The position numbers were made by a program, and so were the translations under genes. A stretch of 48,137 bases of DNA from Pseudomonadota bacterium (GTDB taxonomy: Bacteria > Pseudomonadota > Alphaproteobacteria > Rhodobacterales > Rhodobacteraceae). Where the stretch lies: positions 1 through 48,137 of the forward strand of contig JAKQLM010000471.1 in the NCBI GenBank assembly GCA_029567145.1, written 5' to 3'. Under the pieces are notes generated by a model. That model did no database searches. It had not been told where the DNA came from and saw nothing but the letters and a program-made list of their open reading frames with translations. Below are positions 1 to 48,137 of this stretch, piece by piece (positions within the stretch are counted from its first letter, which is position 1; every line of letters begins with the position of its first letter).

Positions 1-81
1 CTCCCGAACCGGATACCCACGCAACGTGATCTGCTGCACCGCATCCCGCTTGAATTCGTCGCTGTAGTTGCTCGTCCCCAT
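1..81 (-). CDS. IS3-family transposase OrfA, N-terminal part only (runs off the window)
   Basis: The first 27 codons are visible, from an ATG at 79-81 to the window edge. The peptide begins MGTSNYSDEFKRDAVQQI, which matches the N-terminal helix-turn-helix start of IS3-family OrfA proteins (the S-x-EFK-x-DAV pattern). OrfA binds the inverted repeats and is normally fused to the DDE integrase OrfB by programmed frameshifting; OrfB is beyond the window. A purine-rich GGCAAGGAGG stretch lies just upstream of the ATG and is a good ribosome-binding site. The family call is solid although the fragment is short; the subgroup is unknown. Confidence 0.75.
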   Translation of the reverse strand, partial: MGTSNYSDEFKRDAVQQITLRGYPVRE

Positions 82-140
82 CTCGGCCTCCTTGCCTCAA
101 AGTTAGGGGGCAAAGCGTCTACAAATCTAGGGGCACCTCA
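1..140 (-). mobile_element. Terminal part of an IS3-family-like insertion sequence
   Basis: The minus strand reads a short leader and then the first codons of an IS3-type OrfA. The outermost bases on this side read 5'-TGAGGTGCCCCTAG on the minus strand. The element therefore ends in the TG...CA dinucleotides typical of IS3-family inverted repeats, with its boundary placed at about 140. Immediately beyond this the reading frame of an IS66 TnpA begins without its usual start or inverted repeat, which implies that this element inserted into the IS66 element. The other end and the target duplication lie outside the window. The boundary is inferred from the TG/CA rule and the start of IS66 homology, not from a matched pair of repeats. 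Confidence 0.6.
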
Positions 141-157
141 GGGTTTCCCGTCTGGAA

Positions 158-517
158 GTGATCGAGGGTCCAAGCGGACGGCGTCGGCGCACGAAGGCGG
201 AGCGGGCTCGGATCGCGGCGGAAAGCATGATGCCCGGGGTGGCGGTGGCCGATGTTGCGCGCAAGCACGGCACGACGCGTTGGCAGATTTATGATTGGCG
301 CAAGCAGATGCGCAAAGGCAGCCTGGTGCTGCCCGAGAGCGTGGCGGCGTTGCCGATGTTTGCCGAGCTGGTTGTCGCGGAACCCGAACAGGCCCCGTCC
401 GCGGCGGGTTCTGATATTGAAATCGTGGTGGCCGATGTCGTGATCCGCGCCGGTGCGGGTGCCGACGAAGGCCGGCTGACGCGAGCGATCAGGGCGGCGC
501 GGGCAGCGGCATCGTGA
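158..517 (+). CDS. tnpA: IS66 accessory protein TnpA, probably 5'-truncated
   Basis: This is the small helix-turn-helix protein encoded first in IS66 elements. The visible part carries RRRRTKAERARIA, then DVARKHGTTRWQIYDWRKQMR, the classic IS66 TnpA helix-turn-helix and WRK motif. The only start in the open frame is a GTG at 158. The frame stays open upstream to a TAG at 128 and encodes the family-like residues VSRLEVIEG across 143-169, so the native N-terminus extended further and was cut off by the adjacent IS3-like element. No convincing ribosome-binding site precedes the GTG. The stop overlaps the start of tnpB. Probably a remnant, or poorly translated. Confidence 0.8.
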   Translation: MIEGPSGRRRRTKAERARIAAESMMPGVAVADVARKHGTTRWQIYDWRKQMRKGSLVLPESVAALPMFAELVVAEPEQAPSAAGSDIEIVVADVVIRAGAGADEGRLTRAIRAARAAAS

Positions 518-870
518 TGCTTGGCCAGGGTGGGCCGGTGAAGGTCTTCGTGGCGATGCGGCCGGTGGACTTCCGCAAGGGGATCGACGGGCTGGCGCTG
601 GCGGTTCAGGAGATGTTCGGCCTCGACCCGTTCTGCGGGGCGGTCTTCGTATTCCGATCGAAACGCGCGGACCGGATCAAGCTGCTGGTCTGGGACCAGA
701 CCGGGATGGTGCTCGTTCACAAGCGGCTGGAAGGGGGCAAGTTCGTCTGGCCACAGGTGCAAGACGGTGTGATGCGGGTGTCGTCGGCGCAGCTTGCGGC
801 GCTGTTCGAAGGGCTGGACTGGCGGCTGGTCCGACCCGAACGCGTTCGGCGTCCTATGGCGGCAGGATGA
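517..870 (+). CDS. tnpB: IS66 accessory protein TnpB
   Basis: About 117 residues, the normal size for the IS66 TnpB (Orf2-type) accessory protein needed for IS66 transposition. Family hallmarks are visible: VAMRPVDFRKGIDGLA near the N-terminus, CGAVFVFRSKRADRIKLLVWD in the middle and GMVLVHKRLEGGKFVWP towards the end. The ATG at 517 overlaps the TGA of tnpA (TGATG), so it is probably translationally coupled; a GTG at 514 is an alternative start. The exact biochemical role of TnpB is not known. Intact here. Confidence 0.9.
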   Translation: MLGQGGPVKVFVAMRPVDFRKGIDGLALAVQEMFGLDPFCGAVFVFRSKRADRIKLLVWDQTGMVLVHKRLEGGKFVWPQVQDGVMRVSSAQLAALFEGLDWRLVRPERVRRPMAAG

Positions 871-939
871 TCATCGCAAGATGCTGCAATTCCATGTTTT
901 TACTGGCCAGAGGGGCTGCCTCATGATTCACTTTGGATC

Positions 940-2505
940 ATGGATGCCACCGCTCTTGCCCGCGAAAACGCCCTGCTGAAAGCCCGCCTGACCGAGGTCG
1001 AGGCGGCGCTCGCCGAGGTGCAGGAGGCCAATCGTCGGCTGGAAGATATCCTGCGCACGTCGCAGCGCGAGAAGTTCGGCAAGCGCTCCGAGAAGCTGTC
1101 GCCCGACCAGTTCAACCTGGCCCTGGAAGATGCCGAACTGGCGCAGGGTGTGCTTGAGGCCGCGCAGGAGAAGGCCGAGGCTGCGCTGCAACGGGCCCGA
1201 GGGGAACCGCCTCGCAAGCCGGCACGCAACCTCGGTCATCTCCCGCCGCACCTGCCCCGGATTGAACGTGTGATCGAGCCCGCGAGCCTCCTGTGTCCTT
1301 GCGGCTGTGGGGAGATGGCGAAGATCGGCGAGGACGTATCCCGACGGCTCGACGTGATCCCGGCCCAGTTCCGGGTGCTGGTCACGCGGCGCCCCAGATA
1401 CGCCTGCCGCCGCTGCTCGCAGGCCGTAGCGCAGGCGCATGCCCCCGAGCATGTCGTGCCTGGCGGGTTGCCCACGGAACTGTTCATCGCCTCGATCATC
1501 GTGTCGAAGTTCGGCGATCATCTGCCATTCTACCGCCAGGTCGAAATCTTCAAACGGCAGGGGATCGATCTGGATCGCGGCACGCTTGGCAACTGGGTCG
1601 GACGCGCCTGCTTCCACCTGATGCCGGTCATCAACCACATGAAGGACCATCTGCGCCGCGCGGACCGCATCTTTGTCGATGAAACCCGGGCACCGGTGCT
1701 GGACCCGGGCCGAAAGGCCACCAAGAGCGGCTTCTTCTGGGCCGTCGTCGCCGACGACCGCGGCCATGGCGGTGCAGGCCCGCCCATCGTGCTGTTCCAT
1801 TACGCCCCCGGCCGGGGCAAGGAACATCCGTTGAAGCTCCTCAGCGGATACCGCGGCCGGTTCCTGCAATGCGACGCCTACCAGTCCTACAACGCGCTGA
1901 CGGAAATCTCACGCGACAACGGCCCATGGCAGTTGGTCTACTGCTGGACCCATGTCCGCCGTCGCTTCGTCAAGCGCTTCGAGAACGAGGGCTCCCCCAT
2001 CGCCGAGGAAATGCTGCGCCAGATCGCGCTGCTGTATCAGGTCGACCAGACCGTGCGAGGAAAGGAAGCATCCGTGCGCCTGGCCACCAGACACGAACAT
2101 TCGGTCCCGATCATCACCGCGCTCAAACCCTGGCTCGAGGCTCAGCTGTCCCGCATCCCGCAGAAATCCCAGCTGGCCGAGGACATCCGATACACCCTCG
2201 CACACTGGCCCGGCCTGATCCACTTCCTGGAAGACGGCACGCTCGAGCTCGACACCAACCCGGTCGAAAACCAGATCAGGCCGATCGCCCTCACAAGAAA
2301 GAATGCCCTCTTCGCCGGGAACGAAATCGGTGCCGAGAACTGGGCAATGCTCGCCTCGCTCGTCGCCACCTGCAAGTTGTCCGCGGTCAACCCGGTCGAC
2401 TACATCGATGCCACGCTCCGTGCGATCCTCGACGGCCACCCGCAAAGCGGCATCGAAGACCTCATGCCATGGCGCTACAAGCAAACGTCAACCCTCGCAG
2501 CGTAG
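940..2505 (+). CDS. tnpC: IS66 transposase TnpC (DDE transposase)
   Basis: A 521-residue transposase of normal IS66 length. Domain order: an N-terminal leucine-zipper-like coiled coil (about residues 5-70, heptads such as ENALLKARLTEVEAALAEVQ), a Cys-rich zinc finger (CPCGCGEM ... CRRC, about 118-158), then the DDE nuclease core. Acidic catalytic positions are visible in FVDETRAP, in LQCDAYQSYN and in the C-terminal TNPVENQIRPIALTRKNALF motif, which is the IS66 signature. The ORF is intact, so the protein could be active in trans even though the left end of this element is missing. It starts 69 bp after tnpB, the usual order in these elements. Confidence 0.93.
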   Translation: MDATALARENALLKARLTEVEAALAEVQEANRRLEDILRTSQREKFGKRSEKLSPDQFNLALEDAELAQGVLEAAQEKAEAALQRARGEPPRKPARNLGHLPPHLPRIERVIEPASLLCPCGCGEMAKIGEDVSRRLDVIPAQFRVLVTRRPRYACRRCSQAVAQAHAPEHVVPGGLPTELFIASIIVSKFGDHLPFYRQVEIFKRQGIDLDRGTLGNWVGRACFHLMPVINHMKDHLRRADRIFVDETRAPVLDPGRKATKSGFFWAVVADDRGHGGAGPPIVLFHYAPGRGKEHPLKLLSGYRGRFLQCDAYQSYNALTEISRDNGPWQLVYCWTHVRRRFVKRFENEGSPIAEEMLRQIALLYQVDQTVRGKEASVRLATRHEHSVPIITALKPWLEAQLSRIPQKSQLAEDIRYTLAHWPGLIHFLEDGTLELDTNPVENQIRPIALTRKNALFAGNEIGAENWAMLASLVATCKLSAVNPVDYIDATLRAILDGHPQSGIEDLMPWRYKQTSTLAA

Positions 2506-2512
2506 GGCCAAG

Positions 2513-2525
2513 CCATAGCGCTTAC
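2513..2525 (+). repeat. IS66 right terminal inverted repeat (outer end)
   Basis: CATAGCGCTTAC closes the element 20 bp past the TnpC stop. Its reverse complement begins GTAAGCGC, matching the conserved GTAAGCG tip of IS66-family inverted repeats. No partner copy is present on the left side. Confidence 0.7.
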
Positions 2526-2600
2526 GAATTAAAAGTACAAGTGCCTTGAAGAACTGCAAAGCTTTTCAACACGGCTGGCCAGTGCCGGGCAGGCCGGGCA

Positions 2601-2625
2601 GGCAAACCCCCAAGGCTGGTTTGCC
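2601..2625 (-). terminator. Hairpin directly after the GT2-oxidoreductase-epimerase gene
   Basis: GGCAAACC (2601-2608) and GGTTTGCC (2618-2625) form a perfect 8-bp stem with a 9-nt loop, beginning at the base next to the stop codon of the minus-strand gene. No clear U-run follows, so it may be a weak intrinsic terminator or an mRNA 3'-end stabiliser. It would also face read-through from the IS66 element on the plus strand. Confidence 0.5.
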
Positions 2626-5600
2626 CTAAAAGCCGAGCAAGTTCGCGTGGGTCACAGCGGCGTCCAGAAACCGGCCCTTGTCCGCTTCCGGGACCCAGCC
2701 CAATGCAGCTTTCGGTCGGCTATTGTCAAAACGCGCAAGATGCGCACGCGAAAGCCAGTCCTTGCGCGACGACCGGAGGGCGTCGGTCTGGCCCATAGCA
2801 TGCCGTTTCAGCAGGAACTTTGCCCCATCCGCCAGCCACAGGGTGTTCAAGGACCCACTGGTGACCGTCATCTTAGCGCCAAGCAAAGCATGGATTGCGT
2901 CGAAGTAATCCCGAGCCGTCAGCATCGGGTCGCCAATCAGGTTGAACGATTGGCCCGACACATTCTCGGCATGCAGCATCCGGATGAGCCCGTCCGACAC
3001 GTCATCGACCAGAACGAAAGGCAGCACGTTGTGACCATTGCCCCAAAGCCGGACCGCCCCCGCACCGTGCCAGCGCCCGATCCCCCAATGCTGCAAAGGC
3101 CCGCCATTGCCAAGCACGATGCCGGGCCGGGCAATGACCAAAGGCAGCCCCCGGTCGCGGTGCATGGCCAGCAGTCGGGCCTCGCATTCGGCCTTGGACC
3201 GGGCATAGATGTTTCGCTGCGCAAGATCGCCAAACTCTGTCGCCTCGGTGATCACCTGTGCAGGGTCGGACATGTCATAGGACGCGATCGTTCCCGTATA
3301 GACCAGCCGACGGACCTTGGCGGCTTCTGCGGCCTCGGCCACGCGCACGGTGGTGCCAACGTCATTTTCCAGCGCGGCGGCCCAGGATTTGTCGGTGGAC
3401 TTGGCCAGATTGTAGACCGTATCGATTCCTGCCATCGCCGCGCGCAGGCCTTCGTGGTCGGTCAGGGCCACTGGCACGGTCTCGACGTGATCGGCAATGT
3501 CATCGAAGGGGCCGCTGCGGCTTCGGCTTAGCACCCGGACATCGTGGCCGCGCGCCACCAGCGTCCGGGTAAGGTTGCGCCCGATGAAGCCTGTTCCGCC
3601 GATCACCATGACCTTCGGCGCGGGCCTGCCAATCAGAACCGGTGGTGCGGCTGCGGCGGGCATCTTTGCCAGCGTGGCCTCGATGGCCTGCATCACAAGC
3701 AGAGCCGCTTCGCCGCCAAAGCGCGGATCCAGCTGCCGACCAGTCGATATCCCGTCATAAAAGCCGCGAACTGCGCCCTGAAAGCCAAGGGCATACGGCG
3801 ACTTGCGCCCGAGCGAGGCAGTCTGACGGTGCACATTCACCAAGCCCTCTCGCAGATGTTGTGCGGCAAGCGACAACGACCGCACCAAAGGGTTGGCCGT
3901 CAAATCGGCGGTGTTGTTTCTCTCGACGACCAGACAGTCATTGCCAAAGTCCAGTTGCGCCAACGCCGATGACCCTCGCAGGGTGATACTGCGCTGCTCC
4001 ATGGTTTCGACCAGCGACAGGACTATGGTGATATCCACGCCACCTGCCCGCGCCAGGATATGCCAGCCCTGGTGACGACTGCCGCCGCCCGGCAAATCGA
4101 TCGGCTTTGACAGACTGAGGCCGAGAATTTCAAGCGGCCCGAACAAGTCGACCGCGAAGGCATAAAGATGCGGCCCAAGCTCCAGCAAGAGATTGCCGGG
4201 TTCACGCAGCATCCACAGCCCGAAAGGACCCGAGCGCAGCAGAGAAAGCGGGTAGCACCAGTTGATCTCGGCACTTGAGATCCGGCCCAACCGCCCCGAG
4301 TCTCGCAACGACTTCAGGCGCACATAGCCAGGAATCCCAAGAAAGTTGTGGCAGATCCCGATCCGACGCCCGGCCTTTTCAGCCGCGGCTACCAAGTCGA
4401 CCGCCTGCACGGCCGACGTCGCGATAGGTTTTTCGATGAACACATGCAGACCGGCCGCAAGACATTGCATGGCGATCTCGTGATGCAGGGGGGGGGGCGT
4501 CAGGATGTGCACCGCGTCACAGACCTGCGCTTTTAGCAAGTCTGCGACTGACCCATAGCACTGTGCTCCAAACCGCGCCGCGAGCGCGGACGCAGCACTT
4601 TCAGACGGATCGCAGACGGCAACCACATGTACGCCCGGCGTGGCCCGCAGAGCGTCGGCATGCTTGCTGGCGATGTACCCCGCACCGATCAGTCCCACCC
4701 GTAAATCGGCGTGGCTATGCACTCTGGCCCCTTTGTACTCGATGATTCGCATGTCTGCGCCTGAAAGGCGCCTGAAGTGGAACGTCAACATTCCCAGCAG
4801 GTTGGGAACCTTTGATAGCGTCAAGAAAACCGAATGATGCGCCGCCTGGACCGCAGGCTGCCCGTTGTGCATCAGTCCGAGCCAGGTGCGGAACCAGTTG
4901 AACCCCCAAGCTCCGATTGCCAAGGCCAACACCAGCCATTGCCCGGTCACGAGCCCCGCAAGCAGACCCGCCAAGGCCAGCAGCGGTATGACCAAACCGT
5001 AAAACCACACCCGCCGCCGTTCCGCGACGAAGTGGCCGGGTTGCAGACGTCCCACCTGGGCAAAGCCATGACCGGTTCGAACCGTGCGTCGCCACCATTG
5101 GGAAAACCGGGTGATGTCAGAGTCGTGGTGCGTCATGGTTTGGGGCAACCTGCAAATCCGAAGGCCCGTGGCCCGAACCCGCAGACAAAAGTCGTCGTCT
5201 TCGGCTGCAATGACGCTGGGATCAAAACCTCTGACTGCGTCAAAGGCTGCGCTGCGCACCATCATATCACCGCCGCAGGTGCTGATTTCGCCAGCCGGAC
5301 GGTGCCATTCCACCTCGGCCAGCGCGTTGTAGACGGACCGCTCTGGCGCGATCTCGCGTCGCCAGCCGGTGACGATCCCGATTCCGGGCTGCTGATCCAG
5401 GGTTGCCAGCGCCGCAGCAATCCATCCCGGCTCTACCCGGCAATCGCCATCGACAAACTGGACATAGTCCGGCGTCCCCGCGTCTTGCAGCGCGTAGAAC
5501 CCCGCGTTGCGCGCCCGCGCGGCGGTAAAGGGAATGCTTGTATCAAGCTCGACCACCTGCGCACCGATGCCCCGGGCAAAACTTACGCTGTTATCGGTTG

Positions 5601-5718
5601 ACCCTGAATCGACATAAACGATCCGATCGACCTGCCCTTGAAGCGAGGTCAGACACGCCTGCAAACGGCTGCCTTCATTTCGAGCGATAACAACGGCAGC
5701 GACGGTACTTGGTCTCAT
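2626..5718 (-). CDS. Three-domain fusion: GT2 glycosyltransferase - Gfo/Idh/MocA oxidoreductase - SDR epimerase/dehydratase
   Basis: A single 1030-residue frame joins three enzymes usually encoded separately. Residues 1-325 are a GT2 glycosyltransferase: VVIARNEG, VYVDSGSTDN, the DxD-like FVDGDC and the acidic AAEDDDFCLR motif, then two probable membrane segments (about 238-280). Residues 338-690 are a Gfo/Idh/MocA dehydrogenase with the Rossmann motif GLIGAGYIASKHA and the EKP motif. Residues 700-1030 are an extended SDR with GGTGFIGRNL and the catalytic YARSK (YxxxK). The ATG at 5718 is preferred to the upstream TTG at 5754 because it directly precedes the conserved VVIARNEG strand. A GTG preceded by AAAGGGG between domains 1 and 2 could allow separate translation of the back half. 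Likely makes and transfers a modified sugar for EPS. A C10 tract lies in the dehydrogenase part. Confidence 0.85.
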   Translation of the reverse strand: MRPSTVAAVVIARNEGSRLQACLTSLQGQVDRIVYVDSGSTDNSVSFARGIGAQVVELDTSIPFTAARARNAGFYALQDAGTPDYVQFVDGDCRVEPGWIAAALATLDQQPGIGIVTGWRREIAPERSVYNALAEVEWHRPAGEISTCGGDMMVRSAAFDAVRGFDPSVIAAEDDDFCLRVRATGLRICRLPQTMTHHDSDITRFSQWWRRTVRTGHGFAQVGRLQPGHFVAERRRVWFYGLVIPLLALAGLLAGLVTGQWLVLALAIGAWGFNWFRTWLGLMHNGQPAVQAAHHSVFLTLSKVPNLLGMLTFHFRRLSGADMRIIEYKGARVHSHADLRVGLIGAGYIASKHADALRATPGVHVVAVCDPSESAASALAARFGAQCYGSVADLLKAQVCDAVHILTPPPLHHEIAMQCLAAGLHVFIEKPIATSAVQAVDLVAAAEKAGRRIGICHNFLGIPGYVRLKSLRDSGRLGRISSAEINWCYPLSLLRSGPFGLWMLREPGNLLLELGPHLYAFAVDLFGPLEILGLSLSKPIDLPGGGSRHQGWHILARAGGVDITIVLSLVETMEQRSITLRGSSALAQLDFGNDCLVVERNNTADLTANPLVRSLSLAAQHLREGLVNVHRQTASLGRKSPYALGFQGAVRGFYDGISTGRQLDPRFGGEAALLVMQAIEATLAKMPAAAAPPVLIGRPAPKVMVIGGTGFIGRNLTRTLVARGHDVRVLSRSRSGPFDDIADHVETVPVALTDHEGLRAAMAGIDTVYNLAKSTDKSWAAALENDVGTTVRVAEAAEAAKVRRLVYTGTIASYDMSDPAQVITEATEFGDLAQRNIYARSKAECEARLLAMHRDRGLPLVIARPGIVLGNGGPLQHWGIGRWHGAGAVRLWGNGHNVLPFVLVDDVSDGLIRMLHAENVSGQSFNLIGDPMLTARDYFDAIHALLGAKMTVTSGSLNTLWLADGAKFLLKRHAMGQTDALRSSRKDWLSRAHLARFDNSRPKAALGWVPEADKGRFLDAAVTHANLLGF

Positions 5719-6016
5719 GATCCCAGGCTTTCCTATGTTGGATAAGGCACGCAAGTACGGTCCTGCCCGTAGAAGTGGTGTAGCTGCCGATCGTCACCGT
5801 GATGTCAGGCGTGGGGCTCCTTTTTGAAGATGCCAGTGCAGGCAAGCCGATCATGGACATTTTGCCCATTGGCGCGAAGGTTTCCAGCGTCATGCAGCGG
5901 GCGCGTTGACCGCCTGTTCATCGTTTCTTTGTGGACGCTGCGCTCTGACCTGGCGGACAAGTTTTTCCTTAAGGAAGAATGCCGCGGAAGCCCGGGCGGC
6001 GCGCAATCTTGGCGAT
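5719..6016. other. 298-bp gap without a credible gene
   Basis: All ORFs here are short, overlap each other and resemble nothing known. The stretch separates the GT4 gene from the fusion gene on the minus strand and may hold a promoter. It contains a perfect 12-bp palindrome, TTCCTTAAGGAA, at 5965-5976, an AT-rich island in GC-rich DNA that could be a protein-binding site. No clear -35/-10 pair was found. Confidence 0.4.
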
Positions 6017-7291
6017 TCATGGGCTTGCTTCATTGCCCTGGTCGGTTGGCCTAAGCCTTCCACTCGCACCGCCATTCCGAAAGATCTCGGCAAGCCATGC
6101 GCCTTCTTTTTCAATGTTGAAATCGCTTTTCACAAGCTGGCGGCCAGCCTGACCCATCATCGCCGCGAGCTCTGGCGATTTCATCAGCCGCCCGATCCGC
6201 TCGGCCAGCGTCGCGACGTCGCCAGGCGGAATGGTGTAGCCCACTACGCCGTCTGCCACCAATTCGGGCACGCCCGCAACACGCGTTGCGATCACTGGGA
6301 TGCGGCTGGCCATCGCTTCCATCAAAACCACCGGCACACCTTCGGCAAAAGACGGCAGAACAAGCATGTCTGACTCGTCAAGCAGCGCGGCCACCGCACC
6401 TTGGGACTGAAAGCCTGCAAAGGTGACCACATGTTCCAGACCCAGTTGGGCCACCTTCTTCTCTGCAAGGACGCGCGCCGGTCCGTCGCCGACAAGTGTC
6501 AGGCGTGCATCTGGATGGTCCGGAACCACCCGTGCCATTGCCTCGATCAAAAGCGATGCTCCTTTGACGGGGTCAAGGCGGCCAACAAATATGACCCGCT
6601 TGCCGAAAGCCCCCCGGACTTTGCGACCGTAGGCTTCAGCCTGCACACCACAATGGACGATGGTGATCTTTTGCCAGTCCCCTGGGTCCGAGAACAGCAT
6701 CAGTTGCGAGCGGCAGAAATGGCTTATCGCAACGACAAACCGGGCTCGGGCAATCTTTTTGTCCAAGGCCCACCGCTCCGCCTCGAAAAAGATCGCCGGG
6801 CCATGTTCGGTGAAACTGAATGGAATGCCCGATAGCGTTGATGCAAGCATCGCGACCGTGCAACTTGAGTTGCCGAAATGATTGTGCAAGTGCCCGACAC
6901 CCTGGGCACGCAGATGCTGCGCCAGGACTCCGGCTTCCACAAAGTAGAAGATTTGCCACAGAAGGGCCTTGAGACCTGGATGACGCGAGCGCAGAGCCAA
7001 CGCGAGGCTTGAAAACCAGCGCCCTGGGGCGCGCAGCAGAAAGCCCGCGTGCGCAGCAAGTACTCTGACCGGGTTGCTCGCGGCCGCGATCACATAGAAC
7101 GTCTGTGCTCTGGCGTTAAGCTCTTCCTCGCCCATGAATTCGCCCGCCGGAGGCTTGCGGATGGAACAGGTGACAACCTTCAGTCCGTGGGCACGAAGAC
7201 TTTCGACCTCGCGCAGGATGAACGTGTGCGAAATCTTCGGATAGTCACCCGTCAGATATGCGATCGGTTCGATGTCGGGCCTTCGGTCCAT
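6017..7291 (-). CDS. Glycosyltransferase family 4 (GT-B fold), EPS biosynthesis
   Basis: A 424-residue retaining GT-B glycosyltransferase, similar in layout to WcaL/ExoL-type enzymes. The N-terminal acceptor domain starts AYLTGDYPKISHTFILREVE, a common opening of this subgroup (P-x-S-x-TF...E). The C-terminal nucleotide-sugar domain has VIFVGRLDPVKGASLLIEA, LTLVGDGPARV and the E-x7-E-type motif PSFAEGVPVVLMEAM followed by PVIATRVAGVPE. It transfers a sugar from a nucleotide donor to a growing lipid-linked oligosaccharide at the cytoplasmic face of the membrane. The gene starts 6 bp after the upstream GT2 gene ends, so the two are probably co-transcribed. The sugar specificity cannot be told. 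Confidence 0.9.
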   Translation of the reverse strand: MDRRPDIEPIAYLTGDYPKISHTFILREVESLRAHGLKVVTCSIRKPPAGEFMGEEELNARAQTFYVIAAASNPVRVLAAHAGFLLRAPGRWFSSLALALRSRHPGLKALLWQIFYFVEAGVLAQHLRAQGVGHLHNHFGNSSCTVAMLASTLSGIPFSFTEHGPAIFFEAERWALDKKIARARFVVAISHFCRSQLMLFSDPGDWQKITIVHCGVQAEAYGRKVRGAFGKRVIFVGRLDPVKGASLLIEAMARVVPDHPDARLTLVGDGPARVLAEKKVAQLGLEHVVTFAGFQSQGAVAALLDESDMLVLPSFAEGVPVVLMEAMASRIPVIATRVAGVPELVADGVVGYTIPPGDVATLAERIGRLMKSPELAAMMGQAGRQLVKSDFNIEKEGAWLAEIFRNGGASGRLRPTDQGNEASP

Positions 7292-7297
7292 ACGCCC

Positions 7298-8197
7298 TTA
7301 CCCTTTCAACTTTCGCTTCCACCAGAGAAGCTTTCCCAGCCCGCCGACAGCGGTCAATCCTAACTGCGTCGACCGCCTGCGCGAGAACGGCCGAGTGGCT
7401 AGCGCCAGTCCGCCGTGAAGGACGACCTGCGCCGCCCCCACGGCCATCCAGACGGCTACGCGGTATGCCCCGCGCAGTCCGCCCGCGCTGTTGTCGACGA
7501 CGCACCGAAGTTGCCCGTCACTGAAGCGTCGCTGCTGCAAGAACGCCAGCGTCGCACGCCGATCCGGGACAATTTCGCGTACTCGCGCGTCCGGACACCA
7601 CATCAGCGCAATCCCGTGACACTCGACCAGCTTGCGAAGCAGCCATACGTCTTCGCCCCCGGCATCGAAGGCCGGATCGAAGACCGGGCTTTCCAGCATC
7701 AGCACCTCGCGACGAAACATCGAGTTGCCCGACCCCAGATAGGCGCGAAGATGCCCGATGTCCTGGCCCGAAGCTGCCGGAAACCGCCGACTGAAGACAC
7801 GGTCAAGCGGGCCGCGCAAATGTTCGGCAGGTTGTTCCTGAAACTCCGGCTCAATGGATCCGAACGCCGCCGGATCGCCGCGTGCCACAGCGCCTGCGAA
7901 AGCGGCAAGCCAACCGGGATCCGGCATTTCATCGTCATCGAGAAAAATGATATGCGCACCACGGGCCTCGGCTATGCCGCGATTGCGGGCTCGCGCAACG
8001 CCGGTCTGAGGTTCATGGACATAACGAACGAAATCGGGCGCGGACGCCAGAACTGACCGGGCTGACCCGTCCGGCGAATTGTCAACCAACACAAGTTCGA
8101 CCGGCACCGCGATAGTCTTGATCTGTGATGCAACAGCGCGGAAAAGCGGGCCCAGCAATTCTTCGCGGCGAAAGGTCGGCACGACTATCGAGATCAT
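7298..8197 (-). CDS. Glycosyltransferase family 2 (GT-A fold)
   Basis: A 299-residue GT2 enzyme beginning MISIVVPTFRREELLGPLF, with the nucleotide-binding motif ELVLVDNSPDGS, the metal-binding HIIFLDDDEMPDPGW (DxD region) and the acceptor-side motif DAGGEDVWLLRKLVE. It is probably cytoplasmic or membrane-associated, adding one residue to the EPS repeat unit. It is the first gene of a minus-strand run (GT2-GT4-fusion) and is transcribed away from the WecG-like gene across a 192-bp divergent spacer. Length and motifs are complete. Confidence 0.88.
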   Translation of the reverse strand: MISIVVPTFRREELLGPLFRAVASQIKTIAVPVELVLVDNSPDGSARSVLASAPDFVRYVHEPQTGVARARNRGIAEARGAHIIFLDDDEMPDPGWLAAFAGAVARGDPAAFGSIEPEFQEQPAEHLRGPLDRVFSRRFPAASGQDIGHLRAYLGSGNSMFRREVLMLESPVFDPAFDAGGEDVWLLRKLVECHGIALMWCPDARVREIVPDRRATLAFLQQRRFSDGQLRCVVDNSAGGLRGAYRVAVWMAVGAAQVVLHGGLALATRPFSRRRSTQLGLTAVGGLGKLLWWKRKLKG

Positions 8198-8389
8198 GCT
8201 GGACGTGCTTGCCGAAGATTGGCAGAGAAAAGTCGCAAAGCTGACGGCTCCCGCCTGATGCCCAAAGAGATTCCGGCATTTGAGGTTTTTCCAATACTAT
8301 CCTCTTGACGACGAATGGACAATCACCCGTGATTTGCAGACCTGACTTGTGGTCAAGCAGGTTATGAAGCAGGCGGTCCGAAACCTTAG
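8198..8389. promoter_or_regulatory. Divergent promoter region between two EPS gene runs
   Basis: This 192-bp spacer lies between a minus-strand GT2 and the plus-strand WecG/TagA gene, so it should hold promoters for both directions. It contains an imperfect inverted repeat, CCTGACTTGTGGTCAAGCAGG, around 8340. No convincing sigma-70 hexamer pair could be assigned by eye. Confidence 0.4.
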
Positions 8390-9157
8390 ATGACAGATTT
8401 TGGTGCACTTCGGCTGGTGAATGTTCCGACAAGAGCGGCGCTCTTGGCGCAGATCGCTGATCACCTTGATGCGGGCAAAGGATTTGCGATTGCGACGTTG
8501 AACCTTGATCACATCGTCAAGCTGCGCAATCACGCCGAATTCAGGCAGGCTTACCGCGCGCACACGCATGTTGTCGCCGACGGCAATCCCATTGTCTGGC
8601 TCTCGCGACTAGCCGGGTACAGCGACGTGCGCCTGGTTCCAGGGTCCGAGTTGATCGAACCACTCGCCAGCCTTGCCGTCAGCAAGAAGGCGTCAGTCGC
8701 CTTTCTGGGATCGACCGAGCAGGTGCTTCTGCGTGCAGCTGTGCGTCTGGCAACCCATCATTCCGGACTGCAGGTGACAGCTTGCCTTTCTCCGGAGTTT
8801 GGTTTTGACCCGCATTCCGCAGCTGCGGACGCCATGCTCGATAGTCTTGCAGCTTCGGGTGCACGAATCTGTTTCCTGGCGCTTGGTGCGCCGAAGCAGG
8901 AAATTCTGGCTGCCCGCGGCTTGCTCCGCCATCCGCATCTTGGCTTTGTCTCCATCGGTGCCGGTCTTGACTTTATTGCCGGACACCAGACACGTGCCCC
9001 GGTCTGGGTTCGCAAGATCGCGATGGAATGGCTGTGGCGACTGCTGACAAACCCCCGCCGTCTGGCGCGCCGATATCTTGACTGCCTCGTGATCCTGCCG
9101 GGGCTGACGTATTCCGCCCTGGTTGCGAGGTTGCGGAACGGAGTGACCAGATCATGA
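8390..9157 (+). CDS. WecG/TagA/CpsF-family glycosyltransferase (GT26)
   Basis: A 255-residue member of the WecG/TagA/CpsF family, which adds the second sugar to an undecaprenyl- or lipid-linked first sugar. Family motifs are clear: ATLNLDHIVK (T-x-N-x-(D/H)), VADGNPIVWLSR, RLVPGSELI, CFLALGAPKQE and the long C-terminal GAGLDFIAGHQTRAPVWVRK and GLEWxxRL-like WLWRLLTNPRRLARRYL segment. The basic, amphipathic C-terminus is known to mediate membrane attachment in this family. It overlaps the next GT2 gene by 4 bp (ATGA), indicating coupled translation. The initiating phosphoglycosyltransferase it would follow is not in the window. Confidence 0.93.
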   Translation: MTDFGALRLVNVPTRAALLAQIADHLDAGKGFAIATLNLDHIVKLRNHAEFRQAYRAHTHVVADGNPIVWLSRLAGYSDVRLVPGSELIEPLASLAVSKKASVAFLGSTEQVLLRAAVRLATHHSGLQVTACLSPEFGFDPHSAAADAMLDSLAASGARICFLALGAPKQEILAARGLLRHPHLGFVSIGAGLDFIAGHQTRAPVWVRKIAMEWLWRLLTNPRRLARRYLDCLVILPGLTYSALVARLRNGVTRS

Positions 9158-10113
9158 CGGAAGCCTTGACGTCCCCGACCGTCCTGACTGTCATCCTGAA
9201 CTGGCGGACCGCCGAAATGACCCTGCGCGCTGTCGCTGCCGCCGAACTGGCGATGTCCGGCATCGCGGGGGAGATCACCGTGGTCGATAACGACTCTGGC
9301 GACGGGTCGTTCGAGACTTTGACGGCCGCGCTGGCAGGACATCCGCGTATCCGGGTCGTTCAGTCTGGCCACAACGGCGGGTTCGGCGCGGGAAACAACG
9401 TCGGCGTCCGTCTGGGCCTGCGCGACGGGTCGCGGCCCGACTTTGTCTATTTCCTGAACTCGGATGCCTTCCCCGCAGGGGACGCGATCCTGAAGCTGCT
9501 GGAGTATCTTGGGACGCATCCGACCGTCGGTTTTGCTGGCAGCTTCATTCACGGGCCGGACGGGGAGCCACACATCACCTGCTTTAGGTTCCCGTCCGCC
9601 GCATCCGAGTTCGAAGGTGCGGCGCGCAGCGGTCCCATTTCGCGGCTGCTGTCACACCGAACGGTTCCGCTGGGTGTACCGACCGAAAGTGGCCCGGTGG
9701 ATTGGCTTGCGGGCGCTAGCCTGATGGTGCGCGACCCTGTTCTGCAGAGGGTCGGACTGTTCGACGAGAATTTCTTTCTGTATTTCGAGGAAACCGATCT
9801 GTGCCGCCGGGCTGCCGAGGCCGGGTGGTCGACCCATTTCGTCCGTGACAGCCGGATCGAGCACATCGGATCGGTTTCAACCGGAATGAAGGAGTGGCGG
9901 CGTGTGCCGGGCTACTGGTTCGACAGCCGCTGGTTATATTTCAGCAAGGTCGGAGGCACGGGGTACGCGGTTCTTGCCACGATTGCGCATGTCGCTGGCG
10001 GGCTGATCCTGCGCGCCCGGCGCGTCGTCCAGCCGCAGGTCAGGCCAGACCCGCCGCATTTCCTGCGCGACCTTGTCGCCCATGCGATCCGCACATTGGG
10101 ACGCCGCCACTGA
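9154..10113 (+). CDS. GT2 glycosyltransferase, rhamnosyltransferase-like
   Basis: A 319-residue GT2 enzyme in the rhamnosyltransferase-like (WbbL/RfbF) subgroup. It starts with TVILNWRTAEMTLRAV, then EITVVDNDSGDGSFE, FVYFLNSDAF (the DxD-type NSD motif) and the strongly diagnostic DWLAGASLMVRDPVLQRVG followed by FDENFFLYFEETDLC. A hydrophobic stretch near the C-terminus (YAVLATIAHVAGGLILRARR) suggests membrane association. It is coupled to the WecG-like gene by the ATGA overlap and ends 4 bp before the convergent beta-barrel gene. Donor specificity is unknown; rhamnose is only suggested by the subgroup. Confidence 0.88.
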   Translation: MTEALTSPTVLTVILNWRTAEMTLRAVAAAELAMSGIAGEITVVDNDSGDGSFETLTAALAGHPRIRVVQSGHNGGFGAGNNVGVRLGLRDGSRPDFVYFLNSDAFPAGDAILKLLEYLGTHPTVGFAGSFIHGPDGEPHITCFRFPSAASEFEGAARSGPISRLLSHRTVPLGVPTESGPVDWLAGASLMVRDPVLQRVGLFDENFFLYFEETDLCRRAAEAGWSTHFVRDSRIEHIGSVSTGMKEWRRVPGYWFDSRWLYFSKVGGTGYAVLATIAHVAGGLILRARRVVQPQVRPDPPHFLRDLVAHAIRTLGRRH

Positions 10114-10117
10114 CGGC

Positions 10118-11329
10118 TCAGGGGCGAAATTCAAAGCTGCGCGACAGCGCGATAAAGACGTCCGGAGACTCTGACCGCCCCTCGGCGTCTTGACGGACCC
10201 GGTAGCGGACACCACTGTCCAGCCCCCAATCCTCGGTCAAGGCATAGCGGTATGTGGCCGCAAACTGGGACAGGGTAGAGCGTTCCGAAGGGGCATCGGC
10301 AATCTCATGCGACAGGGAGAGGCCGAGCGACGACAGGGCGTTGATATCATGCCCCCACGCGATCGACGCGCGCGTTTCGGTGACGGATTCTATCGCGTCT
10401 TCGTCAAAGGACACGCTGCGCTCGACCAACAGGTCGAGCGAGCCGCTTGGCAAGGCCTGTGCCCAGGCCAGACTGCCAATGACGTCGGTCCCGCCGATCT
10501 CGCCATCGGTCGCTCCGATCTGAACCGTGACCGTTGCCGCAGGCAGGACAAAGGTTCGGCCAAGGACAAGGGACGTCCGGTCGCCCTCCTCGTCGTCGGA
10601 ACTGCGGCTGAGGTCCGCATTCGCGCTGCCGTTGGCCAGAAGATAGGTCAGGCCGACCGATGCGACCCCGGTCTCGACCGGGACGCCGGGTGTGTCGGCC
10701 CGCGTTTCGCGCTGGAAGGCAAGACCAACCCGTCCTTCAAGCACTTCCGTAAACCGCAGGGTCGCTTCGGCGCCGATCCTGGCGGATTCGGTGTCGACAA
10801 GCTCTGGGTCGGTGGTGTCTTCATACTCGGTCTTCAGATACTCCGCGTTGAAGGCAAGGCCCAGCGGAGCGGTTCGCCCGGTTTCCAGACGCACGTCGGC
10901 GCTGGTGTCGGAACGGGTGACGCCAAAATCCGTTTCGGCAAGACCTTCGTCGAACGCGTCGATATCGTCACGCCGATACTGGGCACCGATGGAGAAAAGT
11001 GCGTTCGGCACTTCCCGGGTGTAGCGAAGTCCCATCTCTGGTCGATCAAATCCGACTTCGGTGCCGTCCGCAGCATGTTCGACCAGCAATGCGCCTGCTG
11101 CGCTGAACTCTAGCACGTCAAGCGGAGTGCGTGACACCGCCCCGAACGCCAGTCGGGTCACGCTTGCAACGCTGCGCCCTTCTTCCGGCACGGATAGATC
11201 AATGTTCCGCCCCGCCTCAAGACGCTGCTCGATCCCGAAGGTCAGCACGACTTCGGCGGCAGCGGGGCTGACGCCGATTACGGCGACTGAAACCAGCACA
11301 CCGGCGCGCGATGATCCAAGCGACAGCAT
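10118..11329 (-). CDS. Outer-membrane beta-barrel protein of the EPS locus
   Basis: 403 residues with a signal peptide whose likely cleavage follows SPAAA (about residue 25). The remainder alternates short amphipathic strands with Asp/Glu-rich turns and ends in SFEFRP. An aromatic, strand-like C-terminus of this kind is typical of proteins inserted by the BAM complex. The pattern resembles the putative porin-like barrels (VpsM/beta-barrel porin 2 type) encoded next to polysaccharide export proteins. It sits 9 bp downstream of the OPX gene, so the pair are co-transcribed and could form the outer-membrane exit for the polymer. No catalytic motif is seen; the family assignment rests on topology and context. 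Confidence 0.7.
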   Translation of the reverse strand: MLSLGSSRAGVLVSVAVIGVSPAAAEVVLTFGIEQRLEAGRNIDLSVPEEGRSVASVTRLAFGAVSRTPLDVLEFSAAGALLVEHAADGTEVGFDRPEMGLRYTREVPNALFSIGAQYRRDDIDAFDEGLAETDFGVTRSDTSADVRLETGRTAPLGLAFNAEYLKTEYEDTTDPELVDTESARIGAEATLRFTEVLEGRVGLAFQRETRADTPGVPVETGVASVGLTYLLANGSANADLSRSSDDEEGDRTSLVLGRTFVLPAATVTVQIGATDGEIGGTDVIGSLAWAQALPSGSLDLLVERSVSFDEDAIESVTETRASIAWGHDINALSSLGLSLSHEIADAPSERSTLSQFAATYRYALTEDWGLDSGVRYRVRQDAEGRSESPDVFIALSRSFEFRP

Positions 11330-11338
11330 CAGCGACAG

Positions 11339-11941
11339 TTATTCGAAAAGCTTGCGCTGCGGGACGATGATCACATCGCCATCGACCAGTTGCATGGCGC
11401 CCCCGGCCCCCTCGCCCATTTCGATCGCCTCGAAGTTCAGCCGATAGGTCTTTTCATTGCCCTGCTTGTCCGTGCGACGCAGCTGAATGCGTTTCTTCGC
11501 GGCAAACGGTGAAAGCCCCCCGGCCTGGGCAATCGCCTGCAGCAACGTCGATCTTGGCGACATCTCGATACGGCCGGGTGCATTCGCTGCGCCAACAATG
11601 AAAACGTCGATGGTTGGGGGTTCACCTGCCGGCAAGCGTTCTGCCAGTGCGCTGAGCGTCACGTAAACGGTCGGCGCAGCGGCGAAGCTTCCCGACAGTT
11701 GCGTGGCGACGTCCGCCTGCACCTCGGCAAGCGTGCGGCCCCCGGCACGGACGGACCCGATCAACGGCAGCGAGATCTGCCCGCCCGGCAGCACGATGGC
11801 CGTCCGGTTCAGGGTGCTGTCCTCCAGAACCTCGATCTGGAGGACGTCGCCGGTCTTCAACCGATACTCTTGCGCCAAGGCGTGCCCGACGAACCACGGC
11901 AACACGAAAAGCATCGCGACCAAGGAACGGATCAAAACCAT
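11339..11941 (-). CDS. Polysaccharide export protein (OPX/Wza family, short form)
   Basis: A 200-residue periplasmic polysaccharide-export protein. A signal peptide (cleavage after GHALA, about residue 23) is followed by the Poly_export domain (YRLKTGDVLQIEVLEDSTLNR ... GGQISLPLIGSVRAGG) and one SLBB domain (TIDVFIVGAANAPGRIEM ... TLLQAIAQAGGLSPFA). Unlike classical Wza it has no lipobox cysteine and only one SLBB repeat, so it is a short OPX without the outer-membrane helical barrel. The neighbouring beta-barrel protein may supply the pore. An AGGGGAG ribosome-binding site precedes the ATG. It is expected to work with the Wzz/CpsD proteins encoded at 25.9-28.3 kb. Confidence 0.92.
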   Translation of the reverse strand: MVLIRSLVAMLFVLPWFVGHALAQEYRLKTGDVLQIEVLEDSTLNRTAIVLPGGQISLPLIGSVRAGGRTLAEVQADVATQLSGSFAAAPTVYVTLSALAERLPAGEPPTIDVFIVGAANAPGRIEMSPRSTLLQAIAQAGGLSPFAAKKRIQLRRTDKQGNEKTYRLNFEAIEMGEGAGGAMQLVDGDVIIVPQRKLFE

Positions 11942-12079
11942 GGCGTATCTCCCCTTACATGCGCTTATTTGCAGCGGCCGCTTGGAACGAGACTACGGGT
12001 GAAATCGGCGGGGCAAAAGGCGATTCGGACCGAAAGACCACGGATCGTTCCCCAAGAACAGAGTCGGACTCAGGTCGAT
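11942..12079. other. Intergenic spacer upstream of the OPX gene
   Basis: A 138-bp spacer separates the end of the PKS/NRPS operon from the OPX start. It probably contains the promoter of the OPX/barrel pair. No clear hairpin or hexamers were seen. Confidence 0.3.
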
Positions 12080-13057
12080 TCAATCCTGACGCGATTCCGC
12101 TGTGGATAACTGCGACACTCCGGTGATCGGCAGGCTTTGAACGACGGTTAGAACCGTTTGCTGCATCAACAGCGCGGTTTCCGGTGCCGGTGCATCGGCA
12201 AGGCTGCCGTCGGCCCGACGCATTTCATGCGGACGTCCAATCGGGCTCTGATGATACAGGACGGTGAAATGGGTCAATGCGACCAGATAGTTGCCCATAT
12301 CGTTCAAATGGATCTGGTCCAGTTTTCCATCGGCATCCTTGGCAAAGAGATCGGTCCTCGTCGCCACGTTCCCGACACCCCCCTTGGCCTCGACGGCACG
12401 TACAAAGGCTGCAAGCACCTGCCCTGCCGGAATAATGTGCAGGCTGGCATCAGGGTGCAACCTTGCCAGCGCCGGTTTGGCGATCCCGTCCAACCAATAG
12501 CGTTGAAGGTCGGCATCCAGACGGTCAAGCCAGCCCTCGGGGTCATCAAGCGCATGCCAGGTTTCATAGAGGTACAGCCGAGTATCAGGCCGGGCCGTCA
12601 GCGCTTTGTCGGCCCAGCGAAAGAAATACTCCGGGCTGTCAAACCAGCGCAACGCGGCGCGAATCTCGACCATCTCGGTCAGGATGACGGCGTCATAGGA
12701 GCCGCTTGCGATCGCGTCATGCGCCGGGCGAAAGCGGGGATGATCGTTTTCTTCGGCGAATCCGGTGATCGTGTCGTCACCCCAATGCGCTTTCAGCGTG
12801 GTTCCCCAGCCGAGCTGGCTGTCATAGCGGTGGCCATCACCTGCAAGCTGGGCAAGCATCGCGGGCATGTCTCGGTTGACCAGGCTGTGACCCAGATGGA
12901 ACACCGCCATCGGCCCCGGTGGTGCTGGCAGGGGCGTGGCCAGGCGGGCGTCCAACCCAGCGCTGTCGGCCCGGCTGGCACCGCGCCACCATGCGACGCC
13001 AGCAACCAGCCCCGCCAGCGGCGCGACTGCAAGTGCCAGGCGACGCGTCAGCCTCAT
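12080..13057 (-). CDS. SGNH/GDSL-like hydrolase, membrane-anchored or exported
   Basis: A 325-residue protein with an N-terminal basic and hydrophobic segment (LTRRLALAVAPLAGLVAGVAWW) that could be a signal anchor or export signal. The rest resembles an SGNH hydrolase: a block I-like FHLGHSLVNRD with Ser as the candidate nucleophile, and a C-terminal DQIHLNDMGNYL in which Asp and His fit the D-x-x-H dyad. Block I is GHS rather than the usual GDS or GNS. It may be an esterase or acetyl-transfer enzyme acting on the polymer or on the PKS/NRPS product. It overlaps the phosphopantetheinyl transferase gene by 4 bp and so belongs to the PKS/NRPS operon. The function is inferred from motif and context only. 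Confidence 0.65.
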   Translation of the reverse strand: MRLTRRLALAVAPLAGLVAGVAWWRGASRADSAGLDARLATPLPAPPGPMAVFHLGHSLVNRDMPAMLAQLAGDGHRYDSQLGWGTTLKAHWGDDTITGFAEENDHPRFRPAHDAIASGSYDAVILTEMVEIRAALRWFDSPEYFFRWADKALTARPDTRLYLYETWHALDDPEGWLDRLDADLQRYWLDGIAKPALARLHPDASLHIIPAGQVLAAFVRAVEAKGGVGNVATRTDLFAKDADGKLDQIHLNDMGNYLVALTHFTVLYHQSPIGRPHEMRRADGSLADAPAPETALLMQQTVLTVVQSLPITGVSQLSTAESRQD

Positions 13058-13710
13058 AGGGAGACCCCCGCGAGCACCAGACCTTGTGCAAATGCCAACC
13101 GTCCGTCGATCACAGTGCCCGTGGCAAATCGGCCCTGATCCTGAAGGAACCGGGCCACGAACGTCTCATCTGCCAAGGTGATCTGCACCGCGTCAAAGTT
13201 GAACATCACACGCTCTTCCGGTGCTTGCGCCTTGAACACCGCCTCTTTCGCCGCAAAGGCGCGCCGCACCCAACGCCCGGGATCGTCGCGCGGAAGCTTG
13301 GCCAGTTCATCAGCGGTGCAGACCACGGGCCAGAGGTCCGGCTCGATCCCCTCATCAAGTTCAAGGTCAACGCCAAGCGGTGCAGACAGCCCGGCGGCGG
13401 CAACGGCAAGTCCGTGCGCATGGCTGATCGACCCAAAGACGCCATTCGGCCAGACGGCAGCGCGATCCTTGCCGATCGCAAGGCCGGCAGGCACCCGGCC
13501 CAGCGCAGCGAGACAACGCCGCGCTGCCGTTCGTCCGGCAGCAAACTCGGCCCGGCGCGCAGGGACAGCGCCTGCAATGCCGGCAAGCTCTTCCGGCCAG
13601 AGCGGATGGGGCTGCGAAGGCGAAATCCGTTGCAACGCGACGGCGACGTGCCGTGGGAAAAGTGTCCCCAAAGCCGCTTCGATCGCCGCCAGTCGCAAGG
13701 GCAGCGTCAT
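13054..13710 (-). CDS. 4'-phosphopantetheinyl transferase (Sfp/EntD type)
   Basis: 218 residues, normal for the Sfp/EntD group that converts apo carrier proteins to the holo form by transferring phosphopantetheine from CoA to a Ser. Key motifs are present: SISHAHGLAVAAAG, the Mg-binding GVDLELDE and the second acidic motif RRAFAAKEAVFKAQ (W/F-x-x-KEA-x-x-K). It overlaps both the NRPS gene upstream and the SGNH gene downstream by 4 bp. Its targets are evidently the PCP of the NRPS (Ser in GGHSLLA) and the ACP of the PKS (GGHSLIA). Having a dedicated PPTase suggests a self-contained pathway. Confidence 0.92.
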   Translation of the reverse strand: MTLPLRLAAIEAALGTLFPRHVAVALQRISPSQPHPLWPEELAGIAGAVPARRAEFAAGRTAARRCLAALGRVPAGLAIGKDRAAVWPNGVFGSISHAHGLAVAAAGLSAPLGVDLELDEGIEPDLWPVVCTADELAKLPRDDPGRWVRRAFAAKEAVFKAQAPEERVMFNFDAVQITLADETFVARFLQDQGRFATGTVIDGRLAFAQGLVLAGVSL

Positions 13711-16700
13711 CCCATGGCCCTTTCGCGCGCCTCGCGCATTGCCCGCCTGCGGGCCATCGCATCCAGTCTGGCGTCGGGCGCAGAGTCAGGAACGGCGGAC
13801 ACGGGCGGCTGGGCTACTTTCGCCCCAAGATGCGCCGCAAGGGCGGAGAGGACGGGAAACCGAAAGATGTCGGTGATCGTCAGGCGGTCGGATTTCAGCG
13901 CAACCTTCAGGTCCCGATGCGCCTGAACCGCCAGAAGCGAATGCCCCCCCAGCGCAAAGAAGTTGTCCGACCGGCCAATGTTGGTCACGCCAAGCACCCT
14001 TGCCCAAACCGCCGCGATAGCCTGCTCCACGTCGTCCTCGACCGGCAGCGCGACGCCCCCCGCTGCGGTGGACCGCGCAGCCGGCGACGGCAAGGCGTTG
14101 CGGTCGACCTTGCGGTTGGGGGTAAGCGGGAAGGCTTGCAGAATGACGACATGGGCCGGGACCATCACATCGGGCAGACTTGCCGACAGGCCTTGACGCA
14201 AGCCATCTTCGGTCACCAAGCCATTTGCCGTGACATAGGCGACCAGGCGCACGTCGCCCGGCGTGTCTTCCCGCGCCAGGACCACGCCCTGCCGAACCAC
14301 GGGGATCGCCTCAAGCGCGGCTTCAATCTCTCCCAGTTCGATGCGGTGCCCGCGTATCTTGACCTGAAAATCCGCGCGACCCAGGAAATCGAGACGGCCA
14401 TCGGGACGGCGCCGCACCAGATCGCCGGTGCGGTACATCCGTCCCGTGGCGGCAAACGGGTCCGGGCGGAACCGCTCTGCGGTCAGGTCGGGCCGCTGGA
14501 AATAGCCCTGCGCGACTCCGTCGCCACCAATCCAAAGCTCGCCTTCGGTCCCGTCCGGCAGCGGATTGCCAGCGTCGTCCAGCACGTAAAGCGCCGTATT
14601 CGCGATGGGGGTGCCAATATTCACCACCCCCTCTTGCCCAGTCGTCGCCTCGACCGAGGACCAGATCGTCGTTTCGGTCGGCCCGTACATGTTCAGCACA
14701 GGCCGGGCGATCAATCCCGAAAGATCGGCGGCCAGGCGTCCGGGCAATGCTTCGCCACCGACAAGGATCTGCTTCAGCCGGGCGAGTGCGGTCCGCGCGC
14801 CAGCGTCTTCGATCAGCATCCGCGCCATCGACGGTGTGCACTGAAGATGGGTGACGCCGTGCGTGACGATCAGTCCGGCCAGCGACTCGTCCTTGGCAGT
14901 CCCGCTGTTCGTACGCCGCAGCACCTCGGCCAAGGGCGTCAGGGCCGCCAGAACCTGCGCCGAGGGGATACCATAGTCGATCAGGCAGGCCACTTCATCC
15001 ACGTCGATCATCTTCAGCTCTTCGACGCGGGCAACGCAGTCCTCGACCGTCCCGAACAGGCCGGAGTCTTCGAAATACCGCTGGAACGCGAAGTCGAGAA
15101 TTGCCTCCATCTCTTCGGCCGCCAGTCCGGCAAGGTCGATCTGCATCGGGTTCGAGACACCCTGAGGTTTCTTGAAAGCAGGAAAGGCCCAAGCGTACTG
15201 CTTGATCAGGGCAGCGGCGCTGCGAAGGTAGTCTTTCATCGGCTCGCGGGCAATTTCGCGGGCGACGTCCCGATCTTCGGCGATGAAGGTGTGCAGCATC
15301 AGCGTCACTTTGAACGCAGCCGGGTCGTGCCCGGCCTCCGCCAGCGCCGCGCGGTAGATCTTCACCTTCTCACCAACCTCAGCGACCGATTGGCCCAAAA
15401 GGTGGGTCAGCACGTTCGCACCAAGCCGCCCGGCATCGCGCCACGTCTCTGGGTTGCCAGCCGTCGTAACCCAGACCGACAGATCTTTCGACACCGGGCG
15501 AGGTTGGGTCACCACCGGATGCATCGTTCCGTCCAGACGCGGAAATTCCACCGGTTCGCCGCGCCACAGACGACGAAGCAGGCCAATCGCATCCAGCATC
15601 GCCTGTCTGTTTGCGGGGGGGGTGTTTTCTGGCCGAAGCACAAAGTCGTCCGGCTGCCAGCCCGAGGCGATGGCCAGCGCCGCCCTGCCGTTGGTCAGGT
15701 TGTCGATGACCGCCCATTCCTCGGCGATCCTAGCTGGGTGGTGCAGGGGGGCGACGCAGCTGCCCGCCCGAACCCCGATATTCTTCGTCACGGCGGCCAC
15801 CGCCGCCCCCGTAACCGAGGGGTTGGGGTATGGTCCGCCAAAGGCGTGGAAATGCCGCTCTGGTGTCCAGACCGCGCAAAACCCGTTTGCATCGGCGAAC
15901 TTGGCCCCTTCCAGCAGCAACTCGTACTTGGCGGGTCCGGCCCCGTCGTCATTGCCCCAGTAAAACAGGCTGAACTCCATCTTCCGCGCGCTGAGCGGCT
16001 CGCCACCCGACGGTTGCAGCCGCGCAGCATCGCCTGCCACGACCACAGAAAACCCACGCGACAAGGTCCAGAACAGCTCCAGCACCGAAATGTCGAAAGA
16101 GATCGAGGTGACTGCCAGCCAGACGCCGGGATCGGTGCCGATGACATCGTCCATTCCGGCAAAGAAGTTGATCACGTTGCGGTGGCTGACAACGACGCCT
16201 TTCGGCCTTCCGGTCGAGCCGGAGGTGTAGATCACATAGGCCGCATCGTTCGCGTCAGGTCCCGCGTCAGGCGCAGTCGCGCTGGCCGACTGCACCCGCG
16301 CGTCGGTGTCCACCGCCAGCAGTATCGGCCCCTTGGGCAAATCCGGCATGACGCCGGCCTGCGTGACGATGACGGTGCAACCCGAATCCTCGGCATAGAG
16401 GGACAGACGATCTGCCGGATAGCTTGGGTCCATCGGCACATAGGCGGCTCCGGCAAGCTGGACGCCAAGCGCGCCTGCAATCATGTCGATGCCCCGGTGG
16501 CAGGCCAACCCGACCAACGCACCCCGGTTGATTCCCATTGACCGTAGGGAATTGGCGATCCGGGCTGCCCTTTCCACCAGCCCAGCATAGGTGACTCTGC
16601 TTTCACCTGACACCACCGCAATTGCATCGGGCGTCCTGGCGGCTTGGGCCAGAATTGCTGCGGGCACGGTCAAGGTGTGGTCATAGGCCCGGCTGGTTGT

Positions 16701-18233
16701 GGCCAAAGCGCCAGAGAACCGCTGCCTTTCGCTGTCGAATAGGGCACTGATCCCCGCAAGCGCGACGTCCGGCTTTGCCCGCATCTCTGCTGCGATGCGC
16801 GCCATCCGCTGCGCAAGAGCGTTCGCCTGCCCGGTGGAAAGGCGCGCGGCGTCGTACCACATCATCGGCGACGTTCCGAACGCCAGGGTCACGACTGACC
16901 CGTCAACCGGCGCTTGCCCAACGCTTATCGCAAGGGCCGAAGGGACCAGCGACGACAGGTCAGGCTCACGCAACGCAAGGTCGGCCGCCACTCCGCCCGC
17001 AGCGCGCGCCAGAGCAATTGCCTGTTCCGCCAGCGCCTCTGCGTCTTTGGTCGCGCCCGAGGCGTCAATCCGAACGGGCACCCAAGGCAAGACATAGCCA
17101 GGCGCCGGATCTTTCCCGTCAGAATAGGCCAGGTCACCCCGGCCACGGCCAAGCGCCCGCAGCGCCGCAAGGGCGAGACGCGCCATCGGCTCGTCCGGCA
17201 ACGGCACCGATTGCCAGTCTGCTGCGGCATCCGAAACCGTTCCGAACGTTACGGGATCCGGCGTCAGCAAGCGGCCGCGCAGCCGCGCCTCGCCCTCTGC
17301 CACAGGTGCCAGCGCCGCCGAAATGCATGCCGCTTCTGCAGCGTCAGGCGATTCAAGACGGCCGACCTGCAGCGTCGATGGATCGACCATCGCCCCGTCC
17401 ATTCTGCGCAGGCCCGTCAAGCGAACCGCACCCTCAGCGCACGCGACGGTCAGCGTGTCGTCAGTTGCGCCCAGGACATCTCCTGCGGTGCCAGACCCGG
17501 TCACGGCTTCGGCGCCGGACACGGCAAACACCGTTCCGCTGACGTCGATCTTGGGGACGGCAATCGGATTTCGATAACCACTGTGGTCCAGCGCCCTGAC
17601 CGTCCGCGCCACTTCGGCAGCGGGTTTGCCAAAGTCCAGCCGCCCTGCCGCCCAGGGCCGATCTGCCCGGCGCCACATGCGGCGCGGGCCGACGGGCTGC
17701 GGCTGACGGGGGTGGCCCCCGGCCTCAAGCGCGGACATCACGTCGGCAAAGCTGTCCAACCCTGCCGCAAAGCAACGGGTGTTCAGGGTAAAGGCCGTAT
17801 CGTCGGGTTCGACCGGAAAGTCCCGGCAGGCCAGCACGTCACCGTCGTCGATCCCTGCAGTCAGCAGATGCCACGTCACCGCGTGGGTTGGCTCGCCGTT
17901 CAGGATTGCCCAGACCGGGGCGTTCAGCCCGGCATACCCTGGCAACGGACCATCGTGAAAGTTCACCCCGCCCTGCCCCGCCAGCGCCAGCACCGCGTCG
18001 GGGACCAGCGACAGGTTAGCCACCGAAAGCACCCAGTCCACGTCAGTCCCGGCAAGCCGGTTGGCCAGTCCCGGGCCGGGAGCCACGATGCGCAGCGACC
18101 GTTCGGCTGCCCAAGCCGCCACCTTTGCCTCCCGCGTGACCACCGCCGCAAGACTGTGGCCCCGCTCCAGCCAGCGGTTTCCGCATTCGACGGTCAGACT
18201 GTTGCTGCCGATCAATAGCGCTGTCAGGGGCAT
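13707..18233 (-). CDS. NRPS: formyltransferase - degenerate C - adenylation with inserted luciferase-like monooxygenase - PCP
   Basis: 1508 residues. Residues 1-290 are a formyltransferase domain (NFHDGPLPGYAGLNAPVW with the Asn/His pair, then AGIDDGD). Residues about 340-510 resemble only the C-terminal tail of a condensation domain, with no HHxxxDG. The adenylation domain starts at about 520: A3 YTSGSTGRPKG (about 669), A4 region FDISVLELFW (713). A luciferase-like FMN monooxygenase of the MupA/Atu3671 type is inserted at about 752-1085, followed by A5 NMYGPTETT, A7 YRTGDLV, A8 and A10 NRKVDRNAL. The PCP is at 1400-1470 with Ser about 1432 in GGHSLLA. No thioesterase. The ATG at 18233 is chosen because the longer ORF (from 18518) runs through the upstream gene in another frame. 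It overlaps the PPTase gene by 4 bp. Probably a starter module activating and oxidising an N-formylated amino acid. Confidence 0.9.
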   Translation of the reverse strand: MPLTALLIGSNSLTVECGNRWLERGHSLAAVVTREAKVAAWAAERSLRIVAPGPGLANRLAGTDVDWVLSVANLSLVPDAVLALAGQGGVNFHDGPLPGYAGLNAPVWAILNGEPTHAVTWHLLTAGIDDGDVLACRDFPVEPDDTAFTLNTRCFAAGLDSFADVMSALEAGGHPRQPQPVGPRRMWRRADRPWAAGRLDFGKPAAEVARTVRALDHSGYRNPIAVPKIDVSGTVFAVSGAEAVTGSGTAGDVLGATDDTLTVACAEGAVRLTGLRRMDGAMVDPSTLQVGRLESPDAAEAACISAALAPVAEGEARLRGRLLTPDPVTFGTVSDAAADWQSVPLPDEPMARLALAALRALGRGRGDLAYSDGKDPAPGYVLPWVPVRIDASGATKDAEALAEQAIALARAAGGVAADLALREPDLSSLVPSALAISVGQAPVDGSVVTLAFGTSPMMWYDAARLSTGQANALAQRMARIAAEMRAKPDVALAGISALFDSERQRFSGALATTSRAYDHTLTVPAAILAQAARTPDAIAVVSGESRVTYAGLVERAARIANSLRSMGINRGALVGLACHRGIDMIAGALGVQLAGAAYVPMDPSYPADRLSLYAEDSGCTVIVTQAGVMPDLPKGPILLAVDTDARVQSASATAPDAGPDANDAAYVIYTSGSTGRPKGVVVSHRNVINFFAGMDDVIGTDPGVWLAVTSISFDISVLELFWTLSRGFSVVVAGDAARLQPSGGEPLSARKMEFSLFYWGNDDGAGPAKYELLLEGAKFADANGFCAVWTPERHFHAFGGPYPNPSVTGAAVAAVTKNIGVRAGSCVAPLHHPARIAEEWAVIDNLTNGRAALAIASGWQPDDFVLRPENTPPANRQAMLDAIGLLRRLWRGEPVEFPRLDGTMHPVVTQPRPVSKDLSVWVTTAGNPETWRDAGRLGANVLTHLLGQSVAEVGEKVKIYRAALAEAGHDPAAFKVTLMLHTFIAEDRDVAREIAREPMKDYLRSAAALIKQYAWAFPAFKKPQGVSNPMQIDLAGLAAEEMEAILDFAFQRYFEDSGLFGTVEDCVARVEELKMIDVDEVACLIDYGIPSAQVLAALTPLAEVLRRTNSGTAKDESLAGLIVTHGVTHLQCTPSMARMLIEDAGARTALARLKQILVGGEALPGRLAADLSGLIARPVLNMYGPTETTIWSSVEATTGQEGVVNIGTPIANTALYVLDDAGNPLPDGTEGELWIGGDGVAQGYFQRPDLTAERFRPDPFAATGRMYRTGDLVRRRPDGRLDFLGRADFQVKIRGHRIELGEIEAALEAIPVVRQGVVLAREDTPGDVRLVAYVTANGLVTEDGLRQGLSASLPDVMVPAHVVILQAFPLTPNRKVDRNALPSPAARSTAAGGVALPVEDDVEQAIAAVWARVLGVTNIGRSDNFFALGGHSLLAVQAHRDLKVALKSDRLTITDIFRFPVLSALAAHLGAKVAQPPVSAVPDSAPDARLDAMARRRAMREARERAMG

Positions 18234-18246
18234 GCTCTGGCTCCGT

Positions 18247-18777
18247 TCATTCTGCGGCCAATCTGCGGTCGAAGACCGGCGCCGGCTTGGCCTCGGCCGC
18301 GAGGATAGCATTGCGCATCCGCGCGGACAGGACCCGCACATTGGGCTCCAGCACCATCGAGTCGTGGTCTCCCGGCACCTCGACCACGTCCAGTCTGGGC
18401 GCGAACGGAGTCCAGAGATTGTCAGGGAAGACATATTCCCGCGCCGAACTGACCCAGTTCCCCTTGGTGACTTTCCAGTGGCGGTCCGGCGGTGGCCGGT
18501 ACAGGACAACCCGCCCATCCGCCCAGGGTTTCAGCTGATAGCTGCCGACAGCCTGCAGGAACGCGGCCTCGATCTCGGCATTGTGAAAGGACGGTACCGT
18601 GGGGTCCGGCTCGTGCGCCGCGATGGCCCGCCGGGATCGTTCCCATTCGATCCTTCGCCGCGCCCATTCGGCCAGGAACTTCGGGCCGCCACGACGCAGT
18701 TCTGCCATCTTTATCATGGCCTTGTCTGGGGCGGTCAAGGTCGGCCTTACCGGCATCGGGGTGTCCAGAAGTGCCAT
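18247..18777 (-). pseudogene. C-terminal half of the PKS thioesterase, split off by a frameshift
   Basis: This 176-residue ORF is not an independent gene family. Its sequence continues the thioesterase begun at the end of the PKS: LLDTPMPVRPTL follows naturally after the strand that should come next, and VEVPGDHDSMVLEPNV supplies the catalytic His region of type I thioesterases. The frame is restored if one G is added to the 9-bp G tract (18835-18843) in the PKS. Its ATG overlaps the PKS stop (ATGA), so it could be re-initiated and produced as a separate half-domain. Either a split gene, a phase-variable gene or a sequencing artefact. Confidence 0.8.
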
Positions 18778-21700
18778 CAGCGCGACCTCTTCGCCGGCCG
18801 CGCGAAGTTGCTGGCCGATCTCCAGGCCGTCAGTCCCCCCCCCGAGAAGCCGCCCAGCAGGTAGGGGCCCTTCGGCTGCACCTGCCTGATTTCAGCCACG
18901 CAGTCTGCCGCCGCCGCTTCGATGGTGCGATGCGGCTCTGCATCGCCGAACAGCCCGCGCGCCTGCAGGCCGTAGAATGGCCGGTCGTTGCCCAGAAGGT
19001 GCGCCAGATGCCGCAGATTCAGAACGTTTCCGAACATCCCCGCCACCAGGAAGAAGGGTGTTCCCGGTCCGCCCTCGCCTGCGTGCATGGCCACAAGATG
19101 AGTAAAGCTCGGGCCAGCCGGATCAGCCTTGGCTGCCGCCGCCGCAGCGGTTTCATCCTCGGGCCCAATGCGGGCGGTGATCAGGGCAGCACAGCGCGCG
19201 ATCGTCGGCACTTCGAACAGCACGGAAATGGGGAGATCGATCTTCCACTGCCGACGGATCATCGCAAAAAGCCGGACAGCAATCAGCGAGTGTCCACCCA
19301 GCGTGAAGAAGTCGTCTTCCACACCCACATCGCTGACACCCAGAAGGTCGGCCCAGAAGCCAGCCAGCGTCCGCTCTACGCCCGTGCGCGGGGCGACATA
19401 GGCGGTCTCCAGGTCCGGACGCGCAAAGCCCGACCCATCCCCATCGGGCCGCACATCCAGCGCTGCGCTTTGGCGCAGCAGGGCTTGCAGGTCCAGCGAC
19501 GAGACCAGAACCTGCGGCGCATCGACCGCAAGGGCGCGCAGGAACGCCTCGGCCCCCTCTCCCGGACGGATCCCGCCCGCAAGCGCCTGTGCCAGCCGCA
19601 ACTCGGCCGGAGAGGTCGACCGCTGCACGTCATCCGCCATCACGTCACGCGGCGCGGGCGGGGCCGGTTTTGCCAGCACCTCATTGGCCGAGATCAGACG
19701 GAAGGTGATCCGCTCCACCTCCACCAGGACCTGCCCGGCAGCGTCGGTCAGGGTCACGTCGAACGCGGCCACGTCCGCACCGGCAGGTCCCGCCAGCCGG
19801 ACCCAACTGCGGATGTCTGCGGGCAAGGACGCAAAGACCCGCACCTCGCCCAGGGTCACCGGCACCCAAATCGCGTCTTCGGGGGCTTGCGGCAACAGGG
19901 CCAGCCCCCAGCCGGTGCCGATGTCGAAAAGCGCCGGATGGATCGCGCAGGTCCCGACATCGGGCGCAGCCTGGGCGGAAAGCGACAGAGTCGCAAGCCC
20001 CTCGCCCGAGCCTAGCGCCGTGGCCCGCAAGACCTGCCAGCGTGGACCGAAGGCCAACCGATCCTCTTGCGCCGAGGGAAGATTCACGCCGCCCTGCGCG
20101 CTTTGCCGCTGCGGGCAGCGCGCCCCGATTTCAGCCAGATCCAGCTTGGGTGCCGATCTTTCCAGCAGTGAAATCCCCGCCTCGGCGGTCAGCACCCAAC
20201 CCGCCGTTTCCAGCGCGCGCGCCTGCATCCTTTGCCCGCCGTCGCGCGTCCGCGTCAGAGACACACGCAGATCACGCGGCGTGTCCGCTTCCAGCCGGAA
20301 GGGCCGGAAGACGGTCAGGTCGGTCAGCGTGAATCCGGGCTTTGCCCCGATCGCGGAAAGCGCCTCGGCGGCGACTTCGGGCCAGGCCGCGCCAGGCAGA
20401 ACCGCCGTCCCGTCGCGCAAACGGTGATCATCCATCACCCAATCAGCCGCGCTGAGAGTGGACAGAAACCGGGTCTCCTCCTCGGCTTTGATCATCCGCT
20501 CAAGGATCATCATTCCGGGCAGCGGCACCGTCATGCTGGCCTGACCCTGACGGCGCGCGTCGGCGTCTGCGGCCATGCCGATCCCGGACCAGATCCCCCA
20601 GTTGATCGCCGTCACCTTGGTCTTGCCGCCTGCCCGCGACCGGGCGAAGGCATTCAAATACTCGTTCGCCGCCACATAATCCGCCTGCCCCGCTGGCGAG
20701 ATCACTGTCGAGGTCGAAGAAAACAGGACAAGCCGCGCAATGCTGCCGTCGGGAAACAACGTCCCCAGCAGTTTCGTCCCGTGCACCTTGGGCGACAGGA
20801 CCGCCTCTGCGGCCCCCGGGTCCTTGCCCAGCAGCGGCGCATCTTCGACCGTGCCTGCCGCATGGATCACGCCGTGGGCCGCCCCCAGCTCCAGCCTGAC
20901 GCGGTCCAGGGCGACGCGCATTTCCTCGGGGTTGCAGACATCCGCTGCCAGCGCCAGCACCTTGCCCAGACGCTGCAATTGCGCCAACACGCCCGCCCGG
21001 ACGCTTCCCGGCTCGGGCAGGTGCCGCCCGATCAGTGCCACTTTCGCCCGGCTGTCGCGGAGCAACCGCTCGGCAACCGTCACGCCAATGCCACCAAATC
21101 CGCCGGTCACGACCCAGACCGAACCTTCGGGAATCCGTTCCATTTCGGGCAGGGGAGCCGATGCCAGCCGCGCCTCTAGCCGCCGCGATCCGCGAAGGGC
21201 GGCCACCGTGTTGGCGGGGACGGCCAGCATCTCTTCTAGCAGCAGCACCAGCGTTTCGTCCGGGACTCCCTTGCGGACGCCCGAAAGCGCCACGTCCAGC
21301 ATCGCGCCAGTCAATCCCGGCAATTCGCGCGGCATCACCTTGATCGGTCCGGCCACCGTCGCCTTTTCCGGATAGGCAAGCGGTTCTTGCCGAACTTGCG
21401 CGGCACCGGACGTGACGACCAGCAGATGCGGCAAAGGTGACAACCCGATTTCGCCGATGGCCTGCCCAAGGAAGAACAGGCTCCAGAATCCCTGCTCCAG
21501 ATTGCGCTGGAAGAAGCTGCCACCGGGACGGAACGTCTCATCCGATGTCACCAGCCAAAAATGCACGATCCGCGCCGGTGACAGGCCGCGCTGGCCAAGG
21601 TCGGCCAGCAGGGCATCATAGCCTTCTCGCCCGTGTTCAGGGGCGATGATGTAGCTGTCTTCATTGGTCCGCGCGAACGCGTCGCCCGCATGGACAGTGA

Positions 21701-24587
21701 TCACCCGGTGACCGGCCAGTCGCAACCTTTGCACAGCCGCCCGGGCCAGACCGGTCTCATCCGCAAAAATGAGCCAGGTTTGCGGCGTGCCAAGCTCTGT
21801 CTCGACGTCCAGCGGACAGTCCGCAGGCGCCGCGCGCCATTTCAGTTGATATCCGAAGTCGGCAACCTTGTCGTGGCGCTCGGGCACCAGGTCCAGGTCT
21901 GTGCCTGCTGCGGGCTTGCCGGGCTCGACGAAATAGCGCGCACGCTGGAATGGATAGGTCGGCAGCACCACCCGCCGCCGCCGCGCCCCGCCCCAGATCT
22001 GGCTCCAGTCAGGATCGGCGCCGCAGGCCCACAAACGTCCCAACGTCGCCATGAAGTGCCGGTCGTCCGAGACGGGATCTTCCGGGTGCCGCAAGCTTGC
22101 TGGAACCGGTTGCCCCCCCATCGCGCCGTTGGCCTGTGCCAGCGTCGCCAGAGCGCGCCCTGGCCCGACCTCGAGATAGACACGATCCGCCTTTTGCCGA
22201 AGCGTCTGCATCCCCGCTGCAAACCGAACCGTTCCGCGCAGGTGCGCCACCCAGTAGTCCGGGCTGGTCGCGTCGGACGCGGTCAGTATCTGGCCGGTCC
22301 GGTTCGAGATGATCGGAATCTGCGGCGGCATCAGCCGCATCCCCGCCAAGTGGGACCGAAACCGCTCCAGGATCGGCTCCAGCATCCGACTGTGCGCGGC
22401 GATGTCGATGGCGATGCGGGTGGTGTCGATATCCTCGTCCTTCAGACGGGCGGTCAGGGCGGCAAGGTCGGCGTCAGCGCCAGACACGACGGTAAGCTCG
22501 GGGGCATTGACGGATGCGACGTCAAGTCCGGCCAGATAAGGCAGCAGCGCAGCTTCCGACATCGGGACCGACAGCATGCCTCCGGCCGGAACGGTATCGA
22601 AAAGCTGGCCGCGAAGCCGCACCAGACCCACCGCCTCTTCAAGGCTCATCACCCCCGCCAGACAGGCGGCGGCGTTCTCTCCCATGCTGTGACCGATCAG
22701 AACCGAGGGCTTTATCCCCCAACTCTCCCACAGCCGGGCCAGCGCAATTTCGACGACAAGGATCAACGGGAGCTGCAAGGATGGCCGCCTCAGCCGCTCT
22801 GCCGCTGCCGCTTTGGCGTCCGGGCCGGGCAGCCAAAGGGCGCGAATCTCGTCTTCGGCGGGGCCCAGCGCTGCAAGTCCGCGGTCCATCCATTCTGCGA
22901 ACACCGGCTCGGTCTCGTACAGGTCGCGCGCCATGTCGGGGTATTGCGCGCCTCCGCCCGGGAACATGAACACGACGTCTGGCGTGTCGCCAACGCGACG
23001 CTGGGTGAACACCCGCCGGGGGTCGCCTGCCTCGAGCAGGGCGGCGGCCTCGTCGTGCGAGCCTGCCACCAGAACGCGCCGATGCTCGAATGCGCGGCGG
23101 CCCTCCTTCAGCGTATAGGCCACATCGGCCAGGGGTTGCTCGGGATGCGCACGAAGGTGGGCGGCAAGCCGGACCGAGGCCTCGCCCAAAGCCGCCGAAC
23201 TACGGGCCGAGATCGTCAAAAGCTGGAACGGCCAATCCGACGCATCCGACGCGGCGGCATCGGGGGCTTCCTCCAGCACGACATGCGCATTCGTGCCGCC
23301 AACCCCCAACGAGTTCACCCCGGCCCGCCGGGGCCCGCCCCGCCGTGCCCAGTCGGTCAACCGATCATTGACCCGGAACGGGCTGCCCTCGAAATCAATC
23401 ACCGGGTTCGGTGTCTCGAAGTTCAGACTGGGCGGCATCTGGCGATGGTGCAGGGCCAGTGACGTCTTGATCAGACTGGCCACGCCCGCCGCAGTGTCCA
23501 GATGGCCGATGTTGGTCTTGACGCTGCCGATCCGCGCAAAGCCCTTGACCTGCGTCGATTTTCGGAAAGCCTGTGTCAGCGCCGCCACCTCGATGGGATC
23601 GCCAAGATAGGTGCCGGTGCCGTGGCATTCGATGTAGTCGATCGACTCGGCCGTCACTCCGGCGATGCCCAGTGCCGTGGCGATGCAGTCGGCCTGCCCT
23701 TCGACCGAAGGGGCAAGATACCCCGCCTTCGCCGCGCCGTCGTTGTTGACTGCACTGCCCTTGATAACCGCCCAGATGTGATCGCCATCGGCCAAGGCGT
23801 CGTCCAGCCGCCGCAGCAATACCGCGCCCGCACCCGATCCAAAGACCGTGCCCTGCGCCCTGTGGTCGAAGGCGTGGCAGACACCGTCCGGCGACAGCAC
23901 CTCACCCTCCTTGTAAAGATAGCCGCGGCCCTGGGGCAGGTCGATCGTTGCACCGCCGGCCAGGGCCATGTCACACTCGCCGGTCAACAGCGCCTGCACC
24001 GCGTAATGTACCGCCACCAACGAGGTGGAGCAGGCGGTTTGCAGCGACAGGCTTGGGCCCTTGAGGTCGAAGACGTGGCTTACGCGGGTGGACAGGAAAT
24101 CCTTGTCGTTCCCGGTATGGCGCAACAGGAACATCCCCGTGCTGTCGACTAGCGCCGGGTTGGAACACAGGTTGAAGTAGAAATAGCTGCCCATGCCGCA
24201 GCCGGCAAAGACCCCGATCCTACCCTTGAACGCTTCGGGCGGATGGCCTGCCCCCTCCAGCGCCTCCCAGGCGACTTCCAGGAACTGCCGGTGCTGCGGA
24301 TCAAGAATCGCGGCCTCTTTCGGCGAGAAGCCGAAGAAATCGGCATCAAACCGGTCGAACCCGTCCAGCAGGGCCGCATGGGGAACGTAAGCAGGGTTGC
24401 GCAACATCGCGGCGCTTTCGCCTGCGGCCAGCAATTCTTCCTCGCTTAACCGCCGGACTGCGGACCGGCCAGCGCGCAAGTTGTCCCAATAGCTGGCAAT
24501 ATCGGCGGCATCCGGCAGATGCGCTGCCATGCCGACAATGGCGATATCGGCGCTACCCAGAGTCGCAATCGGGGATGCGTCGCTCAT
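18777..24587 (-). CDS. Type I polyketide synthase, KS-AT-KR-DH-ACP-(truncated TE)
   Basis: 1936 residues as read. KS 12-440 (Cys about 186 in QTACSTSLVA, His in ECHGTGT and KTNIGHLD). AT 540-830 (FPGGGAQYP, GHSMGENAA). KR about 1155-1340 (GGFGGIGVTVAERLL, FSSTSTV, ADYVAANEYLNAF). DH-like 1380-1635 (DDHRLRDGTAVLPG with one residue more than the canonical HxxxGxxxxP; HPALFDIGTGWG). ACP about 1735-1810 (LGGHSLIA). The TE starts at about 1835 and reaches its nucleophile GGFSGGG, then shifts frame and stops 21 residues later. The missing half is the next ORF. Expected chemistry: one malonyl-type extension, ketoreduction, dehydration and release. It is the first gene of the operon PKS-TE'-NRPS-PPTase-SGNH; the gene order is opposite to the likely assembly order. 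Confidence 0.9.
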   Translation of the reverse strand: MSDASPIATLGSADIAIVGMAAHLPDAADIASYWDNLRAGRSAVRRLSEEELLAAGESAAMLRNPAYVPHAALLDGFDRFDADFFGFSPKEAAILDPQHRQFLEVAWEALEGAGHPPEAFKGRIGVFAGCGMGSYFYFNLCSNPALVDSTGMFLLRHTGNDKDFLSTRVSHVFDLKGPSLSLQTACSTSLVAVHYAVQALLTGECDMALAGGATIDLPQGRGYLYKEGEVLSPDGVCHAFDHRAQGTVFGSGAGAVLLRRLDDALADGDHIWAVIKGSAVNNDGAAKAGYLAPSVEGQADCIATALGIAGVTAESIDYIECHGTGTYLGDPIEVAALTQAFRKSTQVKGFARIGSVKTNIGHLDTAAGVASLIKTSLALHHRQMPPSLNFETPNPVIDFEGSPFRVNDRLTDWARRGGPRRAGVNSLGVGGTNAHVVLEEAPDAAASDASDWPFQLLTISARSSAALGEASVRLAAHLRAHPEQPLADVAYTLKEGRRAFEHRRVLVAGSHDEAAALLEAGDPRRVFTQRRVGDTPDVVFMFPGGGAQYPDMARDLYETEPVFAEWMDRGLAALGPAEDEIRALWLPGPDAKAAAAERLRRPSLQLPLILVVEIALARLWESWGIKPSVLIGHSMGENAAACLAGVMSLEEAVGLVRLRGQLFDTVPAGGMLSVPMSEAALLPYLAGLDVASVNAPELTVVSGADADLAALTARLKDEDIDTTRIAIDIAAHSRMLEPILERFRSHLAGMRLMPPQIPIISNRTGQILTASDATSPDYWVAHLRGTVRFAAGMQTLRQKADRVYLEVGPGRALATLAQANGAMGGQPVPASLRHPEDPVSDDRHFMATLGRLWACGADPDWSQIWGGARRRRVVLPTYPFQRARYFVEPGKPAAGTDLDLVPERHDKVADFGYQLKWRAAPADCPLDVETELGTPQTWLIFADETGLARAAVQRLRLAGHRVITVHAGDAFARTNEDSYIIAPEHGREGYDALLADLGQRGLSPARIVHFWLVTSDETFRPGGSFFQRNLEQGFWSLFFLGQAIGEIGLSPLPHLLVVTSGAAQVRQEPLAYPEKATVAGPIKVMPRELPGLTGAMLDVALSGVRKGVPDETLVLLLEEMLAVPANTVAALRGSRRLEARLASAPLPEMERIPEGSVWVVTGGFGGIGVTVAERLLRDSRAKVALIGRHLPEPGSVRAGVLAQLQRLGKVLALAADVCNPEEMRVALDRVRLELGAAHGVIHAAGTVEDAPLLGKDPGAAEAVLSPKVHGTKLLGTLFPDGSIARLVLFSSTSTVISPAGQADYVAANEYLNAFARSRAGGKTKVTAINWGIWSGIGMAADADARRQGQASMTVPLPGMMILERMIKAEEETRFLSTLSAADWVMDDHRLRDGTAVLPGAAWPEVAAEALSAIGAKPGFTLTDLTVFRPFRLEADTPRDLRVSLTRTRDGGQRMQARALETAGWVLTAEAGISLLERSAPKLDLAEIGARCPQRQSAQGGVNLPSAQEDRLAFGPRWQVLRATALGSGEGLATLSLSAQAAPDVGTCAIHPALFDIGTGWGLALLPQAPEDAIWVPVTLGEVRVFASLPADIRSWVRLAGPAGADVAAFDVTLTDAAGQVLVEVERITFRLISANEVLAKPAPPAPRDVMADDVQRSTSPAELRLAQALAGGIRPGEGAEAFLRALAVDAPQVLVSSLDLQALLRQSAALDVRPDGDGSGFARPDLETAYVAPRTGVERTLAGFWADLLGVSDVGVEDDFFTLGGHSLIAVRLFAMIRRQWKIDLPISVLFEVPTIARCAALITARIGPEDETAAAAAAKADPAGPSFTHLVAMHAGEGGPGTPFFLVAGMFGNVLNLRHLAHLLGNDRPFYGLQARGLFGDAEPHRTIEAAAADCVAEIRQVQPKGPYLLGGFSGGGLTAWRSASNFARPAKRSR
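18835..18843 (-). repeat. 9-bp poly-G/C tract at the thioesterase frameshift
   Basis: Nine consecutive C on the plus strand (G on the coding strand) directly follow the codons for the thioesterase nucleophile motif GGFS. With 9 G the frame ends at the overlapping stop; with 10 G it runs through the rest of the thioesterase. Such tracts are prone to slippage in cells and to under-calling in sequencing. Confidence 0.9.
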
Positions 24588-24889
24588 TCCTCTGCGTTCT
24601 CCATCTGTGGTGACCGGTCCAAGACGTGCATCCAGGCGTGTAGATGCAACTTATGATTGCGCATCCAACAGCATTGCTCCCCGGCAGCTTAATGTATCAT
24701 CCCGATAAGCACTCGCGAATCCCGCCATGCTGCCGATTCTCGGGTTGAAAGGAAAGATACTTAGTCCAAACACTCGCTTTGTTTACTAACCGGAACAAGT
24801 TTTTCAACGCCATTGATGCTTCGAATCGGCTATGCCTACAGTGCTGGTCTTAATTGCCGTCAGAGTGATTCTTGCCTGAGGAAGGACGT
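24588..24889. promoter_or_regulatory. 302-bp divergent regulatory region, PKS operon / ExeA-Wzz-CpsD operon
   Basis: No gene is seen. The stretch is clearly more AT-rich than its flanks and separates the minus-strand PKS operon from the plus-strand ExeA operon, so it should carry both promoters. A possible plus-strand promoter is TTGATG, then 18 bp, then TACAGT (about 24812-24841); this is weak evidence. A GATGC...GCATC repeat (about 24644-24666) might be a regulator site. Confidence 0.45.
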
Positions 24890-25915
24890 ATGCGGACTGC
24901 CCGATCGCGCAGGTTGTTTTCTGGTTTCGGAATTGCAACTCAGGGTGTTTCCGATGTCACTTCGGAGGCCGCAATTCCTACGACAGATAGCGCGTCGGGT
25001 TCACCGGCCCTGAACTCGGACCGGCAATCGCGCGGCCCTGGCGGGGACAGTCGAAGCTCTGGTTCCGCATCGCCCGATCTCTATACCGCACATTTCGGGA
25101 TGACCATCCGGCCCTTCGCCCTGGCCCCCGATCCCGACTTCCTGTTCTGGCCCCCGGCCCACCAGCGTGCCTACGCAATGCTGGAGTACGGGGTGATGAC
25201 CCATTCGCCGATCACGCTGATCACTGGCGACATCGGCGCGGGCAAGACCACGCTGTTGTTACATCTGATGCGGTCGCTTGGACCGGAGATCTGCGTTGGC
25301 CTGATCTCGAACCCCAGCGGCGCCCGGGCAGAGTTGCTGCGCTGGGTGCTGATGGCCCTGGGGCATCCGGTCGCGCCGGATCAAAGCTATGTCGATCTCT
25401 TCGCCACGTTCCAAAACCTGCTGATCAGCGAATACGCTGCCGGGCGTCGCGTCATGCTGATCTTTGACGAGGCGCAGAATCTTAGCGTCGAAGCGCTGGA
25501 AGAGTTGCGGATGTTCACGAACATCAACTCGGGAAAGGACGAACTGCTTCAGCTGATCCTGGTCGGCCAGCCCGAACTGCGTGACATCATCGACCGGCCC
25601 AACATGCGGCAGTTCGCCCAGCGGATCGCCGCGAACTTCCACCTTACCGCAATGGACCGCCGCACCGTGCGGGCCTACGTCGCGCATCGGCTGAAGGTCG
25701 CCGGTTGTGCGGATTGCGTCTTCACCACCCCGTCGGTCGATCTGATCCATGAGCGGACAGGCGGAGTGCCACGGCTTGTGAACCAGCTTTGCGATCTGTC
25801 GCTGGTCTATGCCTTCAGCAAGGGCCGGAAGTCCGTCACCGCAGCGACCGTTCAGCAGGTCCTGGACGATGGCGTGTTCTTCGCGGTGAAATCATTGCCA
25901 GCAAAGGACAGCTGA
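24890..25915 (+). CDS. ExeA-like AAA ATPase of an EPS locus
   Basis: 341 residues from an ATG preceded by GAGGAAGG (the TTG at 24872 is a poorer choice). After a low-complexity N-terminal 65 residues comes an AAA+ ATPase: HFGMTIRPFALAPDPDFLFW (typical opening of ExeA/GspA-like ATPases), Walker A GDIGAGKTT, Walker B RVMLIFDEAQNLS and the sensor LILVGQPELRDII. Proteins of this type are encoded in exosortase-linked EPS loci beside Wzz and CpsD, where they are thought to help assemble the export machinery; no exosortase is visible here. The Wzz gene follows after 2 bp. Confidence 0.88.
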   Translation: MRTARSRRLFSGFGIATQGVSDVTSEAAIPTTDSASGSPALNSDRQSRGPGGDSRSSGSASPDLYTAHFGMTIRPFALAPDPDFLFWPPAHQRAYAMLEYGVMTHSPITLITGDIGAGKTTLLLHLMRSLGPEICVGLISNPSGARAELLRWVLMALGHPVAPDQSYVDLFATFQNLLISEYAAGRRVMLIFDEAQNLSVEALEELRMFTNINSGKDELLQLILVGQPELRDIIDRPNMRQFAQRIAANFHLTAMDRRTVRAYVAHRLKVAGCADCVFTTPSVDLIHERTGGVPRLVNQLCDLSLVYAFSKGRKSVTAATVQQVLDDGVFFAVKSLPAKDS

Positions 25916-25917
25916 CC

Positions 25918-27477
25918 ATGTCGCTCGACTTGCGCCACTACCTCAATCTGTTCCTGCGTCGGTTGCCTTACGTGATCCTGATCACGGCTGCCTGCACCAC
26001 GGTTGGCATCGTCTTTGCGTTTGCGATTCCGCCGGTCTTCCGCGCCGAAGCCCGGCTACTGTTCGAAAACGCCCAGATTCCCGATGAGCTTGCGGCCTCC
26101 ACGGTCGAGGCGTCCGCCGATGAAAACCTGCTTGCCATCCAGCAGCGAATTCTGACGCGGGAAAACCTGCTGGCGATGGCGGAAGACTTTCAGATTTACG
26201 CCGAAACCAAGGACGCCACCCCCGAAGTCATTGTCGAGGAAATGCGCTATCGCATCGGCATCAACATGCCCCGGCCCGAGGGTGGGACTGGCGTCATCAC
26301 CGTGTCGTTCTCGGCCCCGAACCCCGAGCTTTCCGCCGTCGTGACCAATGCGGTCGTCGAACAGATCCTGGCGCAGAACGTGAAGATCCGCACCGATGCG
26401 TCCGGGAATACCCTGGAGTTCTTCGAGCAGGAGGTTCGCCGCCTGAGCGAAGAAATGGTGGCGCAGAACGCCCGGATCCTTGAGTTTGAAACCGCGAACC
26501 GCGATGCTCTGCCCGAAAGCCTGTCCTATCGCCGGAGCCAGCAGACGGCCCTGCAGGAACGACTGCTGCAGGTCGACCGTGAGCTTGCATCCCTGCGCGA
26601 TCGGCGACAGCGGCTGGCCGATCTTTACGACCGGACCGGCAGGCTGGCGACCGCCATTGGCGATGTCACGCCCGAACAGGCCCAGCTGGAACTTCTGCGA
26701 CAGGAACTTGCCTCGGCGCTGGTCATTCTTTCTCCGACCAACCCGCGCGTCCGGGCGCTGCAAACCCAGGTCGCCGCCCTGGAAGAAGCTGTGAAAGAGC
26801 AACTTGGCGCTGCCGGGGGCGGGTCTTTGTCTTCGTTCGACGTGCAGATGCTCGATATTGACGGCCAGATCGAATACCTCGCAGAGCAGAAGCAGCAGAT
26901 CGAGACCGACCTTGCCAAGATCGAAGCCTCGATCCAGGCCACCCCCGGCAACTCGATGACGTTGGGCACGTTGACAAGCGACTACGAGAACCTTCGCGTG
27001 CAGTATGATCAAGCGGTTGCAAGCCTTGCCAACGCCCGGATGGGCGACCGGATCGAAATGACCGACCGCGGCCAGCGCATCAGCGTCATCGAACTGGCCG
27101 TCCCGCCCGCCTACCGGTCCGAACCCAACAGAAAACTGCTTGCTTTGACCGGATTTGGCGTCGGTGCCTTGCTGTCAGCGCTGATGATCACGGTGTTGGA
27201 GGCGCTTAACAGCACCATTCGCCGACCTTCCGAAATGGTGCGCGCCCTGGGGATCACGCCGTTCGGCACTATCCCGTTCCATGAAAGCAAGCTTGCCAAG
27301 AAGACCCGTCGTCGCTGGCAAATCTGGACGGCTGTCGGGGCTCTTGTCGTGCTGCCGCTGGGTATTTTTGCGCTTGTCACTCTTGTCATGCCGATGGACG
27401 CCGTGTTCGCCGCGCTGACCAAGATGCTTGGCATGGCCGACGCCGGGGCGACGACCTTGCCGGGCTCATCTGAATAG
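25918..27477 (+). CDS. Wzz/GumC-type polysaccharide chain-length determinant
   Basis: 519 residues, starting at the ATG at 25918, 2 bp after the ExeA stop; the longer ORF in the track is an out-of-frame extension. A first membrane helix (about 19-40, YVILITAACTTVGIVFAFAI) and a second (about residues 450-475) flank a long periplasmic coiled coil. The Wzz motif PPAYRSEPNRKL precedes membrane segment two. There is no C-terminal kinase domain; the kinase-like partner is the next gene. It should control polymer length and contact the OPX protein across the periplasm. Regulated with ExeA and CpsD. Confidence 0.9.
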   Translation: MSLDLRHYLNLFLRRLPYVILITAACTTVGIVFAFAIPPVFRAEARLLFENAQIPDELAASTVEASADENLLAIQQRILTRENLLAMAEDFQIYAETKDATPEVIVEEMRYRIGINMPRPEGGTGVITVSFSAPNPELSAVVTNAVVEQILAQNVKIRTDASGNTLEFFEQEVRRLSEEMVAQNARILEFETANRDALPESLSYRRSQQTALQERLLQVDRELASLRDRRQRLADLYDRTGRLATAIGDVTPEQAQLELLRQELASALVILSPTNPRVRALQTQVAALEEAVKEQLGAAGGGSLSSFDVQMLDIDGQIEYLAEQKQQIETDLAKIEASIQATPGNSMTLGTLTSDYENLRVQYDQAVASLANARMGDRIEMTDRGQRISVIELAVPPAYRSEPNRKLLALTGFGVGALLSALMITVLEALNSTIRRPSEMVRALGITPFGTIPFHESKLAKKTRRRWQIWTAVGALVVLPLGIFALVTLVMPMDAVFAALTKMLGMADAGATTLPGSSE

Positions 27478-27484
27478 GATGCCA

Positions 27485-28291
27485 ATGGACCGTATTCACT
27501 CTGCCATCGCCAAAGCCCGCGCGTCCCGCGAATCCGCTGATCCCGTCCGGCAGGCCGTGCAGACCACCCCGACACAGCGGTCGACGGGTACTGCCAACTG
27601 GGCAAACCTGCCGGAATTCCAGATATCGGACCAGGCGTTCGACACGAACCACATCGTCGCCCATCGCGCCGACCGTGCGGCGACGGCCTTCGACATGATG
27701 CGCAGCACACTTTTGCACAACTTGCACCACCACAACTGGACCCGCGTCGCCGTAACCTCGCCGGACGCAAGCTGCGGCAAGACCACGGTCACCTTGAACC
27801 TTGCCTTCAGCCTTGCCCGGATGTCGGACATGCGCGTCATGGTGCTTGAGCTTGACTTCCGCCGACCCGGAATGCTCCGCGCCCTTGGGTTTGACCGGTC
27901 CTTGAACTTTTCCGCGGTTTTGACCGAAGCTCAGTCCCCCGAGGCGCAACTGATTCGCTGCGGCACCAACCTGGCGTTCGGGCTAAGTACCACTCCGGTC
28001 CAAAGCCCGGCAGAACTGCTGTCGTCTGTCTGCGCGGCCGATGTCGTTGATCGGATCGAAGCGGCTTATCGACCGGATGTCATGCTGTTCGACATGCCCC
28101 CGATGAGCGCAGGGGACGACACGCTTGCCTTCCTTGATCAGGTCGACTGCGCCCTGATGGTCGCCGCAGCCGAGGAGACCTCAGCCAGCATGATCGACCA
28201 ATGCGGCAAAGACCTTGCCAAGCGGACACAAGTGCTTGGCGTCGTCCTGAACAAGTGTCGGATGGTCGATCCGAACGACATGTACAGCTGA
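27485..28291 (+). CDS. CpsD/CapB-family tyrosine autokinase-like ATPase
   Basis: 268 residues from the ATG at 27485, placed after AGGA; an ATG 6 bp upstream is equally in frame. A P-loop ATPase of the BY-kinase group: Walker A DASCGKTTVTLN, Walker A' VMVLELDFRRPGM, Walker B VMLFDMPP. The C-terminus (NKCRMVDPNDMYS) has one Tyr rather than the Tyr-rich cluster of E. coli Wzc, so autophosphorylation may be limited. The preceding cytosolic segment resembles that of CpsD-type partners. It would drive cycling of the Wzz complex. It overlaps no gene and ends the plus-strand EPS operon. Confidence 0.88.
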   Translation: MDRIHSAIAKARASRESADPVRQAVQTTPTQRSTGTANWANLPEFQISDQAFDTNHIVAHRADRAATAFDMMRSTLLHNLHHHNWTRVAVTSPDASCGKTTVTLNLAFSLARMSDMRVMVLELDFRRPGMLRALGFDRSLNFSAVLTEAQSPEAQLIRCGTNLAFGLSTTPVQSPAELLSSVCAADVVDRIEAAYRPDVMLFDMPPMSAGDDTLAFLDQVDCALMVAAAEETSASMIDQCGKDLAKRTQVLGVVLNKCRMVDPNDMYS

Positions 28292-28304
28292 CGGTCGCGG
28301 CTTT

Positions 28305-28568
28305 TCAGACCCCGGCCCAGTCCACTTCAGACGCGGTTTTACCGGTCAGGTGCAAAATGAGCACTCCACGAACGCCGGGCAATCCCATGAACCCGAGCGC
28401 GGTTTCTCGGGCGGCTTGTGCCGAAATCGCAGGATAGCGTCCGATGAGGATCTGGCGGGACTGACCGCCGAAATCTTTCTGGTAGGACCAGCCACATGAC
28501 GTCTTTCCTACAATCAGCACAGGGCCGCGGATCTCGGTATCCCTATACTTTGCCGTGCCCTCTTTCAC
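28305..28568 (-). pseudogene. Fragment resembling the N-terminal domain of a phage-type integrase
   Basis: The 87-residue frame contains DTEIRGPVLIVG, a Lys/Trp-containing strand and RQILIGRYPAISAQAARETA. This is the strand order and the signature (R/K)-x-x-IGRYP-x-x-x-x-x-AR of the DUF4102-like arm-binding domain of tyrosine integrases. No catalytic domain follows. The last 25 residues look unrelated. It is probably the leftover of an integrated element, marking a junction between the EPS region and the catabolic island. Moderate confidence because it rests on a short motif. Confidence 0.5.
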
Positions 28569-28938
28569 GAGGGAAAGCTTGCTTACGTAGGCCTCTTTCA
28601 GCTTTCACCGGGGCGCGTGCGACCACGCCGGCGCCCCCCCGGCGATCCGAACGACCCGCAAGCACGGGATGCGGGCAAGGGCCGAGGCGTGGGCGCCTGG
28701 GACCAACCGGCAACCGGTCGCGGGCCAACGCGTCCGACACAGGTTGTCAGGCATCGCCCGTATGACCCGTTCCGACAGCAGCATGCCGCGTTCGCGGTCA
28801 CCCGTGTCCGGTCCTTTCGCTTGGGGGGCATCCGCACCGCCCGGTATCTGGTTCGGGCCGTGTCTGCAGGGCAAGACCACATGCGCCTTGACCGCATCCT
28901 GTGAAGGGCTGAAATAGCGGGACCCTGACCCAAGGCGC
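28569..28938. other. 370-bp region without a recognised gene
   Basis: Only short, overlapping ORFs with no recognisable features occur here. The region flanks the integrase-like fragment and the start of the GlxA-type regulator, whose promoter it should contain. No tRNA-like sequence or attachment-site repeat was found by eye. Confidence 0.35.
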
Positions 28939-29997
28939 ATGCCGATGATGCACGACGAACCTCTGGTTCCGAAAGGCGCCGCTTTCCTGCCGGTCCCGAC
29001 CCCCGGCGCACCGCGAAACTATGCCTTCGTGCTGGTTCCGGGGTTCACGCTTCTGGCCTTTGCGTCGGCGGTGGAACCGTTGCGGATCGCCAACCAGCTG
29101 TCCCAGCACCCCTTGTATCACTGGCGCGTCCTGTCCGATTCTGGACTGGCGGTGGCCAGTTCGTCCGGAATTCCCTGCGGGGTCGATGGCGGGCTGGAGC
29201 CTCTGGACAAGTCGACCTGGTTGATCGTCTGCGCCGGAAACCCGCAGATGGCCGCCGCCGATCCCGCCATTGTCGCTGCCGTCCAGCGCCACCACCGCTT
29301 TGGCGGCCGAGTCGGCGGCATCTGCACCGGCGCGATCGCGCTGGCCAAGGCGGGCCTTCTGCAGGGGCGGCGCTTTACCCTGCACTGGGAAAACCAGCCG
29401 GGCTTTGTCGAGACCTTCCCCCAGCTTTCCCCGACCGCCAGCCGCTTTGAAACCGAGGACCGGCTGATGACCTGCGGCGGGGGGGCGGCCTCGACCGACA
29501 TGATGCTGGCGATCATCGCCGAGGATCACGGTACCGCCTTTGCCGCCATGGTGTCCGAGATGTGCCTGCGGACCGTGCTGCCCGGGATCAACGCCGAACA
29601 GCGCAGCTCGCTGGCGGCGCTGTTGTCATCGCGCAATCCGGTGCTGGTGGCGACGGTCACGCTGATGAACCGCCACATCGAGGACCCGCTGTCGATGGAC
29701 GATCTGGCCGCCGCCGCCGGCTATTCGCGTCGGCACCTGGAGCGGCTGTTTCGCGACGCGGTCGGCGCGTCGCCGGGTGACTTCTATCGGGGGCTGCGGC
29801 TGGACCGGGGTCGCAACCTCTTGGGCACCACCGACCTGACGCTGCTGGAGGTTTCGATCGCCTGCGGTTTTGCCACCGTGTCGCATTTCTCGAAAAGCTT
29901 TCGCGCGCGATACGGCGTGGCTCCGACCCGGCTGGTTCAGGGACTGGACCGCAAGCGCACCGACAGTGGCCGCCCAGTCCGCCGGGCAACCGCCTGA
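28939..29997 (+). CDS. GlxA-family transcriptional regulator (DJ-1/PfpI-like + AraC helix-turn-helix)
   Basis: 352 residues. The N-terminal half (about 28-200) is a DJ-1/PfpI-like domain (NYAFVLVPGFTLLAFASAVE, then GGICTGAIALAKAGLLQGR, with the nucleophile-elbow Cys in GICTGA). The C-terminal 110 residues hold two AraC-type helix-turn-helix motifs (DDLAAAAGYSRRHLERLFRD and EVSIACGFATVSHFSKSFRARYG). Such proteins sense small nitrogenous metabolites (for example GbdR/CdhR act in betaine and carnitine breakdown), but the ligand here is unknown. It ends 5 bp before the convergent ABC ATPase gene and may regulate the adjacent catabolic island. Confidence 0.92.
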   Translation: MPMMHDEPLVPKGAAFLPVPTPGAPRNYAFVLVPGFTLLAFASAVEPLRIANQLSQHPLYHWRVLSDSGLAVASSSGIPCGVDGGLEPLDKSTWLIVCAGNPQMAAADPAIVAAVQRHHRFGGRVGGICTGAIALAKAGLLQGRRFTLHWENQPGFVETFPQLSPTASRFETEDRLMTCGGGAASTDMMLAIIAEDHGTAFAAMVSEMCLRTVLPGINAEQRSSLAALLSSRNPVLVATVTLMNRHIEDPLSMDDLAAAAGYSRRHLERLFRDAVGASPGDFYRGLRLDRGRNLLGTTDLTLLEVSIACGFATVSHFSKSFRARYGVAPTRLVQGLDRKRTDSGRPVRRATA

Positions 29998-30002
29998 CGC
30001 GG

Positions 30003-30769
30003 TCAGGCATAGGCCGTATCGGACGCGCCCTTGACCCCGGTGATGTAGCTGACGATGTCGTTGCCATCCGTCTCGTCCTTCCGGAGGCTTGCCACGATCC
30101 GGCCACGGCGGAAGACGACGATCCGGTCCACCAGATCGAACACCTGCCGCAGGTTGTGGCTGATCAGGATCATCGGGATGCCCCGCTCTTTCAGCCCCCG
30201 GATGATGTTTTCCACCTGAGCCGTCTCTTGCACCCCCAGCGCCGCCGTGGGTTCGTCCATGATCACCAGCTTTGACGCGAAGGCCGCCGTCCGCGCGATG
30301 GACACGCATTGCCGCTGCCCGCCCGACATGTTGCGGATCGGATTGTCGACGTTGGGGATCTTGACCGCCGTGGTGGCCAAAGCCTCCATCGTCCGGTCGC
30401 GCATCGTCTTGCGGTCCAGCCAGGAAAACGGCCCCAGCTTGAACTTGAACAGCTCGCGTCCCAGGAACAGGTTCGACGGCACGTCCAGATCGTGGCTAGC
30501 GCAAGCGTCTGGAACACCGTCTCGATCCCCGCCTGCCGCGCCTCCAGCGGGCCAGAGAAATGGACCGGCTGGCCGTCAAAGATCACCTCTCCGGCCGAGC
30601 GTTGTTCCACCGCCGTCACCTGCCGGACAAAGGTGGATTTCCCCGCCCCGTTGTCGCCCACGACGGCGACATGCTCACCCTCGTGCAGGATGAAGTTCGC
30701 GTCGTCCAGCGCATGCACGCCGCCGTAGTGCTTGGTCAGGCCCCGGGTTTCCAGAATGATCTTCGACAT
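30003..30769 (-). pseudogene. Sugar ABC transporter ATPase (FrcA-like), broken by a single-base deletion
   Basis: Two overlapping frames together encode one ribose/fructose-type ABC ATPase. The upstream frame has Walker A GDNGAGKST and the Q-loop IETVFQTLALA, then derails. The downstream frame supplies DVPSNLFLG-like sequence, the signature NMSGGQRQ, Walker B KLVIMDEPTAALG and the H-switch ILISHNL. Inserting one C between 30493 and 30494 (G after the GCC codon on the coding strand) restores a continuous protein of about 255 residues. As given, both halves are incomplete and no functional ATPase would be made. The start is the ATG at 30769; a GTG at 30784 is possible. Confidence 0.88.
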
Positions 30770-30784
30770 GGCCGTTGCCCCCAC

Positions 30785-31897
30785 CTACCCACGTATCCGT
30801 CTGCGTTGACGCCACTGGTCCAGCACTACCGCGCCGACGATGATCGCGCCCTTGACCATCTCCTGATAGTAGGCGTCCAGCTTGATCGAGGTGAAGCCCG
30901 AGATGATCACCGAAAAGATCGCCGCACCCAGCACAGTCCCCAGGATCGACCCGCGACCCCCGGCCAGCGAGACGCCCCCGATCACCGCCATGGCGATGGC
31001 GTCAAGCTCATACATCACCCCCATCCCGGCCTGCGCCGTCAGGTTCTTTGACGTCAGAAGCACCGCCGCAACCGCCGCCAGCAGCCCGGCAATGGCATAG
31101 ACCAGCACTTTGTGCCGGTCGACGTTGATCCCCGACATCCGCGCGGCGGCCTCATTGGACCCGATGGCGTAGCTGCGCTTGCCGTACAGGGTGTAGGTCA
31201 TGATGACGTGGAACAACAGGGCAAGGACGACAAAGACCACGGCGGGGTTCTGGCCGGGCCAGGACAACAGGCCAAAGGTCATGCCGCCCAGAATGTCGCC
31301 GTTGGCAAGGGTTCCATATTCGGCCGTCGGAAAGCTGACCGGCTGACCATTCGACCACCAGCGCGCGGCACCCCGAGCGCTGACCATCATGCCAAGCGTC
31401 GCGATAAAGGGCGGGATTTTGGTATAGGCGACCAGCAAGCCATTGATCAGCCCGGCAAACAGGCCGCAGGCCAGACCGATCACGATCGGCACGATCACCG
31501 GCAGATCCATCGCCCAGTCGCCGAAGATCGCTTTCGGGTTCGGGTTGCCGTTGACCAGCGCGGTCTGCGCAAAGCTCATCACCACCATCGCGGTGGCCCC
31601 CACCACGGACCCCGAGGACAGGTCGATCCCGCCGATGATGATGACCTGCGTCACCCCCAGCGCGATCACCCCGATGATCGCGACCTGCAGGATCATGATG
31701 TCCAGCCGCTGCTGGTTGAAGAGCGAGTCCACATTGTCGCGCATGTTGAACAGGAACGACCCACCTTGCAGCCGGTTCAGCACCTCGAAGATTACGACGA
31801 TCAGCACCAGCGCTCCGAACACGTTCCACTCTGGTGCGCGGGTCCGCTTTGCAGGATCGTATTTCAGGCCGCCCAGCCCATGCGTCGCGTCTGCCAA
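30785..31897 (-). CDS. Sugar ABC transporter permease (FrcC/RbsC family)
   Basis: 370 residues with eight to ten hydrophobic helices and the BPD_transp_2 signature GGIDLSSGSVVGA near the middle and AVIGGVSLAGGRGS before the C-terminus. The start is probably the TTG at 31897 because GGGGGAGGAG lies 6 bp upstream; the track's start at 31963 is inside the terminator hairpin region. It ends 15 bp before the ATPase start. A Rho-independent-looking terminator separates it from the binding-protein gene, so expression relative to that gene should be lower. Substrate is likely a cyclic polyol or pentose-like sugar. Confidence 0.92.
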   Translation of the reverse strand: MADATHGLGGLKYDPAKRTRAPEWNVFGALVLIVVIFEVLNRLQGGSFLFNMRDNVDSLFNQQRLDIMILQVAIIGVIALGVTQVIIIGGIDLSSGSVVGATAMVVMSFAQTALVNGNPNPKAIFGDWAMDLPVIVPIVIGLACGLFAGLINGLLVAYTKIPPFIATLGMMVSARGAARWWSNGQPVSFPTAEYGTLANGDILGGMTFGLLSWPGQNPAVVFVVLALLFHVIMTYTLYGKRSYAIGSNEAAARMSGINVDRHKVLVYAIAGLLAAVAAVLLTSKNLTAQAGMGVMYELDAIAMAVIGGVSLAGGRGSILGTVLGAAIFSVIISGFTSIKLDAYYQEMVKGAIIVGAVVLDQWRQRRRIRG

Positions 31898-31960
31898 GGT
31901 CCGCTCCTCCCCCCGAAGATGGTCGCAAATCCAGTCTACCGCAGCGCAAGCCTTGCGGCG

Positions 31961-31993
31961 CAAAAAAGCGGGGCGGCCGTCGCCAGCCGCCCC
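31961..31993 (-). terminator. Intrinsic terminator/attenuator between binding protein and permease
   Basis: On the minus strand GGGGCGGC and GCCGCCCC pair (8 bp, 8-nt loop) and are followed by GCTTTTTTG. This is a complete GC-rich stem plus U-run, lying 18 bp after the stop codon of the binding-protein gene. Partial read-through is a common way to make excess binding protein over membrane components. Confidence 0.85.
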
Positions 31994-32011
31994 AAGGTCC
32001 CCGGGAGGGGA

Positions 32012-33015
32012 TCAGTTCTTCGACAGGTAGCCGTCGATGTTCGCCGGGGTCACCAGCTCGAACGGGATGTAGACCTTCTGGTCCACCGCCTCGCCCGCTG
32101 CCAGCTTGACCGCCGCATCCAGCGCGCCGCCGCCCTGGGCCGCCGCGTTCTGGAACACGGTGATGTCAAGTTCCCCGGCCTGCATCGAGGCCAGCGCGTC
32201 CTGCGTCGCATCGACGCCCGACACGATCACCGACCCCATGTCGATCCCGGCGGCCTTCATCGCCTGAATCGCGCCAAGGGCCATCTCGTCGTTGTTGGCC
32301 AGCACGCCGTCAAACGCGGCGCCGGTCGACAGCCAGTTGGTCATCAGCGACTGCGCCTGATCGCGGCTCCAGTTCGCGGTCTGCTGGTCGATCACGTTGA
32401 CCTTGACCGCGCAAAGGCCCTCGTTGACCACGTCGGTATAGTTCTGCGTGCGCTGCACGGCGGCCTGGTTCGACAGTTCGCCCTGCATGACATAGACGCT
32501 GACTTCTGCCTTGCCCGCCGCCTTCCACTGGTTGCACTGTTCGATAAAGCCCTGCCGCGAGGATTCGGATTCGTTCGAGGCGACGAAGGCCTGGTTGTCG
32601 GGCAGCGTGTCGACGTTGATCGGCTGGCGGTTCACATAGACCAGCGGCACACCGGCCGCTGCGGCGGCGTCCGACATCGCCTGCGTGGCGCTGGTGTCGA
32701 CCGGGTTCACGATGATCGCATCGACGCCCGACGCGATGAAGTTGTTGATCTGATCCAGTTGTTGGCCACGTCGTTCTGCGCATCCTCGATCTGCACCGAC
32801 AGGCCAGCCGCATCAGCCTGCGACTGGATGCCGTTGCGCAGGACGGTCAGAAAGTTGTCGTCAAACAGCGCCATCGACACACCGATGCCATCGGCCATCG
32901 CGGTGGTGGTCATCAGCGAGGCAAAGCCTGCCGCGATAAGGGTCTTTTTCCTGGTCGTCCTCCCACTGTCGGCCTGCCGTCCAGTACGGCAGGTCCGGTT
33001 CTCCCAATCAATCAC
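32012..33015 (-). pseudogene. Ribose/rhizopine-type periplasmic binding protein, broken by a single-base deletion
   Basis: Two frames jointly encode a type I periplasmic sugar-binding protein. The first has a secretion signal (KKTLIAAGFASLMTTTAMA) and GIGVSMALFDDNFLTVLRNG. The second continues with NPVDTSATQAMSDAAAAAGVP, VYVNRQPI, VASNE and GVLANNDEMALGAIQAMK. Adding one C at 32760/32761 joins them in frame (VANQLDQINNFIASG). The pattern resembles the rhizopine/inositol-binding (MocB-like) branch of the ribose-binding family. The start is uncertain: GTG at 33015 is the only standard choice upstream of the signal peptide. A LacI-type operator lies 84 bp upstream. Confidence 0.85.
32973..32993. 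repeat. Inverted repeat in the leader of the binding-protein gene
   Basis: CCTGCCGT and ACGGCAGG form a perfect 8-bp stem around a 5-nt loop. If translation starts at GTG 33015 the hairpin is within the first codons; if it starts closer to the signal peptide, the hairpin is in the mRNA leader just upstream of GGGAGG. It may influence translation of this gene. Confidence 0.4.
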
Positions 33016-33098
33016 CGCACTCTCCCGGTGCGGCGCAGGCGACTCGATCAGTCTGGATCGCCAGACTGAGGAGTTGCGGGCAGCCGGTCAACATACTC

Positions 33099-33114
33099 TT
33101 GCAACCGGTTGCAA
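33099..33114. promoter_or_regulatory. Perfect palindromic operator, LacI/GalR type
   Basis: TTGCAACCGGTTGCAA is a 16-bp perfect palindrome with a central CG, the usual form of LacI/GalR-family operators. It lies upstream of the binding-protein gene and directly downstream of the TIM-barrel isomerase gene. The LacI-type regulator encoded about 1 kb away is the natural candidate to bind it. Confidence 0.7.
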
Positions 33115-33151
33115 AATGACATCAGCGCGCGAATGGCGTTGACGAAGCGGC

Positions 33152-33958
33152 TCAGGAAACCGCCCGCTGCACGTGGTCCATGCTGGCGCGCAGGGCGGCT
33201 TCCGGGTGGGTCAGGGCGTGAACCTCGGGCGAAAACGCTTCAAAGCTGACCGGCCCGGTCCAGCCCGCAGCGTGCAGCGCGGTGATCTGGTCGACATTCC
33301 CCAGTCGGTCCCCGGGAGTCACAAGCACCCGGTGCCCGTCGCGCATTTCCGACAGGCTGACCGCCTGGTCCACCACGCCCGAGACATGGACGATGCCGGT
33401 ATGGTCCGGGAACAGCGGGCCGCCATGCGCCAGCGTGTGGTGGAACGTGTCGTGCACCAGCCTGAACCGTCCCTTGCCGCCAACAGCCTCGATCCCCTCG
33501 ACCGCTTCGGACTTGTACCGCAGCGCACAGTCTTCAAAGCCCAGGGGTTCGACCATGCCGACCAGATCGTGATCCTCCAGCATCGGCTTCAACGCCTTCA
33601 GCGCGACGCGCAGCGCCGCCTGGCGTTCGCCGTTGCCCATGCCAAGGTTGTCATTGCGCGGGATCAGGCTGACCGCCTCGGCCCCCGCAGCCTTGGCGAT
33701 CTGCATCAGGGCCAGCGCCTCGGCAGCCTTGTTCGCCGACCAGTCGTTGAAACGCTTGACCTCGGCCACCGCCAGAAGCCGCAATCCGGCCGCACGGACC
33801 TGCGCCCCGGCCTCTGCCGGGTCCATCCCGTCGAACAGGGGCTGCGGCAAGTCGTTGCGAACCTCGATCCCGACGCAGCCAAGGCTTGCGGACAGGCTGA
33901 CAAGGTCCCGGAACGACAGCTTGGCAACCGTCATGTGGTTCAGTGCGAACTGGATCAA
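33152..33958 (-). CDS. Sugar phosphate isomerase/epimerase-like TIM-barrel (IolE/IolI/MocC type)
   Basis: A TIM-barrel of the AP-endonuclease-2 superfamily, which includes IolI, IolE and MocC. The start is best placed at TTG 33958, preceded by GGGGAG, giving 268 residues beginning IQFALNHMTVAKLSFRDLV; the track's start is 30 codons too early. Metal-ligand candidates typical of the fold are visible: the Glu in GIEVRND, the Glu/Asp near MVEPLGFEDCALR, the HDTFHHTL segment and the C-terminal FEAFSPEVH. It likely interconverts keto-inositol or related cyclitol intermediates. Transcribed from the same strand as the ABC genes, separated by the operator region. Confidence 0.82.
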   Translation of the reverse strand: MIQFALNHMTVAKLSFRDLVSLSASLGCVGIEVRNDLPQPLFDGMDPAEAGAQVRAAGLRLLAVAEVKRFNDWSANKAAEALALMQIAKAAGAEAVSLIPRNDNLGMGNGERQAALRVALKALKPMLEDHDLVGMVEPLGFEDCALRYKSEAVEGIEAVGGKGRFRLVHDTFHHTLAHGGPLFPDHTGIVHVSGVVDQAVSLSEMRDGHRVLVTPGDRLGNVDQITALHAAGWTGPVSFEAFSPEVHALTHPEAALRASMDHVQRAVS

Positions 33959-34120
33959 TCCCGGTCTCCCCAACCGTGGCCATTCTGGTGGGCGGACAAT
34001 CCGCGTCGTGGGGCATCGCGTCAATCTGTCGCTGGCCGAACACATCATCCCTGACGAAATGCCCGGTCATCGGCTGACGCGATTTCGTCAGACGGGCTGG
34101 AAATTGTCAGAAAGATGGGG

Positions 34121-34158
34121 TTCGTCAGACAGACTCGGGTTCGTCAGACGGACTCGGG
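34121..34158. repeat. Two 19-bp tandem direct repeats at the 3' end of the LacI-type gene
   Basis: TTCGTCAGACAGACTCGGG at 34121-34139 is followed directly by TTCGTCAGACGGACTCGGG at 34140-34158, one base different. A third partial copy (TTCGTCAGACGGGCT) lies about 38 bp upstream near 34084. The right copy includes the stop codon and last codons of the regulator gene. Confidence 0.85.
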
Positions 34159-35175
34159 CAGGAAAAGCTCTGGTGGCAGGAAATGCTGACCCTGGACGGC
34201 GGCCATTCCGTCGACCAGCGCCCCGGTCGCAAGCCGGATCAGGTCATCGCACAGCCGGTTCAGCGGCGTGCCGATCACCATGGTCACCGTCCGGTCGATC
34301 AGCGCCGCGCGGCTTTCCGGGGTCAGTTCGTTCACCACCAAGGCCACCTGGCCCGGCTGACGCACTTCGGACAGGGCGGCTATCGCCCCCTCCATCCCGC
34401 CCCCGGCACAGTAGATCCCGCGCAGGTCCGGGTGCCGCCCCAGCAGGTCCAGCGTCGCCTCATAGGTCAGCTGCCGCGTTTCCAGGTTGACCAGCGTGTC
34501 CAGCACCTGAAACTGCGGCGCGTGTTCGCGAAAGTAGCTGCGCACCCCGGTTTCGCGCAACTCATGCCCGTGCCAGCGGTAGCCGCCGACAAAGACCGCG
34601 ATCTTGCCGCCATGATGCGAGGCCGTCGCGATCATGTGCGCCGCGATCCGCCCGACCTTCAGGTTGTTGAGCCCCAGATAGTTCTGCCGCACCCCTTGGG
34701 CAAAGTCGTTCAGCAGCGAAAAGCACGGGATGCCCCGGGCGTTCAGCCGTTCCACCGCATCCGTCACGTCGGGATGGGTGACCGCCGTGGCCGCCACGGC
34801 ATCGACGCGCGGGGCCAGCGCCTCCATCAGCGCGGTGAAATCCCCGGGCGATTGTGAGGCGGCAAATTCGACCTGCACCGTCGCGCGGACCCCGGTGGCG
34901 CGGGCGACGGCGCGCTCGGCTTCGGCCTTGAACTGCCGGTAGAACGACTGCCGCTCCTTGTGCAGCACCAATCCCAGCCGCAACCGGGGGCGATCGGCCT
35001 GCACCCGTTGGCCGATCAGCGATGCGGCATGGTACCCGACCAGTCGCGCCGCGTCATAGACCTTTTGCGCAGTCTCTTCGCGGACTTTCTCCCGTCCGTT
35101 CAGCACACGGTCAACCGTCGCGCTGGACAGTCCGGCCGCGCGGGCGACATCGTGGATTGTGGGGCGGTTTGCCAT
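34144..35175 (-). CDS. LacI-family transcriptional regulator
   Basis: 343 residues: an N-terminal LacI helix-turn-helix (TIHDVARAAGLSSATVDRVLNG, with the hinge helix following) and a periplasmic-binding-protein-like sensor domain. The sensor resembles the ribose-binding fold, as does the transported ligand's binding protein, so the inducer may be the same compound. It is transcribed away from the MocD-like gene across a 148-bp spacer and probably controls the transporter, the isomerase and the mocDE genes. The candidate operator is at 33099-33114. The tandem repeat overlaps its last codons but the frame is intact. Confidence 0.93.
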   Translation of the reverse strand: MANRPTIHDVARAAGLSSATVDRVLNGREKVREETAQKVYDAARLVGYHAASLIGQRVQADRPRLRLGLVLHKERQSFYRQFKAEAERAVARATGVRATVQVEFAASQSPGDFTALMEALAPRVDAVAATAVTHPDVTDAVERLNARGIPCFSLLNDFAQGVRQNYLGLNNLKVGRIAAHMIATASHHGGKIAVFVGGYRWHGHELRETGVRSYFREHAPQFQVLDTLVNLETRQLTYEATLDLLGRHPDLRGIYCAGGGMEGAIAALSEVRQPGQVALVVNELTPESRAALIDRTVTMVIGTPLNRLCDDLIRLATGALVDGMAAVQGQHFLPPELFLPESV

Positions 35176-35190
35176 GGCGTTGCCGAAATT

Positions 35191-35217
35191 CCATCATTTC
35201 TGATGCAAGAATGATGG
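35191..35217. repeat. Inverted repeat in the LacI/mocD divergent spacer
   Basis: CCATCATT and AATGATGG form a perfect 8-bp repeat with an 11-nt spacer, 16 bp upstream of the regulator start. The layout suggests a regulator site or the 5' leader of one transcript. Not identical to the TTGCAACCGGTTGCAA palindrome. Confidence 0.45.
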
Positions 35218-35323
35218 AGGCTGACGAAACCTGCAAGCATTGCTCTTGGCGATCCGGCCCGAACGCCCCTATCCATGTCGGCAGAGGGCGCGGGACCGGT
35301 CCGCCCCGCAACGGGAGTGCATT

Positions 35324-36427
35324 ATGGGCAAGCGGGATTACAGCCCCTTTGGTGCCGATGCCAGGCGCGCGGTCGAAAGCGGCCTGACGGCAGCGGAATG
35401 GTACCACACCGACGTGCCGCGCAAGGTGATGAAGGACCTGATGGCCCGCAGCGACCAGCCTGCAATCCGCGACACGATCCTGTTGTACGGCAGCATGATC
35501 CTGCTGGCCGGGATCGGCATCGCGCTGTGGCCAAGCTGGTGGTCGGCCCCGTTCTGGCTGGCTTACGGCGTCCTTTACGGCAGCGCCTCGGATTCGCGCT
35601 GGCACGAATGCAGCCACGGCACCGCCTTCCGCACGCCCTGGATGAACAATGTGGTTTACCAGATCGCCAGCTTCATGATCATGCGAAACTCTGCCACCTG
35701 GCGTTGGAGCCATGCACGCCACCATTCGGAAACCTACCTTGTCGGCCGCGACCCCGAGATTGCCGTAATGCGCCCGCCAGAGCTGGCCAAGCTGATCCTG
35801 AACATCTTCGGCATCATCGACGTGCTGAAGTTCATCCCCTTGATCCTGCGCAATGCGCTGAACGGCCCCACGCCCGAAGAGCGAACCTTTGTCCCCGAAA
35901 GCGAATGGGGCAAGGTACAGAAGGTCGCCATCCTCTATGTCGCGATCTATGCGGTCACGATCCTGTCGGCCTTGGCCTGGGGGTCGATCCTGCCCTTGAT
36001 GGTGATCGGCCTGCCCCGGATGTACGGCGCCTGGCATCACATCATGACCGGCCTTCTGCAGCACGGCGGCCTTGCGGACAACGTGACCGACCACCGGCTG
36101 AACAGCCGCACGGTCCTGATGAACCCGATCAGCCGCTTCATCTACTGGAACATGAACTACCACGTCGAACACCACATGTTCCCGATGGTGCCCTACCACG
36201 CCCTCCCGCGCCTGCATGAGGTGATGAAGGACGACCTGCCCCCCCCGAACCGTTCCATTGCCGAGGGCCTGCGCGAGATGTGGCCCGCGATCAAGCGGCA
36301 GCTTCTGAACGAGGACTATTTCCTGCGCCGCGACCTGCCGCCCACGGCCAAGCCGTATCGTGAGGATTTCCATCAGCACGTGCCCGGGATGATGCGTCCC
36401 GGCGCCCCCGCCAATGCAGCCGAGTGA
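35324..36427 (+). CDS. mocD: Fatty-acid-desaturase-fold di-iron oxygenase (MocD-like)
   Basis: 367 residues from the ATG at 35324 (GGGAG upstream; the longer ORF lacks a good start). Membrane di-iron enzyme with the three histidine boxes HECSH (about 94-98), HARHH (130-134) and HVEHH (about 280-284), and hydrophobic segments between them. It reads out directly into a MocE Rieske ferredoxin gene 8 bp later, which is the MocD/MocE pairing of rhizopine catabolism in rhizobia. MocD is a hydrocarbon-oxygenase-like enzyme thought to remove the methyl group of the rhizopine. Another substrate is possible. No partner reductase gene (MocF) is seen. Confidence 0.88.
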   Translation: MGKRDYSPFGADARRAVESGLTAAEWYHTDVPRKVMKDLMARSDQPAIRDTILLYGSMILLAGIGIALWPSWWSAPFWLAYGVLYGSASDSRWHECSHGTAFRTPWMNNVVYQIASFMIMRNSATWRWSHARHHSETYLVGRDPEIAVMRPPELAKLILNIFGIIDVLKFIPLILRNALNGPTPEERTFVPESEWGKVQKVAILYVAIYAVTILSALAWGSILPLMVIGLPRMYGAWHHIMTGLLQHGGLADNVTDHRLNSRTVLMNPISRFIYWNMNYHVEHHMFPMVPYHALPRLHEVMKDDLPPPNRSIAEGLREMWPAIKRQLLNEDYFLRRDLPPTAKPYREDFHQHVPGMMRPGAPANAAE

Positions 36428-36435
36428 GGTGACCG

Positions 36436-36747
36436 ATGCCCTGGATTGACGCCTGCAGTACCTCTGACATCGACGAAGAAGACCTGATCCGCTGGGATCA
36501 CGTCGGCCAGACCTTCGCGATCTACCACTCGCCCGAAGGCGCGTTCTTTGCGACCGCCGGTCTGTGCACGCATGAAAACGTGCATCTATGCGATGGCCTT
36601 GTGATGGGCAACCTGATCGAATGCCCCAAGCACAACGGCCAGTTCGACTACCGGACCGGCGAGGCGATGCGCGCGCCGGTCTGCGTCAACCTTCGGACTT
36701 TCCCGGTAAAAGTCGAAGGCGACCGCGTCTTTGTGCAGGTCGCCTGA
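36436..36747 (+). CDS. mocE: Rieske-type [2Fe-2S] ferredoxin, MocE family
   Basis: A 103-residue soluble Rieske protein. The [2Fe-2S] ligands are CTH (44-46, within GLCTHENVHLCDG) and CPKH (63-66, within IECPKHNGQFD). Length and motif spacing fit the MocE group rather than ring-hydroxylating oxygenases. It should carry electrons to the upstream di-iron enzyme; the matching reductase must be encoded elsewhere. The start follows a GAGG ribosome-binding site; the stop overlaps the start of the next gene (TGATG). Translationally coupled. Confidence 0.93.
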   Translation: MPWIDACSTSDIDEEDLIRWDHVGQTFAIYHSPEGAFFATAGLCTHENVHLCDGLVMGNLIECPKHNGQFDYRTGEAMRAPVCVNLRTFPVKVEGDRVFVQVA

Positions 36748-37544
36748 TGGCCCGCCTGACCGTCAAGGACCTGATGGACCAGCGCGGCAAACACCCGTTC
36801 GCCATGCTGCGGGTCGAGACGCTGGAAGAAGCCGAAGCCGCCGCCCGCGCCGGGGTGGAACTGTTGTCGGTGCCACCCGCGATGATCCTGGATGCCCGGT
36901 TTCGCGAGGCAGCGCCCGACGCCTTCGCCTTTCCGGGCGACAACTTCTACGAAATCGGCGGCACTGACGATTTCCTGCGCTGGGCTTTCCCGCTGTATAG
37001 ACGCGGGGCGGACGGGTTCTACTGCTCGGGCTCGCTGGCCACGGTCCGGGCCATGGCCGATCATGCCCTGCCGGTCTGCGGCCATGTCGGGCTGATCCCG
37101 TCGAAGCGGACCTGGACCGGCGGGTTCAAGGCGGTGGGCAAGACGTTGGACACCGCCAAGCTGGTCTGGTCCCAGGTCCGCGCGCTGGAAGAGGCCGGGG
37201 CCTTTGCCGCCGAAATCGAGGTGGTGCCGCAGGCGATCACCAAGGCGATTGCCGAACGGACCAGCCTGTTCCTGATCTCGATGGGTGCGGGCACGGCGGG
37301 CCATGCGCAGTATCTGTTCAGCGATGACGTGCTGGGCCAGAGCCGGGGCCGCGTTCCGCGCCACGCCAAGGTCTATGCCAACTTCGCCGCCGAGTATGAC
37401 CGACTGCAGGACCTGCGCATCGCCGCGATGGGGCGGTTTGTCAGCGATGTGCACGACGGCGACTACCCCGCCCCGCAACATCTGGTGGACTGCGATCCGG
37501 ACGTGGTCGGGGCGTTCCGCGACTGGCTGGAGCAGGTTGCCTAG
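36747..37544 (+). CDS. PanB-like (ketopantoate hydroxymethyltransferase family) aldolase-type protein
   Basis: 265 residues, starting at the ATG that overlaps the MocE stop. The fold match is PanB/isocitrate-lyase superfamily: GHVGLIPSKRTWTGGFKAVGKT, ALEEAGAFAAEIEVVP (with the conserved Glu equivalent to the PanB catalytic Glu) and LISMGAGTAGHAQYLFSDDVLG. The N-terminal metal-binding DSLG motif of true PanB is not visible: the strand reads ELLSVPPAM. It is therefore unlikely to make pantothenate and may instead act on a keto acid from the catabolic pathway. Its stop overlaps the stop of the convergent gene. Function inferred from context. Confidence 0.75.
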   Translation: MARLTVKDLMDQRGKHPFAMLRVETLEEAEAAARAGVELLSVPPAMILDARFREAAPDAFAFPGDNFYEIGGTDDFLRWAFPLYRRGADGFYCSGSLATVRAMADHALPVCGHVGLIPSKRTWTGGFKAVGKTLDTAKLVWSQVRALEEAGAFAAEIEVVPQAITKAIAERTSLFLISMGAGTAGHAQYLFSDDVLGQSRGRVPRHAKVYANFAAEYDRLQDLRIAAMGRFVSDVHDGDYPAPQHLVDCDPDVVGAFRDWLEQVA

Positions 37545-38431
37545 GGCGCTTCCGGCAACCGCAGGCCCAGCGCTTGTTGCGCTTGCCCGCCGCTGACCGC
37601 CAGGGTCAGTAGCATCGGGCGCAGCCGTCCGGCCCGGCAGGCATCGGCCAGCGCCGGGTTCGCCGCGCCGCCCTGGTCAAGAAGGCGGCGCAGGACGGCG
37701 TCGATTCCCCCCGCCTGACGTGGGTGCAAAAAGGCCGCCAGTGCCAGTGGCGTGCCGTCGGGCCCGACCGACAGGCTAAGGCCCAGCTTCCACGCCGCGT
37801 CCAGCCCCTGCCCCGTCCAGCGCTGCAGCTCGGCCTCCAGCGCCTCGGCCAGATCGCGCAAGGCGGGGACCTGCCGCATGCGCCACAGATCCCCCGGCTG
37901 GCACCGGCGCTCCCAGTAAAGCTCGCGCTGGCCGGTGCTGGCGATGCCGGTCATCATCGGGCGATCCTGCGGCAAAAGGTGCCGCCCCAGATCGGCAAAG
38001 CCGAGGGGCACGCGCACCGCCTGGACATAGGCCTTGCCGGTGTCGCGACCCGCCCCGTCATGGCGCCCCGCGACAAAGACCGGCCAGGCGCCCGGCGCGT
38101 CGCGGCAGACGCGCCGCACCAGCCCCTCGCGCCCCGGTCCCAGGCCGGTGCCGTTGGCGCGCAGCACCGCCAGCCCGCGCCGCAACCGTCGCGGACGCGG
38201 CAGTTCGGGCGCGGCAGGTTCAGCCGTCCAGAACAGCCCCGGACGCCCGGGCCGCCAGACCAGTTCCAGCGGCGTCCCCGAGGCAAGACCAGAGAACGCC
38301 CAGGCCGCCTCGGGCCAGTCGGTGCGGTCCAGCCAGCCCAGCGCCCGGCCCAGGGCCACCCGCCCCCGCGCGACCGCGTCGGGGGCTTCGGCCTCCAGCG
38401 CGTCCAAGAGGCGGGCGAGCGCGGGGGTCAT
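37541..38431 (-). CDS. Unrecognised protein closing the caspase operon
   Basis: 296 residues from an ATG that overlaps the stop of the upstream 971-residue gene by 4 bp. No domain could be recognised. The sequence is Arg/Leu-rich with a mixed alpha/beta pattern; strands such as LELVWRPGRPGLFW, AYVQAVRVPLGF and GLSLSVGPDGTPLALAAFLH look like the core of one domain. No signal peptide or membrane segment. It is the last gene of the minus-strand run, directly convergent with the PanB-like gene. It probably belongs functionally to the caspase/paralog operon. Confidence 0.75.
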   Translation of the reverse strand: MTPALARLLDALEAEAPDAVARGRVALGRALGWLDRTDWPEAAWAFSGLASGTPLELVWRPGRPGLFWTAEPAAPELPRPRRLRRGLAVLRANGTGLGPGREGLVRRVCRDAPGAWPVFVAGRHDGAGRDTGKAYVQAVRVPLGFADLGRHLLPQDRPMMTGIASTGQRELYWERRCQPGDLWRMRQVPALRDLAEALEAELQRWTGQGLDAAWKLGLSLSVGPDGTPLALAAFLHPRQAGGIDAVLRRLLDQGGAANPALADACRAGRLRPMLLTLAVSGGQAQQALGLRLPEAP

Positions 38432-41343
38432 GGCAACAGTTCCACCAGCGTGTCGGTCACGGCAGCCGCCGCCCGTTCCACCCGGCCCCCGGCCTTCATC
38501 AGGTACTTCGCCCGCCAGCCGAACGCCTTGGCTTGCCGGTTCCGGATCGCCATCCGCAGGCGCTGCACGTCCTGGGTCGCCCCGTCGATGTCCAGCCGCT
38601 CCAGCCGGTCGATGCCGTTCGCCGGGTCCTGATAGGTCACGTCCACCAGCACCTTGCGCACCAGGTCCGGGTCCCACATCGGCACCAGGTCGATCTCGAT
38701 GGCATCCGGGAAAGGATCGTCCACCGGCAAGGCATTGGCCGTGCTGGCGGCCGGCGGATCGACGATCGGCGCGGCCCCGCCCTTCAGGTGATGCGTCAGC
38801 ACATAGGACCAGCTTCGCGCATCGGGCGACGAGGTGCGCACTTTCCACGCCTGCGCCTCATCCCCCGGCCGCACGATCAGCACCTTCGTCGCCACCCAAC
38901 CCGAGGGATCCTCGAACCGCATCGCCACTTCCACCCGGTCCACCATCGCCGCATCGATCCGGTTCGGCAGCACCTGTACCTCAATGAACCCCAGATGCGC
39001 GTGCGGGTTCACCATCAGTGTCCGGTCCATCGTCTCGAACGTGGGCACCTCATGGCTCAGCGTCTCGCCCATCCAGCCCGACCCCTGTTCCGCGTCAAAG
39101 TGGAACTGCGCCGAGGCGCGATAGCCAAGATCGCGGTTCTGGTTCAGGAAAGCCTTGAAACTGGCCCGCGTCGCCGTGCCCGCGTCAAAGATCAGGTCGG
39201 CATGCTTCAGCGTCGCCGGATCGGCGGGGCTGCCATAGTCCAGCGCCACCTGCACCGAATTCAACCCGATCCGCGCGTAATCGACCGGGGCATCCACCAC
39301 CACCTCGAACTCGCGGAAGAACGGGTCGTCCAGATCGACCTCGACAAAGTGTTTCGACAGATCGTCGATGTCGCCCAGCATCAGCCCGATGAACCCCTGC
39401 GGTGCATAGCTGCGCTGCACGGCTTCGGTCCGGTTGTAGCGCAGGGTCAGGGTCTTTCTTTCTTCCTTGTGGACGAACTTCAGCTTGAAGGACACCAGCG
39501 CGGGCATCGACGTCGGGACCGGCGGCACGATCGGCGGCACCACGACCGGGGGCGTCGTGCCGGGGGTTCCGGGCGTGCCCGGCGTGCCGGGGCTGACCAC
39601 CGGGGCGGCGCGCTGGATCGTGCCGGTCAGCCGGACCTCGGCCACCACCGGCTGCGGCGGCGGTGGCCGAGAGGCAGGGCCGGTCCAGGTGCACAGGACA
39701 TAGCGGTCCTCCTCGCGGTCGTTGCGGCCTTCGGCCTTGGCCACCGCGTGCCCCTTGGCGATGGACCGCCCGAAGCTGCCCTTGCCCTGCATCGCGGCGC
39801 GGGCGACGTCGATCCGGCGGCGCGACAGGGCCAGGTCGTGGTTCTCGCGCGCTGGGGGCGGCCCCAGCGGATCGGCCCCGGGCGCGAACTGTTCATGGCT
39901 GGCATTGCCTTCAAAGTCGATGATCCGGGGGGATGGCAGGCTGTCAAGCCAGGCCCGGAACAAGTCCGACCCGGTCAGCCCGCCTGCCGGGGCGGGTTCG
40001 CCCTCGGGTCCGCTGGCGGTCTTGAACCGGACATCCGGCGTGCGATTGCTGACGTAAAGCGCGGTCGAGGCGGCAAGCCCCGCCGCAAGCGGTTTGTCCT
40101 TTTCGAAGAACAGCTTGAACTTCCGCGTCGTGGGTTGCGGCGGCACGGTGCCACCTCCGCCACCCGACTGCGGCCAGACCACGCTGATGGTCTGAGGCAC
40201 GTTGGTGCCCGGCACGCTCAGCACGATCTTGCCGTCGCGCAGGGTTGCGGGTTGGCCACCGACCGTCGCCGTCCAGCCGGGCGGGCCATCGACGATGACC
40301 TTTTCTTCGTCGCCGGTCGAGCCTGGTTCCAGCCGCAGGGTCTGGCCTGCGGGCGGGGGTTCGGGGCTGCGTGCCACGATCAGCGTCGCGGGCTGGCGCT
40401 GGCTGGTGCCGGGCTGACCCGGCTGGCCCGGTTGCGCGGGCTGCGTCGGGTTCATCTCGCGCGCCCGCTTCATCACCGCATCCAGGCTTTCGGGCTTGGC
40501 GATCCGGCTTTCGACGTCGGCGGGGCTGATTGACGGCTCGAACCATTTGGACAGCAGGTTGTCCTTGAAGAAATCCAGCGCCCACTGTTCCTTTTCGTTC
40601 TTGTCCGCCTCGCCGGTAAAGTCGATCACTTCGATGTCGATGACCCCGTCGGCGACGAACTTTTCGAACGCCGCGTCGATCCCGGCCTTGACCCAGTAGA
40701 CCTGCGCCTCAAGGCCCGCCGAGAAATGCTGGAACATGTCCTCGTACCTGGCGGTGATCACCACCGACAGCGCGGGCCGCAGGATCGTGTATTTCAGGTC
40801 ATAGACCGCGCCGACCGGGGTCGTGCCCTTGGCAAAGGCCTGCTCCAGGATGATCGCGCCCTCTTGCGTCAGCGACAGCGAAAACGCCGCCGTGTTGTCG
40901 CCCGCAAGCGACGGTTGCGCCGCGCCACGGATCGCCTCGACCGCGCGAAAGGTGCCGGGAGGCAGGTTCGCCGGGGCCGAGGTGCCGCCCGACCCTTCCA
41001 GGTCCAGCGCGATGCAGCGCACCGTGCCTTCGTCAAACGGGATCGCCGACAGCGTGACCGCCCGGGTCACGCCCGGCAGGCGGCGCAACTGGGTCTTGAT
41101 CGACCGTTCGGTATCCGCCGGCAGCTTCAGGTTGACCTCGAAGGTCGCGAACCCGCCGCCCTTGGCCCCCGCCGCCACGGCGGCCGGGCGGAACTTGATC
41201 ATCGACAGGGCTGGCCGACCGTCCAAAGCGCGCTTGGCCAGCGCGACCGGGGCGGGCAGGTACCAGTACTGGTTGGGGTCGGCGTGGTCCGAAAACACTG
41301 TCACGCCATCGACCGTCAGCGTCCGTGCGCCAAGCTGTTGCAT
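38428..41343 (-). CDS. Large modular protein, paralog 3 (with OmpA-like insert), caspase operon
   Basis: 971 residues, no signal peptide. It shares its N-terminal module (about 1-290) with the 750-residue neighbour: VFSDHADPNQYWYLPAPVAL, IPFDEGTVRCIALDLEGS, FSLSLTQEGAIILEQAFAKG, WALDFFKDNLLSKWF. A Pro/Gln/Gly-rich linker (about 295-330) follows. An insert at about 420-540 resembles an OmpA-type domain (IIDFEGNASHEQ ... LALSRRRIDVARAAM). The C-terminal half contains the shared EVDLDDPFFREF signature at about 670 and repeating beta modules such as VDDPFPDAIEIDLVPMWD with YQDPANGIDRLERL. Function unknown. It lies directly downstream of the caspase gene (14 bp gap). Confidence 0.85.
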   Translation of the reverse strand: MQQLGARTLTVDGVTVFSDHADPNQYWYLPAPVALAKRALDGRPALSMIKFRPAAVAAGAKGGGFATFEVNLKLPADTERSIKTQLRRLPGVTRAVTLSAIPFDEGTVRCIALDLEGSGGTSAPANLPPGTFRAVEAIRGAAQPSLAGDNTAAFSLSLTQEGAIILEQAFAKGTTPVGAVYDLKYTILRPALSVVITARYEDMFQHFSAGLEAQVYWVKAGIDAAFEKFVADGVIDIEVIDFTGEADKNEKEQWALDFFKDNLLSKWFEPSISPADVESRIAKPESLDAVMKRAREMNPTQPAQPGQPGQPGTSQRQPATLIVARSPEPPPAGQTLRLEPGSTGDEEKVIVDGPPGWTATVGGQPATLRDGKIVLSVPGTNVPQTISVVWPQSGGGGGTVPPQPTTRKFKLFFEKDKPLAAGLAASTALYVSNRTPDVRFKTASGPEGEPAPAGGLTGSDLFRAWLDSLPSPRIIDFEGNASHEQFAPGADPLGPPPARENHDLALSRRRIDVARAAMQGKGSFGRSIAKGHAVAKAEGRNDREEDRYVLCTWTGPASRPPPPQPVVAEVRLTGTIQRAAPVVSPGTPGTPGTPGTTPPVVVPPIVPPVPTSMPALVSFKLKFVHKEERKTLTLRYNRTEAVQRSYAPQGFIGLMLGDIDDLSKHFVEVDLDDPFFREFEVVVDAPVDYARIGLNSVQVALDYGSPADPATLKHADLIFDAGTATRASFKAFLNQNRDLGYRASAQFHFDAEQGSGWMGETLSHEVPTFETMDRTLMVNPHAHLGFIEVQVLPNRIDAAMVDRVEVAMRFEDPSGWVATKVLIVRPGDEAQAWKVRTSSPDARSWSYVLTHHLKGGAAPIVDPPAASTANALPVDDPFPDAIEIDLVPMWDPDLVRKVLVDVTYQDPANGIDRLERLDIDGATQDVQRLRMAIRNRQAKAFGWRAKYLMKAGGRVERAAAAVTDTLVELLP

Positions 41344-41357
41344 GATCCCGGTCCCCC

Positions 41358-42266
41358 CTAGCGGCTGTCGACAAAGCCGTCGAGAAAGTTCTCGACCATG
41401 CGGTTGTCCTGCCCGATCAGCTGCGGCGACTGGACCAGGCCCAGGCCGGGGTAGACCTGGTTGATGTAGTCCACCACCTTGGCGCTTGCCTCGTCCACCA
41501 GGCTGCGGTGGTCGATCTTGAAGCTGGACTGGTTGACGATGTCGAGAATGGACCTGGTCAGAAACCCGTTCTTCACCGCCGAATTGGGCAACCCTTCCAG
41601 GCTGGATTCGTTCGGCGCACAGCCCGAGATCAGCGTGGTCTTGGCCTGCGGAATCGTCGTGAACCGGGGCGATGGATCAAGGTCGATGTGCCCATTTTCC
41701 AGTCGCAGCCCGCTGACATTGTTGTCGCAGACGATCCGGTCTTGCGGCGACAGCAGCGACCCGCAGGGAATGATTGTGGTGACCGTCTGGGTGATCAGCT
41801 CGACCAGCGTCTGCTCCATCGGCGGCGATTTCGCCTCGGCTTCCAGCGACAGCCCGCCGGAATGGCAACTGTCGAAGACGCAGGTAAAGTTGACGTGGCT
41901 GGGCTGCAGCTGGTCGGCGATCAAAAACAGCTCGTGGTCCGAAATCCAGCGACCCGAGGCGGGGATGATCACCTCGTACGCGCGGCCGATCTGCCGGGGA
42001 TGCGGCAACCGGCTGCCGTGACCCGAGAAGTAAAAGCAGATCACGTCGCCCGGCTGCGATTGCGTCACAGTGTAGCGCAGAGCCTGCAGGATGCGTTCGG
42101 AACTGGCAGCCGTATCAAGGTAGCACAGGATGTTTTCCGGCAGGAAATCGAAGGCGTCGATCAGCAGGTGATAAAAGGCGCGGGCATCGCGGACGCACAT
42201 CGAAAGGCCTGTGATCCTTTGGATGGAGTAGTCGTTGATCCCGACGACAACAGCTCGTTTGGTCAT
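41358..42266 (-). CDS. Caspase-like (peptidase C14/metacaspase) protein
   Basis: 302 residues with a complete caspase-fold p20 region: VVVGINDYS at the N-terminus, the catalytic His in CFYFSGHGSR (H83) and the catalytic Cys in CVFDSCHSGG (C134). No signal peptide, membrane segment or fused adaptor domain. Bacterial enzymes of this group usually cleave after Arg or Lys and are typically found with the proteins they activate or destroy. Here the gene is embedded between two giant paralogs (12 and 14 bp gaps) in one operon, so these are the likely partners or substrates. An AAGGA ribosome-binding site precedes the ATG. Confidence 0.93.
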   Translation of the reverse strand: MTKRAVVVGINDYSIQRITGLSMCVRDARAFYHLLIDAFDFLPENILCYLDTAASSERILQALRYTVTQSQPGDVICFYFSGHGSRLPHPRQIGRAYEVIIPASGRWISDHELFLIADQLQPSHVNFTCVFDSCHSGGLSLEAEAKSPPMEQTLVELITQTVTTIIPCGSLLSPQDRIVCDNNVSGLRLENGHIDLDPSPRFTTIPQAKTTLISGCAPNESSLEGLPNSAVKNGFLTRSILDIVNQSSFKIDHRSLVDEASAKVVDYINQVYPGLGLVQSPQLIGQDNRMVENFLDGFVDSR

Positions 42267-42278
42267 GGGAAAAGTCCT

Positions 42279-44531
42279 TCAGTCTGAAATGGCGATAAGG
42301 GTTTCAAGGGTATCGGTGACAGTGTTCGTGATCATCGCGCCCGAGGTCGGCACGAGGGTGATCTTGACGTCGAACGATTTTTTCGCCCCGGCAGGCAGAC
42401 CGATCCTGACCTCGCGGTCGGTGTCTTCCGGCGTCAGGCGGATGCGTTCCTTGCGGCTGTAATTCAGCCGGGTGTCGGCATAGGCAAAGTCGACAAAGGC
42501 CATCCGCGTCCGCTCCGGGTCCAGGATCGGGATCAGTTGCAGGTCCAGGCTTTCGGGGAAGGGATCGTCGATCTGGATCGTGGTGGCCTCTGTGCTGCCC
42601 GCCGTGCCGGGGCGCCTGGTGCGGTCCTTCATCATGAAGGTTGGAGTGAAGCTGACGGTCCGGTCGGCCGGATCGTCGAACCGCAGCTTCCAGTCGGTCG
42701 CGGGGGCGTCCTTGGTCAGGCTGACCACCCGCTTGCGCGCGCCGTTCTGCAGGGCGACCTCGACCTTGGTGATCTGCCCCCAGTCCACCGGACCGGCGGC
42801 GACCTGGATCACGCCGATACCAAGATGATCATGCGGGTTCAGGACCAATGTGCGATCAGAGCTGCGGAACGGCCCAAGGCTGTAGGACAGCGCCTTGCCG
42901 TCGAACCCCGCGCCGGGGTCAAAGTGATACTGGACCGTGTAGTCGTACTCTTGCACCTCGCCCGAGTTCTGAAAGATCTGCCAGCCCTGTTCGGCGGGCG
43001 CGTCGCCTTCGAACCGCAGGTCCTTGTGCTTGACCCCGCCGGGATCGGTCGGCTTGCCGTAGGACAGCGCAACCTCCACCGCCTTCAGGCCCAGCCTGGA
43101 CATGTCCGACAGCGTGTTCACCCGGATGTCCATCACCCGGAAGAACGGATCGTCCAGGTCGATCTCCATGAAGTGACTTGCCCGGTCCAGGTCCCCGGCC
43201 AGGAGCCCGACAAAACCCTGCGGTGCATAGCTGCGCTGCGTGGCCTCGGCGCGGGCGTAGCTGAACGTCAAGGTCTTGCGTTCGTCCTGGGCGACGCCCC
43301 GGAACCGGAACGAGGCGACGGCCTGTGGCGGGGCATCGCGGTCCGCCCCCGTGGCTGGCGTAGCCGTGGGGGCCGCCCCTGCCGGCAGACCTGGCGCGGG
43401 GGTGGCGCGCGTCACCCCGGACTGCGCCGCGGTGCCCAGCTCGGCCGGGGTGGCGGCCCCTGCCGCTTCGCCCGTGCCGTCGGTCGCTTCCTCGGCCCCG
43501 GCCGGGGGGGCCGCGACCGCGCCGGGCGTCTTGCCGCCATGGCCGGTGCCAACCGTCGCGCTGTCCTCGGGGTCTGCCGCCGGGCCGGGCCGGGCCGGGG
43601 TTTCCCCGTCCGTGGGGCGCGTCGGCGCAGGCGTCGGCGGCGGGCGCAACTGGTTGGCGCGGGTCAGGACGGCATCCAGGCCTTCGGTGGTCGGAAAGCC
43701 GTTGACGACGGTGCCCAGCGTCAGCGAGGGGGTGAAATACTTCTCCAGCAGGTGATCCTTGAAGAAGTTCAACGCCCAGGTTTCCTTTTCCGCCGCATCA
43801 GAGGCGTTGGCAAAGTTCAGGACCTTGATCTTGATCGACCCGTCCTGCACCAGCCGCTCCATCGCCTGGTCGATCCCGGTGCGCAGGAACATCACCTGGG
43901 CCTCGCCGCTGACGGCAAACTGGCGATAGACCCGCTCCATGTTCGCGGTGATCGTCACCTCCAGCGACGGCCGCATGCCCGAGTATTTCAGGTCATAGAT
44001 CACCCCCACGGGGCTGCCGCCCTTGGCAAAGGCCTCGTCCAGGATCGTCGCGCCCTCTTGCGTCAGGGTCAGGGAAAAGCTGGCCCGGTTCGCGGCATCC
44101 AGTGACGGGGTCGTGGCCCCCAGCGCGGTTTCCACCGCCCGGAACCCGCCGGGGGGCAGGGCCGCCCGGGGCGTGCCGCCGCCGCCGCTGTCCAGGTCCA
44201 GCGCGATCACCCGGACCGTGCCTTCGTCGAACGGCACGACCGACAGCCGGGGGCGCCCGCGCGACACACCGGCCAGCTTGGCCAAGATGCGCCGCTCCAG
44301 GCTTGGGTCCAGCAGCATGTCTACCGACAGCATCAGAAAGCCGCCGCCCTTTGCCTCGGTCCCCGCTTGGGCGGCGCGGACCTTCAGGAAGGTGAACTCG
44401 GCCCGACCGTCCGACCTGCGGCGGGACAGCTGGACCGGGCCGGGCAGGAACCAGAACTGCGCGGGGTCGGCGTGGTCGGCAAAGACCTGGATGCCCTCGA
44501 TGGTCCAGGACTGCGAATTGAGCAAAAGCAT
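42279..44531 (-). CDS. Large modular protein, paralog 2, caspase operon
   Basis: 750 residues, no signal peptide. N-terminal module about 1-290 as in the 971-residue protein: VFADHADPAQFWFLPGPVQL, VPFDEGTVRVIALDLDSG, FSLTLTQEGATILDEAFAKG, WALNFFKDHLLEKYF. It is followed by a long Pro/Ala/Gly/Thr-rich, presumably disordered linker (about 295-400) where the sister protein has an OmpA-like insert. The C-terminal half starts with RKTLTFSYARAEATQRSYAPQGF and carries MEIDLDDPFFRVMD at about 460, then beta modules including IQIDDPFPESLDLQLIPILD. GGAGG precedes the ATG. Gap to the caspase gene is 12 bp. Function unknown. Confidence 0.85.
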   Translation of the reverse strand: MLLLNSQSWTIEGIQVFADHADPAQFWFLPGPVQLSRRRSDGRAEFTFLKVRAAQAGTEAKGGGFLMLSVDMLLDPSLERRILAKLAGVSRGRPRLSVVPFDEGTVRVIALDLDSGGGGTPRAALPPGGFRAVETALGATTPSLDAANRASFSLTLTQEGATILDEAFAKGGSPVGVIYDLKYSGMRPSLEVTITANMERVYRQFAVSGEAQVMFLRTGIDQAMERLVQDGSIKIKVLNFANASDAAEKETWALNFFKDHLLEKYFTPSLTLGTVVNGFPTTEGLDAVLTRANQLRPPPTPAPTRPTDGETPARPGPAADPEDSATVGTGHGGKTPGAVAAPPAGAEEATDGTGEAAGAATPAELGTAAQSGVTRATPAPGLPAGAAPTATPATGADRDAPPQAVASFRFRGVAQDERKTLTFSYARAEATQRSYAPQGFVGLLAGDLDRASHFMEIDLDDPFFRVMDIRVNTLSDMSRLGLKAVEVALSYGKPTDPGGVKHKDLRFEGDAPAEQGWQIFQNSGEVQEYDYTVQYHFDPGAGFDGKALSYSLGPFRSSDRTLVLNPHDHLGIGVIQVAAGPVDWGQITKVEVALQNGARKRVVSLTKDAPATDWKLRFDDPADRTVSFTPTFMMKDRTRRPGTAGSTEATTIQIDDPFPESLDLQLIPILDPERTRMAFVDFAYADTRLNYSRKERIRLTPEDTDREVRIGLPAGAKKSFDVKITLVPTSGAMITNTVTDTLETLIAISD

Positions 44532-44543
44532 GGGGGCCTCCTC

Positions 44544-46856
44544 TTACGGTGCCGGAATGGACAGATGTGCCGCGTCCGAGCGCGCCCAGTCGGTGCGCTT
44601 GGTCATGCCGTTCTTGAACAGGAACTTTGCGCGCCAGGTGTAGGCATCGCGGGTCGCGTCCATGTAGTCGAACTCAAAGGTCTTGCGCCCGCCCGGGGCT
44701 TCGAACACCGCCATGTCGGCGATATCGGTGCCGTCCAGATCGTCAGTATAGGACAGTTCCACCTCGACCTTCGCCAGCTTCGGGCGACCGAAATCCGCAG
44801 GCGGCGTCACGGTGATGATCCGGTGGCCCTTCATGTCGGGCCGGACCAGAATGCGCGGGCTTTCGGTAAAGCTTTCCGGCACTTCCAGCACCATGCCGCC
44901 CAGCATCACAGTGGTGACCTTGAAGCTGACCAGCTTTCGCGCCCGGTCCTTGCGGTCGATCACGAACTTCTTCGGGCTGCGGTCGTCAGGGGTGAAGGTC
45001 AGGCTTTCGGCCTGCTCGATCCCGTTGGCCGGATCGCTGTAGGCCAGATCGACAAAGACCTGCTCCACATCCTCCCACCGGGGCACCACCGGCACCACGT
45101 CCACCGCCAGCCGCAGGCTGCCAAAGGGATCGCGGATGTCCACAAGGTCGCCGCTGGCGGGCAGCCAGCCGGTATCCTCGTCCTTGTGGTTCGCTGCCTG
45201 ATGCAGCACGCGGTAGCTGAAGTCGCGCTTGGCCTTGTCCAGCGCGATGAAGGACCAGGCCGGACTGGCGGTGTCCTTCTTCACGACGATGGTGTCGTCG
45301 GTCTTGATGCCGTTGCCCGCATCCTCGTACCGCAGCATCACCTGCGCCTGCGGATACTTGTCCCAAGGGTAGGCGGGCGAGGACACGATGGGGATCGTCA
45401 CCCGGCTGAAGTATTCGGCAGGCTGCACCTCGAACACGTCGCCGGACAGCACCTGCCGGGGCGCGGTCACGACCAGCGGACGCTCGCCCCCGGCGTCCGG
45501 CTTGAACCGCACCGTCAGGTCGGCGGACACCGGACGCGCCATCGCACCGTTTTCCATCACGGACGACCACTTGACCGTCTCGTCCTTGCCCGTTTCTTCC
45601 AGCACCACGGTCCGGACCTGACCGCCATAGTCCAGCACCGCCTGGATCGAGGCCAACTGGTCGCGCGCCATCTCGCCCCGGTTGATCACGCGGACGCGGC
45701 GTTCGGCAAAGAACGGATCGTCCGCGTCCACCTCCAGGATGAACCGTGCCGGGTCGATCCCGTCCGCCAACGCCGTGAACAGGCCCGACACCGTGCCCTG
45801 CGGATAGATCGTTCGCACCACAGCCGAGCGTTCGGAAAATTCAACATCCAGCTTGCGCTTGTCGATGCGGGTGTAGTTGGTCTTCTTGTAGCTGAAGCTG
45901 CCGATGAAGCCGCCGATCCCGCCCGTGGCGCCCATCATCGCCGCCTGCCGCCCGAAATGGCTGATCGTGTCGATCGCCTTGTCCCAGCCGTCGGGGCGTT
46001 CCTTCATCGGCGGCAGGCTTGCCTCGAAAAAGCCGTCGGTGATCATCTCTTGCACGCGGGTGCGGGCGTCTTCGAACCGGGCGGCGACCGACTTGCCGGC
46101 ATCACCCACGTCGGGAACGAAATTGTCGGCCTCCATCGTGATGACCTGGCTTTCGACCAGCTTGTCGACGGCATTGTTGATCTCGGTCGTGGTGAAGAAA
46201 CTCTCGTGGCCAAAGGTTTCGTCCATCGCCGTCTGCACCCGGTCCCAGTCGATCTTCAGCCGGACGCTGAACGCAGGCCGCAGCCCCGCGAAATCCACCG
46301 AATAGACCACGACCATCGGCGTGATCTCGCCCTTAAGCGCCGCCTCCATGATCGCGGTGCCCTCGGCGTCCAGCTCCACGCTGAACGAGGCACCATTGTC
46401 GCCGAAAAGGGCGGGCTTGGCGAAATGCGTGGCCTTCAGGACAAACCGGGGCGCTTCGGCCGGGGTCGTCGGTTGGCCGGGACGCGGCGGCGGGGCGGTC
46501 GACACCGACTCCCGCCCCATGATCAGAAGCCGGACCGAACCATCCAGCGGCTGGATCGGCGCGACCGAGGGCTGGCGCGGCAGGCGGCCCAACCGGCGGA
46601 TTTCGGACGCCAGGTTGTCCACCTCGGTCTCGGACAGGCCCAGATGCACGTCAAAGGTCAGGAACCCGCCCTTGCCCGCCACCAGCGACCGATACTTGAT
46701 CAACTGGATGCGCGGCACCTCTTTGCCCGTCGCCGGATCGGTGGTGGTCCGCAGCCGGGGCTGGGCCAGCGCATAATAGTACTGCAACGGGTTCGCATGG
46801 TCGCGAAACACCGAGATGCCGTTGATGTAGTAATAGGGGGCGTCCAGATACAGCAT
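44544..46856 (-). CDS. Large modular protein, paralog 1, caspase operon
   Basis: 770 residues from the ATG at 46856; the track's TTG start is seven codons earlier and less likely. A more distant member of the same family: ISVFRDHANPLQYYYALAQP, IQPLDGSVRLLIMGRES, ASFSVELDAEGTAIMEAALKG near the N-terminus, EVDADDPFFAERR at about 380 and several beta modules (for example RDPFGSLRLAVDVVPVV and YSDPANGIEQAESLTFTP). It lacks the long disordered linker. No signal peptide or membrane segment. A GC-rich hairpin lies in the spacer upstream. Function unknown. Confidence 0.85.
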   Translation of the reverse strand: MLYLDAPYYYINGISVFRDHANPLQYYYALAQPRLRTTTDPATGKEVPRIQLIKYRSLVAGKGGFLTFDVHLGLSETEVDNLASEIRRLGRLPRQPSVAPIQPLDGSVRLLIMGRESVSTAPPPRPGQPTTPAEAPRFVLKATHFAKPALFGDNGASFSVELDAEGTAIMEAALKGEITPMVVVYSVDFAGLRPAFSVRLKIDWDRVQTAMDETFGHESFFTTTEINNAVDKLVESQVITMEADNFVPDVGDAGKSVAARFEDARTRVQEMITDGFFEASLPPMKERPDGWDKAIDTISHFGRQAAMMGATGGIGGFIGSFSYKKTNYTRIDKRKLDVEFSERSAVVRTIYPQGTVSGLFTALADGIDPARFILEVDADDPFFAERRVRVINRGEMARDQLASIQAVLDYGGQVRTVVLEETGKDETVKWSSVMENGAMARPVSADLTVRFKPDAGGERPLVVTAPRQVLSGDVFEVQPAEYFSRVTIPIVSSPAYPWDKYPQAQVMLRYEDAGNGIKTDDTIVVKKDTASPAWSFIALDKAKRDFSYRVLHQAANHKDEDTGWLPASGDLVDIRDPFGSLRLAVDVVPVVPRWEDVEQVFVDLAYSDPANGIEQAESLTFTPDDRSPKKFVIDRKDRARKLVSFKVTTVMLGGMVLEVPESFTESPRILVRPDMKGHRIITVTPPADFGRPKLAKVEVELSYTDDLDGTDIADMAVFEAPGGRKTFEFDYMDATRDAYTWRAKFLFKNGMTKRTDWARSDAAHLSIPAP

Positions 46857-46888
46857 GACGAAAAGACCTTCATCCAAAAGGGGTTAGA

Positions 46889-46922
46889 GCCGGGCGCGCA
46901 AGGGGAGAGGAGCGCGCCCGGC
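46889..46922 (-). terminator. Strong GC-rich hairpin within the caspase operon
   Basis: GCCGGGCGCGC and GCGCGCCCGGC form a perfect 11-bp stem with a 12-nt loop, 8 bp after the stop of the partial paralog gene on the minus strand. There is no proper U-run, so it is more likely an attenuator or RNA-processing/stability element that sets different levels for the first gene and the rest. Confidence 0.55.
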
Positions 46923-46930
46923 CCCGCGCT

Positions 46931-48137
46931 TCAGGCCGGAAGTTCCAGCACCAGCGCCTCGTCCGAGGACGAGAAGGCAGCCTCTTTCTTCGATCCGTCC
47001 TTCAGAAAGAACTTGGCCGCGACGCTGTATTCCGTCTTGGTCTTGTCCTTGATGTTGACGGTCCAGGGGTCCGGCATCGCGCCATCGACCAGCCGCACGC
47101 TGTCGGTCTCGGCAATGCCGTTCAGCCGGTCCTCGTATTTCAGCGTCAGCATCACCAGCTTCAGCGCGTCCCAGTCCAGAAGGTCGGTCACCAGATCGAC
47201 CTTCAGCTGCAGCACATCCTCGCCCTCCAGCACGGTGTTGCCGGTCACCGTCTTCTCGCCGATCTCCAGCGGAGGCCGCCCGTCGCGATAGACGATCTGG
47301 CCACGATACTTCAGCGTGCCCTGCTTTTCGCTGATCACCGGGAACGACCAGTCGGTGAACCGCTGCCCATCCTGCGAGAAGGCAAAGGACTGGGTCTGGC
47401 GATAGCCGTTGGCGCTGTCGTCGTATTCGAAGTCCAGGAACAGCTGGTCGATCACATTGGCGAAATCGCCCTTGGTGCGGATCGACAGCGTCCGGATCGC
47501 CGAGAACGGATCGTTGACGTAAAGCTGATCGCCCTCGCTGCTCGCTTCCGGCACGTTGATCTCGCGCCCGCCCTTCATGAAGTACTTCAGCTTGTACTTC
47601 CACGGCTGGCTCAGCGGCTTGAAGATGACCTCGCGGATCTGGTGGCTGCGCTTGTCCGGCGTGATGGTGAACTGGCGTTCCAGGTTCACCGTGCCATCCT
47701 TGTAGGTGCAGGTCAGTTGCGCCTGCGCGACCTCTTCAAAGTTGATGTCGCCGACGTCGATATCCACCTTCCAGATGCCCAGGTCGCCCACGTTGATCGA
47801 CACGTCCGACTTCGACGTCATCGGCGGCGATTTGTAGACCTGCGCCTCGCCCTTGTAGTTGACGGTGTAGTGGTAGGTGAACTCGCCCTCGCCACCATCG
47901 TAGAACGCCTCGAACCGATAAAGGTCCTCGGGCTTGCGAAAGGTATAGGTCTTGGCCGAGCCCTGCCCCGTCTTGCCCTTGTAGCTGACCTGCGCGATCA
48001 CGCTGGCGATGGGCAGGTCGGCGAAATCGGCGTTGACCATGAAATTGGCGGCAAAGCTCTTGAAGAACGGGTCGTCCGCATCGACGGTGATCGCATAATC
48101 GTCCCATTTCAGCGCCTTGCCGCCCACGGTGATCGAC
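46931..48137 (-). CDS. Large modular protein, fourth paralog, partial (5' end outside the window)
   Basis: About 400 C-terminal residues are visible and the frame is open to the window edge, so the GTG at 48127 is not the real start. Close to the edge it has the shared ITVDADDPFFKSF motif, followed by repeated beta modules: YKGKTGQGSAKTYTF, VNDPFSAIRTLSI, FEYDDSANGYRQTQSFAF and YEDRLNGIAETDSVRLVDG. These match the modules of the three downstream paralogs (D-P-F then a Y-x-D-x-x-x-G strand). It is the most upstream visible gene of the caspase operon. Function unknown. Confidence 0.8.
   Translation of the reverse strand, partial: SITVGGKALKWDDYAITVDADDPFFKSFAANFMVNADFADLPIASVIAQVSYKGKTGQGSAKTYTFRKPEDLYRFEAFYDGGEGEFTYHYTVNYKGEAQVYKSPPMTSKSDVSINVGDLGIWKVDIDVGDINFEEVAQAQLTCTYKDGTVNLERQFTITPDKRSHQIREVIFKPLSQPWKYKLKYFMKGGREINVPEASSEGDQLYVNDPFSAIRTLSIRTKGDFANVIDQLFLDFEYDDSANGYRQTQSFAFSQDGQRFTDWSFPVISEKQGTLKYRGQIVYRDGRPPLEIGEKTVTGNTVLEGEDVLQLKVDLVTDLLDWDALKLVMLTLKYEDRLNGIAETDSVRLVDGAMPDPWTVNIKDKTKTEYSVAAKFFLKDGSKKEAAFSSSDEALVLELPA

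Follow-up and report, generated by a model that had tools for sequence, protein, structure and literature searches.

Targets encoded next to a caspase-like protease are known from bacterial gasdermin operons (PMC9079055), from the Craspase substrate Csx30 (PMC11106740) and from an antitoxin that an orthocaspase cleaves (PMC7935541). In bacterial gasdermins, cleavage between the two parts of the protein frees the N-terminal part; the site of the Runella gasdermin follows a Leu residue rather than Arg/Lys (PMC9079055). Craspase (TPR-CHAT), an RNA-guided CRISPR complex, cuts its dedicated protein Csx30 into two fragments, and the sites used by Craspases are neither conserved nor basic (between A and S, L and D, or M and K; PMC11106740). 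The orthocaspase MaOC1 has the small antitoxin of an adjacent toxin-antitoxin pair as its substrate, the cleavage sites of which were not determined in that study (PMC7935541).

Here, we analyzed a 48,137-nt stretch of Rhodobacteraceae DNA (the window), in which the gene of a 750-aa protein adjoins a caspase gene. As in bacterial gasdermin operons, a two-part protein is encoded beside a caspase-like protease. However, a gasdermin fold was not found in its N-terminal module, and the protein belongs to a group of several large paralogues carrying a beta arm. The pair can also be likened to Craspase and Csx30, a caspase-like protease with a dedicated protein, but the scan of the operon genes revealed no CRISPR complex. 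With MaOC1, it shares the arrangement of a prokaryotic caspase homologue next to a proposed target gene. The EACC1-associated caspase systems (NF047832; PMC7159879) have a related caspase domain, to which the window caspase scores 38.1 bits, far below the cut-off of 140, and in contrast to these systems no EACC1 gene was identified here.

Organization of the operon

The 750-aa ORF (44531-42279, ATG start) lies on the minus strand, which the original prediction did not specify, and encodes a type III protein. Its stop is separated from the caspase ATG at 42266 by 12 bp, exactly the spacing reported before. The gene order comprises the genes on contig C448, a type IV gene, a 770-aa type V gene, the 750-aa type III gene, the caspase gene, a 971-aa type III gene and the gene of a prenyltransferase homologue. 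Directly upstream of the 750-aa gene lies the type V paralogue (44544..46856, minus strand; 770 aa from its ATG, with the ORF opening at 46877), preceded by the 3' part of the type IV paralogue (46931..48136, minus strand). This last ORF of the window, which reaches position 48136, continues on contig C448 (L021:3-1121), where its 5' part is found. Since the overlapping residues are identical, the two contigs are adjacent. The assembly to which the window belongs has a reported contamination of 8%.

Downstream of the caspase gene, the second type III protein (971 aa; 38428..41343, minus strand) bears an insert of OmpA-like appearance at the position of the linker (39676-40128, minus strand). 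The operon ends with a homologue of DMATS-type (ABBA) prenyltransferases (37541..38431, minus strand), as indicated by a match of the trailing-gene family profile (cluster c1, 29 loci) to PDB entry 6zrx (E value, 5e-10). Such a homologue is unexpected next to large paralogues rich in beta structure. Another neighbouring family (cluster c3, 12 loci; e.g., L020:5100-6014 and L054:13971-14894) has an invariant DxDDT motif, as in class II terpene cyclases, and gave no match in Pfam or PDB.

No family for the type III protein or the other operon paralogues was found in Pfam, NCBIfam, PHROGs or PADLOC. The sole PADLOC match in the operon is a generic caspase model, which hits the caspases only, and the paralogues match none of its system models. 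In addition, a literature search with a single combined query retrieved no published description of the operon.

The caspase homologue has an intact catalytic dyad

The 302-aa caspase homologue (41358..42266, minus strand) matches Pfam Peptidase_C14 (E value, 5.3e-18; 66 bits against a cut-off of 21.4) and metacaspase-4 in PDB (E value, 1.4e-20). Cys134 was rightly proposed as the catalytic residue; it is paired with His83, and this dyad is kept across the full-length caspases aligned. Metacaspases and orthocaspases favour Arg or Lys at the cleavage site. The window caspase keeps two acidic residues, D27 and D132, at the positions that correspond in the alignment to the S1-pocket aspartates reported for TbMCA2 (PMC4357240), making a preference for Arg/Lys plausible.

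The two halves of the type III protein are joined by a linker predicted to be disordered

The type III protein consists of an N-terminal module, a linker and a C-terminal arm. By alignment, the N-terminal module (residues 1 to 293; 43653..44531, minus strand) is common to the type III, IV and V paralogues. The arm (residues 408 to 750; 42279..43310, minus strand) is all-beta according to AlphaFold2 and Foldseek and resembles, in a general way only, a chain of Ig/FN3-like sandwiches. Between them, residues 294 to 407 (43311..43652, minus strand) form a 114-aa stretch of which 72% is Pro, Ala, Gly or Thr (A29, P21, T16, G16).

An AlphaFold2 model of the entire protein, built on 33 homologues, has a mean pLDDT of 75.6. 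Residues 299 to 414 fall below a pLDDT of 50 and are devoid of secondary structure, flanked by ordered parts at 1 to 295 and 415 to 750. Composition and model thus agree with the long disordered linker between two halves that had been noticed from the sequence, and the linker is, by prediction, intrinsically disordered.

Distribution of the family and pairing with caspase genes

When 84,980 species genomes were scanned with an alignment, 76 loci were obtained, while a single protein query against genome contigs matched none. The loci occur in phyla including Pseudomonadota, Actinomycetota, Bacillota, Bacteroidota, Cyanobacteriota, Chloroflexota, Nitrospirota and Acidobacteriota, and one archaeal MAG carries the operon as well. 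No relatives of the paralogues were present in the viral contigs scanned. The family therefore spans many phyla, yet is annotated by none of the libraries used. Across loci, the gene order IV, V, III recurs. The Cohnella faecalis loci L045, L058, L103 and L107 (G456) represent one genome with many broken, repeated copies of operon genes.

A caspase gene lies directly 3' of a type III gene in Paenibacillus, Cohnella, Micropruina, a Nocardioidaceae MAG, Hydrogenophaga, Nitrospira and four Bacteroidota, on the same strand and with a gap of 10 to 48 bp where measured, as in the window. The pair is conserved in five phyla, and the exact order of the window (type III, caspase, type III with insert) is also found in Hydrogenophaga and Nitrospira. 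A caspase gene follows 11 of the 28 insert-less type III genes but none of the 27 insert-bearing ones (Fisher P = 0.0003, a value that ignores relatedness). In six loci (L033, L036, L037, L038, L041 and L048), two caspase genes in tandem follow the type III gene; those that are intact keep His and Cys. In G098, a genome of the same class as the window, the operon is present without the caspase gene and without a counterpart of the 750-aa type III gene. Mapping the caspase label on the tree requires three changes, and the caspase-linked type III proteins may stem from a single origin. A candidate caspase-subunit fusion in L040 was rejected, as the 944-aa caspase ORF sits in another frame.

Linker sequences are conserved among caspase-linked type III proteins

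The linker is neither structured in the model nor absent from orthologues, findings that would have spoken against the original prediction. With or without a caspase gene, all resolved type III proteins but one have a low-complexity linker at the same place, measuring 91 to 198 aa in the insert-less proteins; the exception is L086, with 32 aa. For this reason, a long disordered linker is by itself no sign of a caspase substrate.

Alignability was expressed as a z score against composition-preserving shuffles; the linker statistics exclude L033, in which unread and frame-disturbed sequence spoils the linker. Across phyla, pairs of caspase-linked linkers score above their shuffles, with a z of 13 between Paenibacillus and Micropruina (L032-L041) and of 9 between Paenibacillus and Hydrogenophaga (L032-L034). 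By the same measure, caspase-linked linkers compared with caspase-free ones give a mean z of 0.4. The window linker reaches a z of 3.6 to 5.9 with six of its nine caspase-linked relatives and 3.1 with a seventh, and stays below 2 with 15 of 16 caspase-free linkers. The remaining two relatives, both Bacteroidota, do no better than 1.7, which is a counterpoint to a common engagement of the linker by the caspase.

Caspase-linked linkers have in common an initial LRPPxTPxPPRPD and PxxG[TS]G-type motifs, in one or two copies. In the window, the alignment of the ten caspase-linked linkers places LRPPxTPxPxRP, with its Arg residues followed by Pro, at residues 295 to 306 (43614..43649, minus strand). 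Alignment and motif counts mark two GTG motifs, TVGTGHG at residues 326 to 332 (43536..43556, minus strand) and TDGTGEA at residues 350 to 356 (43464..43484, minus strand). RPD is present in 6 of 10 caspase-linked linkers and 0 of 43 others, and PxxG[TS]G in 6 of 10 and 2 of 43, respectively; because the motifs were picked from the same alignment, these counts are descriptive and constitute no proof. Since the operon is rare, the search for held-out genomes yielded only two near relatives, which keep RPD and PTEG[TS]G but are too close to be independent. Within this set of alignments, the linker sequence is conserved only in the caspase-linked homologues.

The alignability of caspase-linked linkers, together with motifs that are nearly absent elsewhere, supports an engagement of the linker by the caspase. 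The conserved gene pair, the restriction of caspase genes to insert-less type III neighbours, the kept dyad and the precedents named above point the same way. Our main reading, to which we assign a probability of roughly 0.45, is an engagement of the hinge of the neighbour-encoded protein by the caspase through the linker motifs, with either processing or docking at this place. The 750-aa protein would be a structural type III subunit of an undescribed assembly of multiple paralogues, with the linker as a disordered hinge joining the conserved N-terminal module to the all-beta arm. The short motifs kept in the caspase-followed subfamily would most likely reflect caspase docking, and action of the activated caspase at the hinge would part the N-terminal module from the arm. 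If the linker is cut, the site could well be other than an isolated Arg or Lys. Should the caspase work in this manner, the locus would extend the pairs of caspase and substrate beyond gasdermins and CRISPR, and would give orthocaspases, few targets of which are known, a dedicated partner open to testing.

It is also conceivable, although somewhat unlikely in our view, that the linker is a passive flexible spacer, in which case the co-encoded caspase would be a component or an effector with its target elsewhere. The near-universal presence of the linker regardless of caspase genes fits this explanation, as does a domain inserted at the same place within the linker in 27 of 55 type III proteins. 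This insert has an OmpA-like motif pattern, with YfiB and YiaD appearing only at sub-threshold E values of 0.12 to 0.29, and the insert of the 971-aa paralogue has no match in Pfam. Moreover, other operons carry other, unrelated enzymes, as illustrated by L025 (Paracoccus plasmid pNSM5a, 2999-28851), where the paralogues adjoin trypsin-like, EAD1, ATP-binding, phospholipase D-like and tyrosinase genes. On the other hand, a passive spacer would not be expected to align across phyla in caspase-linked members only, unless these share recent ancestry, which could by itself keep the linkers alignable.

Several insert-bearing type III linkers (L020:6928-10029, L059, L088 and L091) consist of short tandem repeats such as GGDTKA, GGT and GGSS. 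The length of linkers of this type varies between relatives.

Basic residues of the linker are depleted, and only those before Pro are conserved

The original prediction was that the caspase cuts the linker after isolated Arg or Lys residues, which in the window could be R398-D, R375-A or K334-T, thereby freeing the N-terminal module. The Arg/Lys preference of metacaspases and orthocaspases, the aligned D27 and D132 and the accessibility expected of a disordered linker agree with this idea, and 9 of 10 caspase-linked linker cores contain one or more basic residues that are not followed by Pro. Six basic residues are indeed present in the window linker, but R296, R305 and R314 precede Pro, leaving K334, R375 and R398 in another context, and the linker is poor in such residues (6/114, versus 72/636 in the rest of the protein; Fisher P = 0.065). 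The depletion is clearer over the ten caspase-linked homologues, at 46/1,106 (4.2%) in linkers versus 712/6,196 (11.5%) elsewhere.

Cleavage before Pro is generally disfavoured for proteases. Of the 46 basic residues in caspase-linked linkers, 23 are followed by Pro, compared to a Pro content of 22%. The Arg positions that are conserved are exclusively Arg-Pro ones, and the alignment of the ten linkers contains no conserved basic site outside them. In L038, which has two caspases, the linker core has basic residues only in front of Pro, and two of the three non-Pro basic sites in the second half of the linker are lost between the two Nitrospira. In addition, the density of basic residues does not differ between caspase-linked linkers and caspase-free ones (P = 0.33), the latter being equally long.

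Taken together, depletion, Pro context, lack of conservation outside Arg-Pro and equal density speak against a selective pressure to keep exposed Arg/Lys cleavage sites, and we regard cleavage at these residues as unlikely. The linker could nevertheless be cut elsewhere, as some bacterial caspase-like proteases act on non-basic, non-conserved sites, including the Craspases and the protease of the Runella gasdermin mentioned above.

That the type III protein is a gasdermin-like pore-former held inactive by its beta arm is extremely improbable: the caspase gene pair and two-part layout do resemble bacterial gasdermin operons (PMC9079055), but a fold search with the N-terminal module as modelled by AlphaFold2 (pLDDT 83) returned no PDB match at an E value of ≤0.001 and no gasdermin in the top 50. 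Moreover, the module is present in three or more paralogues of each operon, and most operons have no caspase.

Possible nature of the operon

At the level of the whole operon, a broader scenario can be sketched, which we put forward as speculative and somewhat unlikely in its entirety. The operon might encode, along with a DMATS-type prenyltransferase homologue, five to seven large paralogues that form an undescribed assembly, each made of an N-terminal module with no known fold and Ig-like arms, and one lineage might have gained a caspase that cuts or docks on one hinge, thereby switching the assembly. Elsewhere in the window, a large ORF (13707-18518, minus strand) combines formyltransferase, AMP-binding, luciferase-like monooxygenase and carrier domains.
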